From Terriglobia bacterium (lineage in GTDB: Bacteria; Acidobacteriota; Terriglobia; Terriglobales; Acidobacteriaceae), in the NCBI GenBank assembly GCA_020073465.1, contig JAIQFC010000026.1:1-64000 (forward strand): a stretch of DNA of 64,000 bases. The letters are read 5' to 3'. Below are positions 1 through 64,000 of the stretch, piece by piece (within the stretch, counting starts at the first letter, position 1; every line of letters begins with the position of its first letter). Under the pieces are notes generated by a model. It did not search any database. It was not told where the DNA came from and saw only the letters and a list, made by a program, of their open reading frames with translations. The position numbers and the translations under genes are program-made.

Positions 1-84
1 CGGCGCGTGGAGTGGCTGTTTCAAATTGCGGCAGCAGCCTACAACCTGGTCCGCGTCACGCGCCTGCGGGCGGCGCTAGCGTGA
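1..84 (+). CDS. Transposase C-terminal end (partial, enters from outside the window)
   Basis: An open frame without a start runs from the first base to a TGA at 82-84. Its 27 residues contain AAAAYNLVRVTRLRAALA, which resembles the conserved C-terminal tail of IS5-type DDE transposases (a hydrophobic stretch followed by AAYNLVR). Only the tail is visible, so the catalytic DDE residues, the element's left end and whether it is intact cannot be judged. No clear terminal inverted repeat follows within the next 300 bases. Family assignment is by motif recognition only. Confidence 0.6.
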   Translation, partial: RRVEWLFQIAAAAYNLVRVTRLRAALA

Positions 85-188
85 ACGGATGCGGCCTCGC
101 GACCCGCGATCCCACCTAAACGGAAGACCAAAACCAGTGCGGAAGCCAGAAAAACTGATTGCGGGACGCACTCTGCTCTGCAATCGGT

Positions 189-267
189 GAGTTTTTCAGC
201 AAACTGTTTAGCCGCGGTTGATACTGCTGCACTTACGGCGCGGCTGGAAGCCGCGTCCTTTCAAAAC
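189..267. repeat. REP-like two-hairpin element, family A copy 1; fills most of the 85-409 gap
   Basis: The core at 237-267 is the palindrome GGCGCGGCTGGAAGCCGCG followed by TCCTTTCAAAAC. The same core recurs at 22570-22600, 35050-35080 and 45404-45434. The segment before it, starting TTCAGCAAACTG, matches the segment before the 35050 copy. Small open frames across this stretch are products of the repeat and are not called. Nothing else is recognised between 85 and 409. Confidence 0.8.
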
Positions 268-409
268 GGGTGCAGATCGAGTTTTTACGCAGCCTCTAGA
301 AGCAGTGCCCTGCCCAAGACTATTTTCGATGCGGGTTCTGGCGGGAACAAGCCACACTTGGGTCATTGACTTGGGCGCTCGCAGCCTCTACCATTCCGGC
401 GATCGCTGA

Positions 410-763
410 ATGAAAATCTCAACGCGGGAAGTCGATCACGTTACCATCGTCGATCTTGGCGGCCGCATCACTTTGGGCGACGAAACAGGACAACTGCGCG
501 ACACGGTCTGCGACCTGATCAGCCGGAAGAAGACGAAAATCATCCTGAACCTGGCCGAGGTGGATTACATCGACAGCTCGGGCGTGGGAGAACTGGTCGG
601 GAGCTTCATCACGGTACGCAAGAACGGCGGCGAACTCAAGCTGCTCAACCTCTCTCAAAAAGTGCACGACATCCTGCAGGTTACCAAGCTGTACACCGTC
701 TTTGACATCAAGGACGACGAGTTCAAGGCCGTAAAGTCCTTCGACTATTTCTTCGCGAAGTAG
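410..763 (+). CDS. STAS-domain anti-sigma factor antagonist (SpoIIAA-like)
   Basis: The 117 residues form a single STAS domain, the usual length for SpoIIAA/RsbV-type antagonists. These bind an anti-sigma kinase and release a sigma factor, or act in a stressosome-like switch; phosphorylation of a serine turns them off. The phospho-site region reads YIDSSGVGEL (about residues 54-63), matching the family DSSG motif. The N-terminal strand VDHVTIVDLGGRITLG and the C-terminal KLYTVFDI segment also fit. No kinase or phosphatase partner lies next to it. The ATG at 410 follows TGA directly; no strong Shine-Dalgarno is seen. Confidence 0.88.
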   Translation: MKISTREVDHVTIVDLGGRITLGDETGQLRDTVCDLISRKKTKIILNLAEVDYIDSSGVGELVGSFITVRKNGGELKLLNLSQKVHDILQVTKLYTVFDIKDDEFKAVKSFDYFFAK

Positions 764-841
764 CTCACGCACGAACCGTTCTCGACACGTCCGCAGGCTC
801 CCCCGGTCAAGTAGATTAGGGATACCATCTCCCCAGGGACC

Positions 842-1276
842 ATGGGCCGAGTCAATCGGGCGGGAGTTGTGTTGCTCATGGAGAAGAACGGCGAGGAGAC
901 GAAGAATCCCAGGACGATCGTCTGGGTTACGGAGCACGGTTTCCAAGGCTGGACGTGCTCGGAGTGCGATTGGAACTATCCCCTGCCCACGCTGCTCAAC
1001 GATCCGGAAGCTAAGACAGCGTACGACCGGCTGGCGTTGGGGAAATTCCGGGAACACGCCTGTGAGAACTATGCCGCGCGACTGGGGCGAGCCGACAGCC
1101 AAAGCTTCACCGCCCGCATAAGAAAACTGGTGGCCCAGGGCTTCAAACCAAAAGACGCAGTCGAGCTTCTCGTGCAGGAAGTCGAGCTGGAATACCGCAA
1201 CCAGCCGAAGGTTCTGGAACAGGCGCGGGCGGAGGGGGAGGATTTTCTGCGCCGGGTGCGCGCGGGGCTGATCTAG
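842..1276 (+). CDS. Conserved hypothetical protein with a CxxC...H...C pattern
   Basis: A 144-residue soluble protein with no recognised family. After a short N-terminus it has WTCSECDWNYPLP (about residues 38-50) and then KFREHACENYA (about 68-78), so one CxxC pair plus His and Cys could form a small zinc site. The C-terminal half is charged and helical (PKDAVELLVQEVELEYRN). ATG 842 follows CAGGGACC; an ATG at 878 (MEKNGEETK) is an alternative that drops 12 residues. It follows the STAS gene on the same strand with a 78-base gap, so cotranscription is possible. Function unknown. Confidence 0.65.
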   Translation: MGRVNRAGVVLLMEKNGEETKNPRTIVWVTEHGFQGWTCSECDWNYPLPTLLNDPEAKTAYDRLALGKFREHACENYAARLGRADSQSFTARIRKLVAQGFKPKDAVELLVQEVELEYRNQPKVLEQARAEGEDFLRRVRAGLI

Positions 1277-1436
1277 GCAGGTGCCGTCCCGTCGGGACTT
1301 GCTCGACCTTTCCCACGCCCCCGGCACTGCCATGCCGGGCTTTCCCATGCTGCCCTTCCAGGGGCTGCAATTTGCTAATCTCGTGCAGCTCCTTCGCCCC
1401 GTAGAGTTTTTCCCCAACTCCCCGGCGAGAGATCTT

Positions 1437-1745
1437 CTAGCCCCGGCCGTATTCCCTCACTTCCCCATCGACTGCGACGGCAACGTACTTTTGCGAGAGG
1501 AGATCTCGAAACTGCACGACCCGCCGCCCTTCTCGGGCTAGCTTCCCCCACTGGGTCGGCTTCTCGGGATTCTGCTCGATGGCCTGATACTCTTTTCCGG
1601 CCATCACAAAGCGCACGGTTCGAAACCTGCGTGCTCCGGTCCGCGTCACGCGAGAAGTCCTCCCCTCGATCACCACCTCGGGTCCACTCATCAACTGCTC
1701 GGCGACAGACTGCAAAACAGACTGCAAAATCGAGTGATCCAGCAT
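1437..1745 (-). CDS. Small hypothetical protein
   Basis: A 102-residue frame reading MLDHSILQSVLQSVAEQL at the start and ending VDGEVREYGRG. It has an N-terminal helix and then beta-rich basic sequence (GARRFRTVRFVMAGKEYQAIEQNP). No signal peptide, membrane segment or known motif is visible. It converges with the gene ending at 1276. Codon use is like its neighbours, which supports a real gene, but no family is recognised. Confidence 0.5.
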   Translation of the reverse strand: MLDHSILQSVLQSVAEQLMSGPEVVIEGRTSRVTRTGARRFRTVRFVMAGKEYQAIEQNPEKPTQWGKLAREGRRVVQFRDLLSQKYVAVAVDGEVREYGRG

Positions 1746-1895
1746 TTTGGCGTGACCCGAAGCGATAATACGCCCGGAATTCTCCTACTGTCCTCGACAG
1801 CGCAAGTAAACAGGAGCTGACCCTCCCACCGCGGCGCTTCGTGCGATGCTCTGGGATGTAAGCCCGAACCTTGGCTTCGTATCAGGGCATGCGCT

Positions 1896-2456
1896 TTAGC
1901 GATTACGTATCTTGCTGCTGAATCGAGAACCGCCTTCAGGCACTGCGTTTTGGGTGGCGTCCAAGACTCGCCCTAGACTCACAGGAGCCGGATCAACATC
2001 GAAACCCAAGTTAGCTGATGAGTACGGATATTCCTTCGCGTCCCCAACGAAGCCAGCCTCAACTGGATTGTTTCGAATGTACCGGGCTGCTTGTTGGAAG
2101 GCGTTCGCGTCACGAATTCGAATCTCCGAGAATCCTTTCTGCCAGAAGGGAGCTCGGGCTCCAAGTTCTTTTCCAGCACGAAAGGCGAATCCGCCTTTGA
2201 TGAATTGGACGGCTTTCTCGATTGTCATCGTGACATCGACCGTCAGCAAAAGATGGATGTGGTCGGGCATTACGACGAATTCGTGGAGGCGGAATCTGTC
2301 TTGCGATCGATAGTCGTATAGAACGTGTAGAAATAGGCGGGCGGAGCGATCGGACTGAAGCGTGTGACGTTTGTCGTGAGTTGAGGTGGTGACGAAAAAT
2401 GTGCGGGCGCCGGCGATCACAGCTTCGGGATCGGAGTGCCGATGAGGAATGGACAT
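1896..2456 (-). CDS. REP-associated tyrosine transposase (RAYT, Y1/HUH family)
   Basis: From the ATG at 2456 the protein has 186 residues, normal for RAYTs, which nick single-stranded DNA at REP hairpins through an HUH motif and one catalytic tyrosine. The HUH motif is seen in VVMPDHIHLLL. The tyrosine region is AARYIRNNPVEAGF. A further 66 codons are open upstream to 2654, but that stretch runs through a diverged REP hairpin (2496-2516), so it is unlikely to be coding. A second possible ATG lies at 2492. The REP array at 2621-2913 lies just upstream, the usual RAYT-REP arrangement. The gene looks intact. Confidence 0.88.
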   Translation of the reverse strand: MSIPHRHSDPEAVIAGARTFFVTTSTHDKRHTLQSDRSARLFLHVLYDYRSQDRFRLHEFVVMPDHIHLLLTVDVTMTIEKAVQFIKGGFAFRAGKELGARAPFWQKGFSEIRIRDANAFQQAARYIRNNPVEAGFVGDAKEYPYSSANLGFDVDPAPVSLGRVLDATQNAVPEGGSRFSSKIRNR

Positions 2457-2495
2457 GCGCAGCGGCCAGAGCCGGATCTTTCCTGGGCTCATTCC

Positions 2496-2516
2496 GGCAC
2501 GCCTCAAAGGCGGGCC
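2496..2516. repeat. Diverged REP hairpin in front of the RAYT gene
   Basis: GGCACGCCTCAAAGGCGGGCC followed by CTGATACGAA is a degenerate copy of the hairpin in the array at 2621-2913. Together they bracket the 5' side of the transposase. Confidence 0.75.
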
Positions 2517-2620
2517 CTGATACGAATCTGTACCGTCCGCGCTGGAAAAGGATGTGACGGCTGTCACGGGTCGCGGCGTTAGTGCGTTTGCGGGTTTCGA
2601 ATTGGGAATGAGTCGTCCGG

Positions 2621-2913
2621 GTGAGTGAAAAGCAGTGCCTAAAGGCGAAAACAAGACTCCTGCGTTTACGGCACGCCTTTGAAGGCGTGCCCTGATACGA
2701 ACCGGTGGGAATGGGAATCGTCTGGGGTGAGTGAAAGGCAGCGCCTAAAGGCGAAAACAAGACTCCTGCGTTTACGGCACGCCTTGAAGGCGTGCCCTGA
2801 TACGAACCGGTGGGAATGGGAGTCGTCTGGGGTGAGTGAAAGCAGCGCCTAAAGGCGAAACACGACTCCTGCATTTACGGCACGCCTTTGAAGGCGTGCC
2901 CTGATACGAATCC
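2621..2913. repeat. Three tandem REP units upstream of the RAYT gene
   Basis: Units begin at 2621, 2727 and 2832 with GTGAGTGAAA and are 106, 105 and about 82 bases long. Each has a small hairpin (CCTAAAGG), about 23 bases, and a large hairpin (2670-2691, 2776-2796, 2879-2900) of the form GGCACGCCTTTGAAGGCGTG, then CCTGATACGAA. The units are nearly identical, which suggests recent duplication. The last unit ends about 45 bases before ruvB. The array fills the 2457-2959 spacer. It is not a CRISPR array: there are no short unique spacers. Confidence 0.9.
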
Positions 2914-2959
2914 ATGTCATGCGGCTATCCCTTTGCGGGTTCGTGGTAACATCCGGCGA

Positions 2960-4012
2960 GTGGCTACGGCGAAAAACAATCCGAATCTGAATTACAACCG
3001 GGAGCGGCTGGTGTCGGCGGCGGTGGTGGAGGACGACTCGTCGTTTGAGCTGAAGCTGCGGCCGCAGCGGTTGGGCGAGTTCATCGGGCAGGCGAAGGTC
3101 AAGGAGAACCTGGCGGTGGCGATCGAGGCGGCGCGGTCGCGGGGCGAGGCCATGGATCATGTGCTGCTGTACGGGCCTCCGGGACTGGGGAAGACGACGC
3201 TGGCGAACATTATTGCGAATGAACTGGGGGTGCATTTTCAGCCGACGGCGGCGCCGCTGATGCAGATCAAGGGCGACCTGACGGCGATCATCACCAACCT
3301 GCAGGACAAGCAGGTGCTGTTCATCGATGAGGTCCACCGACTGCAGCCGGTGCTGGAGGAGTTGCTGTATTCGGCGCTGGAAGATTACAAGCTGGACATT
3401 ATTATTGGGCAAGGGCCGTCGGCGCGGACGCATACGCTGGAAGTGAAGCCGTTCACGTTCGTGGGTGCGACCACGCGAGCGGGGCTGCTTTCGGCGCCGC
3501 TGCGATCCAGATTTGGGATTGTGTTGCGGCTGGAGTTCTATACGCCGGAAGACCTGCGAGTGATCGTGGAACGGTCGGCGGAGATTCTGGGGGTGTCGAT
3601 CGACGACGCGGGCGCGATCGAGATTGCCGGCCGGTCGCGCGGGACGCCGCGCATCGCGAACCGGCTGCTGCGGCGGGTTCGCGACTATGCGCAAGTGCGC
3701 GGGGCGGGCAAGATTGATGAGCCAACGGCCCAGGCGGCTTTGCGCATGCTGGAAGTGGATCAGTATGGATTTGATGAAGTCGACCGGCGATTGCTGCTGA
3801 CGATTATCGAAAAGTATCAAGGCGGGCCGGTGGGTGTGAATACACTGGCGGCAGCGCTGGCGGAAGAGCCGGACGCAATCGAAGAGATTTACGAGCCCTT
3901 CCTGATGCAGATTGGATTTCTCGACCGCACTCCGCGCGGGCGGGTCGCCACGCAACTGGCGTACGAATATTTCAAGATCGCGCCGAACCGCAGGCAGAGT
4001 TCGCTGTTCTGA
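2960..4012 (+). CDS. ruvB: Holliday junction branch migration helicase RuvB
   Basis: RuvB is the hexameric AAA+ motor that drives branch migration with RuvA. The Walker A motif GPPGLGKTT is at about residues 72-80 and Walker B LFIDEVHR at about 120-127. Sensor GATTRAG and the C-terminal winged helix ([13 protein letters not shown]) follow. The frame is open from 2888, but its first 24 codons read through a REP hairpin. The GTG at 2960 gives 350 residues, the family norm, and is preferred. No ruvA or ruvC is adjacent. The REP array forms its whole upstream region, so its promoter must lie in or next to the repeats. Confidence 0.95.
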
Positions 4013-4128
4013 CTCGATACCTTCCCCCGCAAAATATTCCAGCTATTCGTGAATGGCTCATTCCGTTGCCTCTGGCGGACTTCCGGTGGCGGTGCCGTTT
4101 TCCCCTGAACGTAGTGGCGATGCGCGCG

Positions 4129-4200
4129 AGATCCCTTCGACTTCGCTCAGGGCAAGCTCTTCGCTCCGCCTGAAGAACGGCTGCGCTCAGGATGACGCCC
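4129..4200. repeat. Dispersed repeat family C, copy 1
   Basis: CCCTTCGACTTCGCTCAGGG followed by CTCCGCCTGAAGAACGG and GCTGCGCTCAGGATGACGCC. Matching copies lie at 16443-16528 and 20626-20670, with partial ones at 27699-27742, 14971-15030 and 11379-11400. It occupies most of the ruvB to ybbR spacer. Confidence 0.75.
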
Positions 4201-4268
4201 TGCGGAATAGATGCTCGTCGGAATCCATTTCAGCAGAATTGCATGGCAGAGGATTTGCGTGACGGCTT

Positions 4269-4946
4269 CTAGTGGGCTGGAGTGCTGCCGGCTTTTTCCA
4301 TGGTGACGGTCACGTGGATTGGGACTGGACGGACGACTTGCACGAGCGGATCGGACACGTACACGTTGGTCACAAACGTATTCTTCGTCATCGTTCCGGA
4401 AGCGTCTACCGGGTCCGTGGTTGCGGCGTCGACCTTCTCCACATGCTGTTTTGGGCCGCTGATGGTGATGCGAGAGGGATCGACCTCGACTTTGGCAATC
4501 CGCTCCCCTTCCACGAAGTTCCCTACGACGCGGGGACGGATTTCGACTTCGCGCGTGAGGCGCATGTCAAATGCGAGGTGCACCTGGCTGGGGACGACCT
4601 GCACTACGAGCAATTCTCTGGGATGGCGAACCTGTTGCGAGGTCAGATCATAGGTACGATCTCCGGGTTTCGCGCCCCCCAATTCGAGTTCGGCGTGAAC
4701 GTCGCTCGGCCGCAACTGCCGGACCAGACGCTCAGGCCCGCGCACGCGGATCTGCGCTTCCGGAATCGACTCGGAGCTGATCTCCAGATCGTAGGGGACA
4801 TTCTGGAAGACGATGGGCGAGCGCACCGCAACTTCCGCCGGACGCTCGTCCGGCGAGATCATGGCCCACAATCCCACGGCCAGAACGAGTGACAACAGCT
4901 TCAGGGCAAAATTGTGCAGCACGTAGCGCTTGACGAAGCTGATCAT
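4269..4946 (-). CDS. YbbR-domain protein (CdaR-like regulator of the diadenylate cyclase)
   Basis: This 225-residue protein has one N-terminal membrane helix (FALKLLSLVLAVGLWAMIS, about 13-31) and then extracytoplasmic YbbR-type beta repeats, for example RVRGPERLVRQL and ITISGPKQHVEKV. YbbR proteins anchor next to and modulate CdaA-type cyclases. Its ATG overlaps the stop of cdaA by four bases, so the two are translationally coupled and their products probably work together at the membrane. It is shorter than Firmicute CdaR, having about two repeats. Confidence 0.88.
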   Translation of the reverse strand: MISFVKRYVLHNFALKLLSLVLAVGLWAMISPDERPAEVAVRSPIVFQNVPYDLEISSESIPEAQIRVRGPERLVRQLRPSDVHAELELGGAKPGDRTYDLTSQQVRHPRELLVVQVVPSQVHLAFDMRLTREVEIRPRVVGNFVEGERIAKVEVDPSRITISGPKQHVEKVDAATTDPVDASGTMTKNTFVTNVYVSDPLVQVVRPVPIHVTVTMEKAGSTPAH

Positions 4947-5827
4947 GTCTGGCGCTCCGTGTCGGAGGAAGCGTCGGAGCCCCGCTGCGGCAAGGTGCGC
5001 AAGGGAGAGTCCAGCGCTCCATTGGATTCATCCTGTGTAATCACCGTGGGCAACGTGACCGGAGACATGTAGCGGCGGAGTTCGGAACTGAGGCGCTCGC
5101 GTAACTGGTCAGCGGTGAGGTCGCGCTCAATCTTGCCACCGATGGCGAGACTGATCGCACCGGTTTCTTCGGAGACGATCACGGCGATTGCATCGGTCTC
5201 TTCGGTGATGCCGATGCCGGCGCGGTGGCGGGTACCGAGCTGGGTCGAAAGCATGGGATTCATCGACAGGGGCAAGAAACACGCGGCTGCAGCAATCCGA
5301 TCTTTTTGCACGATTACGGCTCCATCGTGCAAGGGCGCGCTGGGGCGGAAAATAGTCGCCAGCAGATCGTAGGAAAGGCGTGCATCCAGCGGCACGCCGC
5401 TTTCCACGTGGGTGCGCAATCCAATCTCACGCTCAATCACGATAAGGGCGCCGGTCTGGTGCTGGGAAAAAAGATTGGCGGCGAGAACAATGTCGTCGTA
5501 GGAGTCGCCTTCAGCCGCCGAGCCTCGCCCGAGACTGAGCCGGCGCCCGAGATCGGCCAGGACGTGGCGAATCTCGGACTGGAAGACCACGATCAGGGCG
5601 AAGATGACGTAGGGAACGAGTCGGCTCACCAGCCAGCTCATGGTGGGAAGTTCGCCAATTCTGGCGAGGTAGAAGGCAAGGGCAACCACGGCCAGGCCGG
5701 CGAGCATGGGAGCGGCGCGGGTTCCCCGGATCATCACCAGGATCTGATAAATGAGCACGGCCACGATCAGAATGTCGATTGCCACCGACACCGTGGACCA
5801 TGTCAGATATTGGGTCAACAGAACCAT
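4943..5827 (-). CDS. cdaA: Diadenylate cyclase CdaA (c-di-AMP synthesis)
   Basis: CdaA joins two ATP molecules into cyclic di-AMP, which controls potassium, osmotic and wall homeostasis. The 294 residues start with three membrane helices (about 12-35, 39-56 and 70-85), followed by a DisA_N domain. The two hallmark motifs are present: LHDGAVIV (DGA 168-170) and GTRHRAGIG (RHR 200-202). ybbR follows with a four-base overlap. The common third partner glmM is not beside them. A tail of about 45 residues after the domain is polar and of unknown role. Confidence 0.94.
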   Translation of the reverse strand: MVLLTQYLTWSTVSVAIDILIVAVLIYQILVMIRGTRAAPMLAGLAVVALAFYLARIGELPTMSWLVSRLVPYVIFALIVVFQSEIRHVLADLGRRLSLGRGSAAEGDSYDDIVLAANLFSQHQTGALIVIEREIGLRTHVESGVPLDARLSYDLLATIFRPSAPLHDGAVIVQKDRIAAAACFLPLSMNPMLSTQLGTRHRAGIGITEETDAIAVIVSEETGAISLAIGGKIERDLTADQLRERLSSELRRYMSPVTLPTVITQDESNGALDSPLRTLPQRGSDASSDTERQT

Positions 5828-5951
5828 TCTCGAACCCGTAGCCGTTTCAATTGTAAACGCAGCGCTTTCCGGTGCTAAATGTGGCCGAACTAAGCCGGAA
5901 TTTTGGCGTCAGAACCCGTGCCGTCCTTACGGAGTCTGTGCCGCGGCTTCT

Positions 5952-6173
5952 CTTCCGCCCCCGCAGGGGCTTGTTCTCGTTCCACTTCCTACCCACGGCT
6001 TGCGCCGTGGGCTGCATTCTTACGCCGCTTCGCGGCTAAAAGCAATATCGGCGTCCACTTTTCGGGCGAGCATCAAAACTACGACACAGACTCCTACGGG
6101 ACTCACTCGGCGTTCGTTCTTACCCGGCACTTACGTGCCGGCCTATAAAGTGCCGCCCCGGCGGGGCTGCAGT
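5952..6173. repeat. Palindrome cluster between cdaA and xseA (families D and E)
   Basis: Between the divergent cdaA start and the xseA stop (5828-6292) no gene is seen. The stretch holds a family D element at 5952-6038: a CCCCGCAGGGG hairpin, CCCACGGCTTGCGCCGTGGG, then GCCGCTTCGCGGC. A family E hairpin CCCGGCACTTACGTGCCGG is at 6123-6141, and a GCCCCGGCGGGGC hairpin is near 6155. Family D recurs at 13298-13380 and family E at 38687-38706. Confidence 0.85.
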
Positions 6174-6292
6174 TTGCTGGCTCAGTGTTACCACTTGACC
6201 CAGAATCCAGTTCTCATGCATCTAGGTGGCATCCGTACACTCAAGCCCAAAATGTCCAAACCAAGCTGCCTTGAGCTCGGCGCAAGGGGCGG

Positions 6293-7666
6293 TCAATTTC
6301 GTTCCCTAGTCACGGTGGCATGGATCTCGCCGCGCGCCAGCCTTGCCGAAATCTCATCCCCGGCCTGAACACGGGCTGCGTCCTTCAACAACTTCCCTGA
6401 CGAATCAAAGACCAGCGCATAGCCGCGTTCGAGAATTGCCAAGGGCGACAGGGTTTCGAGCGTTGTCATCATGCGCTCTGCGCGAATCCGGTGCTGGAGC
6501 AAAACATTTCGAATCACCGAGACCAGGGCTGCGGTAGATGCGTCCAATTGCCGGCGCATTCCCGAGAGCACCAGCCGCAGGTCATAGTGCCGGACGACGG
6601 CGGAAACTGTCTCCCAACGGCGCTGCATTAGTTCTAGCAGGCTTCGCTGTGCGCGCTCCAGGCGATAGGTCAGATCATCCAGCTTCTGCTGGCGCTGATT
6701 GATGCCATCCATCATGCGGGCAAAGGCCCCGTGCTGAGCCAGTTCGGTGAGTGCCTGCCGTCCCATCAGCAGCCGGAACCGCATGGCGCGCACGAGGCGC
6801 TCATGCAGCCTGTTCGCATCACTTTCCACTTCCTCGCGCGAGCGAATGACGAGTTCCGCGGCTGCGGAGGGCGTGGGAGCGCGCAAATCCGCGACGAAAT
6901 CGACAATCGTGAAATCCGTCTCATGCCCGACTGCGGAAATTACGGGAACCGCGGAGGCGGAGACGGCTCGGGCCAGCGCCTCATCATTAAACGCCGCCAA
7001 ATCTTCCGCGGAGCCTCCGCCGCGCGCCACGATCACGACGTCCACATTCTGCTGTGTGCTGAAGTGGCGCACACCCGCGGCGACTTCGAGGGCAGCCGCT
7101 TCTCCCTGGACCTGGGCGGGATAAATGACGACATTCACGGTGTGATGCCGCCGCTGCAAGACGTTGAGAATGTCGCGCAGGGCCGCCGCCTGCGGAGAGG
7201 TCACAATGCCAATGCGCGCTGGCAGCGTGGGAATCGGCTTCTTGCGTTCGGCGGCGAACAGGCCTTCCGCCTCCAGTTTGGCCTTGAGCTGTTCGAAGGC
7301 AATCTGCAGGGAGCCGGCGCCTTTGGGCTCGAGGTACTCCGCGGAAATCTGCAACTCTCCGCGATCCTCGTAAACGGTGACCCGGCCGCGCACCACGACT
7401 TGCACGCCATCTGCGGGACGAAAGCGCAACAGCCGCGCGGACGACCGGAACATCACGACCCGGATCTGCGCGTTGCCGTCCTTCAGGGTGAAATAAAGAT
7501 GTCCGGACTCAGGGGCGCGAAAGTTAGAGATTTCTCCCTCGACGCAGGCATCGGAATATTCGCGTTCGATGTGCGTGCGGACAGCGGCGACGAGATCGCG
7601 TACCGTCCACACCCGCTGCTCCGGAGGACGGAAGTTGAAGCCGAACTGGTCACCCGGGGAGGACAT
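6293..7666 (-). CDS. xseA: Exodeoxyribonuclease VII large subunit
   Basis: XseA is the catalytic subunit of ExoVII, which degrades single-stranded DNA from both ends. The 457 residues contain an N-terminal OB fold (VWTVRDLVAAVRTHIER and GHLYFTLKDGNAQIRVVMF, within about 20-75) and the catalytic core with IGIVTSPQAAALRDI and VIVARGGGSAEDLAAFNDE. A coiled-coil region and the C-terminal ILERGYALV segment follow. Length matches the family. The small subunit gene xseB, often next to xseA, is not found nearby, so it must lie elsewhere. Confidence 0.95.
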   Translation of the reverse strand: MSSPGDQFGFNFRPPEQRVWTVRDLVAAVRTHIEREYSDACVEGEISNFRAPESGHLYFTLKDGNAQIRVVMFRSSARLLRFRPADGVQVVVRGRVTVYEDRGELQISAEYLEPKGAGSLQIAFEQLKAKLEAEGLFAAERKKPIPTLPARIGIVTSPQAAALRDILNVLQRRHHTVNVVIYPAQVQGEAAALEVAAGVRHFSTQQNVDVVIVARGGGSAEDLAAFNDEALARAVSASAVPVISAVGHETDFTIVDFVADLRAPTPSAAAELVIRSREEVESDANRLHERLVRAMRFRLLMGRQALTELAQHGAFARMMDGINQRQQKLDDLTYRLERAQRSLLELMQRRWETVSAVVRHYDLRLVLSGMRRQLDASTAALVSVIRNVLLQHRIRAERMMTTLETLSPLAILERGYALVFDSSGKLLKDAARVQAGDEISARLARGEIHATVTRERN

Positions 7667-7900
7667 CGAGGAGAGTGTACCGCAGGAAGGCGGTCGGAAG
7701 AGTGGTGGTCTCTCGGCGGTGCTTAGCGTCTGAACGGGTGGGAGTGCAAGCCAGGTCCTCGCTCCTGGCGCAAGAAGACGGATGTGCTCAGGATCGTGCC
7801 GACTCGACTTGAAGCTGGCAGGGCTCCTTCGACTGCGCAGAATGACAACGGGAAAGGATCTGGAGATGACGGTGGCCGGGCAACCAACTAACGGGGGCCG

Positions 7901-8125
7901 CTACTTCCGCAGCCGCGAAATTACGTATAACAGCACCGACAAGGCGACGCTTACAAGCACTGACGTGGCCAGCGGGAAGTAGATGGTGGTGTTTTTCCCG
8001 CGATAGATAAAATCTCCGGGGAGCCGTCCAAGCGGGAGATGCGTTCGTCCGAGCAGAACCACCACAGTTCCCGCCACGACCAGGACCAGTCCGAAGATGA
8101 TCAGCAGCCTGCCAAAATCTGCCAT
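7901..8125 (-). CDS. DUF2905 two-helix membrane protein
   Basis: From the ATG at 8125 the protein has 74 residues: helix one (GRLLIIFGLVLVVAGTVVVLL), the conserved loop LPLGRLPGDFIYRGKN, and helix two (FPLATSVLVSVALSVLLYVI). This order and the LGRLPGD motif identify DUF2905, small inner-membrane proteins of unknown function. The frame is open to 8221, but the 32 extra codons look non-coding and approach a repeat. Confidence 0.85.
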   Translation of the reverse strand: MADFGRLLIIFGLVLVVAGTVVVLLGRTHLPLGRLPGDFIYRGKNTTIYFPLATSVLVSVALSVLLYVISRLRK

Positions 8126-8216
8126 GAAAATTCGGCGAAAGCCGTCCCCCTGTACTAGCCATTTTGTCACGATCCGGAAAGTCTGGAGGAATCTGCAGGC
8201 TTCTGCAGCATCGCTA

Positions 8217-8346
8217 CCCACCCTTGCAAAGAACGCAAGGATGGGGCACCCTCAGCGGGAACGGTGCAGACAAACACTCTAGAAAGGTGGGCCACCTGCC
8301 CTTCTCAGCGGGTAAGGCCGCGCAGCGCTGAAGCACTGCGCCACCC
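8217..8346. repeat. Family G and family B palindromes between the DUF2905 gene and the receptor gene
   Basis: At 8217-8252 CCTTGCAAAGAACGCAAGGA followed by TGGGGCACCC is a nested palindrome of family G (other copies near 21547 and 30839). At 8321-8346 CGCAGCGCTGAAGCACTGCG followed by CCACCC is a family B hairpin. No gene is seen in this spacer. Confidence 0.8.
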
Positions 8347-8404
8347 GAAGATCACCTGCAACGGCAATCTTTCCGCAGGCTGCGAGTCTCAAGAGAATCA
8401 GAGC

Positions 8405-10696
8405 TCAGTAGTGGAACCGGTAGCGCAACTCCACGGAAATCTCCCGGGGATTGTTCCAGTGAAAGCCTCCGAAGGTGGTGCTGTTGTCGAGTTCGATGCG
8501 GCGGTTGGCGACATTGAGCGCGTTCAGCGAAACAGAGAAACGCTCACCGAAATCCTTGCCCGCCAAGAGATCGAAGGTGGTGTGTCCGGGCAGGTATTTG
8601 CCGGGATAGGGCTGGCCGGGGAACGCGTTGCTGAAACCCGAGCCGTAGTAAATGTTGGTGGAAACGTAGGAGTGCCACGGCAGAGTGATGTCGCCGCCGA
8701 GGTTCAGCGTGTTGCGCTGGTCGTGATCGAGGGCGCAGAGGCCGGGGCTGGGGTCGCAGAGATTGGTGGTGAAATCGGTCAGGCCGCCCGTGATCGCGCC
8801 GCCGCCCTGCGCGACCTGGTTGGAATAGGCCAGATGGAGCTGAGCGCGGTGGGCAATGCGAGGGGAACGCAGCGAGAGTTCCCATCCGCGAATGAGAGCA
8901 TTTTCGATGGTCAGGGGGAAGAAGAGATTCGATTCTCCGATGACGTCGTGGTCGAAGTAATTCCGGGCACGAGTGTGGAACGTGTCGGCATCGAGGGTCC
9001 ATCCGCGGAAAGGGATGGCGACGCCGAACTGATGCTCTTCGTCACGTTCGCCCCGGAGCGGGATGAAACCGCAATCATTGGCGGTGCATAACTGCGCCAG
9101 AGTTCCGGAGGCGGTGAGCAAGGGAGGCGCCTGGTAGTAGTGACCGTAGAATCCGCGGAAAGTCCAGTGAAGGCGTGGGACGGTGACGGTGGCGCCGAAA
9201 CGCGGGCTGATCGCGCTCTCGGTGACGCCGCCGGAAAAGTGCGTCGGGCGGAAACCGGCAGAGAGAGTGAGCCAGGGGAACGGTTTGAACTTGTCGTCGA
9301 GAAAGAAAGCGGATTGGCTGCCGGATGTGGGCTCTGAATCCGCGAAAGGCGTTCCGCCGCAATCGGGGTTGGGATCGCCATTGGTGGGGCAATTGAAGAG
9401 AAGGGCCAGGCTGTGATGGTCGTTCTGGTGGAATCCGTAGAAGCCGGCCTGGAGATTATTCCTGGCAAAGTTTGCGGCGAGGCTGACCTGGCCGCCGGCA
9501 TAGGCCGACGCGTGGTGGTCGGTGGTAGCGGTGGGATAGTCGTTGGGCGCGCTGTCATAGTTTGCGGCGTTGTAGTGATAAAAGGGCGAAACCGTCAGGA
9601 GGAGCTTTGAGTTGAAGGTGTGGACCCAGGAGAAATTGAGGATGGCATCGGACTCGTGGTCGCCATCGCGCAGGCCGCTGCTGTCGAAATTTGCACTGGC
9701 CTGATCGTTGAAGTTCGGGTCGTAGGGAACCTGGTAGTAATCCTTGCGCAACGAAGTTACCAGCCGCAACTGGTTGGATGGATCGACATTGAAAATGAGA
9801 GAGGTGAAGCCTCCGTATCCATTGGCGGCATCGTGTACGACCTGCGGAATGGGGGTTTCGATGCCGAGATTGCTGCGGTTCCCGTTCAGGCCGACGTAGT
9901 AGGCGAAGCGCTCGGTGTGGCTGCCAAAGCTGAGTGAGTCATTGGTCTGGTAGAAGTTGCCCGCGCTGATCACAAGTTCGGCCTGACGGTTGCGTTCGAA
10001 GCCACTGCGGGGCACAACGTTGAACACACCATAGGTGCGGTCGCCGAACTCGGCGCCGTAGCTGCCACGATTCACCTCGAGATAATCGATGTCCTTGGGA
10101 TCGAACTGCGGGCCGATGTTGGAGGCGATATTGGTGTTGGGGACGGGAACGCCATCGATCAGCCAGCTGGTCTGGTGGCCGCCGCGGATGTGGAGCTGAT
10201 CGTGGGTCACGTATGCGCCGGGAACGTAGTCGGTGATCATGGCCAGGCTGTTGGTCCTGGTGGCGCCCGGGGTACGGGCCACGTCCGTTCGGCTGACCAG
10301 GGTTGTCGGCGTGGCTGAGTCGGTGGGAGCGGTCTCGGGAGCGGCCGATACCGTCACCGATTCATTCGCCGCCACGAGCTTGAGTTGGTAGTGCAACACG
10401 GGCTCCGTACCGGACTTCACGACGACATCCTGCGCCGTTTGCACGAACCCGGGACTGGCCACGGTGACCGTGTACTCTCCCAGTGGAACTGCGTTGAAGG
10501 CGAACTGCCCGGTGGCATCGGTCGTGGTGGTTGCGACCCAGTCGGATGCTTTCGCATGGAGCATCACCATGGCTTTTTCCACGGGACGGTGTTGTGGATC
10601 GTGGACTACGCCGCGGATGGATCCGAAAATTGAGGCTGTGGCAGTCGCGGCCAGGGCGAGCAGCGCGCAGAGCAGTGGAACGTGATAAAGACGCAT
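8405..10696 (-). CDS. TonB-dependent outer-membrane receptor with carboxypeptidase-regulatory-like N-terminus
   Basis: The 763 residues begin with a signal peptide (LLCALLALAATATAS) and a CarboxypepD_reg-like beta sandwich (GSIRGVVHDPQHRPVEKAMV, about 24-105). A plug domain follows (LIDGVPVPNTNI, RGSYGAEFGDRTYGVFNVV), then a 22-strand-type barrel ending in an aromatic residue (VELRYRFHY). Such receptors import large or scarce ligands using TonB energy. AAAGGA sits four bases before the ATG at 10696. The ligand is unknown; the Cys/His-rich secreted protein encoded just upstream on the same strand hints at a metal. A receptor of the Oar group is the alternative. Confidence 0.9.
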   Translation of the reverse strand: MRLYHVPLLCALLALAATATASIFGSIRGVVHDPQHRPVEKAMVMLHAKASDWVATTTTDATGQFAFNAVPLGEYTVTVASPGFVQTAQDVVVKSGTEPVLHYQLKLVAANESVTVSAAPETAPTDSATPTTLVSRTDVARTPGATRTNSLAMITDYVPGAYVTHDQLHIRGGHQTSWLIDGVPVPNTNIASNIGPQFDPKDIDYLEVNRGSYGAEFGDRTYGVFNVVPRSGFERNRQAELVISAGNFYQTNDSLSFGSHTERFAYYVGLNGNRSNLGIETPIPQVVHDAANGYGGFTSLIFNVDPSNQLRLVTSLRKDYYQVPYDPNFNDQASANFDSSGLRDGDHESDAILNFSWVHTFNSKLLLTVSPFYHYNAANYDSAPNDYPTATTDHHASAYAGGQVSLAANFARNNLQAGFYGFHQNDHHSLALLFNCPTNGDPNPDCGGTPFADSEPTSGSQSAFFLDDKFKPFPWLTLSAGFRPTHFSGGVTESAISPRFGATVTVPRLHWTFRGFYGHYYQAPPLLTASGTLAQLCTANDCGFIPLRGERDEEHQFGVAIPFRGWTLDADTFHTRARNYFDHDVIGESNLFFPLTIENALIRGWELSLRSPRIAHRAQLHLAYSNQVAQGGGAITGGLTDFTTNLCDPSPGLCALDHDQRNTLNLGGDITLPWHSYVSTNIYYGSGFSNAFPGQPYPGKYLPGHTTFDLLAGKDFGERFSVSLNALNVANRRIELDNSTTFGGFHWNNPREISVELRYRFHY

Positions 10697-10739
10697 GAAA
10701 TCCTTTAAACCATGTAGAGAGCAGGGGACTTAACCGCAG

Positions 10740-10800
10740 CGGCTAAAAAGCCGTCCCGAAGAAGAAGTGCGTATCGCAGCGCTGAAGCGCCGCGCCACCC
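10740..10800. repeat. Family B two-hairpin element, copy 2
   Basis: Small hairpin CGGCTAAAAAGCCG (10740-10753), a 22-base spacer, then GCAGCGCTGAAGCGCCGCGC with tail CACCC. It sits in the leader between the Cys-rich gene and the receptor gene. Related copies are at 8321, 14849 and 34935. Confidence 0.8.
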
Positions 10801-10901
10801 AGATCAAGGCCAGAATGCGGCATCCAGACCAAGATCGGCCGCGCAACCATTAAGGGCGGCTACGTGACCGAATTCAGGGCAAGTAGTTCTTCCAGATCGT
10901 G

Positions 10902-11279
10902 TTAGGCGATGGGGGATTGCGGAGGCGCTCGCGTGGACTGGAGTTCGGGAATCTGTGTGGCCGGTGACTCGAAATGCAGAAGGAAGACAGGGGCGTCGAT
11001 CACCGGCGCAAAGGCAGCATCGACAGCCGGTTCAGCTTGGGCCGAGCGGCCTACCGTGACCCCGCGGCAGCAATCGTGACTGCAGCAGCCCGTACTGCGC
11101 AGAGTGAGCTGCTCGGGCTCGGCCATGGTCATTGCCATCCCGTGACAAGGATGAGCTTGCGGGGACTTGCGCACGCAGCATGCATGCGGAGACGGGGCAG
11201 CGCTCAGGGCCAGCGCGACCGGGACAAAATTGCCCACGAGCGCGAAGAACAGCAACCATCTGGCGGTGAGGCGATGCAT
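10902..11279 (-). CDS. Small secreted Cys/His-rich protein
   Basis: A 125-residue protein with a signal peptide (LLFFALVGNFVPVALALSA). Its short mature part has HACCVRK, CHGMAMTM and GCCSHDCCRG, so eight cysteines lie with His and Met residues in about 45 positions. That density suggests metal, perhaps copper, binding in the periplasm or on the surface; this is inference from composition. The C-terminal third is proline-rich with no cysteines. It precedes the receptor gene at 8405-10696 by about 200 bases on the same strand. Confidence 0.65.
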   Translation of the reverse strand: MHRLTARWLLFFALVGNFVPVALALSAAPSPHACCVRKSPQAHPCHGMAMTMAEPEQLTLRSTGCCSHDCCRGVTVGRSAQAEPAVDAAFAPVIDAPVFLLHFESPATQIPELQSTRAPPQSPIA

Positions 11280-11503
11280 GGCTTCCGTGTGAATCAGAAC
11301 CCCGAGGTAAGGCCAGCATAGAACAGAATCCGGAATGGGTGCAAGGAAAGGGCGGGCGAGGGCGCCCGCCGCACACGTCTGAAAGACGGCTGCGCTCAGG
11401 GCGATGCTGCAAGAATTGTTAGTTCAGACCGCGGCAGCGACGGTTGCATAGGTCCTTCGGGCCCAAACTGCGGGCCCTCAGGATGACAAACGCGATGAAG
11501 ATC

Positions 11504-13159
11504 TTACTGGCGAGAGCTTGTGGTGGCGGTTTGGGGTGAAGCTTCCTCGACCGTACCGATGGCATCGCCGCTCAGGACCAGCTCGACGCGGCGGTTCTGC
11601 TGGCGGCCCTCGGGAGTCTCGTTGGAGGCGATGGGCTCGGTCTTGCCGAAGCCGCGGGCCTCGATGGCGGACTGGTTGATTCCCTGCTGCACGAAATAGT
11701 CGCGCACAGCCTGAGCGCGGTGCTCGGAGAGTTGCTGGTTGTATTCATCGCTGCCAACGCTGTCGGTGTGTCCCTCGATTTGCACGCGCAGGCTAGGATA
11801 GGCCAGCACGATGCCGGAAACCTTGGCGAGACGCTCGCGGGCTCCGGGAAGAAGTTCGAAGCTACCGCTGCGGAACAAAACGTCGGACATGTTGGCGATC
11901 AGGCCGCGGGCGGAGTCGCGCGTGGCAAGAATCGTGTTGAGCTGCTGCAGGAGACGGGCGCGGAGTTCCTGCTTTTCGTTTTCTGCCTGTTGGCGAAGGC
12001 TTTCGGATTGGGCGGCGGCGGCGCGGGCCTTGTCGGTTTCGGCAGCCAAGACTTGCTGTTGCGCGATGGCGTCCGCTTTCGCTTTTTCGGCTTCGGCCTT
12101 CTGACGCGCGGCTTCTTGTGCGGCTGCCGCGGCTTGCTGGGCAGCGGCTTGAGCTTCCTGCTTCATGCGCTCGGCTTCGGCTTTGGCTTGTTCTGCCTGG
12201 GCGCGAGCCTGCTCGGCCTGGGCGCGGGCAGCTTCCGCATCGGCACGGCGCTTGGCTTCCGCTTCAGCGTCGGCGCGGGCTTTGGCTTCGCGAGCCTTGG
12301 CTTCGGCTTGCGCTTCCTCCTCCGCCTTCTGTTTCACGGACATGACGCGGGCTTCTTCGGCAGTCTGGGTGGCTTCCTTCGCGGCGGCTTCGACCGCGGC
12401 CCGGTTCTGCTTCTGGCGATACGCCTCCTCGGCGTGCATCAATTGCTGGCTGGCTTTGGCGATGATCGGGGCTGCGTACTTATCCGCAGAGGCGATGTGC
12501 GCAATGCGCAGTGCATTGCGGGCTTCGAAGAGTTGAAGCGGGGTCTTGCTGTCGATGCCAAAGATGGCGTCTTGAATGTGCGTGTTGGTCGAGGAGTAGG
12601 TGCCGCGAGTGACTAGTTCGTATCGGGCTTCAATATTTTCCGTTCCGGTGCTCATGGTGGGCGCGCTTTCCATTACGACCATGTTGCCGGGTTGGGTCAC
12701 GGCGAAGTAGGGCTCGGCGGTGACGATCATGCCAAAGGTTTGCAGGTCAGTGAAGGCCTTGAGGTGCGCGTTGCCGTGATCGATCGAGACTTCACCGAGG
12801 TTCACGGGACGTCCTTGCGGGCTGACGGCCCAGAGGACGTAGGTCAGATATTCGAGGCCAAACTTGGTGGCGTCTTCGAGGTTCTGGAATTTGACTTCGA
12901 TCTGGAAGTTGGTCTTCTTGCCTTCGACCTTAGCTTCGCCAGTGGCGCGCTGGAGCAGATCGGTTCCCTGAAAGTCGACTTTGGTCTGTCCGCCCTGCAG
13001 GCGGTAGTGGACGGCCTTGGTGGTACGCGAGACGGTGGTCGTGCTTGTGGTCGTCGATGCGGGAACGGAGGTTTGAGTTTGCGCGGATGCGAGAGCCGCG
13101 GCAAGCACGAGGGCAAAGGGCAGGTTTTTCACAAGAGTCTCAGTCTGGGGGAGATGCAA
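11504..13159 (-). CDS. OmpA-family outer-membrane protein with long coiled coil
   Basis: The C-terminal OmpA domain binds peptidoglycan: VQIEGHTDSVGSDEYNQQLS and the ARGFGKTEPI segment are clear. Before it lies about 170 residues of Ala/Glu/Lys/Gln-rich coiled coil, and before that a beta-rich domain of unknown fold (about 45-200). The frame is open to 13237, but AGGAGG lies four bases before a TTG at 13159, which gives a signal peptide (PFALVLAAALASAQ) and 551 residues. A GTG at 13132 is the other option. It probably links outer membrane and wall. Confidence 0.86.
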   Translation of the reverse strand: MHLPQTETLVKNLPFALVLAAALASAQTQTSVPASTTTSTTTVSRTTKAVHYRLQGGQTKVDFQGTDLLQRATGEAKVEGKKTNFQIEVKFQNLEDATKFGLEYLTYVLWAVSPQGRPVNLGEVSIDHGNAHLKAFTDLQTFGMIVTAEPYFAVTQPGNMVVMESAPTMSTGTENIEARYELVTRGTYSSTNTHIQDAIFGIDSKTPLQLFEARNALRIAHIASADKYAAPIIAKASQQLMHAEEAYRQKQNRAAVEAAAKEATQTAEEARVMSVKQKAEEEAQAEAKAREAKARADAEAEAKRRADAEAARAQAEQARAQAEQAKAEAERMKQEAQAAAQQAAAAAQEAARQKAEAEKAKADAIAQQQVLAAETDKARAAAAQSESLRQQAENEKQELRARLLQQLNTILATRDSARGLIANMSDVLFRSGSFELLPGARERLAKVSGIVLAYPSLRVQIEGHTDSVGSDEYNQQLSEHRAQAVRDYFVQQGINQSAIEARGFGKTEPIASNETPEGRQQNRRVELVLSGDAIGTVEEASPQTATTSSRQ

Positions 13160-13297
13160 AGTTCCTCCTGATCTTCGTTGAAGATGGCGGGGATGAAAAG
13201 GACAGGAAGGACTAGGCGGGGATGGAACTTTGGTCACCTGCTGGGCAGTCTGATGGGGTTTAGTGAACGAGAGGAATCAACTACAGCGTGTTTCTTT

Positions 13298-13500
13298 CGC
13301 CCCTTTCGGGGGCTGGCTCTTCCCTCTGCCGTTACCCACGGCTTGCGCCGTGGGCTGCATTCTTACGCCGCTTCGCGGCTCAATGCGGATACGACCTAAC
13401 ACTGAAGTGGAGGGCCATTGTCAGAGGTTCCTCTACGAGACCGGGGCTCAAAATGGCTGGGCTTCGCCCGAGCCGGGACAGCCGAGGCGGCTGTCGCTAC
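13298..13500. repeat. Palindromes of families D and F
   Basis: At 13298-13380: a CGCCCCTTTCGGGGGC hairpin, CCCACGGCTTGCGCCGTGGG and GCCGCTTCGCGGC, the same three-hairpin order as 5952-6038. At 13475-13500: GGGACAGCCGAGGCGGCTGT followed by CGCTAC (family F), preceded by a GGGCTTCGCCC hairpin. Family F also occurs at 20719-20745 and inside selA at 29271-29296. The 13160-13511 spacer holds no gene. Confidence 0.85.
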
Positions 13501-13511
13501 GTGGTCCGTTA

Positions 13512-14768
13512 CTACGGAGTGGCGGCGATTGTGCCTTTGGGGCCGACGATCAGGGCTCCGCCTTGGGGGTAGGGGCTGAGGGCGTTGAATTTTGTGTCCG
13601 GCTTCTTTTTCGGACCGATGCGGGTGGGGTGGGCGGGAGGGCGGAAGTCGAAGATGAAATCCTGGCCGACAATGAAAACGCGGTCTTTGACGGTGGCTTG
13701 GTTTCTGGGTCCGCGGTCGTAGGCTACGGCAGAGAAGTAGGCCTGGGGGTGGATCTTGGAAAGTGTCCAGGTTCTGCCGCCGTCTTCGCTGAAGGCTAGG
13801 TTGGGGCCGTCCTGGTTGGGGTTTTTGTAGTCACCTCCAGCGATGACGCCGTGCGTCGTGTCGCGGAAGGCGATGGAGAAGATTCCGGCGGAATCGGGGC
13901 CGTGGAGGACGGGAGTGTCGGCGACTTGCCAGGTCTTGCCGCGGTCGGGGGAGTGGAAGACGCGGGCTGCTTTGCCTCCGGTGGCGAACCAGATGTTGGG
14001 GTCGGGAGCTGAAGGCCTCTGTTTCTGGGACGGATTACGCGGCGCTGAAGCGCCGCTCTTTCCCGATAGCGCATGCCGTTGGGCGATCCGGTCGGCAGCA
14101 TCAACGCCACTGGCGGACGTAAGGTCCCGCTCGCGCTGGCGCGCGTTCGGGATGACATTGGAGTGAGAGGCTTTCTGGGATCGAGGGGTGTTTCCCGATG
14201 TCAATGATGCTGGCAGGATTGCGATGCAAGTGTTGCTGGCGGCGAAGGCGCCTTCTCCTTCGATTGCGGGTGGCAGATTGGCGGGGGGAAGGTGGTGCCA
14301 GGTCTGGCCGTCGTCGGTGAGGAGGAGTTCGAATTTCAGATCGCCGGATTCGTCGGGGATGGGGTCGCCGAGGACGATGCCGTGGGTTCCGTCCCAGAAA
14401 GCCATCGAATCGAAGAAACCTTTGGGATTGGTGTTGGTGAATTGGAGTTGCCAGTGCTCGCCGGCGTCGGTGGTGTGGTAGATGCGGGACTGGTCGCCGG
14501 GACCAGCGGACATGAGGAAGGCTTCATCGGCGGAGAAGGCAACGACGGCGCGGAAATCGAGAGACTCGGCACCGGGGACCTGGGCGGGTTGCCAGGCGTT
14601 GCCGTCGGTGGTGTGGAGATACGTGCCGTGGGTGCCGGAGGCCCAGGCGACTTGTTTGGAAACGGCGCTGACGCCGCGGAGGCTTTCGGTGGTATGGGAA
14701 ATCAGGATTCGTGGCGGGGATTGGGCGAGGGCATAGGTGGTGAGGAGGGTGATCAGCAGGGAGCGCAT
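13512..14768 (-). CDS. Secreted BNR/YCF48-like beta-propeller protein carrying an in-frame repeat insertion
   Basis: From the ATG at 14768 the protein has 418 residues with a signal peptide (RSLLITLLTTYALAQ). It has several propeller repeats of the type GTYLHTTDGNAWQPAQVPG, RIYHTTDAGEHWQLQFTN and RVFHSPDRGKTWQVADTP, as in photosystem II assembly factor YCF48 and sialidase-like BNR proteins. The substrate is unknown. Between the middle blades lies a 50-residue polar stretch that does not fit the repeat pattern. It is encoded by a 150-bp inserted block with a SQK codon triplet on both sides (see 14022-14180). The frame is kept, so the gene may still be functional. Confidence 0.8.
   Translation of the reverse strand: MRSLLITLLTTYALAQSPPRILISHTTESLRGVSAVSKQVAWASGTHGTYLHTTDGNAWQPAQVPGAESLDFRAVVAFSADEAFLMSAGPGDQSRIYHTTDAGEHWQLQFTNTNPKGFFDSMAFWDGTHGIVLGDPIPDESGDLKFELLLTDDGQTWHHLPPANLPPAIEGEGAFAASNTCIAILPASLTSGNTPRSQKASHSNVIPNARQRERDLTSASGVDAADRIAQRHALSGKSGASAPRNPSQKQRPSAPDPNIWFATGGKAARVFHSPDRGKTWQVADTPVLHGPDSAGIFSIAFRDTTHGVIAGGDYKNPNQDGPNLAFSEDGGRTWTLSKIHPQAYFSAVAYDRGPRNQATVKDRVFIVGQDFIFDFRPPAHPTRIGPKKKPDTKFNALSPYPQGGALIVGPKGTIAATP
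14022..14180. repeat. 150-bp repeat block inserted in frame, bounded by 9-bp direct repeats
   Basis: TTTCTGGGA occurs at 14022-14030 and again at 14172-14180, exactly 150 bases (50 codons) apart. Between them lies the perfect hairpin GCGGCGCTGAAGCGCCGC (14039-14056) with tail TCTTTC, the same plan as the intergenic families A and B. Further repeat-like sequence follows (GCTCGCGCTGGCGCGCG). The 9-bp repeats look like a target-site duplication. Inference: one insertion event into the propeller gene. Confidence 0.75.
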
Positions 14769-14848
14769 AGAAAGATTGTCGCAGGAAATGTGGTTCGTGA
14801 TCCAAGTGATCAGAATCATCGATTAGCGGTCTGTGTTGCATGACCGCT

Positions 14849-15030
14849 GGGGCTAAAGCCCTATTGTCACGATAAGCTTTTTTATCACAGCGCTTGAAGC
14901 CCTGCGCCACCCAAAAGCAATTTTTGTGATTAACTCCTCTCTGGACCCCCAGCGTATCGAGTGGTAGGGATTCTTCGACTGCGCCAAGCGATCCGCTTCG
15001 CGAATCGTTTGGCTCCGCTCAGAATGACAG
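14849..15030. repeat. Family B element and a family C variant
   Basis: GGGGCTAAAGCCCT (14849-14862), a 24-base spacer, then CAGCGCTTGAAGCCCTGCGC with tail CACCC (to 14912). A family C relative with the hairpin GATCCGCTTCGCGAATC lies at about 14971-15030. The spacer between the two minus-strand genes holds nothing else. Confidence 0.7.
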
Positions 15031-15060
15031 TCCTTCAGTTGGAGCACCGCATCGACATAC

Positions 15061-16341
15061 TCAGTCGTTGATTGCCTGATAGGCCAGCGTGTGGACCTGG
15101 CGGTCCAGGGTCAAGTCTCCTGTGGGATGAAGTTGGGCCATGAAGATGACGATCATCTGCTCCTTGGGGTCGATGGTGAATGCGGTGTAGAAGAAACCTC
15201 CCCAGGCGAATTCTCCGGGCGAGCCGAGTTCGGAGAGCGGGGCTTTCACGCCGTAGACGCCGAAGCCTAATCCGAAGCCCTGGTCTGTGCCTATCTTTCC
15301 CAGTTGATCCTGCGTCATCAACTCTACCGACTTGCGGCTGATCAGGCGGGTGGTGCCGGCTTTGCCGCCGTCGAGCATCATCTGGCAGAAGCGCAGGTAA
15401 TCGGCGGCGGTGGAGACCAGGCCAGCGCCACCTGAGAAAAGCTTCTTGGGGCCGCGATAGGGATAGTCGGCGGAGTAGGTGGTGTTTTCTTCTGTGATGG
15501 GTGTGTCAGGGAAACGGTTGAGGCCTTTGTCGGCGTAATACGTGTAGGCCGTGGCGAGGCGGTCGAGTTTGCTGTCGGGCGGGTAGAAGTAGGTGTCCTT
15601 CATCCCGAGCGGTTCGAAGATGCGGGTGCGAAAAAATTCGTCGAGGGGCTTGCCGGAGACGACTTCGACGAGGCGTCCGAGAACGTCGACGCCGAGACTG
15701 TATTCCCAGCGGTCACCCGGATTGAAGAGCAGCGGAACAGTGGCGAGGCGCTTGACGCTGTCTTCGATCGTGCCATCGTAGGGGAGCAGGCCATGGGCGA
15801 CGTTGGCCTTGTTGTACAGGGGACCGAGGTCGGGATTCCAGTGATAGGTGAGTCCGGAGGAGTGGCGGAGGAGATCGCGGATAGTGATCTCGTGCGTGGC
15901 GGGGATCGAGTAAGGCTCACCGCTCGCGGGTTTCACCAGCACTTTGGGATTCTTCAATTCGGGGAGATATTTCGAGACCGGGTCTTCAAGCATGAAGTGC
16001 CCCTCTTCATACAACATCATGACCGCGACGCTGGTGATGGGCTTGGTCATGGAGCAGATGCGGAACATGGCGTCGGGGCGCATGGGCTTGGCGGCTTCGC
16101 GATCCATCATGCCTTGGGGTTTGAACCAGACTACTTTTCCGCGGCGGGAGACGAGGGTGACGGCACCGGCGATTCGTTTGTCGTCGATGTTGCGCTGGAC
16201 GGTTGCGGCGATACGCTCCAGGCGGTCGGAGGAGAGGCCGACGGATTCGGGCTTCGCGAGGGGGAGATCCTGGGCGAAGAGCGACGCGGTTGTAAGCAAC
16301 AGACAGGCGACGAGAATGCGATTACGGTTTTGAGTTTTCAT
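15061..16341 (-). CDS. Serine beta-lactamase-family (class C-like) hydrolase, secreted
   Basis: From the ATG at 16341 there are 426 residues with a signal peptide (RILVACLLLTTASLFAQ). The class C/DD-peptidase fold is marked by the SMTK nucleophile motif in MFRICSMTKPITS and by the second motif YSL in DRWEYSLGVDVLG. Such proteins act as esterases, D-aminopeptidases or D,D-carboxypeptidases; the substrate cannot be told and true beta-lactamase activity is not implied. The 19 codons open upstream of 16341 are not preferred because they would precede the signal peptide. Confidence 0.88.
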   Translation of the reverse strand: MKTQNRNRILVACLLLTTASLFAQDLPLAKPESVGLSSDRLERIAATVQRNIDDKRIAGAVTLVSRRGKVVWFKPQGMMDREAAKPMRPDAMFRICSMTKPITSVAVMMLYEEGHFMLEDPVSKYLPELKNPKVLVKPASGEPYSIPATHEITIRDLLRHSSGLTYHWNPDLGPLYNKANVAHGLLPYDGTIEDSVKRLATVPLLFNPGDRWEYSLGVDVLGRLVEVVSGKPLDEFFRTRIFEPLGMKDTYFYPPDSKLDRLATAYTYYADKGLNRFPDTPITEENTTYSADYPYRGPKKLFSGGAGLVSTAADYLRFCQMMLDGGKAGTTRLISRKSVELMTQDQLGKIGTDQGFGLGFGVYGVKAPLSELGSPGEFAWGGFFYTAFTIDPKEQMIVIFMAQLHPTGDLTLDRQVHTLAYQAIND

Positions 16342-16442
16342 CAGAAAGGATTCGCTCCTGAGTCGTGAACTTCTGTTGCGAAATTGGAGGGCGGCCACGA
16401 AACGCGAACTACAGTGGTGTCTAGAATTCGTGATGGCCCGCG

Positions 16443-16528
16443 CCAGATCCTTCGCTCCGCCTGAAAGGCGGCTGCGCTCAGGATGACGCCAGCGGGCTCG
16501 CCCCTTCGGCTTCGCTCAGGGTCACGCC
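16443..16528. repeat. Dispersed repeat family C, copy 2
   Basis: CTTCGCTCCGCCTGAAAGGC followed by GGCTGCGCTCAGGATGACGC, then CCCCTTCGGCTTCGCTCAGG. It lies between the DUF2911 gene and the hydrolase gene and is close in sequence to 4129-4200 and 20626-20670. Confidence 0.75.
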
Positions 16529-16540
16529 CGCTGAACGGCG

Positions 16541-17038
16541 TCACTTCGCGGTGAAGTCGGCGAAGGAGGCGCTCTTTCCGAAATAAATCCGGAGCGTGCA
16601 CCTGGGGCCTACGTGGGCGAAGGCGACTTCGAGCGCGTCCGAGGGCTGCGGGATTTGCGCGGTCTCCATGGGAGCGCGGGCCAAGTCTTGCTTCTCGTCG
16701 TAGATCGCGCCGGTGCTGACATTCTTGTTCACGGCCAGAGTCCAGTGATCCTTGCCGGGAATGGGGTAGACGGTGTAGGCGCCGATCGGGATCATGGAGG
16801 TGCCCAGACTGAGTTGGGCTTCGGTAAACAGAGTCATTGGAGCGCCACCGGGAGTCCAGGGCTTGCCATTCGAGATTTTTTCTTTGTTCGATGCGACGGG
16901 GTTGTAGCGAATGTAGACTTGGCGACCGTCGTCCAAGTTGCAGGTGGTGGTGGATGAAGGTTGCTCGGCCGACTGTGCGACCAGGAATGGAGTCAACAAA
17001 ATCGATATGAGTACTGCTCGGGAGACGATAGGGGACAT
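16541..17038 (-). CDS. Secreted DUF2911 protein
   Basis: A 165-residue protein with a signal peptide (VSRAVLISILLTPFLVAQS) and one DUF2911 domain. Typical segments are GKPWTPGGAPMTLFTEAQL, IPIGAYTVYPIPGKDHWTLA and the closing TLRIYFGKSASFADFTAK. The family is common in Acidobacteriota and Bacteroidota; its role is not known. Length is normal for a single-domain member. No operon partner is evident. Confidence 0.82.
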   Translation of the reverse strand: MSPIVSRAVLISILLTPFLVAQSAEQPSSTTTCNLDDGRQVYIRYNPVASNKEKISNGKPWTPGGAPMTLFTEAQLSLGTSMIPIGAYTVYPIPGKDHWTLAVNKNVSTGAIYDEKQDLARAPMETAQIPQPSDALEVAFAHVGPRCTLRIYFGKSASFADFTAK

Positions 17039-17221
17039 GGCGCAATCCCTCCGAGAAAAAAGTGTAGCGCTGTAGGACGCAAAGGGAAAGGGGATTGTGA
17101 GGTTGGCCCTGGATTAGAGCGAAGCAGGCCACGTTTCCGAGTGGTGATGAGGGCTTGAGTGCCGTTCGATGCTGGTCTTCGGTGACGTTCTCAGCGGCGG
17201 GGGCGGTTGCTACCGTGAGTC

Positions 17222-17256
17222 TGGGTACCGGGTAACTAGTTCCGAGTACCGAGCGA
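17222..17256. repeat. Word-like repeat upstream of the receiver-like gene
   Basis: GGGTACCGGGTAACTAG and then TTCCGAGTACCGAG repeat the word (G)GTACCG/GAGTACCGAG in tandem. It is a simple word repeat of the same general type as those around the genes at 43010 and 48654, but here without a cargo gene. Confidence 0.4.
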
Positions 17257-17267
17257 GGACGGGACCG

Positions 17268-17660
17268 ATGGCTAGAGCTGGGAAACTGAAGATTCTTTAT
17301 AGCGAAGGGGATGCGGAAGTGCTGGCACCACAAGCGGCTTCTATTGAAAAAGCCGGACATGCGGTGCAGCAGGCTCTGGGGCGCAAGGCGGTGCAGGAGG
17401 CTCTGGACAAGGGGACCTTTGACCTGGTGGTGTTGGGGCCGACCTTGAGCCGGAATGATCGGCATCACCTGCCGTATATGGTGAAAAAGGCGAATGCGGC
17501 GACCAGCGTGCTTGTGCTGCATGCGGATGGGAGCCGGCATCCCTATGTGGACGGGTGCACGGACACCGGGGCTGACACGGAGCATGTGCTGGCCCGGATT
17601 GAAGCGATGAAGATTGCCGGGACAGTGCCGACTGCAGCTGCGGCGGGTGCGGGGAAATAG
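17268..17660 (+). CDS. Degenerate response-regulator receiver-like protein
   Basis: From the ATG at 17268 there are 130 residues. The fold order resembles a receiver domain: KLKILYSEGDAEVLAPQAAS, then the strand FDLVVLGPTLSRND, then SVLVLHADGSRHP. The position that holds the phosphorylated aspartate in true receivers (LLxD) is a glycine in VVLGPT, and the acidic N-terminal pair is reduced, so normal phosphorylation is not expected. It may be a pseudo-receiver that signals by binding. The tail is Ala/Gly-rich. An open stretch from 17169 reads through a word repeat and is not used. A terminator follows. Confidence 0.6.
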   Translation: MARAGKLKILYSEGDAEVLAPQAASIEKAGHAVQQALGRKAVQEALDKGTFDLVVLGPTLSRNDRHHLPYMVKKANAATSVLVLHADGSRHPYVDGCTDTGADTEHVLARIEAMKIAGTVPTAAAAGAGK

Positions 17661-17684
17661 AGCAGGTAATTTCGTCACGGTTTC

Positions 17685-17720
17685 AAGGGGCAGCCTGAGG
17701 GCTGCCCTTTCTTGTTTTTG
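17685..17720 (+). terminator. Rho-independent terminator after the receiver-like gene
   Basis: AAGGGGCAGCC, loop TGAG, GGCTGCCCTTT form an 11-bp stem with one G-T pair, followed by CTTGTTTTTG. It begins 24 bases after the stop at 17660. Confidence 0.85.
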
Positions 17721-18094
17721 CGCTATCCAGAGGCGCACCGCGAACCAGGTTGAATAAGAATCCAGCTAGTTAGTGGGTGGGACGGAGTGACTGGTCAGGG
17801 CCTGCTATAGGGCAAAGTTGGAAGGCTCGGTTCGTGAAAGTGGGACCTATTGAAGGTGAGGACGGCACGGCGGGATGCGAACCAGGTCAGTAATAGTGGA
17901 GTGCGGAGGCATGTGAAGTCGGGATTTTTCTTCCTAGACCGTTAGCTTCTCAGGCTTTGCCGACGGTCTCAGTGGGAAGCGACGCTCGAATCGGTGCGTT
18001 TCTCAGGCAAATGACAGGGCGTCCGGAGAAGCGCGGGCGAGGCCCCTTCGACTGTCGCTCAGGGCAGGTCCGCGCCACATGGCCATATGTGCGG
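17721..18094. other. Spacer without a recognised gene
   Basis: No coding frame, RNA or clear promoter is seen here. A family C fragment, CCCCTTCGACTGTCGCTCAG, lies at about 18044-18063. The rest is unremarkable. Confidence 0.5.
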
Positions 18095-20299
18095 TTACTC
18101 TCCTCCAATGCGGAAGCGAAGTCCGGCGCGGAAGTTGACGGGCAGGGCTGGGTAACCTACGACCTCGTTGTAGCTGTGGTCGAGGGCATTTTCGAGGTTC
18201 AGATAGGCGGTGACGCGGGAGTGAATGGCGTACCAGCCGCCGAGATCGACTCGGGCGTAGCCGGCGGCGTGGTCGACACCGGGGAATGGCAGGACAAAGA
18301 AATCGGAATCCGCCCGGCGTCCGACAAAGCTGCCGCCCAGATTCGCTCCCCAGCGGCTGCCCAGGTAGGTGAACAGCAGGCTACCGGAGTGCTTGGGACG
18401 GCGGAGGAGAGGTTGTCCGGGCTCGTGCAGCGCGTCGAAGGCGAAGGGCTGCTCGAGGATTTGTGTAGACGTGTAGTTGTAGGCGGCGTCGAACGACAGG
18501 TGGGAGAAAGGGCGACCGTGCAGTTCCACTTCCGCCCCGTGCGCGAACGACTTGTTGATGTTTTCGTATTCGCCGGTGAAAGTCTTCTGGTCGACGATGG
18601 CAAAGTCAATCTGGTTGCGGAACTGGTTGTTGAAGTAGACGGCGGAAAGGGTGTACTTGCCCAACAGCAGTGATTGCTCCAATCCGGCTTCGAAGGCGCG
18701 GTTCTCTTCCGCTTTCAGATTGGGGTTGGGAACGATTCCCGGTCCCCTGGCATATGCTTCCTCGAAGCGTGCCTCCTTGATTCCGGTGGCATAAGAAAAA
18801 CGCAGGCGAGTGCCGGAAAAGAATTGGCCGCCCCGCAAAGCCAGATAGGTCAGCGCCACCCTGGGTACGAACTTGTTGCCGAAGGTTGCGTTGTGCACGA
18901 AGCGGCCGCCAGCCACGGCGGACAAGCGATGCAGTTGCAAAACCTGCTGCGCGTAGGCCGCGTGATTGAGGCGCAGACCGTGGGTCACAGGCGGAAAGTT
19001 AGTGTCGCCCACGAAAGCGTTTTCGTCCTCGAATTCATAACCTACGGTGGTGTGGGCCCAGGTACGCTCGGCCAGGTCGCCCTGATAATCGAATCCGGCG
19101 CGGTTGAAGTGATCGACGGTGTGGAAGGGACAATCGACGAAAGTAGTGAAGTTCACGAGGTCGCAGCCGCGTTCGGGGACAGTGTCTTCGTTCAGCCGTC
19201 GGTGGTTGTATTCAAAGCCGGTCAGGCGATGCTGCCAGCCGGAGGGACCGCTCAGGATTAATTCAGTGCTTCCCAGAAGGTCGTTGGTGCGCGCCTGTTG
19301 ATCGGAGTCGGGTGGAAGTAAGGGCTGGCCGTTGAAGTCCCACTCACCCTGGACGCCGGTGTGGCTGTTGTAGTGGCGAGCGCGGACACGGATTAACGCG
19401 CTGGGGCTGAGCTGCAAGCCGACGTTGGCGCCTTGCGATGAGTTGGAATAGTCATCGTTAGGGCCTTTGCCGGAGGTGTTGAACTGGTCGCCGAAGAAGT
19501 TGTAATCCCAGCGGCCGCGTGCGCCTGAGACGCTTGCAAAGCCGTGGGCGGTGTCGAGGTTTCCGCCGTCAGCGCCAAAGCGGAGTTCAGGAGTGCGCGT
19601 GCTGCCTGTCGTGCTGAACGTCTGGACCACGCTGGTCATTGCGTCGGAGCCGTAGAGAGTGCTCTGAGCCCCGCGGGAAAACTCGATGCGCGAGGTTTCT
19701 GCCAGGGGGACGACGCCGAAGTCCATGGTGCCGCCGGAATCGTTGACAGGCACATTGTCGATCAGCATTTTGTTGTAACGAGAATCTCCACCGCGGACGA
19801 ACAACGAACCCAGGCCACCGCGTTGTCCCGAGGAATCTACGACGGCCCCTGGCAGGAAGCGGAGCGCGTCGGCGGCGTCGACGGGCTGCATGGCCTGGAG
19901 TTGTGCTGCATCGAGCAAGGAGACGCTGGCTCCTGACTCGGCGGCTGGGATCGGTGTGCGCGTAGCGGTGACTACGACGGTCTCAGTGGCGGCCGCCAGA
20001 TGGAGTTGGACGGTTAGGAGGCCGGAGCGGGGAGTGGTGACGCGTGTGGTTTGAGGCGCGAATCCGGGGGCAAGGACCTGAATTTGATACTCGCCGTCTG
20101 CAATGCCGGCAAACAGAACGGATCCATCGCCTGCGGTGGGAGCAACCTGCAGGGAGCCACCGGATTTTTCCGGGATTAAAGACACTTCGGCGCCGGATAC
20201 GGCAGCGGATTGGGGGTCTACGACTTTGATTTTGAGGTCGGCGGCGAATGCGGCAGAGACAACAGCCAAGAAAGCGAATACGGCGCGGAGTACGCGCAT
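18095..20299 (-). CDS. TonB-dependent receptor, probable cobalamin (BtuB-type) transporter
   Basis: From the ATG at 20299 the protein has 734 residues: signal peptide (LRAVFAFLAVVSAAFAADL), carboxypeptidase-regulatory-like domain (to about residue 100), plug (LDAAQLQAMQPVDAADALRF, MLIDNVPVNDSGGTMDFGVV, SRGAQSTLYGSDAMTSVVQ) and a barrel ending VNFRAGLRFRIGG. AAGGAGG lies six bases before the start. Directly upstream is a cobalamin riboswitch, which strongly suggests uptake of B12 or a related corrinoid. The frame is open to 20503, but the extra 68 codons are the riboswitch. No BtuCDF or B12-synthesis gene is near. Confidence 0.9.
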   Translation of the reverse strand: MRVLRAVFAFLAVVSAAFAADLKIKVVDPQSAAVSGAEVSLIPEKSGGSLQVAPTAGDGSVLFAGIADGEYQIQVLAPGFAPQTTRVTTPRSGLLTVQLHLAAATETVVVTATRTPIPAAESGASVSLLDAAQLQAMQPVDAADALRFLPGAVVDSSGQRGGLGSLFVRGGDSRYNKMLIDNVPVNDSGGTMDFGVVPLAETSRIEFSRGAQSTLYGSDAMTSVVQTFSTTGSTRTPELRFGADGGNLDTAHGFASVSGARGRWDYNFFGDQFNTSGKGPNDDYSNSSQGANVGLQLSPSALIRVRARHYNSHTGVQGEWDFNGQPLLPPDSDQQARTNDLLGSTELILSGPSGWQHRLTGFEYNHRRLNEDTVPERGCDLVNFTTFVDCPFHTVDHFNRAGFDYQGDLAERTWAHTTVGYEFEDENAFVGDTNFPPVTHGLRLNHAAYAQQVLQLHRLSAVAGGRFVHNATFGNKFVPRVALTYLALRGGQFFSGTRLRFSYATGIKEARFEEAYARGPGIVPNPNLKAEENRAFEAGLEQSLLLGKYTLSAVYFNNQFRNQIDFAIVDQKTFTGEYENINKSFAHGAEVELHGRPFSHLSFDAAYNYTSTQILEQPFAFDALHEPGQPLLRRPKHSGSLLFTYLGSRWGANLGGSFVGRRADSDFFVLPFPGVDHAAGYARVDLGGWYAIHSRVTAYLNLENALDHSYNEVVGYPALPVNFRAGLRFRIGGE

Positions 20300-20340
20300 A
20301 ACCATCCTCCTTTTCACGCGAAAGGGGTTGCGGTGGACGG

Positions 20341-20505
20341 ATTGCGCCGGTCTCCTGGCTTGCGAGTAAGGATGTGTACGACATCCAGATTCGGCAGGCG
20401 GCCTTCCCAGAATATTTCCTAGTGGCCGGCTGCGGTGTCCTCGCTTACAGTTGCGCGGCAGCGCGGGAGTTGCACCCGCTTCCCAGTCTTTGCCGAGAGG
20501 CAAAG
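20341..20505 (-). promoter_or_regulatory. Cobalamin riboswitch upstream of the BtuB-type receptor
   Basis: Read on the minus strand, the conserved core elements occur in order: GGGAAGCGGGTG, CCGCGCAACTGTAA, GCCACT, TGGGAAGG, GATGT and the B12 box GCAAGCCAGGAGACCGGC (20346-20363). A small hairpin, CCTTTCGCGTGAAAAGG (20309-20325), follows and its base overlaps the GGAGG Shine-Dalgarno of the receptor gene. This suggests control of translation: with B12 bound, the ribosome site would be closed. The element is recognised by motif order, not by a covariance search. Confidence 0.93.
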
Positions 20506-20625
20506 ACGCGCAGTCCGAAGGATTGGAAAGAACGAAAAAGCCGTGGAGAGGAATTTACAGAGGGAGAGTGGTGGAAGTCAAACGGGACGAGTCTACTGCC
20601 TGATCATCTGTGCGGGCGCGCGCGA

Positions 20626-20745
20626 GATGCTTCGCTCCGCCTGAAGAACGGCTGCGCTCAGCATGACGCCGGCGTCGTGGTGGCGGACACATTCTAACCT
20701 ACACTTCCATCCGGGGTAGAGACAGCCGAGGGCGGCTGTCCCTAC
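20626..20745. repeat. Family C copy 3 and family F copy 2
   Basis: CTTCGCTCCGCCTGAAGAAC followed by GGCTGCGCTCAGCATGACGC (20626-20670), then GAGACAGCCGAGGGCGGCTG followed by TCCCTAC (20719-20745). The spacer between the riboswitch and the acyltransferase stop has no gene. Confidence 0.8.
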
Positions 20746-20760
20746 ATGGATCGTGGTGGT

Positions 20761-21516
20761 TTACGCCTCGCGTTTGTAATACGGGAATTCGGGGGTGCCG
20801 GCTTTGTGGACACTGCTTTCGGCGAAGTCACGGACTCGGTCCAGTGATGACTGCAACTCGGCGGTGTGGCGCTGGAGGTCTTCATCGGTCGCGTCAAGAG
20901 GGACGTGGATCAGTTTTCCGATCCGCATCAGGACCCGGGAGAAAGGTTTGGGGATCATCAGGCGATCCCAGGAGTTGAGGATCCAAGCCTTGTCTACGGC
21001 GAGGTGGAACATGGCGAGCGGCACGCCGGAGGAGCGCGCCAACGCTACGGGGCCGGGCTTCACCTTGTAGCGGGGGCCGCGGGGGCCGTCGATGGTGAAG
21101 GCGACAGTCCAGCCGTCGTCGAGAGCGCGACGCAGGCCGAGCAGGGCGCGGACAGCGTGGCGGCTGCTCGATCCGCGCACGGGGACGAAACCGAATCTGC
21201 GGATGATGCGGGCGATGTATTCGCCGTCGTAGCTGGTGCTGTTCATTACGTGGATGCGGTAGTTGCGGCAGACCCAGGTGGCGGGGATGATGCAGTTATG
21301 CCAGAAGGAGGCCACTACGGGACGAACGCCGGGGCCTTCGGGGGCGCCGTCCTCGAGCGAAACTGCGATGCGGAGCGTGGGACCGATCAGGCGGATGAGC
21401 CAGTATCCGGCCCAGATGATCAGGCGAAGAGAGATTCGCTGGCGGAGGGTGAAGTGGCGGGGGCGAGATGTGGCCGACAGAGGGGCAGGCGCTTCGTGCG
21501 TAGGCACTTCGGGCAC
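20761..21516 (-). CDS. DUF374 lysophospholipid acyltransferase-like protein
   Basis: A 251-residue protein of the DUF374 group, related to LpxL/PlsC-type acyltransferases of the inner membrane. An N-terminal hydrophobic stretch (RLIIWAGYWLIRLIGPTLRI) is followed by the catalytic-type block VVASFWHNC, then VRGSSSRHAVRALLGL and the TIDGPRGPRYKVKPGPVALA segment with the conserved DGPRGP. It probably acylates a lipid A or glycerolipid intermediate, but the acceptor is unknown. The ATG at 21516 is accepted; no partner gene is adjacent. Confidence 0.87.
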   Translation of the reverse strand: MPEVPTHEAPAPLSATSRPRHFTLRQRISLRLIIWAGYWLIRLIGPTLRIAVSLEDGAPEGPGVRPVVASFWHNCIIPATWVCRNYRIHVMNSTSYDGEYIARIIRRFGFVPVRGSSSRHAVRALLGLRRALDDGWTVAFTIDGPRGPRYKVKPGPVALARSSGVPLAMFHLAVDKAWILNSWDRLMIPKPFSRVLMRIGKLIHVPLDATDEDLQRHTAELQSSLDRVRDFAESSVHKAGTPEFPYYKREA

Positions 21517-21546
21517 GTGGTCATTGTAATGTCAACGACACGAAAT

Positions 21547-21640
21547 CCCCGCCCTGTCTCTCCAAAGAACGGAGAGGCAAGGACGGGGCACCCGCAATTG
21601 TTTTGATTCCAGCACTTGTCGGACAGGAGTGTCCGACCCA
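21547..21640. repeat. Family G palindrome and a separate hairpin
   Basis: CCCTGTCTCTCCAAAGAACG followed by GAGAGGCAAGGACGGGGCAC is a nested palindrome (21547-21593) like those near 8217 and 30839. GTCGGACAGGAGTGTCCGAC follows near 21617. Confidence 0.75.
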
Positions 21641-21646
21641 CACGTC

Positions 21647-22351
21647 CTAGCTTTCGAGGTAGCCGTCGATCCAGTGTTTGAGTCTCAGGCGGCGTTCGTC
21701 GGTGGCGTCGAAGCGGATGCCGAAGGACTTGCCCTTGCGCCAGGTGACGGCGCCCTTGACGTGAACGCGAGGAAGGGTCAGCAGGGCGAAGGAAACCTCG
21801 ACATTCGCACCCGCGGCCAGATCTTCCGCGCTCGTCAGGGACATTCCGCCAGAGCTCACCTCAAGACTGCTGGCGTTGAAGCGGTGACGGTCTGACTTGG
21901 TTACCGCAACCTCGGTCATGATCGGAATGCGCGCATAGCGACGAAATTCGTGCAGCACGAGCATCTGAGTGGCGCGCACGAGCTTCAGGGCTGCAGACCG
22001 CTCCAGAGGCTCGTGGAACATGGCGTTGATTCCGTATTTCGAGTAGCGCATGGCTTCCTGCGCATTGCCTCCAACCCCATAGATGACGCATCGGCTGTTG
22101 GAGCGGGAAGTACGCGCGGAGTCCATCACGTCTTCAGCGCCGTTGCTGAGGTGCAGGACGCAGGCTTCGAATTTTTCGTTGCGCATGCGTTCGGCAGCAT
22201 TGGAAGACATGACGACAGTTTCGATGTTGAACTGGCGGAAGCATTCGGCGAGCAGGGCGCGAGAGGACTCGTGCAAGTCGACCAGCGCGGTGCGGGCGGC
22301 AGCCTTCCGGGGAGGGATGGGAGCGAGAGCGGACGCGAAGGATTTTTCCAT
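21647..22351 (-). CDS. PilZ-domain protein with an N-terminal receiver-like region
   Basis: The C-terminal 100 residues form a PilZ domain, which usually binds cyclic di-GMP: RRYARIPIMTEVAV carries an RRxxR-like start and SLEVSSGGMSLTSAEDL the (D/N)xSxxG-like motif. The N-terminal 120 residues (RTALVDLHESSRALLAECFR, CVLHLSNGAEDVMDS) resemble a receiver without a clear phospho-site. The start is uncertain: ATG 22351 (MEKSFASALA) gives 234 residues; ATG 22450 and one at 22522 would extend it. It may change behaviour in response to c-di-GMP. No partner is nearby. Confidence 0.78.
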   Translation of the reverse strand: MEKSFASALAPIPPRKAAARTALVDLHESSRALLAECFRQFNIETVVMSSNAAERMRNEKFEACVLHLSNGAEDVMDSARTSRSNSRCVIYGVGGNAQEAMRYSKYGINAMFHEPLERSAALKLVRATQMLVLHEFRRYARIPIMTEVAVTKSDRHRFNASSLEVSSGGMSLTSAEDLAAGANVEVSFALLTLPRVHVKGAVTWRKGKSFGIRFDATDERRLRLKHWIDGYLES

Positions 22352-22535
22352 GTCGAGGGGACGACTGTCTTGTCCTGAAACCCATTCTGGCGCGGGTTGC
22401 GCGAGATGGAAAGGCACAAAGGACCAACGAGGAATGTAGGAAAGGGACATTACCCCGGAATGGACCGGCGGGGGACAATCGCGGATGTGCCTAGGATTGA
22501 AGAGTTTGCGGGGAGCAACCAACCACGGCCCTCAG

Positions 22536-22600
22536 GGGCTGAAAGCCCTCTCTCGTCAGGTGCGGTGACGGCGCGGCTGGAAGCCGCGCCCTTTCAAACC
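22536..22600. repeat. Family A two-hairpin element, copy 2
   Basis: GGGCTGAAAGCCC (22536-22548), a 21-base spacer, GGCGCGGCTGGAAGCCGCGC (22570-22589) and the tail CCTTTCAAACC. The 22352-22677 spacer between the PilZ gene and fabF holds no gene. Confidence 0.82.
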
Positions 22601-22677
22601 CCCTAGATTAAGAAGCTGCGTCCTTTCGGCTAGGACCGTGCAGTGTTTCAGGTCAGAGGGATTCCCAACTGGTCGGC

Positions 22678-23916
22678 CTATTCGGTCCAGCGACGAAAGA
22701 GCAGCGCGCCATTGGTGCCGCCGAAGCCGAAGGAGTTGGACATGGCGTATTCGACCTCCGCCTTGCGGGCCTGGTTGGGGATGAAATCCATCGATCCGGT
22801 GCCGGGATCCTGGTTTTCCAGATTGATGGTTGGAGGCAGGATCTGGTCGCGGAGGGCGAGGACGGTGATGCCGGCTTCGAGACCTCCGGCTCCGCCGAGA
22901 AGATGGCCCGTCATCGACTTGGTGGAGCTGACGGCGATCTTGCGGTCGCCGAAGAAGTTGCGGATGGCATGAGCTTCGAGGGTGTCGCCGATCGGAGTTG
23001 AGGTGCCGTGGGCGTTTACGTATCCGACCACATCGGGAGTGACACCGGCATCGCGGACGGCGTTGCGCATCACGCGGAAGCCGCCCTCGTGTTCGGGAGC
23101 GGGCTGAGTCATGTGATAGGCGTCGCCGGACATGCCGTAGCCGGCGATCTCGGCGAGGATGCGGGCGCCGCGCTTGCGGGCGTATTCGAGTTCTTCGAGG
23201 ATCATGATGCCCGCGCCTTCGCCAATGACGAAACCGTCGCGATCTCTGTCCCAAGGCCGGCTGGCTTTTTCGGGAGCGTCGTTGCGGGTGGAGAGGGCGC
23301 GCATGGCAGCGAATCCGCCGACGCCCATGGGAGTGATGGCGGCTTCGGAGCCTCCGGCGATCATGACGTCGGCATCATTGTGCTGGATGATGCGGAAGGA
23401 ATCGCCGATCGAGTGGGCGCTGGTGGTGCAGGCGGTGGCGGTAGCTTCGTTCGGTCCCTTGGCGCCATAGCGCATGGAGACCTGCCCGGCGGCAAGATTG
23501 ATGATGGCGGCGGGGATGAAGAAGGGTGAGATCTTGCGTGGGCCGCCTTCAACCAGGTTTGCGTGTTCGCGCTCGATGATGTCGAAACCGCCTATGCCGG
23601 ATCCGATGTGGACTCCGACGCGCTCGTCGTTCTCAGGAGTGATCTTCAGGCCGGACATCCGCATCGCTTCATCCGAGGCTGCAATGGCCAGGTGGATGAA
23701 ACGCGCCATCTTCTTCAGCTCTTTTCTCTCAATGAAGTTCAGCGGGTCGAAGTTCCGGACCTCGGCGGCAATCTGGCAGGCGAACTTGCTGGCATCAAAG
23801 CCATGGATGCGCTTGACGCCGCTTTCACCGGCAAGCAGGGCCTTCCACACCTGTTCGGTGGAATTGCCCACGCCACAGATCAGGCCGAGGCCTGTGACTA
23901 CGACCCTGCGTCCCAA
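22678..23916 (-). CDS. fabF: 3-oxoacyl-ACP synthase II (FabF)
   Basis: FabF condenses malonyl-ACP with a growing acyl-ACP. The 412 residues carry the Cys-His-His triad: C163 in TATACTTSAHSIG, H303 in YVNAHGTSTPIGD and H338 in SSTKSMTGHLLGG. Length is normal. acpP lies immediately upstream (stop at 23920), four bases before the fabF start, so the two genes form an operon. The end LLFRRWTE agrees with the family C-terminus. Confidence 0.96.
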   Translation of the reverse strand: MGRRVVVTGLGLICGVGNSTEQVWKALLAGESGVKRIHGFDASKFACQIAAEVRNFDPLNFIERKELKKMARFIHLAIAASDEAMRMSGLKITPENDERVGVHIGSGIGGFDIIEREHANLVEGGPRKISPFFIPAAIINLAAGQVSMRYGAKGPNEATATACTTSAHSIGDSFRIIQHNDADVMIAGGSEAAITPMGVGGFAAMRALSTRNDAPEKASRPWDRDRDGFVIGEGAGIMILEELEYARKRGARILAEIAGYGMSGDAYHMTQPAPEHEGGFRVMRNAVRDAGVTPDVVGYVNAHGTSTPIGDTLEAHAIRNFFGDRKIAVSSTKSMTGHLLGGAGGLEAGITVLALRDQILPPTINLENQDPGTGSMDFIPNQARKAEVEYAMSNSFGFGGTNGALLFRRWTE

Positions 23917-23919
23917 CTT

Positions 23920-24165
23920 TTACTTCCCCGCTTTCGCGTGCTTGCCGATGTAGTCTACGGCGTCCTGCACGGTACGGATCTTTTCGGCATCCTCGTCGGG
24001 AATCTCGATATCGAAAGCTTCTTCGAAGGCCATGACGAGTTCGACGGTGTCCAGTGAATCCGCGCCCAGATCGTCGACGAAGGAGGCGCTGGACGTGACT
24101 TCGCCTTCATCCACTCCCAACTGTTCCACGATGATCTGCTTTACCTTGTCGTCTACGGCTGCCAT
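23920..24165 (-). CDS. acpP: Acyl carrier protein
   Basis: An 81-residue acidic protein with the phosphopantetheine site [13 protein letters not shown] (Ser37). It carries acyl intermediates in fatty acid synthesis. It sits just before fabF in the same operon, a common order. The holo-ACP synthase needed to load it is encoded at 30902. Length and sequence are typical; the extra C-terminal GKHAKAGK is seen in many relatives. Confidence 0.97.
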
Positions 24166-24469
24166 TTTTTCCTCGCTTGCCCTAATTAGATTTGAATTCG
24201 GATTCCGCGGTACGAAATTGGTTTGAGCTCCTGTGTCCTGCGGCGTTTGGTGCGCGACCCTCGCCGGCTATCACGCGTTGCTACGCCCAGAAAACGCAAA
24301 CGTGTAGTCTAATGGTCCGGGTGAATTGCTGTAAAGAAAGGGGCCTGATGCACCGGACGGGACATCGGGCGACTTTGAGTCGCACTCTTGAATCCTAACG
24401 GCTGGATGTTGCCGGGGTCAAACGGGGCGGATGGTGGCTCGCCGTTCACCTGAATAGGAGCTTGAATCC
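24166..24469. other. Divergent spacer between acpP and dtd with possible structured RNA
   Basis: This 304-base region must hold the promoters of acpP-fabF and dtd. No gene is seen. A hairpin pairs GTCCGGGTG (about 24315-24323) with CACCGGAC (about 24351-24358), and GCGACTTTGAGTCGC (about 24368) forms another. Both may only be structural; a tRNA fold could not be made from them. Confidence 0.4.
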
Positions 24470-24919
24470 GTGCGAGCGGTCGTCCAGCGGGTCAGCCGAG
24501 CGAAAGTCACGGTTGATGGAGAGATCACGGGCGAGATTGGCTTGGGACTGCTGGTTCTGCTGGGCGTGGGGCAGGCAGATACTGAGGCCGATGCCGCTTA
24601 CCTGGCGGAGAAAATCTCAGGGTTGCGAATATTTGAAGATGACCAGGGGAAGATGAATCGCAGCGTGCAGGATGTCGGCGGGAGCGTGCTGGCGGTTTCG
24701 CAGTTCACGCTGTACGGGGATGTGAGGCGGGGCAAAAGGCCGTCGTTTGACGCGGCTGCGGCGCCGGAAAAAGCGCGGGAGTTGTACGAAATTTTCGTGC
24801 AGCGTGTTCGCGCACTGGGACTCCGCTGTGAAACTGGGCGCTTCCGGGAAATGATGACCGTAGAATCGGTGAATGAGGGGCCGGTCACGATTCTGCTGGA
24901 TTCCAGCAGGGCGTTCTAG
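24470..24919 (+). CDS. dtd: D-aminoacyl-tRNA deacylase
   Basis: Dtd removes D-amino acids wrongly attached to tRNA. The 149 residues match the family closely: [18 protein letters not shown] at the start, the [17 protein letters not shown] motif and the substrate loop [11 protein letters not shown] at the end. The start codon is GTG at 24470 with AGGAG about ten bases before. It stands alone, convergent with the GT39 gene. Confidence 0.96.
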
Positions 24920-24948
24920 GTTCCCATGTCAGGCACGACCGTCTGGCC

Positions 24949-26478
24949 TCAACCAAAGGACTGGTAGTCCTCCCAGAACTCAGGCCAGGGTTTGCGCGGG
25001 CCACCGCACACAAAGATGTCGGGATGGTCCTCGCTTTCCTCGTTCTTAACGCCATAAGGATTGCCGTTATGTCCGGCCAGTCGACACGACGTAAATGCTT
25101 TCTCCGCAGATTCGCGCGAGAAGCCGAGCACGATCAGCGTCGAAGGAGGCGGCGAGGGGTATTTCCGGAACCACGCCGAGTTGGTCATGCTGATAGGAGC
25201 GGGCAGGTGGTAGGCCGGGCCCAGGATCTCGATTGCGCCGGTCTCGCCGTAATTCCCCGCCAACACTCCGACACTCGCTTGCTGCTCCGGAGGCAGGGAA
25301 TCGCGAATGCCAGCGACCGTCTTGACGAGTTCGTTCCAGCCAATCTCCTCGCGGAGATCACCGTTGTTGTTGAGGGCAAAATCCCTGAGCGGACCGCTGG
25401 ACGCGAGCGGCAAGATTACTGTGCAGATGTACAGCCCCCACGCCACGAGCACCGTGAAGTACGCGGTCTCCACGGTCCATCGCCACCGTCGCGGCAGTGA
25501 CGTAACCCAACGTTCGCACACGGCTGCGCCCGTCGCTATCAACATCGGATACGCCGCTGCCATGTAGTAGCCGCGTCCCTTCGAAAGGGCGAAGAGGGTC
25601 AGGGGGATCAAGTACATCCACGCCAGCACACGAAATCGCTGGTTGCGTAAAAGGAACAGCAAGCCAGCAATCCACAGTGGCGCCGCAAACCGATTGGCGC
25701 AGATGACGAACTGATCGCGCAAAAATCCGTTCGCCCGCCCCTCGCCTACGTCGCGGGCGTGAATATGCCTGAGGAAGTGGAGTGAAATGAATCCGTGGCG
25801 CATCTGCCAGACAAGATTCGGCAGGCAAATCAGCAGTGCCAACGCGATCCCGCCCCAGAACCACCAGCTTCCGAGGAAACGGCGTGCTCGGGTTAGAAAA
25901 AATCCGCCCAGGATCCCAGCCACAAGAAAGAGCATCGTGTACTTGGTCATCAGGCCAATGCCCACGGTCGCGCCAATCGCCAGACACCACCGCGGGTTTT
26001 CCGTCTTGAGCAGGCGAATCACGAAGTACGCAGTCAATACCCACCACAGATAATCGAAGGTTGAGTATTGGAATTCCGTCGCCTCGAACAGAGGCAGGGG
26101 CGAGAGCGCGACCGCGAGAGCCGCTGCAACCTGGGCCGTCCGTCCGCCGCCCAGCTCACTCGCCATCAACCCGGTAACGAAAACGGCGGAGGCCTGCGCG
26201 ATGACCGAGAAGAGTCGCAGGCCGACCAGCGAAACGCCGAATATTCCAAGGCCAATCCGCTCGAGAAAAGGCGTCACCGGCGGATACGACACGAAACCCC
26301 AATCAAGATGCCGAGCATCGCTCAGAAACTGGAGCTCATCGCGATGGAAGCCATAGCGATTGTTCGTAAGCACGTGGACGAACACGACCACGGCTGCAAT
26401 TCCGAGCAACGCCGCCATGTCCGGCCGAGAGCGGACATCAATCTGGCCCGAACTCTGCTCTGCGCTTATCGAGGACAT
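24949..26478 (-). CDS. GT39-type membrane glycosyltransferase (PMT/ArnT-like)
   Basis: A 509-residue membrane protein with roughly nine to eleven helices. The first loop has HRDELQFLSDARHLDWGF, where the Asp-Glu pair is the usual GT39/GT83 catalytic site for polyprenyl-phosphate sugars. The next loop contains YPPVTPFLERIGL. The C-terminal 130 residues form a soluble extracytoplasmic part (VGVLAGNYGETGAIEILGP). It probably moves a sugar from a lipid carrier to an envelope acceptor; donor and acceptor are unknown. Convergent with dtd. Confidence 0.85.
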   Translation of the reverse strand: MSSISAEQSSGQIDVRSRPDMAALLGIAAVVVFVHVLTNNRYGFHRDELQFLSDARHLDWGFVSYPPVTPFLERIGLGIFGVSLVGLRLFSVIAQASAVFVTGLMASELGGGRTAQVAAALAVALSPLPLFEATEFQYSTFDYLWWVLTAYFVIRLLKTENPRWCLAIGATVGIGLMTKYTMLFLVAGILGGFFLTRARRFLGSWWFWGGIALALLICLPNLVWQMRHGFISLHFLRHIHARDVGEGRANGFLRDQFVICANRFAAPLWIAGLLFLLRNQRFRVLAWMYLIPLTLFALSKGRGYYMAAAYPMLIATGAAVCERWVTSLPRRWRWTVETAYFTVLVAWGLYICTVILPLASSGPLRDFALNNNGDLREEIGWNELVKTVAGIRDSLPPEQQASVGVLAGNYGETGAIEILGPAYHLPAPISMTNSAWFRKYPSPPPSTLIVLGFSRESAEKAFTSCRLAGHNGNPYGVKNEESEDHPDIFVCGGPRKPWPEFWEDYQSFG

Positions 26479-26602
26479 CGCATTCTGCTCCTTGGCCGTT
26501 CAGTTTACCGCCGCCCTAAGATTTCATGAATGACCCGCAGATCGCTTGTTTTGTGGTCGCAACAATTAGCATCCGCTCTTAACTGAAAATTGGACATATC
26601 CT

Positions 26603-27532
26603 TCACCGCGCCAGCAGAATGGCGTCGGCGACGCGGGCTGCTTCGACGGCTGGCTTCACGTCGTGCGTCCGCAGAATGTGGGCTCCCTTCAGGATCAGCG
26701 CCGTCTGGGTGGCGAGGGTTCCGTACAGACGATCCTGGGGCGGGGCATCCTTGCCGTCTTTCGCGAGAGTGCGTCCGATGAAGGATTTTCGCGAGGTGCC
26801 GACCAGGAGAGGAAATCCTGCCGCCTGCAATTCGTGGAAGCGCGACAACAAGGGATAGTTCTCATCAAAACTCTTGCCGAAACCGAAGCCGGGGTCGAGC
26901 ACGATGCGTTCGCGGCGGACGCCGGAAACCACGGCGGCTTCGGCCCACTGCTTGAGTTCGCGCTTGACCAGCAGGACGACGTCGCCGGGCGGCGGCAGGG
27001 TGCGCCACTCTTCGGGGCGTCCGCGCATGTGCATCAGGACTGCGCCGCATTTTAGTTCGGCGACCGTCTTTGCCATTAGCGGATCCCAGCGAAAGCCGCT
27101 GACGTCGTTGACGATCTCGGCACCGGCGTTGATGGCGGCACGGGCAACGCCAGCCTTGTAAGTGTCAATGGAGAGGACGGCGGTGGGGTACCGCTTCTTG
27201 AGTTCCGCGATCACGGGAAGAACGCGCTTTAGTTCTTCTTCGGCGGTGACGGCGAGCCTGGGACTCTGAGGCGAATTCTTTTCCGGCTGCGCGAGTTGCG
27301 GGGAGAGCACCTCGACCGGCGCTCCCGGGCGGGTGGATTCTCCGCCAATGTCGAGGATGTCGGCGCCCTCGGCGAGGAGATTCTCTCCATGTTGAACGGC
27401 CTGGTCACGATCCTGATAGGCGCCGCCGTCGGAGAAGGAATCGGGCGTTACGTTGACGATGCCCATGATCAGGGTGCGCTTGCCGAGTTCGAGCGCGCGG
27501 GAGCCTACGTTCCAGTGAAAGACGGTCCGCAT
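26603..27532 (-). CDS. folP: Dihydropteroate synthase
   Basis: FolP joins p-aminobenzoate to the pterin precursor in folate synthesis. Its 309 residues include MGIVNVTPDSFSDGG, DIGGESTRPGA, the middle VNDVSGF and DPGFGFGKSFDENYPLL, then LVGTSRKSFIGR. It is about 25-30 residues longer than average because of an insert after STRPGA (roughly residues 76-93, containing QPEKNSPQSP) before EEELKRVLPVI. The insert is in a surface loop position, so activity is likely kept. No other folate gene is adjacent. Confidence 0.94.
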   Translation of the reverse strand: MRTVFHWNVGSRALELGKRTLIMGIVNVTPDSFSDGGAYQDRDQAVQHGENLLAEGADILDIGGESTRPGAPVEVLSPQLAQPEKNSPQSPRLAVTAEEELKRVLPVIAELKKRYPTAVLSIDTYKAGVARAAINAGAEIVNDVSGFRWDPLMAKTVAELKCGAVLMHMRGRPEEWRTLPPPGDVVLLVKRELKQWAEAAVVSGVRRERIVLDPGFGFGKSFDENYPLLSRFHELQAAGFPLLVGTSRKSFIGRTLAKDGKDAPPQDRLYGTLATQTALILKGAHILRTHDVKPAVEAARVADAILLAR

Positions 27533-27698
27533 CCGGAGACGATTCTAAATGAGCGGGGCGTCGGGTCGGTTGCGGCTGAGGCTTAGACCTTCGATCGCAG
27601 AAGGCGCTGAGAAATTCCGGTAGTGGTGCAGTTTGGTAAGGAAGCGCGCCCAACGCGCGATTAGCGGGCCGCAAAGAACGCGACCCTTCGCGCGGCTC

Positions 27699-27742
27699 GC
27701 CCAGATCCTTCGCTGCGCAAAGAACGCTTGCTCAGGATGACA
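27699..27742. repeat. Family C variant
   Basis: AGATCCTTCGCTGCGCAAAG followed by AACGCTTGCTCAGGATGACA is a family C relative. The rest of 27533-27785 contains no gene, though GTAGTGGTGCAGTTTG (about 27620) and CAAACTGCACCACTAC (about 27746) form a long inverted repeat around it. Confidence 0.6.
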
Positions 27743-27785
27743 ATCAAACTGCACCACTACCGAAATTCGGCAGAGATCGCGGGGG

Positions 27786-28214
27786 TTAGCCGGCTCTGGC
27801 GGCGGCTCGCTTTCGCGCCGCTTGAGACTTGACGGGGCCGGTGCCGGTGGGAGGCTTTCGCATGCCGTCCAACAAGTCCTTCAACACAACCGCGTTGTTA
27901 CGCTTCTCGTTCTTCGAGGCGAAAAGTAGGGTGAGGCGCTTCCTTTTGTGCACCAACGTGTAAAGCTGGTGTAATTCAGACTCAGCTTCGGGATGCGAAA
28001 GTTCCTTCAAATATTTTCTGCGAAAACTTTGCCATTGATCGGGCTGGGAATGGTACCACTTGCGCAGCGCGTCAGAGGGCGCGAGATTACGCAGCCATGC
28101 GTGGAGGGCGGCGTCGGCTTTGGTCAGGCCTCGGGGCCAGAGACGATCGACTAGCACGCGCGCTCCATCCGCGCGCGACGGTGGCACGTAAATTCGCTTC
28201 ACGGCAACAGTCAT
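27786..28214 (-). CDS. DUF488 family protein (YeaO-like)
   Basis: A 142-residue protein of the DUF488/YeaO type. Family marks are VKRIYVPPSRADGARVLVDR, LWPRGLTKADA, the LRKWYHSQP segment and LTLLFASKNEKRNNAVVLK. The role is unknown; no catalytic claim is made. The basic tail (QAARKRAAARAG) is low complexity. A second, different DUF488 gene lies at 30274. The start ATG overlaps the other strand's open frame, so the cytochrome gene next to it must start further in. Confidence 0.86.
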   Translation of the reverse strand: MTVAVKRIYVPPSRADGARVLVDRLWPRGLTKADAALHAWLRNLAPSDALRKWYHSQPDQWQSFRRKYLKELSHPEAESELHQLYTLVHKRKRLTLLFASKNEKRNNAVVLKDLLDGMRKPPTGTGPVKSQAARKRAAARAG

Positions 28215-28281
28215 GGCTTTCTTCTATTATTGTAAGGCCGAAGTCGAGGACGCATATTTGGCTGGGGAGAAGCAACGAGTC

Positions 28282-28698
28282 ATGCAACAGGTAAACGTGG
28301 CCCTTGGTGGTCGCTGGAGAAATCTTCACCGCTCAGGATGGCGGCGGATGTTTGCGGCGCTGGTCTGGTCGTTGAGCCTGGTCATGTTCGCTGCATGCGA
28401 CGTGCAGCGCCGCAAGTCGGATGCGGAACTTGGACTCAATCCGCAGCAGATCGCTGGACGAAAAATCTATGACTCCTACTGCGACCGCTGTCATGAGCCT
28501 TATTCCACCCGCGGCAAGAAAGGGCCGGGACTGCAAGGGGTTTTCAAACACCAGTACCTCTCGCTCAGCGGGCTGCCGGCAAACGACGAGCGGGTCACCG
28601 ACATCATTCGCGTGGGGCGTAACGCGATGCCGGGTTACAGCCAAACGCTAAGCCAGCAGGATACTCAGGATTTGCTGGCGTACATGCACACGTTGTAG
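28282..28698 (+). CDS. Membrane-anchored or lipoprotein c-type cytochrome, single haem
   Basis: From the ATG at 28282 there are 138 residues. The haem site CDRCH lies in KIYDSYCDRCHEPYSTRG, and the likely axial methionine in RVGRNAMPGYSQTLS. Before it is a hydrophobic segment with a possible lipobox (LVMFAAC), preceded by basic residues. It is probably a periplasmic electron carrier. An ATG at 28348 starts right at the signal peptide and is a serious alternative; the longer open frame from 28213 would overlap the divergent DUF488 gene. Confidence 0.82.
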   Translation: MQQVNVALGGRWRNLHRSGWRRMFAALVWSLSLVMFAACDVQRRKSDAELGLNPQQIAGRKIYDSYCDRCHEPYSTRGKKGPGLQGVFKHQYLSLSGLPANDERVTDIIRVGRNAMPGYSQTLSQQDTQDLLAYMHTL

Positions 28699-28760
28699 AT
28701 CACGCTGGCCGAGGTTCACGGGGGCAGGGTCTTCGCTGTATTTCATGGGATAATCTCGCC

Positions 28761-30257
28761 GTGAAGAGTGCTGCAAAATCGGAACTTTTTCGCCGGTTGC
28801 CGTCGGTGGACGAACTTCTGCGGACGGCGGCTGTAGCCGAGCTTGCGGCCAGTTCCGGGTCTGCCACGGTGACGGATGCGGCGCGGGCGGTGGTAGGCAG
28901 GCTGCGCGAGGAAATTGCTTCCGGGCTGCTCGACGAGCAGTCGCTGGATGTGGCACTGGCGGGAGTGCCGGGTGCGATCGAACAGCAACTGCGCAGGATG
29001 CTCGGCTACTCGTTGTGCGCGGTGATCAACGCTACCGGAGTCATCCTGCATACCAATCTGGGGCGCGCTCCGCTGGGGGCCGCGGCGATCGAGCGTGTTC
29101 GCGAGACTTCGGCGGTCTATTCGAATCTGGAGTTCGAGCTGGAGACCGGAGAGCGCGGGAAGAGGGATGTTCATGTGGAACGGTTGTTTCGCCGGCTGCT
29201 TTCAGACGAGGGCGCGGTTGCACGGGCCGCCGGGCTTCGCCCCTTCGACACGCTCAGGGCAGGCTCAGGCGGGACAGCCGAGGCGGCTGTCTCTACGCGA
29301 GCAGATGTTTCTACGATCGTTGTGAACAACAATGCGGCGGCAGTGTTGCTGGCGCTCAACACGCTGGCCGAGGGCGGAGAGGTCATCGTTTCGCGCGGGG
29401 AGCTGGTGGAGATTGGGGGATCGTTTCGCATTCCGGACGTGATGGCGAAATCGGGTGCGATTCTGCGGGAGGTCGGGACTACTAACCGGACACGGGTTGC
29501 CGATTATGAGCGAGCGATCAACGAGCGCACGCGGCTGTTGTTGCGGGTGCACCGCTCGAACTTTGAGATTACCGGTTTCACGGAGCAGGCTTCCATTGCG
29601 GAACTCGTGGAGTTAGCGCGCAGGCGCGGCTTGCCATTGATGGAGGATCTGGGCAGCGGAGCGCTGGTGGACTTGCAGTCTTTTGGCATCAGCGGCGAGC
29701 CGAGTGTGCTCGACAGTTTGCGCAGCGGAGTGGATGTGGTGACCTACAGCGGGGACAAGCTGCTGGGGGGGCCGCAGGCGGGGCTGATCAGCGGGCGGCG
29801 TGAGCTGGTTTCGCGGATGCGCGCGAATTCCCTGTTTCGGGCGTTGCGTGTCGACAAGCTTACCTATGCGGCGCTGGAGGCTACGCTTCTGGCTTACGTA
29901 AAACACAATCATGACGCCATCCCGACGCTGCGCATGATGCGGCTGACCAAGGAGGAAATCGGGCGGCGCGCGCAGGCGATGACGGGGCAAGTCAAGTCCT
30001 CCAAGTTGAAGGTTGAAGTGATCGATGGCGACTCGGTCATCGGGGGTGGGGCGGCGCCGTCTTCCGTGCTGCCGACACGCCTTCTGGCGTTGAGCTGCGA
30101 AGATCTCGGAGCAGACGAATTGGCGGCGCGGCTGCGCGCGTCGGATCCGCCGATCATCACGCGGGTGGAGGAAGGGCGGGTGCTGCTCGATCTGCGGACG
30201 GTGTTTCCGGAGCAGGATGGGATGATTGCGGCTGCGCTCCATCGGATCGCGGCTTGA
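28761..30257 (+). CDS. selA: L-seryl-tRNA(Sec) selenium transferase, with an in-frame repeat insertion
   Basis: SelA is the PLP enzyme that converts Ser-tRNA(Sec) to Sec-tRNA(Sec). The PLP lysine is K333 in VTYSGDKLLGGPQAGL; other family segments are NATGVILHTNLGRAPL (90-105), VVNNNAAAVLLAL and HRSNFEITGF. Start is GTG 28761. The 498 residues exceed the usual length of about 460-470 by about 30. The excess lies at residues 153-183, encoded by palindromic repeat sequence (29217-29309), just before VVNNNAAA. The frame is intact. selB, tRNA-Sec and selD are not in the window. Confidence 0.93.
   Translation: MKSAAKSELFRRLPSVDELLRTAAVAELAASSGSATVTDAARAVVGRLREEIASGLLDEQSLDVALAGVPGAIEQQLRRMLGYSLCAVINATGVILHTNLGRAPLGAAAIERVRETSAVYSNLEFELETGERGKRDVHVERLFRRLLSDEGAVARAAGLRPFDTLRAGSGGTAEAAVSTRADVSTIVVNNNAAAVLLALNTLAEGGEVIVSRGELVEIGGSFRIPDVMAKSGAILREVGTTNRTRVADYERAINERTRLLLRVHRSNFEITGFTEQASIAELVELARRRGLPLMEDLGSGALVDLQSFGISGEPSVLDSLRSGVDVVTYSGDKLLGGPQAGLISGRRELVSRMRANSLFRALRVDKLTYAALEATLLAYVKHNHDAIPTLRMMRLTKEEIGRRAQAMTGQVKSSKLKVEVIDGDSVIGGGAAPSSVLPTRLLALSCEDLGADELAARLRASDPPIITRVEEGRVLLDLRTVFPEQDGMIAAALHRIAA
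29217..29309. repeat. Palindromic repeat inserted in frame within selA
   Basis: The segment contains GGGCTTCGCCC, a family C fragment (CCCCTTCGACACGCTCAGGG) and a family F hairpin GGGACAGCCGAGGCGGCTGT at 29271-29290, then CTCTAC. The F part differs from the intergenic copy at 13475-13500 by one base in 26. It adds about 31 codons without stop or frameshift. Confidence 0.85.
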
Positions 30258-30273
30258 GCGCATCGAAAGATTG

Positions 30274-30807
30274 GTGGCTCTTCTCTATACCATCGGGCAT
30301 TCCACGCGCACACTCGACGAGCTGATCGAGACACTGCAGGCTCACAAGATACAGACGCTGATTGACATTCGCGCGTTTCCGATGTCGCGACGTTTGCCGC
30401 AGTTCAATCGGGAGTCGCTGGAGACAAGCCTGCCTGCGGCGGCGGGAATTTTCTACATCTGGATGAAAGCTCTGGGCGGATATCGCAAGAAGGTACTGGA
30501 AGAGTCGCCCAATATCGGTCTGCGCAACGAGAGTTTCCGCAACTACGCGGATTACATGCTTACGCCGGAGTTCGAAGCCGCCATCGCCCCACTGACTTCG
30601 TTGGCTGAGAAGTCGCGAACGGTGTACATGTGCGCGGAGCGGGTGTACTTTCGTTGCCACCGCATGCTGGTGTCGGACTGGCTGGTCGCGCACGGGCATG
30701 AAGTGGAGCATGTCGATGACGTTGGGCCCACGAGACCGCATCAGCTGACGTCCGAGGCCCGCTTGATCGAGGGGCGGATGATTTATCGTGGAGATCGGCT
30801 GTTGTAG
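30274..30807 (+). CDS. DUF488 domain protein (second copy, long type)
   Basis: From the GTG at 30274 there are 177 residues. The start LLYTIGHSTRTLDELIETL, the LIDIRAFPMSRRLPQFN block and YMCAERVYFRCHRMLVSDWL mark the larger DUF488 type. The CAE...CHR pattern is conserved in that group and suggests a redox or nuclease-like role, which remains unproven. The open frame from 30226 would overlap selA by 32 bases, so the GTG is preferred. It follows selA by 16 bases and may be cotranscribed. Confidence 0.85.
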   Translation: MALLYTIGHSTRTLDELIETLQAHKIQTLIDIRAFPMSRRLPQFNRESLETSLPAAAGIFYIWMKALGGYRKKVLEESPNIGLRNESFRNYADYMLTPEFEAAIAPLTSLAEKSRTVYMCAERVYFRCHRMLVSDWLVAHGHEVEHVDDVGPTRPHQLTSEARLIEGRMIYRGDRLL

Positions 30808-30838
30808 GGAATTGGTCTTTGCTGGTGGGCAAGTCAGA

Positions 30839-30881
30839 ACCCCCACCCTCTCGCAAAAAGCGCGAGAAGAGTGGGGCACCC
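30839..30881. repeat. Family G palindrome between the DUF488 gene and acpS
   Basis: CCCCACCCTCTCGCAAAAAG followed by CGCGAGAAGAGTGGGGCACC: an outer stem and an inner CTCTCGC/GCGCGAG stem, the same plan as 8217-8252 and 21547-21593. It lies within the untranslated leader of acpS. Confidence 0.82.
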
Positions 30882-30901
30882 TAAACAGCGAGAGAAATTC
30901 C

Positions 30902-31279
30902 ATGATTGTTGGCACTGGCATCGACATCGCCGAAGTTCCGCGCATTCGGATGTCCATCGAGCGCTTTGGAGACCGCTTTGTACAGCGAATCTTTACGGCG
31001 GGAGAGATCCGCTATTGCGAATCCAAGGCAAATCGTGTGGAGCGCTACGCGGCGCGGTTTGCGGCGAAGGAGGCGGCGATGAAGGCTCTGGGCACAGGAT
31101 GGAATCACGGGGTGCGCTGGCGCGATTGTGAAGTGGTTCGCATGCCGGGCGGGAGACCGACGATGAGCTTTCATGGGAAAGCGGGAGAGATTGCGGCGCG
31201 GCTGGGAGTGAAGAATGCGGCTTTGTCAATTTCGCATACCGCAGACCAGGCGATTGCGCAGGTGATTCTGGAAAGCTGA
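30902..31279 (+). CDS. acpS: Holo-[acyl carrier protein] synthase
   Basis: AcpS moves phosphopantetheine from CoA to the acyl carrier protein. The 125 residues contain GTGIDIAEVPRIRMSIERFG and the catalytic RFAAKEAAMKALGTG, with the closing SISHTADQAIAQVIL. The ATG at 30902 gives a normal length; the open stretch back to 30788 crosses a family G palindrome and is not coding. Its target, acpP, is at 23920. Confidence 0.94.
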   Translation: MIVGTGIDIAEVPRIRMSIERFGDRFVQRIFTAGEIRYCESKANRVERYAARFAAKEAAMKALGTGWNHGVRWRDCEVVRMPGGRPTMSFHGKAGEIAARLGVKNAALSISHTADQAIAQVILES

Positions 31280-31338
31280 GGTTTGCAAACAGGAGGTTTC
31301 ACGAGAATCTTCTGCTAGACTGTCGCCGCGAACCAATT

Positions 31339-33741
31339 ATGGCCGCTACCATACCGACTCCTGTTCCAACCTCCAGCAAGAACGAAGTTCCCGAGAAAAT
31401 TCTTCTAGCGGGACTGGCGCTGGCCAGCTTCTCCGCTTTGTCGCTGGAACTCGCGCTGACGCGTCTGTTTTCCGTCGTGTTGTTCTATCACTTCGCGTTT
31501 CTGGCAATTTCGATCGCGCTGCTGGGGCTTGGTGCGGGTGGGGTTTTCGCCTATCTATGGAGAGAAAGATTGGGTGGCATCGACACAAGGAAGCTTGCCA
31601 CTCGGATCTGCCTGGCGAATTCGATCGTGGTTGTACTCGTCCTCGAGGTGGTGTTGCACGTGCCGGTGGCGCTTGAGGTCTCGGGCAAGAATTTTCTCCG
31701 GCTCACGGTATTGTATCTCGCCGCTGCTGTGCCGTTCTTCCTGACCGGGCTGCTTTTCTCAGTGGTCTTTGCCCGTGAATCGCGACGCATTCCCCGGCTT
31801 TACGGAGCTGATCTATGCGGCGGCGCGCTGGCGTGTCTGGCGGTCGTGGTGCTGCTGAATTCGCTGGGTGGCCCAAACACGATTCTTTTTTCCGGTGTGA
31901 CGATGGCCGCGGCGGGCGCAATCTGGGCCGCATCCAGCAAGGCCCGGCAAACGGCGGGGCTGTTCGTCGTGGCGCTGCTGGCGCTGATTGCGGCGAATGA
32001 CTCTGGCCGCCTGATCGACGTGGTGTATGCCAAGGGAATCTTCCGTGACCCGGCGTGGGTGGAATTCGCGCAGTGGAACGCGCTCTCGCGGATCGAAGTG
32101 GACCGCCTGGGTCCGGCCACCAAAGACATCGTGATCGATGCGGACGCTTCCACCTACATCATGAATGCGGATGTGTCGCGCTGGCACGACACCGACTGGG
32201 AAGCCGATCTGATGTCGGCGCCGCCGGCGGTGGCCAATGTGCTGCGCCCGCGGGGAGAGTTCGCCATCATTGGGCCGGGCGGAGGAGTGGACGTGCTGCG
32301 CGCGGTCGCCAACGGAAGCCCCAACGTGACCGGGATTGAAATCAATCCCATCATCGCCAACACCATCATGCGGGGGCGGTATGCGGCCTACTCCCAGCAT
32401 CTTTACCAGCGGCCGGAGGTGCACATCCAGGTGACCGACGGGCGGTCGTTTCTGCGGTCGACCTCGCAGCGGTTCGACGTAGTGCAAATGACGCTGGTCG
32501 ATACCTGGGCATCGACCGCGGCGGGCGCATTCGCACTCAGCGAGAACAATTTGTACACGGTGGAGGCCTTCCGCGAGTATTTTGACCATCTCAAGCCCGA
32601 TGGCATGATCGCGATCACGCGCTGGGAGTTTCGCCATCCGCGCGAGGCGCTGCGCGTAGTCGCAGTGGCGATGGAGGCGCTGCACCGGCTGGGAGTCGCC
32701 AATCCGGCGCGCCATTTCATTGTTGCGTCTCAGGGAGAGCTCAACGAGGACGGCATTCCAGTCGTCGTGCTTGCGAAAAAGAGCGCGTTCACAACGGCGG
32801 AAGAAGCTGCGGTACGCGCTCACTTGGCGCGTTATCCGGCTCTCGCGGTTTTGTATCTGCCCTCGCAGCCGGGGCTGAATCCTTTTTCCGAACTGATCGC
32901 CCGGAATGATCCGTACGCATTCGCGCGCGATTATGCTTACAACGTTGCGCCGGTTACGGACAATGCGCCGTTCTTTTTCTTCACCCTTAAGCCGGGACAG
33001 ATTCTGGGCGAGAAGGGATTGCAGCAGGGAGTGGATTGGAAGGTGAACCTCGGGGTGCTGGTTCTGGTTCTTGTGCTGGTGATTTCGTTGGTGGCGGTGC
33101 TTGCTTTTCTGGTGCTGCCTCTGGCGCTCAAGAAAGGAGGAGCGCGGAAATCGCCGGTCGCGCTCCTCTACTTTGTGGCGGTCGGGCTGGGCTATATTCT
33201 GGTAGAGATCGCGTTCATCCAGCGATTCGTGCTCTTCCTGGGACACCCTACCTACGCGCTCACCGTGGTGATTTTCCTGCTGATGCTGTCGAGCGGCGCG
33301 GGCAGCCTGTTCTCGCGGATGTGGCTGCCGCGAACGGAACTGGGCTGGGTGCCGTTGGTGCTGGTGATTGTGACGCTTCTGGCGGATGTATTTTTCCTGC
33401 CCGGCCGGCTGGCCGCTCTGGTCGGATTGGGGTTCGGCTACAGACTCCTGGTGAGCGGCGTGATTCTTGTGCCTTTGGGCTTCGTGATGGGAATGCCGTT
33501 TCCTACCGGGCTGCGGGCGCTGGCGTCGGCTCCGGCGCCAGAGTTTCCAGCAGGGGAGGCGTCTGCGGATAACGCGGTGGAGTGGGCGTGGGCGATGAAT
33601 GCAGCGGCCAGTGTGCTGGGATCAGTGCTGGCCATGGTGATCGCGATTCAATTTGGATTGACGGTGACGCTGGCTTGTGGAGTAGCTGCTTATCTCCTGG
33701 CGCTATTACTCACTTCTGCACTGCGGGTCAAAGCTGCTTAA
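31339..33741 (+). CDS. Membrane-embedded spermidine-synthase-like methyltransferase-fold protein
   Basis: An 800-residue protein with about seven N-terminal helices (from ILLAGLALASFSALSLELAL), a soluble spermidine-synthase-like domain and about six to seven C-terminal helices. The soluble domain has the nucleotide-binding start FAIIGPGGGVDVLRA (about 308-322), the acidic VTGIEINPII, IQVTDGRSFLRS and VQMTLVDTWASTAAG. Such fused membrane proteins are frequent in Acidobacteriota; polyamine synthesis is not shown and transport or lipid modification is possible. No speD or transport partner is nearby. Confidence 0.85.
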   Translation: MAATIPTPVPTSSKNEVPEKILLAGLALASFSALSLELALTRLFSVVLFYHFAFLAISIALLGLGAGGVFAYLWRERLGGIDTRKLATRICLANSIVVVLVLEVVLHVPVALEVSGKNFLRLTVLYLAAAVPFFLTGLLFSVVFARESRRIPRLYGADLCGGALACLAVVVLLNSLGGPNTILFSGVTMAAAGAIWAASSKARQTAGLFVVALLALIAANDSGRLIDVVYAKGIFRDPAWVEFAQWNALSRIEVDRLGPATKDIVIDADASTYIMNADVSRWHDTDWEADLMSAPPAVANVLRPRGEFAIIGPGGGVDVLRAVANGSPNVTGIEINPIIANTIMRGRYAAYSQHLYQRPEVHIQVTDGRSFLRSTSQRFDVVQMTLVDTWASTAAGAFALSENNLYTVEAFREYFDHLKPDGMIAITRWEFRHPREALRVVAVAMEALHRLGVANPARHFIVASQGELNEDGIPVVVLAKKSAFTTAEEAAVRAHLARYPALAVLYLPSQPGLNPFSELIARNDPYAFARDYAYNVAPVTDNAPFFFFTLKPGQILGEKGLQQGVDWKVNLGVLVLVLVLVISLVAVLAFLVLPLALKKGGARKSPVALLYFVAVGLGYILVEIAFIQRFVLFLGHPTYALTVVIFLLMLSSGAGSLFSRMWLPRTELGWVPLVLVIVTLLADVFFLPGRLAALVGLGFGYRLLVSGVILVPLGFVMGMPFPTGLRALASAPAPEFPAGEASADNAVEWAWAMNAAASVLGSVLAMVIAIQFGLTVTLACGVAAYLLALLLTSALRVKAA

Positions 33742-33845
33742 GCGGGTTCCAGGTTTGTTATCATGCGGTCTGCGGGCTGGTCACCAGTCAGAGCGGTTGG
33801 AGTGGCTGGCGGAAAACACGCATACTGGCGCGATGAGGAAATCTT

Positions 33846-34925
33846 TTGCCTAGCCAGAAGCAGGTCAAATGGTCGCAGCTGCGCGTGGGCCTCACGGTGA
33901 TCTTTGCCAGCGTGACGCTCGCCGTCCTGCTGTTCCTGATGAGCGGGACCGGCGGTCTGTTCACCAAGCGAATTGCCCTCAAATCCTATTTCGATAACGC
34001 GAGTGGCTTGCGGGTGGGCGCGCCGGTGCGTCTGAGCGGCGTCGACATCGGCAACGTGGTCAAGATCAGCGTCGTGGAGGCCAAAGACAAACAACTTACC
34101 CCCGTCGAGATCACGATGAAAGTGACCACGAAGTATGTCCGCGTTATGCGCAGGGACTCGGTCACTGAACTGGACACCGCGGGGGTACTGGGCGAGACCT
34201 ATATTGATATCGACAGCGCCCAAGCTGTCGGTCCCCAGGTGCAGGATGGAGATACGCTGGCCACGCGGACGCATCCCGATTTCAACGAGGTGGTGCGTTC
34301 CAGCCAGAGCACGCTGCAGAACATGGATGCGCTGCTGAAGCGGGCGGACCGCATCCTGGCATTCGCGGAAAGCGGCAAAGGATCACTGGGAAAGTTGATC
34401 TATGATCCGACGCTGTATAACCGGTTCTCGGCAACCGTTGGGGAGTTCCAAAAGATTGTCGACCAGATTGCCAGCGGCCAAGGCAGTCTGGGCGCGCTGA
34501 TCAGCAGCGACGAAGCATACAAGAAGTTTCTTGCGACGCTCGACAAGATGAACGCCGTGATTGACGACCTGCAGCAGGGGAAGGGCACGGCGGGAAAGTT
34601 CCTGAAGGATCCGTCACTCTATAACAACGCCAACGAGACGGTCGCGAACTTGAAGAAGTTTACCGAGGACATCAATGCTGGGAAGGGCACGCTCGGGAAA
34701 CTGAGCAAGGACGAGGAACTGGCGCGCAAGCTGGACAACACGATCAGCAAGCTTTCCGCTCTGACCACGGAACTGGAGGCCGGACAGGGAACAGCTGGAC
34801 GGCTCATCAAGGATGAATCGCTGTACAACAGCGCCAACCAGATGCTGGGGGAGACGCGGGAGCTGGTGAAGGCGATTCGTGAGAATCCGAAGAAGTACCT
34901 CAGCATCAAACTGCACATTTTCTGA
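33846..34925 (+). CDS. MCE/MlaD-family lipid-binding protein with repeated C-terminal motif
   Basis: MCE proteins bridge the envelope and carry lipids with an ABC-type permease. The 359 residues have one N-terminal helix (LRVGLTVIFASVTLAVLLFL), the MCE domain (LKSYFDNASGLRVGAPVRLS to about residue 120) and then a helical region with five copies of G-x-G-(S/T)-x-G-x-L-I-x-D, such as GKGSLGKLIYDPTLY and GQGTAGRLIKDESLY. Start is TTG 33846 with GAGGAAA eight bases before. Unusually, no MlaE/MlaF genes are adjacent. Confidence 0.9.
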   Translation: MPSQKQVKWSQLRVGLTVIFASVTLAVLLFLMSGTGGLFTKRIALKSYFDNASGLRVGAPVRLSGVDIGNVVKISVVEAKDKQLTPVEITMKVTTKYVRVMRRDSVTELDTAGVLGETYIDIDSAQAVGPQVQDGDTLATRTHPDFNEVVRSSQSTLQNMDALLKRADRILAFAESGKGSLGKLIYDPTLYNRFSATVGEFQKIVDQIASGQGSLGALISSDEAYKKFLATLDKMNAVIDDLQQGKGTAGKFLKDPSLYNNANETVANLKKFTEDINAGKGTLGKLSKDEELARKLDNTISKLSALTTELEAGQGTAGRLIKDESLYNSANQMLGETRELVKAIRENPKKYLSIKLHIF

Positions 34926-34934
34926 GATACTTCG

Positions 34935-35080
34935 GGGGCTGAAGCCCCAAGAGAAAAGGGAAGCTTTATCGCAGCGTTAAAAACGCTGCGCCACCCAATT
35001 CAGGCTTATTCAGCAAACTGAAAAGCCGCAAGTGGTTTGGGACGCTTACGGCGCGGCTTGAAGCCGCGCCCTTTCAAAAC
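34935..35080. repeat. Family B copy 4 followed by family A copy 3
   Basis: GGGGCTGAAGCCCC (34935-34948), 22 bases, GCAGCGTTAAAAACGCTGC with tail GCCACCC (to 34996). Then TTCAGCAAACTGAA (35009-35022) and GGCGCGGCTTGAAGCCGCGC (35050-35069) with tail CCTTTCAAAAC. The two families lie back to back in the convergent spacer. Confidence 0.88.
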
Positions 35081-35098
35081 ATCAATCGCAATGTCGAT

Positions 35099-35398
35099 CT
35101 AGTGCTCACCGATCCCGAAGAGGGCTCCCAGCAGCAGGATCACGAGCACGCCCAAGGAAATCCACCCATACTTCAAGTCTTTTTCCCGGAAGAACAGGAA
35201 GCAGGCAACCAGCACGCGAACCGCAGGCGTGGCGAGCATCAGCAGCACGCCGGCGCGCTCAATATCCAGCGGAATGCGGCCGGTCATAAATAATCCGTCG
35301 ATCAGCCCGGCGAGCATGATGAAGAAGCATCCGAAGGCACCAATGCGGAGCACCAGGGCGACGGCACGGTCGAACGCGGGTTCGCGGACTTGACTCAT
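35099..35398 (-). CDS. DUF1634 membrane protein
   Basis: A 99-residue protein with three helices (ALVLRIGAFGCFFIMLAGLI, GVLLMLATPAVRVLVACFLF, WISLGVLVILLLGALFG). DUF1634 proteins are encoded with TauE/SafE permeases and probably help them. The ATG overlaps the stop of the upstream TauE gene by four bases, so they are coupled. The role in transport is inferred from this pairing only. Confidence 0.87.
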   Translation of the reverse strand: MSQVREPAFDRAVALVLRIGAFGCFFIMLAGLIDGLFMTGRIPLDIERAGVLLMLATPAVRVLVACFLFFREKDLKYGWISLGVLVILLLGALFGIGEH

Positions 35399-36198
35399 GA
35401 GGCGCCACCGGTCAGCAGGTGCACGATCAAGCGTCCTGCCAGATAGAGCATGACGGCGACCAGAAGGAAGACCACGTGGCGCGCGTGAATGCGCGGGGCC
35501 AGGCGGGCGCCGAGCAAAGAGCCGAGGAAGACTCCGACGGCGAGCGGCGCCGCATACTGCACCAGGATGTCGCCACGGCGGTAGTAGACGATGGCGCTGG
35601 CAGCGGCGGTGACGCCAATCATGAAGTTTGAAGTAGCAGTGGCCACCATCAGCGGAACGTTCATGAACAGGTACATCACCGGGACCTTGATGGGACCACC
35701 GCCGATGCCGAGCAGTCCGGAAAGCGCCCCGGCGACGAGGGAGGCCCCGAGTCCCAGCGGATAGCGCTTGGGCTCGTACGGCGGAATGACGAGTTCACCA
35801 TTGACGTGGGTGGGAGAGGATTCGTCATCGGGCTTCACTTTGCCGCCGCGCCACAGAATCGTGATGGCGCTGTAGAGCAGGAATCCGGCGAACAAGCCTT
35901 CCAGCGCGTTGCGGTTGAAGTATCCAACCAGATAGGCGGTGACGGCCGCACCTAGCGACGTGGCTAGTTCGAGCGTCATCCCGAGGCGAATATCCGTGGT
36001 GTGGCGCTGCAGGTGGACGGAGGAGCTTGCAGCCGAAGTCGTAATCACCGCTACGAGGCTCGTGCCGATTGCCTCACGAATGGGAATGCCGAAGTGCAGG
36101 GCGAGAATAGGCGTGAGCAAAACGCCACCGCCAATGCCGGTGAGCGCGCCAAGCAATCCCGCAAAAAAGCCGAGCACGACCAGGAGGACGCTTACCAA
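35395..36198 (-). CDS. TauE/SafE-family anion exporter
   Basis: A 267-residue permease with about eight helices. The start LLGALTGIGGGVLLTPILAL and the internal repeat SGLLGIGGGPIKVPVMYLF are the paired signature of the TauE/SafE (DUF81) fold. Members export sulfite, sulfoacetate or related organic anions; the substrate here is unknown. The downstream DUF1634 gene overlaps by ATGA. Confidence 0.9.
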   Translation of the reverse strand: MVSVLLVVLGFFAGLLGALTGIGGGVLLTPILALHFGIPIREAIGTSLVAVITTSAASSSVHLQRHTTDIRLGMTLELATSLGAAVTAYLVGYFNRNALEGLFAGFLLYSAITILWRGGKVKPDDESSPTHVNGELVIPPYEPKRYPLGLGASLVAGALSGLLGIGGGPIKVPVMYLFMNVPLMVATATSNFMIGVTAAASAIVYYRRGDILVQYAAPLAVGVFLGSLLGARLAPRIHARHVVFLLVAVMLYLAGRLIVHLLTGGAS

Positions 36199-36273
36199 GT
36201 GAGCCAGACCCTCCGGCGGACAGACTTGGGGCGCGAACAGAATGTCGATGTGTTGAGGAAGGACATGGGCGGG

Positions 36274-37194
36274 CTAGGATACCACCCGCGGTGTTGCGGT
36301 CGCATCCGCCTGCTCATGCGCGTGGTAGCTGGAGCGCACCAGCGGTCCAGACTCAACGTGGCGGAAGCCGCAGCGCATGGCTTCATTTCTCAGATAAGTG
36401 AACTCATCCGGAGTGTAAAAGCGGGCGATAGGCAGGTGATCTTTGGAAGGACGCAGGTACTGGCCGACAGTAAGAATGTCGACGCCGCGGCCGCCGAGGT
36501 CGCGGAACGCTGCCACCAACTCTTCCGTGGTCTCGCCCAGACCCACCATGACGCCGCTCTTGGTCACCATGCCGGGCGAGAATTTCTTGGCGTTCTCGAG
36601 CAAGGTTAAAGTGCGCTCGTAGCGGGCGCCGGAGCGCACCGCGCGATACAAACGCGGGACCGTCTCGGTGTTGTGGTTTAGAACATCGGGCTGGGCATCG
36701 AGGACAATCCTGAGGGATTCTTCCAGACCCTGGAAGTCGGGGACCAGCACTTCGACGCGGCAATCGGGGGTGAGCGCGCGAATCTCGCGGATGGTTTCGG
36801 CAAAAACCCGGGCGCTGCCGATATTGTCATCATCGCGATTTACGCTGGTCACGACCGCATGCTTCAGTCCAAGCGTGGCGACAGCTTCCGCGACGCGCCG
36901 GGGCTCGTCCCAGTCGATGGGCTCCGGTCGTCCCTTCGGGACCGCGCAGAAGCCGCAACGCCGAGTACAAATATCGCCGAGCAGCATGAAGGTGGCAGTT
37001 TTGTGGTTCCAGCATTCGCCGATGTTGGGGCACTGTGCGGACTCGCACACGGTATGCAGGCCCAGGCCGCGCGCCAGCTTTTTCAAATTGTGAAAATTGT
37101 CGCCGACCGGGGCCTTGGCCCGCAGCCATTCCGGCTTGGGCAGTCGGGGCAGCGGCGCGAGCTCGATCTGAATCAGCTGGGTGGGTCCGGCCAT
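36274..37194 (-). CDS. lipA: Lipoyl synthase
   Basis: LipA is a radical SAM enzyme that adds two sulfurs to protein-bound octanoyl groups. From ATG 37194 there are 306 residues with both iron-sulfur sites: CESAQCPNIGEC (C50, C55, C61) and CTRRCGFC (C76, C80, C83), and the closing RSSYHA. The frame is open back to 37548, but that part lies opposite the start of kbl and is not coding. lipB is not beside it. Confidence 0.96.
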   Translation of the reverse strand: MAGPTQLIQIELAPLPRLPKPEWLRAKAPVGDNFHNLKKLARGLGLHTVCESAQCPNIGECWNHKTATFMLLGDICTRRCGFCAVPKGRPEPIDWDEPRRVAEAVATLGLKHAVVTSVNRDDDNIGSARVFAETIREIRALTPDCRVEVLVPDFQGLEESLRIVLDAQPDVLNHNTETVPRLYRAVRSGARYERTLTLLENAKKFSPGMVTKSGVMVGLGETTEELVAAFRDLGGRGVDILTVGQYLRPSKDHLPIARFYTPDEFTYLRNEAMRCGFRHVESGPLVRSSYHAHEQADATATPRVVS

Positions 37195-37365
37195 CCGTTT
37201 GATTTTATCAGTTTCGGTTGTCAGGCCGCGTGAAGGGAGGGACTGCGGCAAACCAGACCTCCGAATTCCCTTTCCAGCGCTCTCCTTCCATCCGGTATTA
37301 CACTGATCAAGCTCCAATCCGCGCGCTCCGCGTGAATTCGCGGAGAAGAAGTTTCGAGGCATGAA

Positions 37366-38592
37366 ATGACTACAGCAACCCGCACCAATCCACTTTCTTA
37401 TCTTACTGACCAACTCGACGAGCTGAAGGCCAAGGGGACGCATTTCAAGCTGCGCGTGCTGGAGGACGAGCAGGCGCCCGTGTGTACGTTCGACGGCAAG
37501 AAAGTCATCAACCTGGCGTCGAACAATTATCTGGGGCTGACCACGCATCCTAAGCTACGCGAGGCGGCGCTGGAGGCGACGCGCAAGTACGGCGTGGGGT
37601 CGGGCGCAGTGCGGACGATTGCGGGCACGATGAAGATCCACATGGAGCTGGAGGAAAAGATTGCGCGCTTCAAGAACGTGGAAGCGTGCGTGGTGTTCCA
37701 GTCGGGCTTTGCGGCGAATGCGGGGACGGTGTCGGCGGTGCTGGGCAAAGACGATTGCATCATTTCTGATGCGCTGAACCATGCGTCGATCATCGATGGC
37801 GCACGACTGTCGAAGGCGAAGATTCTGGTGTTCCGCCATAAAGATATGGCGCATGCGGAAGAGCAACTGGCCAGCGTGAAGGAGGAGCCGGGCAAAAAGT
37901 TGCTAATCACCGACGGCGTGTTCTCGATGGATGGAGACATCGGGCCGCTGCCCGCCCTGTGCGATCTGGCGGAGAAATATGGCGCGATCATGATGGTGGA
38001 CGATGCGCACGCGTCGGGCGTGCTGGGGCGGAACGGGCGCGGCACGATTGATCACTTCGGCATGCATGGGCGCGTGAACATCCAGGTGGGAACGTTGTCG
38101 AAGGCGATTGGCGCGCTGGGCGGGTATGTGTGCGGGACACGGGATCTGATTGATTTTCTCTATCACCGGGCGCGGCCGTTCTTGTTTTCGACGTCGCATC
38201 CGCCGGCGGTGGCGGCGACCTGCATTGCGGCGTTCGATGTTCTGGAAAACGAGCCGGAGCGCATGGAAAAACTCTGGGAGAACACGCGCTTCTGGAAAAA
38301 GGAACTGGGGCTGCTGGGATTTGATATTGGCGGGCGCAACACGCCGGCCAGCGAGACTCCGATCACGCCCATCATCATCGGCGACGGCAAGTTGACCATG
38401 GACTTCTCGCGCGAGCTGTTCAAAGAAGGCGTGCTGGGGACGGGTATCGCGTTCCCGACGGTGCCGGAGGGCAAAGCGCGCATCCGCACCATCATGACAG
38501 CGACGCATACGAAGGAAGAATTGGGGCAGGCGCTGGAAGTGCTGGGGCGGGTGGGGAAGAGGATGGGGATTGTGGGGTTGATTCGTAGTTGA
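37366..38592 (+). CDS. kbl: Glycine C-acetyltransferase (2-amino-3-ketobutyrate CoA ligase)
   Basis: Kbl is a PLP enzyme that joins glycine and acetyl-CoA, or cleaves aminoacetone precursors in threonine breakdown. The 408 residues have ASNNYLGLTTHPKLREAAL, DALNHASIIDGARL, VDDAHASGVLG (211-221) and the PLP lysine K246 in VGTLSKAIGALGG. The related BioF is possible, but the sequence around the active site favours Kbl. The usual partner tdh is not adjacent. It is divergent from lipA. Confidence 0.88.
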   Translation: MTTATRTNPLSYLTDQLDELKAKGTHFKLRVLEDEQAPVCTFDGKKVINLASNNYLGLTTHPKLREAALEATRKYGVGSGAVRTIAGTMKIHMELEEKIARFKNVEACVVFQSGFAANAGTVSAVLGKDDCIISDALNHASIIDGARLSKAKILVFRHKDMAHAEEQLASVKEEPGKKLLITDGVFSMDGDIGPLPALCDLAEKYGAIMMVDDAHASGVLGRNGRGTIDHFGMHGRVNIQVGTLSKAIGALGGYVCGTRDLIDFLYHRARPFLFSTSHPPAVAATCIAAFDVLENEPERMEKLWENTRFWKKELGLLGFDIGGRNTPASETPITPIIIGDGKLTMDFSRELFKEGVLGTGIAFPTVPEGKARIRTIMTATHTKEELGQALEVLGRVGKRMGIVGLIRS

Positions 38593-38686
38593 ACGGCGAC
38601 AACCCAGGCTACGGAACGACAGGGTCGCCGGCAAAGGGTGAGTTCGTGCCGTCCCTGGCGGGACTCGGTTAAATCGTCGCAGCTAA

Positions 38687-38886
38687 CCCGGCACTTACGT
38701 GCCGGGCTAATGGATGGCGTCGCTTCGCGACTCGGGCGCCTCAGCGGTGGAGGTTGTCTTCGCCCAAAGTTCTGTGCGAGGAGCATCCCCACGGCTCCTC
38801 CCGGAAATTCCGATTGAACTTGCGGGAATCGAAAGACCTTACGTTTGCGTGGCTTAGACCCTTCGGCTCAGCTCAGGGCATGCTCG
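38687..38886. repeat. Family E palindrome and neighbouring repeats in the 38593-38968 spacer
   Basis: CCCGGCACTTACGTGCCGGG (38687-38706) matches 6123-6141. GTCGCTTCGCGAC (38719-38731) follows, and a family C fragment, CCCTTCGGCTCAGCTCAGGG, is at about 38867-38886. No gene is seen in this 376-base gap. Confidence 0.78.
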
Positions 38887-38968
38887 CGGGAGTGTCCGTC
38901 CACACACCGCTACCCTAACACAAGTCTTTCCCACACAAGCCGCCCCCACACGAACTGGAAAGTTTCAA

Positions 38969-40540
38969 TCACTCGGGGACAACTTCGATGGCGGTCACGG
39001 TGGCGTAGCGGGTGACAGGAACGAATTCCAGCAGCAGCTTGCCCTGAGCGTTGGGTGCCAGGCCCTTGATCTTGCGCACGAGGGGGCGATTCTCTCCTCC
39101 TGCCTGGTCGAGGATGTTCAGGTTCGACAGAATCGTCTTGCCATTGCAAAACACGTTGAACACGCGCTCTTCCAGCGCCGAAGCGGTGTCTGAAGCCGCA
39201 TAACGGCCGGGGCCCTCCGCGCTGGCCTGGTGTTCGATGAAGTGCAGAGTCACTGTGTATCGTCCCGGGGGAACGGGAATCGCGTAAGAGAAGTGTCCCC
39301 AACGCTCGGTCTCGTAAAATTCGGGGTCGTCGGTTCCGGTTGCCGGCTTCTGGCTCGTGCTGAGCTGCCCGCCTTTGAAGTAGGCGTCGGGACTCCACCA
39401 ATGGCTGTCGTTGGAGTAATAGGGCACGTCGCGAGCGACGATGCGCACCGGTCTCGCGTGTCCGCGGATTCCAGGCAGGACTTCGATTGCTGAAAGCATG
39501 CCGCCGCCGGCCGGCGAGGAGAAAGCAAGGTGAAGCTGGCCGTCGGCTGCCGGAGCAACGTCTGCAAAGACCTTGACGTCGGCGGTACGGTCGCCGCCGG
39601 AATCGGCGAGCACGTCAAAGTCCGCAAGCAGCGGTTGACCGTTGACGTGGACGGCCATGACGCGGCTGCCTTCACCGCCGGCACCCGGGCTCTCCGGGCC
39701 GTAGAAGGTCTCGGCGAAGTGCAGGCGCAGTTCGTAGGTGCCGGGCTTCAGGGGAATGTTGTAGGTGAAGTCGCCCTGACGGCTGCTGCGATAGATAATC
39801 GGATCTTGCGTGCGCCAGATGTGCTGGGCCGAGGTCGGAACCGCCGTGCCGCCGGAGAAATAGGAGTCTGGACTCCAGAGTTTGCCGGCATGGTCCACGT
39901 ATTTCCGAGTCGCTCCGGCCAGAATGCGTACTTCTTCGCCCACTGGCAGGCCCACGACAGGTTCCGAGGAAACGGCTTGCGGAGAGTAGGAAGAGCGAAT
40001 AACAGGACGTGGTGCTGATCTCTCCCGCGCCAGGAACGCTGCGCCACCCAACATTGCCAGGAGCACGACGGCACCGCCCAGAACCCAAATCAGGCGAGGG
40101 TGCCGGCGCCAGACGGTTCCCTGTGTGCCAGCCGGGGCTCGAGCCCGCCGCGTCCCGAGCGAATCCAGCTCGAGAACGGCCTCCCCTTCGGGCATTCGCT
40201 CAAAAACCGGGACGTACTGGCCCACGGGAATCGTGATGCGGAGGGGATGAGCCGCGCCTTCGGAGCTGTAGTACTCGCTCAAGCGCTTGCGCAGGCGGTT
40301 GGCCTGAACGCGAACGATCGAATCGGTGTCCTGATCGAAGGTGTCGCGACGGTCAAAAACGTCGAGCGCGACGGAATACTCCTTGATCTGTCCACTTTCG
40401 CCGGCAAACTCCTTTTCGCACAGGTAAGAAAGCAGGTGGGAAAGCGTCGGGGAACGGACAAAGAGGTGAGACTGAAGCACCGCCTGCAACTCAGCGCGTT
40501 CGGCTTCTCTGCTAACGGATTCTGCCGCCATGGAAGGCAT
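38969..40540 (-). CDS. Membrane protein with a DNA-binding-like N-terminus and two malectin-like domains
   Basis: The 523 residues divide into an N-terminal region (1-120) with LSHLLSYLCEKEFAGESGQI and VRVQANRLRKRLSEYY, similar to winged-helix regions found in Acidobacteriota, then a helix (RLIWVLGGAVVLLAMLGGAA, about 148-167). Two malectin-like beta domains follow (about 195-345 and 365-520), with KPGTYELRLHFAETFYG and PPGRYTVTLHFIEH. Malectin domains bind sugars. This suggests a cytoplasmic effector domain joined to an outside carbohydrate sensor. GAGGAGG seven bases before supports the ATG at 40540. Confidence 0.82.
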   Translation of the reverse strand: MPSMAAESVSREAERAELQAVLQSHLFVRSPTLSHLLSYLCEKEFAGESGQIKEYSVALDVFDRRDTFDQDTDSIVRVQANRLRKRLSEYYSSEGAAHPLRITIPVGQYVPVFERMPEGEAVLELDSLGTRRARAPAGTQGTVWRRHPRLIWVLGGAVVLLAMLGGAAFLARERSAPRPVIRSSYSPQAVSSEPVVGLPVGEEVRILAGATRKYVDHAGKLWSPDSYFSGGTAVPTSAQHIWRTQDPIIYRSSRQGDFTYNIPLKPGTYELRLHFAETFYGPESPGAGGEGSRVMAVHVNGQPLLADFDVLADSGGDRTADVKVFADVAPAADGQLHLAFSSPAGGGMLSAIEVLPGIRGHARPVRIVARDVPYYSNDSHWWSPDAYFKGGQLSTSQKPATGTDDPEFYETERWGHFSYAIPVPPGRYTVTLHFIEHQASAEGPGRYAASDTASALEERVFNVFCNGKTILSNLNILDQAGGENRPLVRKIKGLAPNAQGKLLLEFVPVTRYATVTAIEVVPE

Positions 40541-40880
40541 TTTGCTGCCTCCTCGAATGTGCGCCTCGGCTACTCCCTTTATACACCCCGTCCCCCGCGT
40601 CCTGCCCGCACGAAACGGTTATGTAACCCGTGTAACGGCGGCCGGAAGCTCCCAACTTGAATCTGGGTTGGCTTGCCACCGTTTGCTGCAAGTCCCTGCC
40701 GAGGCGGGACATGTGGGGTCACTGGCCGCTAGCTGTGAAGGCGTAGCCCTCGGGTAGCGGATATAGCGTTGTAAGAGGAGAAAATCCGCGCCATAACGGA
40801 GCCAGATGCGGAGGGCAGATCGCCGGGACAGGGGCACAGCCCAGACCGGAACAGAAGCAACTCCGGAAAGGGAGGACGAT
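40541..40880. other. Divergent promoter region without a gene
   Basis: This 340-base gap separates the malectin-protein start from the TPR-protein start. It should hold both promoters; none is clear enough to call. No known repeat or RNA element was recognised. The TPR gene's Shine-Dalgarno, GGGAGGAC, is at its right edge. Confidence 0.4.
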
Positions 40881-41651
40881 ATGCGAAAAGTCACACTGGG
40901 AAGTGTCTTGGTGGTGATGCTGATGATGCTGTCCAGTTACGGTGCCGGCACACCGGCTCCGCAGCAGAGCGAAGTCAGCATGCAGTCGATGACGGCGGCG
41001 GAACTGGAAAAGGCCGGAGATCTCGCACGGGCGCAGAAGAACTACCCACTGGCCATCCAGTATTTTCGGAAAGCACTGCGCACCGACCGCAAGAATTCCG
41101 TGCTCTACAACAAGCTGGGCATGTCAGAGCTGAAGAATAATGAGCTGCGCACGGCTCGCCAGGATTTTGAAAGGGCGGTCAAGAACAATCCCAAGTATGT
41201 GGAGGCCGTCAACAATATTGGCGCCGTGGATTACGTCAACAAGAAGTACGGTTCCGCAGCGAAGTACTTCAAGAAAGCTGTGGCCCTCGACGAGACAAGG
41301 CCCACGTTCCACATTAATCTGGGAGCCGCGTGGTTTGCCCAGAACAAGCTGGATCGGGCAATCGCCGAATATACGCGGGCAGTCGAGCTGGATCCGGAAG
41401 CTCTGAAGCAAGATTCCAAAGCTGGGGTGGTAGCTCAGATCTCCACTCCAGAAGAGCGCGCCCGGTACCAGTACATGCTGGCCAAAATTTACGCCAAGCG
41501 CGGCGATGTAGAGAATTGCCTGCAGTGCCTGAAGAAGGCAAAGGAAGAGGGCCATCGCAACCTCCCCAATGTCTACAAGGAGGAGGAATTCAGCCGGATG
41601 TGGCAAGACCCCAGACTGCATGAGGTAGTGCCGCCACCGACGCCGAAGTAA
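40881..41651 (+). CDS. Secreted tetratricopeptide-repeat protein
   Basis: From ATG 40881, six bases after GGGAGGAC... (an excellent Shine-Dalgarno), there are 256 residues with a signal peptide (GSVLVVMLMMLSSYGAG). At least four TPR units follow, e.g. AEKAGDLARAQKNYPLAIQY-type helices and NNIGAVDYVNKKYGSAAKYF. It likely scaffolds protein complexes in the periplasm. No enzymatic domain is present. The frame open from 40806 adds 25 codons that do not look like a signal peptide. A hairpin follows at 41679. Confidence 0.85.
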   Translation: MRKVTLGSVLVVMLMMLSSYGAGTPAPQQSEVSMQSMTAAELEKAGDLARAQKNYPLAIQYFRKALRTDRKNSVLYNKLGMSELKNNELRTARQDFERAVKNNPKYVEAVNNIGAVDYVNKKYGSAAKYFKKAVALDETRPTFHINLGAAWFAQNKLDRAIAEYTRAVELDPEALKQDSKAGVVAQISTPEERARYQYMLAKIYAKRGDVENCLQCLKKAKEEGHRNLPNVYKEEEFSRMWQDPRLHEVVPPPTPK

Positions 41652-41678
41652 CTCAGGAGCAGCATTCTCAAGGTAGGG

Positions 41679-41708
41679 GCTTCTCCCTCGCGCCAGCGGG
41701 GGAGAAGC
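41679..41708. terminator. Hairpin between the convergent TPR gene and pyrC
   Basis: GCTTCTCCCTCGC, loop GCCA, GCGGGGGAGAAGC form a 13-bp stem with one T-G pair. It touches the pyrC stop at 41709 and lies 27 bases past the TPR-protein stop. No run of T follows, so it may act as a shared, weak or Rho-assisted terminator. Confidence 0.55.
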
Positions 41709-43013
41709 TTAGTCTGCGCGGTACGCAATTCTCCCGCCGACGATCGTCGCCACGACTTTCCCCGTGAACTGCCAGCCGTCGAAGGGAGTGTTGCGCGACA
41801 TCGAACGGGATTTCGATGCTTCGAAGGTCCAGCGCTTCCTGGGGTCGAAGATGGTTACGTCAGCGAAATTACCGCGAGTCAGGGATCCCCGGCCGCGGAG
41901 GTCGAACACTTTGGCGGGACCGGAGGTGAAGAGTTCGACGATTCGGGTGAGGGGAATTTTGTGTTCGCGAAGGAGTTTCGTTACCGCTAGAGCCAGGGCG
42001 GTTTCCAGGCCGGTGATGCCGAAGGCTGCGCGATCGAACTCGACCTGCTTCTCGTGGGCGGCGTGCGGTGCGTGGTCGGTGGCGATGGCGTCAACAGTGC
42101 CGTCGGCGAGCGCGACCAGGATGGCCTCGCGGTCGGTGGCGGAGCGCAAGGGCGGGTTCATCTTGAAGTTTGTGTTGTATTCGCCAACATCTTCGTCGAG
42201 CAGGGTGAAATGGTGCGGAGTGACTTCGCAGGTGACGCGGGCCTTGGCGCGTTTGCCGCGACGCACGGCCTTGAGCGCGTCGGAAGTGGACAAATGGGCC
42301 ACGTGCAGGCGTGAATCGCGAATCTGCTGCGCGAGGTTCACGTCACGGTCGACGATGGCGGATTCGGCAGCGGCGGGCATGGCGCGCAGGCCGAGGCGGA
42401 AGCTGGTGGGGCCTTCGTGCATGGAGCAGTTTTCGGTGAGGCGCGTGTCTTCGGCGTGCTGTACGACGGGAAGATTCAGCTCGGCGCCGAGACGAAGAGC
42501 CATGCGCATGATGTCATCGTCGAGGATGGGCTTGCCGTCGTCGGTGACGGCGACGGCTCCGGCGCGCTGCAGGGCAGAGAAGTCGGTCAGCGTAGCGCCG
42601 CGGGAAGCGCGGGTGGCGGCTGCGATCGGAAAGACATTGACTATGGCTTCGCGCTCGGGACTGCGCAACCACGCGACCCATTCGGTGGTGTCGACCACGG
42701 GCGCGGTGTTGGGCATCGTACAAACCGAGGTGAAGCCCCCGGCCGCGGCAGCGGCGGTGCCGGTGGCGATCGTTTCTTTGTAGCTTTGTCCGGGCTCGCG
42801 CAGGTGGACGTGGAGATCGATGAAGCCGGGGGCGACGATAAGGCCACGGGCGTCGAACTTCTCGTCGGCAGTTCCGCGGATCTTGTTGGGCAGCGCGACT
42901 TCTGCTACGCGGCCGTCGCGGAGAAGGACGTCCATAGGGGCGTTGATCTTCGCGGCGGGGTCGATGAGGTGGCCGCCTTTGATGAGCAGGCTCTTGGTTT
43001 CCTGGCGGGTCAT
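41709..43013 (-). CDS. pyrC: Dihydroorotase
   Basis: PyrC closes carbamoyl-aspartate to dihydroorotate in pyrimidine synthesis. From ATG 43013 there are 434 residues. Metal ligands are visible in GFIDLHVHLREPGQ (H68, H70), in the HVAHLSTSDAL segment and in AIATDHAPHAAHEK. It is the PyrC/allantoinase type. The ATG overlaps the stop of the GxxExxY gene by four bases. pyrB lies further upstream on the same strand, so the three form one unit. A TTG at 43019 is also in frame. Confidence 0.94.
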   Translation of the reverse strand: MTRQETKSLLIKGGHLIDPAAKINAPMDVLLRDGRVAEVALPNKIRGTADEKFDARGLIVAPGFIDLHVHLREPGQSYKETIATGTAAAAAGGFTSVCTMPNTAPVVDTTEWVAWLRSPEREAIVNVFPIAAATRASRGATLTDFSALQRAGAVAVTDDGKPILDDDIMRMALRLGAELNLPVVQHAEDTRLTENCSMHEGPTSFRLGLRAMPAAAESAIVDRDVNLAQQIRDSRLHVAHLSTSDALKAVRRGKRAKARVTCEVTPHHFTLLDEDVGEYNTNFKMNPPLRSATDREAILVALADGTVDAIATDHAPHAAHEKQVEFDRAAFGITGLETALALAVTKLLREHKIPLTRIVELFTSGPAKVFDLRGRGSLTRGNFADVTIFDPRKRWTFEASKSRSMSRNTPFDGWQFTGKVVATIVGGRIAYRAD

Positions 43014-43486
43014 CCGCAACTCCCGGGGGACTTCCTTTCCGCGGATTCACGCGGATTTCGCGGATTTTTTTTGGGATTCTCGAACACATAACGCCGGAAT
43101 TGTGCGTTCGGTCCGAAATTGAAGAGCAGGCCAACTTCAATCTCGGTTGCGCGGAGATCGTTCAGAAGTTGTTCTTCCCAGCCGGGTTCGATGTCGCGAC
43201 CGGTCTTCAGCTCCACAATGACTTTTCTATCGACCAGCAGGTCGGCTCGGAACTCGCCAATCTGTTGGCCGTGAAACCAGACCGGGACGGCAATCTGCCT
43301 CTCAAAGAAGATGTTGCTTTCGGCGAGCGACACCGAGAATGCTTGCTCGTAAACGGACTCCAGGAAGCCATGTCCCAACTCATTGTGAATGCTGTAGAAG
43401 ATGCCGATCAGCTTCTCGGTAAGATCGCCATGCTTCAATCCGCGTTGATCCGCGTAAAGCCGGGGGATGGAAGTGACAGTCCTCAT
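43010..43486 (-). CDS. GxxExxY protein between pyrB and pyrC, bounded by repeats
   Basis: The signature is GFLESVYEQA (G40, E43, Y46). The 158-residue protein is of the GxxExxY/PD-(D/E)XK-like small family: GEFRADLLVDRKVIVELKTG carries an acidic and E-x-K pattern like a nuclease core. Function is not established. The ATG at 43486 has GGGAG before it. Both termini are built by word-like repeat sequence: YADQRG near the start, and NPRNPRESA (141-149) near the end. Start and stop overlap neighbouring frames by ATGA. It interrupts an otherwise ordinary pyrB-pyrC order. Confidence 0.85.
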   Translation of the reverse strand: MRTVTSIPRLYADQRGLKHGDLTEKLIGIFYSIHNELGHGFLESVYEQAFSVSLAESNIFFERQIAVPVWFHGQQIGEFRADLLVDRKVIVELKTGRDIEPGWEEQLLNDLRATEIEVGLLFNFGPNAQFRRYVFENPKKNPRNPRESAERKSPGSCG

Positions 43487-43554
43487 CGTAATCTCCCCCA
43501 CTTCATTACCGCGGATTCACGTGGGTTTCGCGGATTGTCTTTGTGGTTCTTTGA
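43039..43554. mobile_element. Putative repeat-bounded GxxExxY cassette
   Basis: Direct repeats bound the region: CCGCGGATTCACGCGGATTT... at 43039-43084 and CCGCGGATTCACGTGGGTTT... at 43509-43554, sharing 26 of the first 28 bases. A second word pair, ATCCGCGTTGATCCGCG and ATCCGCGTTGATCTGCG, is at about 43439 and 43554. The right copy lies in the deletion copy and the left one codes for the protein's tail. Mobility is inferred; no transposase is present. Confidence 0.55.
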
Positions 43555-43602
43555 TCCGCGTTGATCTGCGTGCATCCGTGGAAGTGAAGTTGGTGTGCTC
43601 AT
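43483..43602 (-). CDS. 39-codon coupled frame resembling an internal-deletion copy of the GxxExxY gene
   Basis: ATG 43602 overlaps the pyrB stop (ATGA), and the stop overlaps the GxxExxY start (ATGA). The peptide begins M-S-T-P-T-S-L-P-R-M-H-A-D-Q-R-G, close to the GxxExxY start M-R-T-V-T-S-I-P-R-L-Y-A-D-Q-R-G. It then jumps to NPRNPRESA, which is residues 141-149 of the full protein. The core of about 120 residues is missing. This is too short for normal ORF lists. It is best read as a deleted copy; whether the peptide is made or useful is unknown. Confidence 0.7.
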   Translation of the reverse strand: MSTPTSLPRMHADQRGSKNHKDNPRNPRESAVMKWGRLR

Positions 43603-44513
43603 TTCGCCCTTCCTAACGCACGCACCAGAATTGCCATGCGCGTAGGGACGCCGTTGTGGACCTCGTCGACGATGACGGACTGCGGGCTGTCGGCAACTTC
43701 GGCGGTCAGCTCGAGGCCGCGGATGATGGGGCCCGGGTGCATCACGATCGCGTCGCGCTTGGCCAGCTTTACTCGCGCGGCGGTCATCTGGTACTTCGCG
43801 ATGTAGTCTTGCAGGCGGATCTTCTGTCCAGCCAGGCGTTCTTTCTGCACACGCAGCAGCATGATCACATCGGTACCGCGCAGCGCATCCTCGATATGAC
43901 GCGTAATGCGCAGGCCGGGAGCGAGCGTGGCCGCGACCTCGGGGACGAACTCCGGCGGCCCGCACAGAACTATTTTGACCCCGAACCTGGTCAGCAAATG
44001 GCAGGCGCTGCGAGCCACGCGGCTGTGAACAATGTCGCCAATAATCGCGACCTGCAGGCCCTTGAACGATTTCTTGTATTTCAGAATCGTGAACGCATCG
44101 AGCAGAGCCTGAGAAGGATGCTCGTGCATACCGTCTCCCGCATTGATCACGGGGATATCAAGATGCTGTGCCATCAAGTGCGGCGCGCCAGCCGAGGGAT
44201 GGCGGATCACGATCGCATCGGCGCCGACTGCGCGCAACGTGTACCCGGTGTCGAGCAGCGACTCGCCTTTCTCGATGCTCGATCCCGAGGACTGGACCAG
44301 TGTGGTCATCGCCCCCAGCGACTTTGCAGCCAGCTCAAACGAGGACCGGGTACGGGTGGAGGCCTCATAAAACAAAAGCACGATGCGCTTTCCGCGGAGC
44401 AGCGGACGGGCCTTCTGCGGATTCATGCGGCGGGCCAGCTTAAGCAGGCCCAGAATGTCCTTCGCGTCGAGGTGTTCGATCCCGAGCAGCGAACCGCGTG
44501 CAGGCTTGTTCAT
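43599..44513 (-). CDS. pyrB: Aspartate carbamoyltransferase catalytic subunit
   Basis: PyrB makes carbamoyl-aspartate, the first committed step of pyrimidine synthesis. From ATG 44513 there are 304 residues, the family norm. The carbamoyl-phosphate loop FYEASTRTRSSFE is at 48-60, and HPSQALLDAFTI and VMHPGPIIRG are the other marks. The frame is open to 44636, but the extra N-terminus is not conserved sequence. No pyrI or pyrR gene is seen here. Its stop overlaps the 39-codon frame by ATGA. Confidence 0.96.
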   Translation of the reverse strand: MNKPARGSLLGIEHLDAKDILGLLKLARRMNPQKARPLLRGKRIVLLFYEASTRTRSSFELAAKSLGAMTTLVQSSGSSIEKGESLLDTGYTLRAVGADAIVIRHPSAGAPHLMAQHLDIPVINAGDGMHEHPSQALLDAFTILKYKKSFKGLQVAIIGDIVHSRVARSACHLLTRFGVKIVLCGPPEFVPEVAATLAPGLRITRHIEDALRGTDVIMLLRVQKERLAGQKIRLQDYIAKYQMTAARVKLAKRDAIVMHPGPIIRGLELTAEVADSPQSVIVDEVHNGVPTRMAILVRALGRAK

Positions 44514-44577
44514 CGCGTGAGCACAGGAACGCAGCATCATACGCGGCGGGTGAGGGCGGCGGCAAGGGCAGGGCTCA

Positions 44578-44608
44578 CAGCCGCAGATTACGCTGATGAA
44601 CGCAGATT
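44578..44608. repeat. Word repeat upstream of pyrB
   Basis: CAGCCGCAGATTACGCTGAT followed by GAACGCAGATT uses the same CGCAGATT/CGCGGATT words as the repeats around the GxxExxY gene 1 kb away. This copy has no cargo gene. Confidence 0.55.
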
Positions 44609-44636
44609 TCGTTGCTTGGGGATCGCGAGTGGACAC

Positions 44637-45275
44637 TCACGTCCGATCCCGGCGGCTGAGAAATGCCCCACCCAATGCTCCACCAATAGTGGCGAGAAGG
44701 ACGAAAATCAGGGTAGCAATGATCAACATCATGGCGAGACCTTCTGGGGTTTTGAGGATTTCCGCGGCAGCTTGCGCATCACCGCTGCGGGATGCAGCCT
44801 TCTCAATGGACTCAAGCAGCTGCTCGCGAAGTTTCGCACGAACATCCGGCACCATGGCGGCCATAGCGACTGAAACTCCCAAAAACACCGAACAGAAGAG
44901 GCCGCTGGCGGCTCCCAGTTGGGCACCCATGCCAGCTTTGATCACAGTTCCGGGGTGACGGCGGCGATAGAATGCAACCGCGAGGAATCCTGCGCCCAGC
45001 ACCGCCGCGGGCGGTGCCAATCCCAGGAACATCACTACGACCGCAAGCAGGGCCGACACGGCGCATGGTTGGAGAGCCTGAGCCCAGCGCATTGGCAGGT
45101 GCACCCCAGGAGCGATTGGGGGGACCTCACCGGCGGCAGCAGTAGGTGCTCCTGAGGCGGCGAGCGGTGTCGGAATGTCGGGTATGGCTACGCGAATCTG
45201 GGGAGCGGCACACTGCGAGCAGAAGGGGACTCCATCTTCGACCGGGTGCCCGCACTTGTGACAGGAATGTTCCAT
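44637..45275 (-). CDS. Zinc-ribbon membrane protein
   Basis: A 212-residue protein with an N-terminal zinc ribbon (HKCGHPVEDGVPFCSQC; C-x2-C...C-x2-C), a Pro/Ala-rich linker and four hydrophobic segments (e.g. LLAVVVMFLGLAPPAAVLGA). The end ATIGGALGGAFLSRRDRT is the last helix. The zinc-ribbon plus membrane plan is common in Acidobacteriota proteins of unknown role. No operon partner is clear; the pyrB gene is downstream on the same strand, 124 bases away. Confidence 0.75.
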   Translation of the reverse strand: MEHSCHKCGHPVEDGVPFCSQCAAPQIRVAIPDIPTPLAASGAPTAAAGEVPPIAPGVHLPMRWAQALQPCAVSALLAVVVMFLGLAPPAAVLGAGFLAVAFYRRRHPGTVIKAGMGAQLGAASGLFCSVFLGVSVAMAAMVPDVRAKLREQLLESIEKAASRSGDAQAAAEILKTPEGLAMMLIIATLIFVLLATIGGALGGAFLSRRDRT

Positions 45276-45360
45276 GAGACCTGGAAGGGCTATTACGACG
45301 TTACCGCACCGTCAGCGGAGGAGCAAGAAACACGGGGTCGTTCACCTGGCGACCGAGTAG

Positions 45361-45434
45361 AGCTGCAGCGGCTGAAAGCCGACCTTCATATCGCGGCAGT
45401 TGCGGCGCGGCTTGAAGCCGCGCCCTTTCAAAAC
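45361..45434. repeat. Family A two-hairpin element, copy 4
   Basis: CGGCTGAAAGCCG (45369-45381), a 22-base spacer, GGCGCGGCTTGAAGCCGCGC (45404-45423) and tail CCTTTCAAAAC. It is the cleanest family A copy in the window. Confidence 0.88.
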
Positions 45435-45458
45435 GGATTGGGCTGTTTCAGCAACCGG

Positions 45459-46082
45459 CTAGATTTCGCCCTGTTTGCCGCGGGTATGGACGTAGACCAG
45501 AGCGAACGTCGATCCCTTGCCGGTGTCGCTCGGTTCGATGGCAACCACGTGCTGGTTGTCTTCTGTGCCGACTTTCAGTTCGGTGACCGGGCCCGTATTG
45601 TCTCCGTCACACTTGAGCGCCTTGGAGTGCTCATCCTTATCGTTGTCTACGTCAGCGTCGATCAATTCACTATGCTTGCTGGCGTGGCACTCGAGGACCT
45701 TGCCGTACTTTCTCAGCCTGTCGCGGTAAAAATCGATGATTTTGGCCGGGGCGTCGTTGGAGTCGTACTTCGCAACCATCAGCTTCAAGCCAAAGGCCTG
45801 GGTGAGAATCCCAAGATGCAGAGCATTGCTGTTGTCCTCATCGTGCTTGAGGCGGGCGCCGGGATAGAGAGCAAACCCACCTTTCTGCGCGTCAGCATCG
45901 GTCCCGATATGCAGATCGCCAGCCGAACTGCGAATGTCGAGATGCTTGTCCTCGCTGTCGCCCTCATGTTGCGGCCCCGCGGCCAGGGCCGGTAGAAACA
46001 GGGTGATGACGAATAGCGTTGCCGCCACGGCCCGGCCCAGAGCAGGGAAAGATCGATTCGCAGTCGCCGCTAACCTCGACAT
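45459..46082 (-). CDS. Secreted hypothetical protein, paralogue of the next gene
   Basis: A 207-residue protein with a signal peptide (AVAATLFVITLFLPALAAG). It shares a plan with the adjacent 46091-46690 product: HLDIRSSAGDLHIGTDADA, FALYPGARLK, IDFYRDRLRKYGKVLECH, ELKVGTEDNQHVVAIEP and FALVYVHTRGKQ. The two must come from a tandem duplication. No family function is known. It lies eight bases after its paralogue, in the same direction. Confidence 0.72.
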   Translation of the reverse strand: MSRLAATANRSFPALGRAVAATLFVITLFLPALAAGPQHEGDSEDKHLDIRSSAGDLHIGTDADAQKGGFALYPGARLKHDEDNSNALHLGILTQAFGLKLMVAKYDSNDAPAKIIDFYRDRLRKYGKVLECHASKHSELIDADVDNDKDEHSKALKCDGDNTGPVTELKVGTEDNQHVVAIEPSDTGKGSTFALVYVHTRGKQGEI

Positions 46083-46090
46083 AACTCCTC

Positions 46091-46690
46091 CTAGATATCC
46101 GATTCCTTGCCGTGGGTGCGGACGTAGACCAGAGAGAAACTCGAACCCTTGCCCTCGGGCTCAATGGCCACGATGTGCTGGTTGTCATCGGTTCCGACTT
46201 TGAGTTCGATGTTCTTCCCGTTCGTGCCGTCGCACGTCAGCTCATGAGAGCCCTTCTTCGACTTGTCCGACATCTTCATATCCACATTGAGGTGGCTTGA
46301 GGTGTGGCACTCGAGAACGTCGCCGTACTTTTTAAGCTGGTCCTTGTAGAAAGCGACCAGTTTCTCGGGCGCTGCGTCGGACTCATACTCCAGGGCGACA
46401 ACCTTGATTCCGAAGCCGAAGCCGGAGATGTTGACGTTGGCGCTTTTGTCGTCGCCATCCGAGCCCTTCTGCTTCAAATGCGCTCCGGGGTAGACCGCCA
46501 GTCCGACGTCGGCGGCATCCGCATCTTTGCTGACGTGAATGCCGCCCAAGGGAGTCCTGATGTCGACCTGCTTGTCTTCTCCGTTGCGTTCTTTCTTCAC
46601 GTTGACGCTGCAGGCGGGCAGCCACACACTCGCAAACAAGGCTAAAGCCAGTACATAGGCGCCGGCGCGGTGAAACCTAGTTGTGGCCAT
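46091..46690 (-). CDS. Lipoprotein paralogue of the adjacent secreted protein
   Basis: From ATG 46690 there are 199 residues with a lipoprotein-type signal (LALALFASVWLPACS, lipobox LPAC). Domain markers match its neighbour: VDIRTPLGGIHVSKDADAA, LAVYPGAHLKQ, LVAFYKDQLKKYGDVLECH and ELKVGTDDNQHIVAIEP. The paralogue lacks the lipobox, so one may be membrane-anchored and the other free. Its start overlaps the GH3 stop by 14 bases. The frame open to 46927 runs into GH3 and is not coding. Confidence 0.75.
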   Translation of the reverse strand: MATTRFHRAGAYVLALALFASVWLPACSVNVKKERNGEDKQVDIRTPLGGIHVSKDADAADVGLAVYPGAHLKQKGSDGDDKSANVNISGFGFGIKVVALEYESDAAPEKLVAFYKDQLKKYGDVLECHTSSHLNVDMKMSDKSKKGSHELTCDGTNGKNIELKVGTDDNQHIVAIEPEGKGSSFSLVYVRTHGKESDI

Positions 46691-48542
46691 CTTGACCTCC
46701 ACTCGCGACTTGCGGCGGGCGCTCGATCCCTGCGCCGCGCTCGGCCACGTTGGGGATCGTGACCGGGAGATGTCCCCGGATCGCGATCTCGCCGAACAAG
46801 GCCTTGACCGCGCCGATTTCCGAGACCGTCGCGTTGGAAAACGTGCACAAATAGTTCTCGATCTTGGGAAAGTCCGCGGCCAGGTAGGGATTGCCCATGG
46901 CCACGACCGCGGTTTTCGCGGCGGCATGATCCAGCAACCGCTGCAGCAGACTGCCGGTCACGTCAGTCATCGCCATGGAGTTCCCCACTTTGCCCGCGGT
47001 TGGAATCACGTATACGGCGGCAACTACGGTCTGTGCCTCATCGACCGCCTTGAGCACGTCGTCACTCATGCCGGCGGCGACACGCGGATCGACGTAAATG
47101 ACTCGCGCATCAGGAACACGCGCACGAAACTCCCGCCCGAAGGCGCGGCCCGAGTCGGTACGCATGTCGTCGGAGAAGAGCACCGCCAGTGTCTGGTTGT
47201 GCGTCTCCTCTCTTGTCATATACGGCAGACCCGCCGCCGTTGTTCCCACGTGTTTAAGCGGCAGGACCTTGCCATTGTCGCGAACCAGGGTCACGGCAGC
47301 GTCCGCGACTTGCTGGCCGAAGGCCAGGTTTTCTGGTTTGCCGACCACGGACGGAAGGGCTCCGAGATCCACCAGTCGGGCCTCGTGGAGGCCCAGAGAC
47401 GCCTTTATTTTCAGGATCTTAAGCACAGAGTGGTCGAGCCGTTGCCGTGGTATTTCTCCTGACTTCACGGCTTGCAGCATGGCGTTGTAGGAGGCGGGGA
47501 GATCCGCGGGAATCAGCAGCAAATCGTTGCCGGCCTTGAAGGCTTCGACGGCGGCGCGGCCAATATTGCTGGCAAACAGGTGCGTCAATCCGGCCATGTC
47601 AAGCGCATCAGTCACGATGAGACCTTTGAATCCGAGCTGCTTTTCGAGCAGGTCCGAGACGATGGCGGGGGAGATCGTGGCTACATGGTTGGGATCGGAA
47701 TCAAGAGCCGGCACGGTAACGTGCGCGACCATGACCGAGTCAACCCCCGCCGCGATCGCCTGGCGAAAGGGCGGCAGTTCGACTGAGTCCAGGCGGGCGC
47801 GGTCTCCACTGACGCTGGCCACGCCGAGGTGAGAATCTGTGGCGGTGTCGCCGTGGCCGGGAAAGTGCTTCACTGTCACCAGCATCCCTGCCGCGTGCGC
47901 ACCCCTGATGTAGGCAGTGACGAGGTCTCCCACCTGCTTTGGATCTTCTCCGAACGAGCGTGTGTTGATGATGGGGTTGGCGGGATTGGAATTCACGTCC
48001 GCGTCAGGAAAGAAATTCCAGTGAATGCCGACGGCGCGCGCCTCCTGGGCGCTGATGCGGCCGAACTTCTCCACGTCTTCCCTGCTGCCCACCGCGCCAA
48101 ACGCCATGGCGTGAGGGAAGACTGTGGTCCCCATAAGACGAGTGGATACGCCACGCTCAAAGTCTGCGGCGAAGAGCAATGGCAGCTTGGAGTCGCGCTG
48201 CATACGGTTGGCCAATGCCGCCTCTTCGTAAGGCTCGCTGCGCAGCAGGAACGGGCCATCGACGTGGACGGTCATGGCGAACGAGCCGATGTGATACTTC
48301 TGCATGGCCTCGCGCCATTGCAGATATTCGGGATTCTCGACATTGAGGAAACTGGCGCGGCACCAGATCATGAACACCTGGCCGATTTTCTCTTCGAGCG
48401 TGAGCTTGTGCAGAGTCCTCACCGCCCACCGCTCGCCGTCTTTTGTCAGCCGCGCGGGACCGGGGCGCTGGTATTTGTCGACCGTGAAAGCGGGCAGAGA
48501 AAGTGCGAGGGTGAGCAAGAGGGCAGGAAAAATTTTCCGCAT
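46677..48542 (-). CDS. Glycoside hydrolase family 3, beta-N-acetylhexosaminidase-like
   Basis: A 621-residue secreted enzyme (signal LLLTLALSLPAFT) with the NagZ-type signature KHFPGHGDTATDSH (225-238), the nucleophile region GLIVTDALDMAGLT, and a second domain of about 230 residues (YVIPTAGKVGNSMAM). It likely cleaves N-acetylglucosamine-containing glycans, such as peptidoglycan or chitin fragments. The longer GH3 architecture differs from the short cytosolic NagZ. The lipoprotein pair downstream is overlapped or close, suggesting an operon. Confidence 0.88.
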   Translation of the reverse strand: MRKIFPALLLTLALSLPAFTVDKYQRPGPARLTKDGERWAVRTLHKLTLEEKIGQVFMIWCRASFLNVENPEYLQWREAMQKYHIGSFAMTVHVDGPFLLRSEPYEEAALANRMQRDSKLPLLFAADFERGVSTRLMGTTVFPHAMAFGAVGSREDVEKFGRISAQEARAVGIHWNFFPDADVNSNPANPIINTRSFGEDPKQVGDLVTAYIRGAHAAGMLVTVKHFPGHGDTATDSHLGVASVSGDRARLDSVELPPFRQAIAAGVDSVMVAHVTVPALDSDPNHVATISPAIVSDLLEKQLGFKGLIVTDALDMAGLTHLFASNIGRAAVEAFKAGNDLLLIPADLPASYNAMLQAVKSGEIPRQRLDHSVLKILKIKASLGLHEARLVDLGALPSVVGKPENLAFGQQVADAAVTLVRDNGKVLPLKHVGTTAAGLPYMTREETHNQTLAVLFSDDMRTDSGRAFGREFRARVPDARVIYVDPRVAAGMSDDVLKAVDEAQTVVAAVYVIPTAGKVGNSMAMTDVTGSLLQRLLDHAAAKTAVVAMGNPYLAADFPKIENYLCTFSNATVSEIGAVKALFGEIAIRGHLPVTIPNVAERGAGIERPPQVASGGQDGHN

Positions 48543-48576
48543 AGCAGGAACGATAGCAGAGGGGGATGGCGGTGTC

Positions 48577-48624
48577 AGGTCTCGGCCTTAGGTGTTAGGT
48601 CTTGGGTCTTAGGTCTCGGGTTCT
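48577..48624. repeat. Word repeat downstream of the four-helix-bundle gene
   Basis: GGTGTTAGGTCTTGGGTCTT followed by AGGTCTCGGG: tandem TTAGGTCT words. It is inverted relative to 49118-49146, so the two flank the small gene between miaA and the GH3 gene. Confidence 0.65.
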
Positions 48625-48653
48625 GAGCTTTGTTTCCTAGTCCAAGATTCGGG

Positions 48654-49019
48654 TCAAGCAGAAGGTGCCTGAAATCGGTTCACTAAACCGTTAAGAAGAC
48701 GTCCGACCTCGGAGGCCATGTCGGTGAGTCTCTGGCCATCCGTAGAGCCCAAGAACCCGAGTTCACGAGCGATTGTGATCTGGGTTCGGAGTTCCAGCAA
48801 GGATCCTCGTGCATGGAAGAGAAACTGGAGCAATTCCTTGCGCGAAAAACGTCCTTTGCCCTCTGCGATATTGCTCGGAACCGAAACCGCTGCTCGCCGC
48901 ATTTGGCTGGTCAAGCCATAAACCTCCTGCTTCGGAAGTGACCCAGTGCAGCGATAGACCTCCAGCACGAGGTCCATTGCACGGCGCCAAACCATCAGGT
49001 CCTCGTACGTTCCGTGCAT
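48654..49019 (-). CDS. Four-helix-bundle protein (S23/TIGR02436 type)
   Basis: From ATG 49019 there are 121 residues: YEDLMVWRRAMDLVLEVYR, then QMRRAAVSVPSNIAEGKGR, the FLFHARGSLLELRTQ helix and a last helix near GRLLNGLV. These are the markers of the small four-helix-bundle family found in 23S rRNA intervening sequences and as free genes; its relatives include Avd proteins of diversity-generating retroelements. No reverse transcriptase is near. Inverted word repeats flank the gene. Function unknown. A TTG at 49040 is an alternative start. Confidence 0.87.
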   Translation of the reverse strand: MHGTYEDLMVWRRAMDLVLEVYRCTGSLPKQEVYGLTSQMRRAAVSVPSNIAEGKGRFSRKELLQFLFHARGSLLELRTQITIARELGFLGSTDGQRLTDMASEVGRLLNGLVNRFQAPSA

Positions 49020-49117
49020 ACTCGTGTTTGCTCCGAGCAAGACGATATCGAGTATTAGCCGCCTGAAGCTGTGACAGATGTCACAACAACAGCTAGGAGA
49101 TCCTCGGGCGTGGGGTG

Positions 49118-49146
49118 GGTGCCTAAGACCTAAGACCTGAACCCAC
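49118..49146. repeat. Word repeat overlapping the miaA stop
   Basis: GGTGCCTAAGACCTAAGACC followed by TGAACCC. Read on the minus strand it gives GGTCTTAGGTCTTAGG, which encodes the miaA tail Gly-Leu-Arg-Ser and its stop. It pairs with the inverted copy at 48577-48624. Confidence 0.65.
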
Positions 49147-50103
49147 GAGCGTCATGGCTCTCTGCTGGACCTGCGGCTCATCACCGAAACCCTTCAGCCA
49201 CTCGACTTCCGGTTCCCTGCGGAACCAGGTCATCTGACGCTTCGCATAGTTACGGTGAGCCTGCTGGGCGGCCTGAAAAGCCTGCTCGCGAGTGAGTTCG
49301 CCACGCAAGAACTGGACGGCTTGCTTGTAGCCAAGCGAGGCTAGCGGGCGGGCATTGGCGCCGTACTTGTCCAGCAGCTTCTGCGTTTCCTCAATCAAGC
49401 CGTTCTCGGACATGCGTTGTGCGCGCAGGTTGATGCGGGCATACAGCATGTCGCGATCAGGGTCGAGTCCGAGTCGCAGAATGCGGAAGCCGCGCAAAGG
49501 ATCGCGTCCCCGCTGCTGCCAGAGGTCGCTCATTTTCTCGCGCGAGCCCAGGCACACTTCGATGGCGCGGATCAGCTTGGGTGTGTCGTTGGCATGAATT
49601 TTGGCCGCGGCGTCGCGGTCGAGACGGAGCAGAATCCGGTGAAGATAATTTGGTGCGTGGCTGGCGGCGCGCTCGCGCAGGCGTTCTCGCAATTCCTCGG
49701 ATCGTTGGGGCCCTGGGAAAAGTCCTTCGAGCAGAGCACGCAAGTAAAGACCTGTGCCGCCGACCACAATCGGCAGGTGACCGCGCGCGCTGATTTCTGC
49801 GAGTACGTCTCGTGCTTGCCGGGAATACTCTCCGGCGGTTATGAAGCTGTCCGGATCCACGAAATCGAGCAGATGGTGCGGCGCACGGGCCCGTTCGGCG
49901 GCGCTGGGTTTGGCTGTACCGATTTCAAACTCGCGGTACATCGCGACCGAATCGCAGTTGACGACTTCGCCGTGGAAGCGTTCCGCGAGGGCCAGCGACA
50001 AGGCCGTCTTCCCGCTGGCCGTGGGACCGAGAACGACCACCAGAAGCGGCTCGGGCTGGGTTGTTCCGGGATGCACCGCGGCCACCGTCAGCGCAGGCTC
50101 CAA
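49123..50103 (-). CDS. miaA: tRNA dimethylallyltransferase
   Basis: MiaA adds a dimethylallyl group to A37 of tRNAs that read UNN codons. The 326 residues contain the P-loop GPTASGKT (26-33), NCDSVAMYREFEIGTAKPS, VVGGTGLYLRALLEGL and the closing RHRNYAKRQMTWFRRE-like segment. The start is a TTG at 50103 and overlaps the small gene upstream by 16 bases; a GTG at 50085 is possible. Its last four codons lie in a word repeat, so the natural C-terminus may have been replaced. Confidence 0.95.
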   Translation of the reverse strand: MEPALTVAAVHPGTTQPEPLLVVVLGPTASGKTALSLALAERFHGEVVNCDSVAMYREFEIGTAKPSAAERARAPHHLLDFVDPDSFITAGEYSRQARDVLAEISARGHLPIVVGGTGLYLRALLEGLFPGPQRSEELRERLRERAASHAPNYLHRILLRLDRDAAAKIHANDTPKLIRAIEVCLGSREKMSDLWQQRGRDPLRGFRILRLGLDPDRDMLYARINLRAQRMSENGLIEETQKLLDKYGANARPLASLGYKQAVQFLRGELTREQAFQAAQQAHRNYAKRQMTWFRREPEVEWLKGFGDEPQVQQRAMTLVGSGLRS

Positions 50104-50249
50104 TGAATAGTGTGCCAGTAACGAACCAGAGTGAGTGCGAGCAGCAGGAACGCGATGAGCAGCAGGCCGGTAGTCTCCGCGGCATAGATCGCGTGGCGAT
50201 GGTGCTTGTGGGAGTGATCGTCTTTGCGCTCGGTCTCGGTCACGGGCAT
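50088..50249 (-). CDS. 53-residue His-rich single-helix membrane protein
   Basis: Read on the minus strand from ATG 50249 to TGA at 50088. The product is MPVTETERKDDHSHKHHRHA, then one hydrophobic helix (GLLLIAFLLLALTLV), then RYWHTIHWSLR. It has five histidines in seven residues before the helix (HSHKHHRH). It overlaps the miaA start by 16 bases and is on the same strand, so it is probably cotranscribed. Too short for common ORF cutoffs. Possible metal binding is inferred from composition only. Confidence 0.65.
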   Translation of the reverse strand: MPVTETERKDDHSHKHHRHAIYAAETTGLLLIAFLLLALTLVRYWHTIHWSLR

Positions 50250-50286
50250 ATTGTAGCGCCGGGCGGTGCTAAACTACGCCTCGCCC

Positions 50287-51156
50287 ATGGCTGAGCCGCA
50301 AAATCACGGCAGGATCGCCCGTTTCGGGATATTCGAATTGGATTTCAGAGCGGGCGAACTGCGCAAGAGCGGGGCGAAACTCCGGCTGCAGGAGCAGCCT
50401 TTCCAGGTGCTGGCCCTGCTGCTGGAGCGTGCCGGTGACGTGGTGACGCGCGAGGAGTTGCGGCAGAAACTGTGGCCGTCGGACACGTTCGTGGATTTCG
50501 ACCACAGCCTGAACACCGCGATCAATAAAGTCCGGGAGGCGCTGGGCGACTCCGCGTCCAGCCCGCGCTTCGTGGAAACGATGGCACGGCGTGGATACCG
50601 CTTCATCGCACCAGTGCAAGGCGCCACCGGGACAGAGCTGGTTGGGGCACCGAATGTTGCGGCTTCTGGATCGAAGCAGTCCACCGAGGCAGTGTCCTCT
50701 GCGGTCGCGTTACACCCTGAGCTCGAGGTTCCAATCCCGCACCGGGGTCTGACGCGCGGACTGTTCGCGCTGATCCAGGTGATGTACCTGATCTTCTACA
50801 TTTCTGCCCTATTTCGTTGGCATGCGGTATGGGACATCGCGGACTCGGTCTTTCCAGGATGGGGGGCAATCGCGCTTCTGGCGGCGGTGCTAGTGACAGC
50901 GGGTGTGGGGATCCCCCTGCGCTGCTACCTGCTCTCGGCTGTCGGTTTCGACTACCAGCGGCTGGGGGAGAAATTCGGGCGGATGTTCCCTTTCGTTCTG
51001 GCGCTCGACCAGTTGTGGGCGGTCGCGCCGTTCCTGCTGATCGAGAAGATCGGACTGGGTGCCGCGTTTGCGGCGAGCGCAGGACTGTTGTACCTGCCGT
51101 TTTCGGAGCGGACATTGATCAGGATGGCGTACCTCAAGCCGCAGAACCTCAGGTAG
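50287..51156 (+). CDS. Winged-helix (OmpR/CadC-like) membrane regulator
   Basis: From ATG 50287 there are 289 residues. The N-terminal winged helix (FGIFELDFRAGELRKSGAKL, VVTREELRQKLWPSDTFVDF, VREALGDSASSPRFVETMAR, RGYRFIAPV) is the trans_reg_C type. After a linker come about four membrane helices (GLFALIQVMYLIFYISALF and on). There is no receiver and no large outside domain, so it differs from CadC, which has one helix and a periplasmic sensor. It may sense a membrane signal directly. No clear target gene is adjacent, though the DUF4097 gene follows. Confidence 0.82.
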   Translation: MAEPQNHGRIARFGIFELDFRAGELRKSGAKLRLQEQPFQVLALLLERAGDVVTREELRQKLWPSDTFVDFDHSLNTAINKVREALGDSASSPRFVETMARRGYRFIAPVQGATGTELVGAPNVAASGSKQSTEAVSSAVALHPELEVPIPHRGLTRGLFALIQVMYLIFYISALFRWHAVWDIADSVFPGWGAIALLAAVLVTAGVGIPLRCYLLSAVGFDYQRLGEKFGRMFPFVLALDQLWAVAPFLLIEKIGLGAAFAASAGLLYLPFSERTLIRMAYLKPQNLR

Positions 51157-51292
51157 GAGATTTCAGCCATACCATCCAAGAGCAAACCAGAACCTCACCG
51201 GAGTGATTCTCCGGGGAACCAATCTCACGATCTCTCCGTAACTACGTCTAACAGGCTGGGCGGAGGTGTGCTTGCCCGGCAGGAGGACTTTG

Positions 51293-52099
51293 ATGAATCA
51301 CGTAACACTGAAACGCCTGTTTCTGGTCGTGCTGATTCTCGGCGTTGCGGCTAGCCTGCCGGCGCGCGCCGACGAGTGGTCGAAGACGTACACTCTGACC
51401 GGCAAGCCTGACCTGCGGATCGAGACTTCCGATGCCAACATCCACGTTCACACCTGGGACCAAAACAAGATCGAAGCCAAGGTGATCGCTACGCGCTACA
51501 AGATTGGGGAAGGCGGTATCCGGGTCGAAGAACATCAGAATGGCGATTCCGTCGAGATCGATGTCCGCTATCCGCACCATGGCATCACCATCGACTTTGG
51601 CAATCACCGGGTCGATATCGACATCCAGATGCCGCGCGAGGGCAAGGTCAACCTGCGCACCGGTGACGGCAAGATCGAAATCGCGGGCTTCAAGGGGGAG
51701 ATGGACCTGCACAGCGGCGATGGATCCGAGATGCTTGACGGCGTGGACGGCAAATTGCGGGCCAGCACGTCGGACGGACACATCCGGGCCAACGGCAGGT
51801 TCGATGAGGTAGACCTGAAGACTGGGGACGGAGGTGTCGACGTCCGCGCAACAACCGGGTCGTCTCTAGCTTCGGGCTGGAGGCTCGAGACCGGCGATGG
51901 GAATGTCACGCTGGAGATCCCGGGGAACCTGGCCGCGGATGTGGACTTCCACACCGGCGACGGCCATATCGACCTGGAAATGCCAATTACGACCGAGGGC
52001 AAGATTCGCGAGAATGAAGTTCGCGGCAAACTCAATGGCGGCGGGCCGCTGATGACGATCCGCACCGGCGATGGTTCGATCCATCTGCGGAAGAGCTGA
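51293..52099 (+). CDS. Secreted DUF4097 (putative adhesin-like) beta-helix protein
   Basis: From ATG 51293, seven bases after AGGAGG, there are 268 residues with a signal peptide (RLFLVVLILGVAASLPARA). The body is a series of short repeats around TGDGK/SGDGS/TGDGG motifs, as in DUF4097 beta-solenoid proteins (LRTGDGKIEIAGFKGEMDL, LETGDGNVTLEI). The role is unknown; it may be a surface or envelope stress protein. The winged-helix regulator gene lies upstream by 136 bases, in the same direction. Confidence 0.85.
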   Translation: MNHVTLKRLFLVVLILGVAASLPARADEWSKTYTLTGKPDLRIETSDANIHVHTWDQNKIEAKVIATRYKIGEGGIRVEEHQNGDSVEIDVRYPHHGITIDFGNHRVDIDIQMPREGKVNLRTGDGKIEIAGFKGEMDLHSGDGSEMLDGVDGKLRASTSDGHIRANGRFDEVDLKTGDGGVDVRATTGSSLASGWRLETGDGNVTLEIPGNLAADVDFHTGDGHIDLEMPITTEGKIRENEVRGKLNGGGPLMTIRTGDGSIHLRKS

Positions 52100-52105
52100 T
52101 TACCC

Positions 52106-52166
52106 CGAGATCTGACCTGAGATCTGATCTAGGGTTTTGTCAGACACTTGTGTTATGATGTCTGAC
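52106..52166. promoter_or_regulatory. Promoter and operator of the toxin-antitoxin pair
   Basis: A perfect 9-bp inverted repeat, TGTCAGACA (52137-52145) and TGTCTGACA (52158-52166), surrounds an extended -10 TGTTATGAT (52150-52158). Two 12-bp direct repeats, GAGATCTGACCT and GAGATCTGATCT, lie at 52106-52129. The start ATG is at 52172, so the message would have a leader of only about 7 bases and no Shine-Dalgarno. Binding by the ribbon-helix-helix antitoxin is inferred. Confidence 0.7.
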
Positions 52167-52171
52167 ATCGC

Positions 52172-52426
52172 ATGGCTACAGATCGCATCACAATTCGAAT
52201 CCCGGAGAGCCTCGGGACTCGGCTCCGGCGTCAGTCCCGGGCTCGGGGGCAGACTCCCTCGGAGTTGGTCAGGGTTGCGCTTGAGAACTACCTGGACAGC
52301 AGAAAAGGGCGTCGTTCCGCTTATGAACTCGCCGAACAAGCGGGGATCATCGGTTGTGCTCCCGGCCTACCCAAGGATCTGAGCACCAATCCGCGCTACT
52401 TTGCGGGTTTCGGGAAAGGTAAATGA
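52172..52426 (+). CDS. Ribbon-helix-helix antitoxin (VapB-type)
   Basis: An 84-residue protein with an N-terminal ribbon-helix-helix DNA-binding domain: DRITIRIPESLGTRLRRQSR and RARGQTPSELVRVALENYL. The C-terminal 35 residues (GLPKDLSTNPRYFAGFGKGK) are the likely toxin-binding part. It overlaps the toxin gene by ATGA and would repress its own promoter at the palindrome upstream. No Shine-Dalgarno precedes the start. Confidence 0.87.
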   Translation: MATDRITIRIPESLGTRLRRQSRARGQTPSELVRVALENYLDSRKGRRSAYELAEQAGIIGCAPGLPKDLSTNPRYFAGFGKGK

Positions 52427-52842
52427 AGCGGATCCTGGTGGATACCGGCCCGCTGGTTGCGATTTTTTCGCCCCAAGATCGGCAGCACGAGACCTGTGTC
52501 CATACGCTTCGTGAACTGCCCGGACCGCTCCTTACCTGCTGGCCGGTTATTACCGAGGCCGCGTGGCTCCTGCGGCCTGCACCGCGCGCGGTGCAGCAAC
52601 TGCTCGGAATCATTGATGGCGGTTTTCTCGAATTACTGCCGTTGGCCGGAGCGGAGGCTCCGTCGATTGCCAAGATCATGCAAAAGTATGAGGACATTCG
52701 TCCTCAGCTTGCCGATGCTGCTTTGGTTTATGTTGCCGATCGAGAGAAAATCGAGACCATCTTTACACTCGACCGGCGCGACTTCGCGATTTACCGCAGC
52801 GGCCGCGGGCATACTCTTCGGATCATTCCTGAGGTTGAATGA
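52423..52842 (+). CDS. PIN-domain toxin (VapC-type ribonuclease)
   Basis: A 139-residue PIN-domain ribonuclease. Acidic residues of the active site are seen in VDTGPLVAIF (Asp7), VITEAAWLL (Glu), LADAALVYVAD (Asp) and FTLDRRDFAIYR (Asp). It lies directly after the antitoxin with an ATGA overlap, forming a complete VapBC-type module. The target RNA cannot be told from sequence. Confidence 0.88.
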   Translation: MKRILVDTGPLVAIFSPQDRQHETCVHTLRELPGPLLTCWPVITEAAWLLRPAPRAVQQLLGIIDGGFLELLPLAGAEAPSIAKIMQKYEDIRPQLADAALVYVADREKIETIFTLDRRDFAIYRSGRGHTLRIIPEVE

Positions 52843-52890
52843 AAGTTGAATGAGCCGGGTCAATTTCCCTGATCGTGAGGAACACGCCCA

Positions 52891-54936
52891 ATGCAAATGC
52901 GACGAACCATTTTTTATGCCGCGGGAGCTCTACTCCTGGTTTCGCTCGGTAACGCTCAACAGACTCAAACGGCGCCCCAAGCGCAGCCCGTGCTGGATGT
53001 CAGCTCCATGGATCCGAGCATGGATCCCTGCACCGACTTCTACACCTATTCCTGCGGCAACTGGATGAAGAAGAATCCCATCCCGCCGGACCAGTCAAGC
53101 TGGAGTGCCTACGGCAAGTTGCAGGATGAGAATACGGCGCAATTGCGCGGCATCCTGGAAACGGCTGCGGTGGCTGATCCGAAGCGCAATGCCGCCAACC
53201 AGAAGATTGGCGACTACTACGCCGCGTGCATGGACGAGAAAGGCGTGGAGGCTGCAGGCCTTAAGCCGCTCCAGCCGTATCTGGAGGAAATTGGCCGGCT
53301 GAGTTCAAAAGCTGAATTCGCCCGGCTCGTCGCGGCTCGCCCTTATTCGGGGCCGTATCGCAGTACACTGTTCCGCTTCAGCTCCGAGCAGGACGCCAAA
53401 GACTCCACGCAAATGATCGCGAAAACCGATCAGGGCGGCCTGGGAATGCCCGATCGCGACTACTACTTCAAAGACGACGCCAAATCGCAAGACCTGCGCA
53501 AAGCTTATTTAGCGCACGTACAGAAGATGCTTGAGTTACTGGGCGACAAGCCGGAAACAGCAGCCGCAGAAGCGCAGACGGTCATGCGAATCGAGACGGC
53601 GCTGGCTCAGGGTTCGATGACCCGGGTGGAGAGACGCGATCCGCAGAAGCTCTATCACAAGATGACGGTGGAGGAATTTGAGGCGCTGGCGCCATCGTTT
53701 CAGTGGAACCTGTATTTCGCGAAGGTGGGGCTGCCCTCTCTTTCCAGTCTGAATGTGGCCTCGCCTGATTTCTTCAAGGCACTGAACGTGGAGATCGACA
53801 AGGAAGATCTAGCGAGCTGGAAGACTTATCTCCGTTGGCACCTGGTGGAAGCGAACGCACGCTATCTTCCCGCTGCCTTTGTGAACGCCGACTTCGATTT
53901 CCACGGCAAGACTCTCTCCGGAGCCGAACAGATTGAGCCCCGCTGGAAGCGCTGTACGGAAGACGTGGATGACGATCTGGGTGAGGCTCTGGGGCAGGCC
54001 TATGTCGAGAAGTACTTCAGCGCAGAGGCCAAGCAGCAGGTCGTCACGATGGTGAAAGAAATTGAAACGGCGATGCAGCAGGATATCGACGGACTGCCGT
54101 GGATGAGTGCCGGCACGAAGCCGAAGGCGATCGAAAAGCTGCACGCAATGGCCAATAAGATTGGCTATCCCGACAAGTGGCGCGACTACAGCAAGCTCGA
54201 AATTGTTCGTGGCGAAGAGATGGGCAACGTGCTTCGAGCCCGCGCATTCGAATTCAACCGGCAGCTGGCGAAGATCGGCAAGCCCGTCGATCACGGCGAG
54301 TGGGAAATGACGCCGCCAACAGTGAATGCCTACTACGACCCGCAGATGAACGACATTAACTTCCCTGCTGGCGTACTGCAGCCGCCGTTGTTTGATTCGA
54401 AATCGGATGCTGCGCCGAATTACGGCAACACCGGCGGCACCATCGGCCACGAACTCACGCATGGCTTCGACGATGAAGGCCGCCAGTTCGATGCGCATGG
54501 CAACCTGCTCGACTGGTGGACTCCAGACGACGAGAAAGAATTCGTCAAGCGGGCTTCCTGCATCTCAGACCAGTATTCCGGCTACACGATCATCGATGAC
54601 ATCAAGATCAACGGCAAGCTGACGCTGGGTGAAGACGTCGCTGACGTGGGCGGGTTGATTCTGGCCTACATGGCGTGGAAGGAAGACACCCGGGGGCAGA
54701 ACCTGCAGCCCATCGACGGCCTTACTCCCGCGCAACGTTTCTTTGTGGGCTACGGGCAGAGCTGGTGCTCGAATGAACGCGACGAGAACAAGCGGCTGCG
54801 AGCGACGGTCGATCCACACTCTCCGGAGAAATATCGGGCGAACGGCGTAGTTTCGAACATGCCGGAGTTTCAGGAGGCATTCCACTGCAAGGCTGGGTCG
54901 GCGATGGTGAACCAGAACCGGTGCAGGGTTTGGTAG
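52891..54936 (+). CDS. M13-family zinc metallopeptidase (neprilysin-like), secreted
   Basis: A 681-residue protein with a signal peptide (FYAAGALLLVSLGNAQQ). The zinc site HELTH is at 520-524 (TIGHELTHGFDDEG) with the third ligand E581 in GEDVADVGGL. The conserved NAYYDPQMNDINFPAGVLQ and the closing CRVW are also present. M13 enzymes cleave small peptides. It is not clear whether it follows from the toxin-antitoxin promoter; there is a 48-base gap. Confidence 0.94.
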   Translation: MQMRRTIFYAAGALLLVSLGNAQQTQTAPQAQPVLDVSSMDPSMDPCTDFYTYSCGNWMKKNPIPPDQSSWSAYGKLQDENTAQLRGILETAAVADPKRNAANQKIGDYYAACMDEKGVEAAGLKPLQPYLEEIGRLSSKAEFARLVAARPYSGPYRSTLFRFSSEQDAKDSTQMIAKTDQGGLGMPDRDYYFKDDAKSQDLRKAYLAHVQKMLELLGDKPETAAAEAQTVMRIETALAQGSMTRVERRDPQKLYHKMTVEEFEALAPSFQWNLYFAKVGLPSLSSLNVASPDFFKALNVEIDKEDLASWKTYLRWHLVEANARYLPAAFVNADFDFHGKTLSGAEQIEPRWKRCTEDVDDDLGEALGQAYVEKYFSAEAKQQVVTMVKEIETAMQQDIDGLPWMSAGTKPKAIEKLHAMANKIGYPDKWRDYSKLEIVRGEEMGNVLRARAFEFNRQLAKIGKPVDHGEWEMTPPTVNAYYDPQMNDINFPAGVLQPPLFDSKSDAAPNYGNTGGTIGHELTHGFDDEGRQFDAHGNLLDWWTPDDEKEFVKRASCISDQYSGYTIIDDIKINGKLTLGEDVADVGGLILAYMAWKEDTRGQNLQPIDGLTPAQRFFVGYGQSWCSNERDENKRLRATVDPHSPEKYRANGVVSNMPEFQEAFHCKAGSAMVNQNRCRVW

Positions 54937-54973
54937 GAAACTGGTCGTTGGTCGTACTAGCCCTGTAGGAGAT

Positions 54974-56113
54974 CTATTCGAGGTCCGCTTTGTCGGGGTT
55001 GTAGTAGAAGCGGAAGCGGAGAGACAGGTACTGTCCGCCGAAGTCGGTGGGTAACGGAGGGAATGGATTTGACGCGGTAATGCCGCCCCAGGCCGCACGG
55101 TCGAGAGCAACGTCGCCGGAGCTCGCAACCAACTTCATTCCCGCCACTTGCCCGTCCTTGGTGATGGCGAACTCAATCGCGAGCTTCCCCTTCTTCATTT
55201 CTGCGGATTCGGGAATCAGGTTGTACCAATTCTCTTTTACGTTCTGAAGAATGCGCTGGAGGTAAGGGCCAAAATCCACGCCCTGGGTGTCGCTCAGGAT
55301 GTCCAAAGCGCCCAGTTGACGCCCGTGTGCGCCGGTTCCCAGTCCGAAGTCACCTTCCTGTCCGCCCCCTCCACCACGGCGGGCAGCAGCTGCGCGAGCA
55401 GCCTGCTGAATCGCGGAACCCGCTGACAGGCCGCCGATGTTGAAGGGATTACTGTTTGGCTTGGCCGGCACTTGCAGCCTGGCAGTCTGGTTGTTGCTGG
55501 GCAACTGCGGGAATCCTTGCTGGCCCGGTTGACCCTGCTGCGGCTGATTCTGAGCCACAGCCGGCGGCGATTGCGGGGCCGGTTGCTGCATCGGAGGACC
55601 ACTCGCTCCCGGAGCGCCCGGAGGGGGCGTGGCGAGAATTTTCCGCAATTCCTGGAGATCGAGTTCCGGATGTCGCGAAGTCGCGATGCGATCCTTGTCG
55701 GAAATGATGTTCGTTTTCGGTTTTTGGTGCGGCCTCTGGGCGTCCGGCGGAAGCGCCAGGAAGGTCACATCTTTTCCCGAATCCTTCGGCTGCACCACGA
55801 CTAACGGATGCCAGGGCAGATATCTTTCGAATTTTGTGAAGTTCGCGACCAGGATGATCAGCACCAGGTGGGTGATGATCGAAATCCACGCTGCTTCCCG
55901 GCGCCGCGAGCGCGAAAGGTCGTCCTGGAGCTGGATGATGAGGTGCGGTACATGCGCATCCTGATCGCGATACGCGGTCTCCCAGTCTTGCGCGTCGTAG
56001 AGACCCAGCTGTTCCGGTTGCGGCTTCTCTGGCGGGGGAGGCGCGACCGGATCCTGGAATGGAATTTGTGTGATCGGCATGCGCTGGGCTAGTTCACTTG
56101 GCTCATTAGACAC
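54974..56113 (-). CDS. TonB-like energy transducer
   Basis: The 379 residues have an unusually long cytoplasmic part, then one helix (AAWISIITHLVLIILVANF, about 76-94), a Pro/Gln-rich stretch and a TonB-type C-terminal domain (FGPYLQRILQNVKENWYNLI through GGQYLSLRFRFYYN). TonB proteins pass proton-motive energy to outer-membrane receptors such as those at 8405 and 18095. The N-terminal 75-residue extension is atypical. ExbB/ExbD are not adjacent. Confidence 0.82.
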   Translation of the reverse strand: MSNEPSELAQRMPITQIPFQDPVAPPPPEKPQPEQLGLYDAQDWETAYRDQDAHVPHLIIQLQDDLSRSRRREAAWISIITHLVLIILVANFTKFERYLPWHPLVVVQPKDSGKDVTFLALPPDAQRPHQKPKTNIISDKDRIATSRHPELDLQELRKILATPPPGAPGASGPPMQQPAPQSPPAVAQNQPQQGQPGQQGFPQLPSNNQTARLQVPAKPNSNPFNIGGLSAGSAIQQAARAAAARRGGGGGQEGDFGLGTGAHGRQLGALDILSDTQGVDFGPYLQRILQNVKENWYNLIPESAEMKKGKLAIEFAITKDGQVAGMKLVASSGDVALDRAAWGGITASNPFPPLPTDFGGQYLSLRFRFYYNPDKADLE

Positions 56114-56286
56114 GAAATGCAGTCGCTACGTTGCATCCGGCCTCTTTTGAGATGCAAGCTGGCGCGCTGCGACTGAATTGTCTCTATTTTCGCATCTTTC
56201 GCGGGATTCTGCTCAGCGAAACTGATTGCGACTTCGCAGTGTAAATATGTGTAAAGCCCTGTGAATGTGCAGAGTTCGGGCACGGC

Positions 56287-57354
56287 CTAGCGGTTCGCTT
56301 TGGCCAGGCTGGGGAGACCAACCTTTTTGCCGTGTTCGCGAATCACGGCAACAATTTCGAGCGCCAGCGCGAGCGCGCGGCGGCCGTCTTCGAGAGGCAC
56401 CACCGGAGTAGAGCGGTGTCGCACGGAGTGCAGAAATGATTTCAGCTCCGCGTGCAGGGGCTCTTCCGCGGCCACGGGGACCTTGGTAACACCGATCTGG
56501 GGATTCACGGAAGGAGCGCCAGCGGTATTGCCGTTTTGACCGACGGTGAAGACGAGCACTTCCTGCCGTCCATAGTCGAGGGAAATGTACTGGCGGGGCT
56601 GGAAGAAACGAAGCTTGCGCACACGTTCCGTGGACACGCGGCTGGCGGTGAAGTTCGCGATGCAGCCGGATTCCAGTTCCAGGCGGACGTTGGCAATGTC
56701 GACCCTCCCGGAAAGAATCGGCAGCCCAACCGCGCGGACTTCCTTGATCGCTGAATTGGCGAATGACAGGACAATGTCGAGGTCGTGGATCATCAGATCC
56801 AGCACCACGTCAACATCCAGGGAGCGCGGGGTGAAGACGCTGAGGCGGTGAACCTCGAAAAACATCGGCTGCGTCAACAAGGGGACGGTGGCGCGAACGG
56901 CGGGGTTGAAGCGCTCGAGATGCCCGACCTGGGCCACGCGCTTGTGTGCGGCTGCCAATTTCACCAGTTCATCAGCTTCGTCGAGCGTAGCCGTCACCGG
57001 CTTCTCGATCAGAACGTCGACGCCGGCTTCCATCAGGTCGCGGGCCACTTCTAGGTGATGAACCGTGGGCGATGCGATCGTCGCGGCACGGACCTCGCTG
57101 TGCGTAGTCAGCATCTGCCGGACTGAGCCAAAACCGCGGCAGCCGAATTCACCTGCTACCGCATCTGCACGATTCAAGTCCGGGTCGACGACTCCGACCA
57201 GGCGGACGGCCTCGCCTTGCTGCTCGAGTTCCTTGTAGACGCGGGCGTGATTGCGTCCGAAAACGCCTACACCCACGACCGCGACAGGAATCTGTTCTTG
57301 CAATGGCAGAGGGAATTCTCGATGGCCGGATGCCGGAAAGGATTGTAAACGCAA
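56287..57354 (-). CDS. Gfo/Idh/MocA-family NAD(P)-dependent oxidoreductase
   Basis: A 355-residue enzyme with an N-terminal Rossmann start VAVVGVGVFGRNHARVY and the EKPVTATLDEADELV motif, with the catalytic lysine in EKP. The HDLDIVLSFANS region forms part of the second domain. It lies near lipid A genes; in some bacteria a relative, GnnA, oxidises UDP-GlcNAc for 3-amino lipid A. No GnnB transaminase is next to it, so that role is only a suggestion. Confidence 0.85.
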   Translation of the reverse strand: MRLQSFPASGHREFPLPLQEQIPVAVVGVGVFGRNHARVYKELEQQGEAVRLVGVVDPDLNRADAVAGEFGCRGFGSVRQMLTTHSEVRAATIASPTVHHLEVARDLMEAGVDVLIEKPVTATLDEADELVKLAAAHKRVAQVGHLERFNPAVRATVPLLTQPMFFEVHRLSVFTPRSLDVDVVLDLMIHDLDIVLSFANSAIKEVRAVGLPILSGRVDIANVRLELESGCIANFTASRVSTERVRKLRFFQPRQYISLDYGRQEVLVFTVGQNGNTAGAPSVNPQIGVTKVPVAAEEPLHAELKSFLHSVRHRSTPVVPLEDGRRALALALEIVAVIREHGKKVGLPSLAKANR

Positions 57355-57470
57355 ACGGGGGAAAGAGCATCCCGTTAACGATGAGGCTTCCTGAGATCAA
57401 CAAGCCGAAAAACACTTCAGGCTCAGGCTAAACTTCTGAAAAGCCGTTGAGGAGGGGCTGCCGCTCACCT

Positions 57471-57800
57471 ATGAGAACGATTGCGCTGCTGACCATTTCA
57501 AACATCTTTATGACATTTGCCTGGTACGGTCATCTGAAGTATCGCGATGTGCCGCTCGTCCGAGTCATCGTGATCAGCTGGATGATCGCTTTCCTCGAGT
57601 ATTGTTTTCAGGTTCCGGCGAACCGGATCGGTTCCTACGAGTTCAGCGCGGCACAGCTTAAGACCATTCAGGAAGTGATCACGCTGGTCGTGTTCTCGGT
57701 GTTCTCCGTGTTTTACCTGAAGCAGCCGGTGCGATGGAATCACGTTTTAGGCTTTGCCATGATCGTCGGCGCGGTCGGAGTGATCTTCAAGCAGTGGTGA
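57471..57800 (+). CDS. DUF486 (DMT-like) small membrane protein
   Basis: From ATG 57471 there are 109 residues with about four helices (IALLTISNIFMTFAWYGHL, VIVISWMIAFLEYCFQVPAN, EVITLVVFSVFSVFYL, HVLGFAMIVGAVGVIF). The VPANRIGS and QLKTIQEVITL segments mark DUF486. The role is unknown; a small transporter half is possible. It interrupts the minus-strand gene run on the other strand. Confidence 0.86.
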   Translation: MRTIALLTISNIFMTFAWYGHLKYRDVPLVRVIVISWMIAFLEYCFQVPANRIGSYEFSAAQLKTIQEVITLVVFSVFSVFYLKQPVRWNHVLGFAMIVGAVGVIFKQW

Positions 57801-57812
57801 AGCGGAAACGAG

Positions 57813-58286
57813 TCAGCGCCGGGCGGCGGATTGCGCTTTCTTGAGAATGGCAATCTGTCCGGCATGATAGAGCTCATGCTGCACGGCTCCGTGCAACATG
57901 AAATAGAAGTCATATCTCTTGCCGGGCACGCGATCCCTCAAGCGCGAGTCGGGCAACGATGCCACGGTCTTCACCAGAGTCTCATGGGTGCGTGTGAGCG
58001 CGGCTATAGTCTTGCGCCACGCCATTTCGGTTGGCTTCCCGACGCGGGGAAAATTCTGCGCCCCCGAAAGCTGAAGCTTCTGTCCCGCCAGGCGGCGCAC
58101 GATTGCCCCATCCCACGCGGCAACGTGCATGGCCAGTTCCCAGATGCTGTGAACGTTTCGCAGCGGCTTCGCGGCAGCCGTCGCGGCATTGACCTCCTCG
58201 AGCAGTTCGAGCAGCGCCGGACCATGCCAGGCGCTGCCGTCAAAAGCGCGGCGGAGCTGGTCGGCGATGCGGGCAGCTTCGGACAT
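57813..58286 (-). CDS. DinB-family metal-binding four-helix protein
   Basis: From ATG 58286 there are 157 residues of the DinB/YfiT fold. Three histidines that would hold a metal are in VHSIWELAMHVAAWD and in VQHELYHAGQIAILK. Members include thiol transferases; the substrate is unknown. It lies between the oxidoreductase and lpxI on the minus strand, an unusual neighbour for lipid A genes. Confidence 0.85.
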   Translation of the reverse strand: MSEAARIADQLRRAFDGSAWHGPALLELLEEVNAATAAAKPLRNVHSIWELAMHVAAWDGAIVRRLAGQKLQLSGAQNFPRVGKPTEMAWRKTIAALTRTHETLVKTVASLPDSRLRDRVPGKRYDFYFMLHGAVQHELYHAGQIAILKKAQSAARR

Positions 58287-58334
58287 GTTGATCCTCCACA
58301 ACCGACTCTTAACGAGCCATATCAGGTTCCGGGC

Positions 58335-59177
58335 TCATGCCGCAGTATCGGAGACTACGGCGATTCCGGCAACATCGGCCGCGTCAGGAATCTTTGCGCC
58401 ATCAAGCAGCAAACACTTGCCAGCATCCAGCGCCAGACACGTTGCACCGGCAGCGAGCATGATGTCGATCGTCTGCACTCCAATCACGGGGACATCGAAA
58501 CGCATGTCCTGATTCGGTTTGGCAGTCTTAACCACGGTTAACGCGCGGCTGAGCGTCGAAGCGTCGCCATGCAGCGAGCGCATGATCTGGCCCGCACGTT
58601 CGATGGTAGCGTCGGTGCCCTCCATTGCCTCCACTGCAACACAAGCAGACTCAGCAATCACGACGGTCTGGCCAATGTCGTGGTGCGCGAGCTGGAGCGC
58701 CACTTTCCTGCCATAGTCAATATTCTTGCGTTCCTCGTCAGTTGGGCCTCGCTTGGTCAGGACGCCGGGCTTGACCAGCAGCGGCTCCAGAAGCCAGGTG
58801 GAATTCTCAAGCGTGATGCCTTCGTCCGCCAGAACCTTGGCCACCGCACCGAGCAGCGAGTCTGTGTTGCGGGTCGCAAGGGAGAGCAGGAGCTTGGCAA
58901 GCTTCAGATCCGGCTGAATAGCAGAGAAGATCTGCTTGTGTTTTACCTGCCCCGCCATGATGGCGCGCCGTATGCCTTCGCGCTTGAAGGTTTCAATCAG
59001 CTTGGAAAGTTCGCCGAGCGAGAGCCAGTACACCGCTGCTGCGCCGCGGGACTCGATCTCCGGAGCAGTCTCTTCTTTGATCGCGGCCACGATTACTTCG
59101 TAACCCTGCGCGCGCGCGGCATCGAGCACGAGGAAGGGGAATTTGCCGTTGCCGGCGATGAGGCCGATGCGTTGCAT
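58335..59177 (-). CDS. lpxI: UDP-2,3-diacylglucosamine pyrophosphatase (LpxI type)
   Basis: LpxI hydrolyses UDP-2,3-diacylglucosamine to lipid X in lipid A synthesis, replacing LpxH. The 280 residues start IGLIAGNGKFPFLVLDAARA and contain GAVAKVLADEGITLENSTWL, KRGPTDEERKNIDYG, ESACVAVEAMEGTDA and DVPVIGVQTIDIMLAAGATC. Length matches. It follows lpxA with an 80-base spacer that contains an inverted word repeat. Confidence 0.93.
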   Translation of the reverse strand: MQRIGLIAGNGKFPFLVLDAARAQGYEVIVAAIKEETAPEIESRGAAAVYWLSLGELSKLIETFKREGIRRAIMAGQVKHKQIFSAIQPDLKLAKLLLSLATRNTDSLLGAVAKVLADEGITLENSTWLLEPLLVKPGVLTKRGPTDEERKNIDYGRKVALQLAHHDIGQTVVIAESACVAVEAMEGTDATIERAGQIMRSLHGDASTLSRALTVVKTAKPNQDMRFDVPVIGVQTIDIMLAAGATCLALDAGKCLLLDGAKIPDAADVAGIAVVSDTAA

Positions 59178-59181
59178 AAAT

Positions 59182-59257
59182 CAGTGGTCGGTGATCAGTG
59201 GCCAGTGGTCAGTGAATTGCGGCCTTGCTGGCCACTGACCACTAGCCACTGACCACT
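59182..59257. repeat. Inverted word repeat between lpxA and lpxI
   Basis: AGTGGTCGGTGATCAGTGGC followed by CAGTGGTCAGTG faces CCACTGACCACTAGCCACTG followed by ACCACT (about 59231-59257). The words AGTGG and GTCAGTGG repeat on both arms. The RNA would fold into a large hairpin between the two genes. Confidence 0.65.
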
Positions 59258-60084
59258 TACTTAATCACTCCGCGCTCGGAAGATTCAATGAAGCGAATCA
59301 GCATCTGTACGTCTTCCCCGCGGTCGGCTTCGGACTTCAGCTTCTCCAGTGCCTGCGACGTATTCATCTTCGAGGCCAGCAGGACCTTGTAGGCATGCTG
59401 GATCTTACGAATGCGTTCTTTGGAGAAACCGCGACGTTCCAGCCCAACCTTGTTTAGTCCGTAGGCGTGCGTGTCGCGCGCAGCGGATGTCATCGAGAAG
59501 GGCAGAACGTCCTGCGTGATCGTGGTGCCGCCGCCAATGTAGGAGTGAGCTCCAATGCGCACAAACTGATGCACGGGACAGAGCGCCCCTACCACGGCCC
59601 ATTCTTCGACCGTAACATGTCCGCCCAGCGTGGCACCGTTGACGAGCATGGCATGATCGCCAACCACCGAGTCATGTCCGATGTGGGTATAGGCCATGAT
59701 CAGGATGTGACTGCCAATTCTTGTCAGCCCGCCACCTTTGACTGTGCCGCGGTTGATGGTGACGCACTCGCGAATTTCGTTGTGATCGCCAATTTCGAGG
59801 CGCGTTGGCTCGCCTCTGTAGGAAACATCTTGCGGCGCCATACCGATGGCACAAAAGGGAAAGAAGCCATTGTCGGCTCCAATCTTTGTGGGACCGTCAA
59901 TGGTCACGTGTGAGACCAGGTTGCACCCCTCCCCAAGCTCGACCTCCTGACCTATCACGCAGTAGGGACCGATCTTGCACGAGGCAGGAATCCTGGCGCG
60001 AGGATCAATGATTGCGGTGGGATGGACGTTCATGGCTGAGTCGCTAGATTCATGCGCCGCCGCCGGCTCTGGAAAGGGGTTCAT
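59257..60084 (-). CDS. lpxA: UDP-N-acetylglucosamine O-acyltransferase
   Basis: LpxA adds a 3-hydroxyacyl chain to UDP-GlcNAc, the first lipid A step. The 275 residues form a left-handed beta helix of hexapeptide repeats ([20 protein letters not shown]), with the active-site region [17 protein letters not shown] and [14 protein letters not shown], and a C-terminal helical part. Its ATG overlaps the fabZ stop (ATGA); ATG 60033 would remove 17 residues. An intact lipid A pathway supports an outer membrane. Confidence 0.96.
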
Positions 60085-60620
60085 TCCGCAGCGCCGGTTC
60101 TATCGGAATCCTCGCCACGTCCTCGCGAGCTGTCAATCAGCTGGCACGACACAGTCGCTTCCGCAACGCGCTTTTCTGCAACGTAGGCAGAGCCGTGCAT
60201 CTTCGCGGCGATCATGCGCGGCATCATCCGCCAGCCTACGACCTCGACTTCGAGTCGCAATTGGTCCCCAGGACTTACGGGACGCCGGAACCGGGCGCGT
60301 TCGATGCCGGTGAATACGATGACTTTGTCGTTGCGGTCTTCCACTTCAGTGAGCAGCAGCGCGCCTCCAGCCTGGGCGATGGCCTCGACGATCAGCACGC
60401 CGGGCATGATCGGCAGGCCCGGGAAGTGACCGTTGAAGAAGGGTTCATTGATGGTTACGTTCTTGATGGCGACGATGCGCTCCTTGCGCCTGATTTCGAG
60501 AACCCGGTCAATGAGCAGCAAGGGATAGCGGTGCGGCAAAATTTTGAGGATGTCGTGGATATCCAGCCCGGATTTCGCGCCAGACGGCGCCTCGGAGTCA
60601 GGGTGAGTGCTCTCGGTCAT
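60081..60620 (-). CDS. fabZ: 3-hydroxyacyl-ACP dehydratase
   Basis: FabZ dehydrates 3-hydroxyacyl-ACP in fatty acid synthesis. From ATG 60620 there are 179 residues. The active site is H65 in [12 protein letters not shown] and E79 in [28 protein letters not shown] is the family start. lpxA follows with an ATGA overlap, the usual fabZ-lpxA order; both draw on the same 3-hydroxyacyl-ACP. The tail after QLIDSS is variable. Confidence 0.95.
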
Positions 60621-60711
60621 GGAGTTCGTCTCAAGCGGCCTGAAGATTATACTGTACCGCACTGCACTTAGGCCGCATCCCAGAACCCTGCTGGAAAGAG
60701 AACTGAGTTAA

Positions 60712-61893
60712 ATGACCCGCAAGAAATCACAACACTCCACGAAAGCTGCATCGCTGCCCGACTGGTGCGAGCGCCTGCGCTACTTCGAAGCGAAGCAACC
60801 CCAGATGGTGGAAACGATCCGCGAGTTGGTCGAGATCGAATCGCCGAGCGACAACAAAGCGGCTGCCGACCGCATGGGAATGTTTCTGGCGGAAAAATTC
60901 AGGACGCTCAGCGGAACGTTGCGCCTGCATCGTGCCGAGCGCTACGGCGATCACCTGCAGTTCAGCCTGCCCGGGCGCGGCACAGCCAAGCCGGTACTGC
61001 TACTTGGACACTTCGATACGGTCTACCCGCTGGGAACGCTGGAAACAATGCTTTGCGGAATCGCGGGGGACCGCCTGCATGGGCCGGGCGTGCTCGACAT
61101 GAAGTCGGGTATTGCGCTGATGTTCTACGCGATTGAAGCGCTGCAGAATTGGCATGGGGGGCTTCCTCGACCCGTCACTATATTTCTGGTTTCGGACGAA
61201 GAAGTCGGGAGCGAATCTTCGCGGAAGACCACGGAGGCTCTTGCCAGAGAGTCGGCCGCTGTTCTGGTGCTGGAACCGGGCGCGGGACTTGCCGTGAAGA
61301 CTGCCCGCAAAGGAGTTGGAGAGTACACGCTGAAGGTGAAGGGCGTCGCAGCGCACGCGGGCCTTGATCCGGGCAAGGGCCACAGCGCCATCCTCGAGTT
61401 GGCGCGGCAGGTAGCGGCAGTATCGAAGCTGAACGATTTACGGAAAGGTCTTTCGGTGAACGTGGGCTTGATCCAAGGCGGCACGCGAACCAATGTGATT
61501 GCCGCGCAAGCCACCGCTGACATCGATGTGCGCATCAAGAGCGCAAAGCAAGCCGCCACGATGGACCGGCGCCTGCGCGCGCTCAAGGCTTTTGACAAGC
61601 ACTGCCAACTCGAGATCACCGGCGGCATCAACCGAATGCCCATGGAGCGAACGGCGGGCGTCGCGGCGCTTTACGGGAAGGCTCAGGCAATCGCGAAGCA
61701 GATCGGGTGGAAGCTTCAGGAGGCGGCCGTCGGTGGCGGTTCGGATGGAAACTTCACTGCGGGCATTGGAATTCCCACGCTCGATGGCATGGGCGGTGTA
61801 GGAGAGGGAGCCCACGCGGTGCACGAACACATTGTGATTTCAGAGTTGCCACGCCGGGCGCTGCTGCTGGCGGGGATGATCGAAAGCGCTTGA
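60712..61893 (+). CDS. M20-family metallopeptidase (glutamate carboxypeptidase-like)
   Basis: A 393-residue two-zinc peptidase. Metal ligands are H100 (LLGHFDTVYP), D129 (GVLDMKSG) and the acid pair E163/E164 (SDEEVGSES), with a C-terminal His in AHAVHEHIV. Carboxypeptidase G2 and acetylornithine deacetylase are relatives; the substrate is not shown. No signal peptide is clear. It is divergent from fabZ and convergent with the next gene. Confidence 0.9.
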   Translation: MTRKKSQHSTKAASLPDWCERLRYFEAKQPQMVETIRELVEIESPSDNKAAADRMGMFLAEKFRTLSGTLRLHRAERYGDHLQFSLPGRGTAKPVLLLGHFDTVYPLGTLETMLCGIAGDRLHGPGVLDMKSGIALMFYAIEALQNWHGGLPRPVTIFLVSDEEVGSESSRKTTEALARESAAVLVLEPGAGLAVKTARKGVGEYTLKVKGVAAHAGLDPGKGHSAILELARQVAAVSKLNDLRKGLSVNVGLIQGGTRTNVIAAQATADIDVRIKSAKQAATMDRRLRALKAFDKHCQLEITGGINRMPMERTAGVAALYGKAQAIAKQIGWKLQEAAVGGGSDGNFTAGIGIPTLDGMGGVGEGAHAVHEHIVISELPRRALLLAGMIESA

Positions 61894-61894
61894 A

Positions 61895-62572
61895 TTATTC
61901 CCTGGGCACGAGGACCAGGAAGTAGTCCATCTTGTCGCCCTTCACGAAATCGTACTGTTCTGCCAGCTTGTAGCCAGCTTCCGTTGCCTCGCGGATCACG
62001 ACGTCCTTGGCTACGCCGTGGTTCTCGCCATCTCCGTTGCGGTCGATGATTCCGACCTTGGCTCCGGGACGAAGTGCGGCTCTCAGGTTCCGCAAGAGAA
62101 CTATCGGCTCCGCCACCTCGTGATAGGTCTTCAGAAGCAGCACCGAGTCAACTGAGCCGGCCGGAAGCAGCGGGTCGTCGGTTTTGCTGAGGATTGTCTT
62201 TACGTTCCGCAGGTGCTCCTTCTCGGCTCGATCGTGGATGTAGTGGATGGCTTCGGGGTTGATGTCGACGGCATACACGAGTCCGGCTTCGCCCGTCTTC
62301 CGGGCGGCACGCACCGTGAACCAGCCTGAGCCTGCCCCGATATCGGCCACGTTCTTGCCCGGGATGATGCCGAGAATGTCGATCACGCGATTGATTTGCA
62401 GGCGTTCGTCTCGTCCTTCGGAATCGAAGATCGAGAGATCCCCCGTGTAGGGCTCGCTTGTCTTGCGCTGCTCGCCGCTGACCGGAGCTTGAGGGGAACT
62501 CTGGGAGTAGACACAGCTGAAGCTGCAAAAGCAGAACACCAGTACGAGCGCGAGAATGCGACGTCTCAGCAT
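61895..62572 (-). CDS. SAM-dependent methyltransferase with an N-terminal signal
   Basis: A 225-residue class I methyltransferase. Motif I is VADIGAGSG (75-83), followed by YAVDINPEAIHYI and VDSVLLLKTYHEV. It starts with an unusual export-like signal (LALVLVFCFCSFSCVYSQ) that would place the enzyme outside the cytoplasm, where SAM is normally absent; such secreted methyltransferase-fold proteins are known in related bacteria. Substrate unknown. Its stop is two bases from that of the M20 gene. Confidence 0.82.
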   Translation of the reverse strand: MLRRRILALVLVFCFCSFSCVYSQSSPQAPVSGEQRKTSEPYTGDLSIFDSEGRDERLQINRVIDILGIIPGKNVADIGAGSGWFTVRAARKTGEAGLVYAVDINPEAIHYIHDRAEKEHLRNVKTILSKTDDPLLPAGSVDSVLLLKTYHEVAEPIVLLRNLRAALRPGAKVGIIDRNGDGENHGVAKDVVIREATEAGYKLAEQYDFVKGDKMDYFLVLVPRE

Positions 62573-62767
62573 GCCGAACCGACCTCCGCGGGCCCTACCC
62601 TTCAGGAGATAGACTCCGGCGGCGCGCCTGAGTTAGCAAGCTGCCGAACTGCTCCCTTGGCCACAGGGGCACGGTTTCTTTGACTCCGGCCGAGTAGCAG
62701 CCTAGAATCTAGGTGGTAGAGTTGGCGCGTTAATCTCACAATCCGCACCGATGGAGGAGGTTTTAGC

Positions 62768-62944
62768 ATGGGAAGTAAACTGGGACTGCCGGAGATCCTT
62801 CTCATCGTGGGCATTGCACTTCTGCTGTTTGGCCCGAGCAAGTTCGCCACGCTGGGAAAGAGTCTTGGGGAAGGACTTCGGAATTTCAAGTCTGCGATAA
62901 AGGAGGGCGAGGAACCGAAGAAGGACGAGCAGAACAAGTCGTAG
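62768..62944 (+). CDS. tatA: Sec-independent translocase subunit TatA
   Basis: A 58-residue protein read from ATG 62768 to TAG at 62942-62944, missed by length cutoffs. It has the TatA/E plan: LGLPEILLIVGIALLLFGPS, the FGPSKF hinge, then the amphipathic LGKSLGEGLRNFKSAIK and a charged tail. GGAGGAGG lies about 9 bases before the start. TatA forms the Tat pore for folded proteins. tatB and tatC are not adjacent, so this is a separate locus. Confidence 0.92.
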   Translation: MGSKLGLPEILLIVGIALLLFGPSKFATLGKSLGEGLRNFKSAIKEGEEPKKDEQNKS

Positions 62945-62951
62945 GCCAGCC

Positions 62952-63509
62952 TCAGAATTGTCCCCGCTCACGGAGCATCTGGTACACCAGCGCAATCGGT
63001 AATCCCACCACATTGCTGTAGTCGCCCTCAATTCGCGGAATCCAGCGTGAGGCCATTCCCTGGATCGCATAGGCGCCGGCTTTGTCCATCGGTTCGCCGG
63101 TCGAGACGTAAGCGCGAATATCGTCGTCAGACAACTCGGCCATGGTTACAAGTGTGGTTTCGCAACGCGTGTCTTCAAAACCAGTTCCCACCAGGCAGAC
63201 GCCGGTAATGACTTCATGGGTGCGTCCGGACAGCAGGCGTAGCATCCATGCAGCGTCGGCAGCGTCGCATGGCTTACCGAGGATGGTTCCATCGATCACG
63301 ACAATTGTGTCTGCCCCAAGAACGTAATCGTGAGGCCGCGTGCGAGAGACCACCAGGGCTTTCTCCAGCGCCAGCCGCACGGCGCACTCGCGTGGAGCTT
63401 CGCCGTCCTTCGGGGTCTCATTGATGACGGCGGGCAGGACTTCAAACGAAATCCCGGCATTGCGCAGAAGCTCCTGGCGTCGCGGCGAAGCGGAGGCGAG
63501 TATGAGCAT
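62952..63509 (-). CDS. maf: Maf-type nucleotide pyrophosphatase
   Basis: Maf proteins hydrolyse non-canonical nucleoside triphosphates and slow septum formation. The 185 residues start MLILASASPRRQELLRNAG with the SPRR motif, followed by VLGADTIVVIDGTILGKP, TRCETTLVTMAELSDDDIRA and the closing GDYSNVVGLPIALVYQML. Length is typical. It converges with tatA. Confidence 0.95.
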   Translation of the reverse strand: MLILASASPRRQELLRNAGISFEVLPAVINETPKDGEAPRECAVRLALEKALVVSRTRPHDYVLGADTIVVIDGTILGKPCDAADAAWMLRLLSGRTHEVITGVCLVGTGFEDTRCETTLVTMAELSDDDIRAYVSTGEPMDKAGAYAIQGMASRWIPRIEGDYSNVVGLPIALVYQMLRERGQF

Positions 63510-63535
63510 GCGATCTGAATTCCCGTGAGTGGCGA

Positions 63536-64000
63536 CTATCGAATGCCGACCAAGCCGTGCACCGATTCGATGAGCTTGGCCGAATCGTAGCCGACGCCGT
63601 CTTTGAAGACGGTCTCGACGTTTTCAATGTCTTCGATCTTCTTCGAGGGGTCGCCTTTGATCACGACCAGGTCGCCTTGCTTGCCCGCCGCAATCGTACC
63701 GATGCGGTCGAGTTCACCCAGATACTGCGCTCCGCTGAAGGTTGCAATGTGGATCGCCTCGAGAGGAGTGAATCCCTCTTCCACCAGCAGCTCTACCTCG
63801 CGCTGATCGCCGAATCCCGCGAGGTCCCCGCCAATGCCGGTCGGGTCCTCTCCGGCCAGCAGCAGGCCTCCTGCTTTAACGAAGGCTCGTTCAAATTCCA
63901 TGTCCATGGCAAACCCTTGCGCCCAGGGACGGGGACGAACTTCGCCAGTCTTGGGATCGCGACGGGGCAGATCGAGCCGCACTCGAGTTTCGAGGAACTG
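63536..64000 (-). CDS. Amidohydrolase-family protein, C-terminal part (runs off the window)
   Basis: The frame enters from beyond 64000 and ends at 63536, giving 155 residues. GGLLLAGEDPTGIGGDL carries a metal-site aspartate and EGFTPLEAIHIATFSGAQYL, GTIAAGKQGDLVVIKGDPSK are the usual amidohydrolase C-terminal markers. The residue pattern fits imidazolonepropionase-like or prolidase-like members. The N-terminal metal ligands lie outside, so the substrate cannot be judged. Confidence 0.85.
   Translation of the reverse strand, partial: QFLETRVRLDLPRRDPKTGEVRPRPWAQGFAMDMEFERAFVKAGGLLLAGEDPTGIGGDLAGFGDQREVELLVEEGFTPLEAIHIATFSGAQYLGELDRIGTIAAGKQGDLVVIKGDPSKKIEDIENVETVFKDGVGYDSAKLIESVHGLVGIR

Follow-up and report, generated by a model that had tools for sequence, protein, structure and literature searches.

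In an acidobacterial genome, the selA gene contains, in frame, a GTAG-class REP (a GTAG-tagged main hairpin with a minor hairpin) in which a second repeat, family C, is nested. The explanation favored here, with a probability of roughly 0.8, is that REPs of the RAYT type land widely, that harmless in-frame copies persist in permissive loops, and that the selA loop has been refilled several times. The DNA analyzed (the window) comprises bases 1-64000 of one contig from a 5.91 Mb genome of 67 contigs with an estimated completeness of 99.99%. Its relevant features are given below; R1 is a covariance model built from 21 REP copies of the same genome, none of them from selA, purL or the DUF1385 gene.

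28761-30257, + strand: selA, 498 amino acids, GTG start; TIGR00474 at 550 bits (cut-off 268), PF03841 at 452 bits, Z 48.3 against 3w1i
29208-29309, + strand: extra SelA loop, residues 150-183, missing in Aquifex SelA (from alignment and pLDDT)
29229-29242, + strand: minor hairpin of the selA element (GCCGGGCTTCGCCC), read from the sequence; a comparable minor hairpin adjoins most other copies
29242-29265, + strand: family C repeat CCTTCGACACGCTCAGGGCAGGCT, 24 nt, nested and in frame, delimited by an exact gap in the nearest relative
29271-29297, - strand: REP main hairpin, with its GTAG tag on the - strand (CTAC at 29293-29296 on the + strand); R1 match at 29250-29298, - strand, 47.7 bits, E 3.3e-9
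13452-13502, - strand: further copy of this REP family, away from large ORFs (no ORF of at least 250 amino acids over it); R1 at 65 bits, but one of the 21 training rows
20706-20747, - strand: weak additional REP of the same family; R1 at 28.2 bits, E 4e-4

SelA and its extra loop

The product is identified as SelA by its family score, its SelA fold and the invariant lysine of the SGDK motif, the residue that carries PLP; columns D332 and K333 are invariant in a 44-row alignment. The genome also encodes the SelA partners SelB (382.6 bits, cut-off 242) and tRNA-Sec (64.5 bits, cut-off 47, with a second match at 49.9 bits). The closest selA genes in the named collection belong chiefly to metagenome-assembled Acidobacteriota, including Candidatus Sulfotelmatobacter.

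In a phmmer comparison with Aquifex SelA (3w1h), query residue 149 pairs with 133 and residue 184 with 135, leaving residues 150-183 as an extra segment directly ahead of VVNNNAA. The loop joins the helix that follows RGKRD to the strand toward VVNNNAA, and its position in the sequence would put the insert near the active core. An AlphaFold model of the window SelA (44 rows, mean pLDDT 86.1, pTM 0.81) aligns with 3w1i over 387 residues with an rmsd of 1.8. In this model pLDDT falls below 50 for residues 151-179, which are flanked by a helix (137-148) and a strand (183-188), as well as for 217-222 and 269-272. The very low confidence predicts that the SelA loop is disordered.

It could be imagined that the insert has been domesticated as a functional part of SelA, for example one that contacts tRNA or another subunit. 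The insert is in frame in many species and stands just ahead of a conserved strand, but it is highly variable in length and sequence, is absent from many relatives and has a pLDDT below 50, which together make domestication very improbable. The first-pass annotation had suggested that the insert may matter for the SelA decamer or its RNA; the low pLDDT and the differing sequences of relatives lend this no support, while its observation that SelA is about 30 residues longer at exactly this point is confirmed.

The composite repeat in selA

The palindrome GGGACAGCCGAGGCGGCTGTCTCTACG at 29271-29297 differs from the copy at 13475-13501 by one mismatch in 27, with 0 matches in shuffled controls. 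This agrees with the 25 of 26 identical bases first reported for a family F hairpin translated within selA, and that description holds. The palindrome reads as GTAEAAVST in the selA frame, which stays open across the insert; the insert also encodes the peptides AAGLRPFDTLR and AGSGGTAEAAVSTR. It is probably translated as part of the enzyme.

In the genome there are 12 occurrences of the family C pattern CCTTCGACNNGCTCAGG, against 0 of its reversed control. In L001, the nearest relative, the REP element occupies the same selA site but is without the 24-nt family C piece. Since another relative, L002, has a family C-like piece, gain in the window lineage and loss in L001 are both possible. The family C fragment had originally been described as lying beside the hairpin; it is indeed present, but it is nested in the same element and corresponds to the 24 nt absent from L001.

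Family C pieces are found inside the main REP hairpin at several other loci (L126 at 1845-2110; L226, L230 and L232; L184, L213 and L220), and two of the three REP copies at L126 have such a piece at the hairpin tip, as if the family C repeat inserted into the tips of REP hairpins. The window selA differs from these loci, with the piece in the minor hairpin and not in the main one.

The REP family and its transposase

The 20-nt REP core is present in the genome in 27 exact and 13 one-mismatch copies distributed across many contigs (reversed pattern, 0 and 0). The main hairpin is common to all 21 aligned copies, with a minor hairpin behind it in most, and the tags are GTAG (17), GTGG (3) and GCAG (1). 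This is the layout of GTAG-class REPs, and a palindrome with GTAG at one of its ends, the genome-wide copies and a RAYT gene flanked by REP are all found here. Of 45 genomes from the genus, 42 contain the REP when a slightly wider exact pattern is used, and the reversed control gives 0 in each. Sequence differences between relatives suggest that the REP is mobile.

Eighteen Y1_Tnp matches were detected in the genome, some of which are pieces of one gene. R1 was run on 17 of these loci; the remaining one, L113, is part of the window and so of the R1 scan described below. Among the 17, L126 has three R1 matches around its Y1_Tnp gene, and L122 has one copy more than 1 kb away. The L126 product scores 75 bits against the REP-associated tyrosine transposase model NF047646, below the cut-off of 80, and 25.8 bits against PF01797, above the cut-off of 23. 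This RAYT, whose own gene is ringed by REP copies, most likely moves REPs in trans.

A different palindromic repeat (GGCACGCCTTTGAAGGCGTGCC) is present in four copies at 2492-2915 of the window, adjoining the Y1_Tnp match at 2067-2381 on the - strand; the two may represent another transposase and the REP family that belongs to it.

The SelA loop in related species

The span from RGKRD to NNNAAA ranges from 35 to 75 residues in the parsed SelA sequences, and is 65 in the window. In relatives the loop contains the same peptide in the forward direction (LRPGGTAEAAVSTRA), the other orientation (GTAASAVPPEPALSERSEPKGRSPA), other palindromes or, in many cases, nothing. The loop of L019 contains a short tandem repeat (EELKSEELKSEEVTSEKMKS) in place of a palindrome, and the SelA loop therefore seems open to any in-frame DNA.

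R1 was used to scan 87 selA loci, including the window (637 kb). At E <=0.01 there are 45 matches, of which 25 are in selA (in 25 different loci) and 20 lie elsewhere (514 kb), including the training row at 13452-13502. At E <=0.05 the selA matches increase to 27, with the addition of L063 (E 0.012) and L152 (E 0.035). All 27 are within the loop, 26 as located by script and L153 by sequence; the script placed the loop in 83 of the 87 loci (all except L065, L072, L153 and L164). Outside the loop, R1 has no match in selA in about 118 kb from the 87 loci. The 25 REPs detected at E <=0.01 are nearly evenly oriented, with 12 running with the gene and 13 against it. Among same-genus loci, 16 of 30 have a loop REP at this threshold, these 30 being the best-scoring of 81 genomes searched, and R1 has no matches in the ten most distant selA loci (L071-L080, from other phyla or acidobacterial classes). 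The density of matches (25 in about 5 kb of loop versus 20 in 514 kb elsewhere) is no proof of a targeting preference, because copies are shared by descent, inserts lengthen the loop and the other DNA is largely coding.

Repeat matches of the loop are also more frequent than chance. Segments from the loop match repeats elsewhere in 22 of 72 cases, versus 6 of 360 equal-length segments of the same genes; the target was 0.50 Mb of DNA in which every selA had been masked, and loci chosen for REP were left out.

Loop fold energy was set aside as an insert marker because it does not distinguish inserts from coding DNA rich in GC. Of 59 scored loops, 9 have a better fold energy than any control segment, but the window loop is equalled or bettered by 39 of its 129 controls.

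Short repeats are prone to false joins, most of the relatives are metagenome bins and the selA loop of L070 contains an NN gap, but in-frame loop REPs recur in many separately deposited assemblies, and a false join would seldom leave a whole SelA. An assembly error at the repeat is accordingly a most improbable source of the insert; the recurrence of the pattern in assemblies deposited separately makes misassembly in the window unlikely.

Reading frame of the REP copies

The F core and its reverse complement are almost identical. Of the copies in coding sequence, 21 have the strict F core (ten in selA, four in purL and seven in the DUF1385 gene), and all 21 are read in a single phase, T-A-x-x-A-V (TAEAAV or TAASAV), which suggests selection on the peptide, although the count is suggestive only, because copies related by descent are included. 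A loosened core pattern adds six matches, one of which lies in the DUF1385 loop of L200 and shares this phase; the other five, at other places in purL or DUF1385, are due to chance. The G copies, whose core is one base longer, are less uniform (phase 2 in four, phase 1 in one and phase 0 in four). In the GTAG-first orientation, the TAG would close one phase.

Strong hairpins within ORFs occur in bypass elements, and the selA hairpin might likewise remain untranslated, with the ribosome skipping it or the RNA losing it. However, the shared phase of the 21 strict-core copies would be needless for skipped sequence, and the window frame is open through the insert. Ribosomal bypass and an intron were set aside on the grounds that phase is kept, and non-translation is considered highly unlikely.

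One insertion or several

A SelA tree with SH-aLRT support was built by a quick search from 72 of 77 candidate rows after removal of the loop columns; L029, L065, L070, L153 and L164 are missing, because parsing yielded no open frame that contained both anchors. The five insert states require 20 changes on this tree, compared with a minimum of 4 and an average of 24.1 for shuffled labels; the states were assigned by eye, and in-place inversion and new insertion are indistinguishable in these counts. The labels of L025, L063 and L148 are without R1 backing at 0.01, and L021 (E 3e-4) and L152 (E 0.035) were labelled 'none/other' despite R1 matches. Weak inner branches are common (34 of 69).

Window and L001 are supported sisters with F forward in both, and the REP occupies an identical place in L001, which makes the window copy older than their split. 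It dates at least to their shared ancestor, and shows no recent insertion. L026 and L027 are supported sisters with opposite REP orientations. The branches with support >=95 alone force at least two changes for F forward, one for F reverse, six for G forward and three for G reverse. Since multiple changes of state are forced by supported branches, the group as a whole calls for several fillings or replacements. For F reverse, the tree is compatible with one origin.

It is also possible to envisage a single old insertion passed on by descent, with the present variety arising from decay, in-place inversion and REP exchange and little new insertion. The element common to window and L001, the clustering of F forward on the tree (0 of 500 shuffles are as low) and the single orientation of the DUF1385 copies fit such a history, but the supported branches force at least two F-forward, six G-forward and three G-reverse changes, and in purL the number of changes is close to that of shuffled labels and the near relatives L166 and L193 differ (see below). 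A single insertion is unlikely, though it is the most plausible of the alternatives to repeated filling.

The first-pass annotation had named a segment shared by descent with other SelA proteins as the observation that would count against a translated repeat. This applies in part, to the sister species, where the REP sits at the identical site. The insert is nevertheless not ordinary SelA sequence: many related SelA sequences are without it, or have the opposite orientation or a different palindrome.

purL, DUF1385 and other genes

Gene context was examined by translation around 30 of the 40 copies in the genome, with profile searches of six ORFs. At three of these 30 loci the REP is within the open frame of a recognized protein: selA, purL (NF002290, 923 bits) and a DUF1385 gene (PF07136, 262 bits). 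At two more (L087 and L096, near 1501-1520) it supplies the C-terminus, in one case of an amino-acid permease and in the other of a DAHP synthase. The broader suggestion that repeats of this genome become protein sequence is therefore supported by genes other than selA. At L108, near 1501-1520, a REP is just ahead of the probable start of a gene that is presumably TatD-like. Another repeat family has a 65% match that overlaps a 549-amino-acid ORF with a malectin domain, perhaps by chance.

Loci from the genus were compared for both genes. The purL loop has 39-69 residues between anchor motifs (27 of 30 loci parsed), and the DUF1385 loop has 53-77 (30 of 30). At E <=0.01, purL (L165-L194) has a REP in the gene at 9 of 30 loci, two with the gene and seven against it, and DUF1385 (L195-L224) at 13 of 30, all in one orientation; every one of these is in the loop, with L169 and L182 placed there by reading the sequence. 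Both orientations are thus seen in only two of the three genes. Because they share one orientation, the DUF1385 copies may represent one old insertion event. Some purL loops feature a different palindrome (CCCCGGACGC...GTCCGGGG).

On a purL tree of 30 rows, seven states set by eye require 17 changes, versus a shuffled mean of 17.9, and the near relatives L166 and L193 differ in their filling. As the changes about equal those of shuffled labels, the filling of purL changes faster than the tree resolves.

Comparison with known palindromic elements

Pseudomonas REPINs are mostly extragenic, unlike the copies in selA, and consist of pairs of inverted REPs. REPINs and RAYTs of that genus (PMC3116915) form a system of short mobile palindromes and RAYT genes, and the selA REPs are likewise short palindromes with a link to RAYT.

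REPs in genes were reported in 2013 by Di Nocera et al. (PMC3733652), who describe palindromes tagged with GTAG or CGTC in ORFs, tie the GTAG type to RAYT genes, and mention different REPs at about the same site in recB of two Xanthomonas species. The tagged palindromes in ORFs and the link between GTAG and RAYT are like those seen here; the cases described there differ from the present ones, in which a single genus shows many fillings of the selA and purL loops, involving several palindromes and both orientations. Acidobacteria are mentioned there in connection with TIR-flanked transposases.

The palindromic elements of Rickettsia (Ogata et al. 2000, 2002, as summarized in PMC10969869) are also in-frame palindromic repeats in protein genes, a feature shared with the REPs described here, and were judged compatible with protein structure. 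They are about 150 bp in length and, where tagged, carry CGTC (RPE-4 and RPE-6, according to PMC3733652), whereas the present elements have about 45-50 nt, GTAG tags and a flanked RAYT. An element of about 50 nt with GTAG falls outside the Rickettsia families in both length and tag.

The apparent novelty is that, within one genus, several palindromes have repeatedly filled the same loops in either direction, and that the F type keeps to one frame. Searches confined to an open-access library found no earlier report of such repeated two-way loop filling, nor any report of GTAG REPs with RAYT, or of REPs in genes, for Acidobacteriota.

Conclusions

The refilling of permissive loops by RAYT-type REPs may be pictured as follows. 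RAYT-driven transposition would deliver REPs to many sites, and most insertions in genes would be lost. The survivors would be those that keep the frame, introduce no stop, encode a harmless small-residue peptide and lie in a loop tolerant of length change, so that the retained inserts may be nearly neutral. In related soil Acidobacteria, the SelA loop is one such place and has received REPs several times, of more than one type and in either orientation, as has the purL loop. REPs in such loops may later be replaced or nested into.

A more far-reaching proposal, tentative and with the odds somewhat against it, is that a few core-enzyme loops (selA, purL and perhaps DUF1385) are reusable docking sites that are filled, replaced and inverted by RAYT-borne palindromes. 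Because the near-self-complementary core gives the same frame and approximately the same small-residue peptide either way, the REP core might be pre-adapted to be harmless in genes, and REPs could then be a standing source of protein sequence in the genus.

These observations add GTAG REPs with RAYT, and intragenic REPs, for Acidobacteriota. They also provide a natural replicated experiment on the conversion of mobile DNA to protein, in which the same loops are empty, filled forward, filled backward or differently filled in enzymes that are still needed. Two questions become testable: do REPs select these sites or are they simply tolerated in them, and is the uniform frame a product of selection on the peptide?
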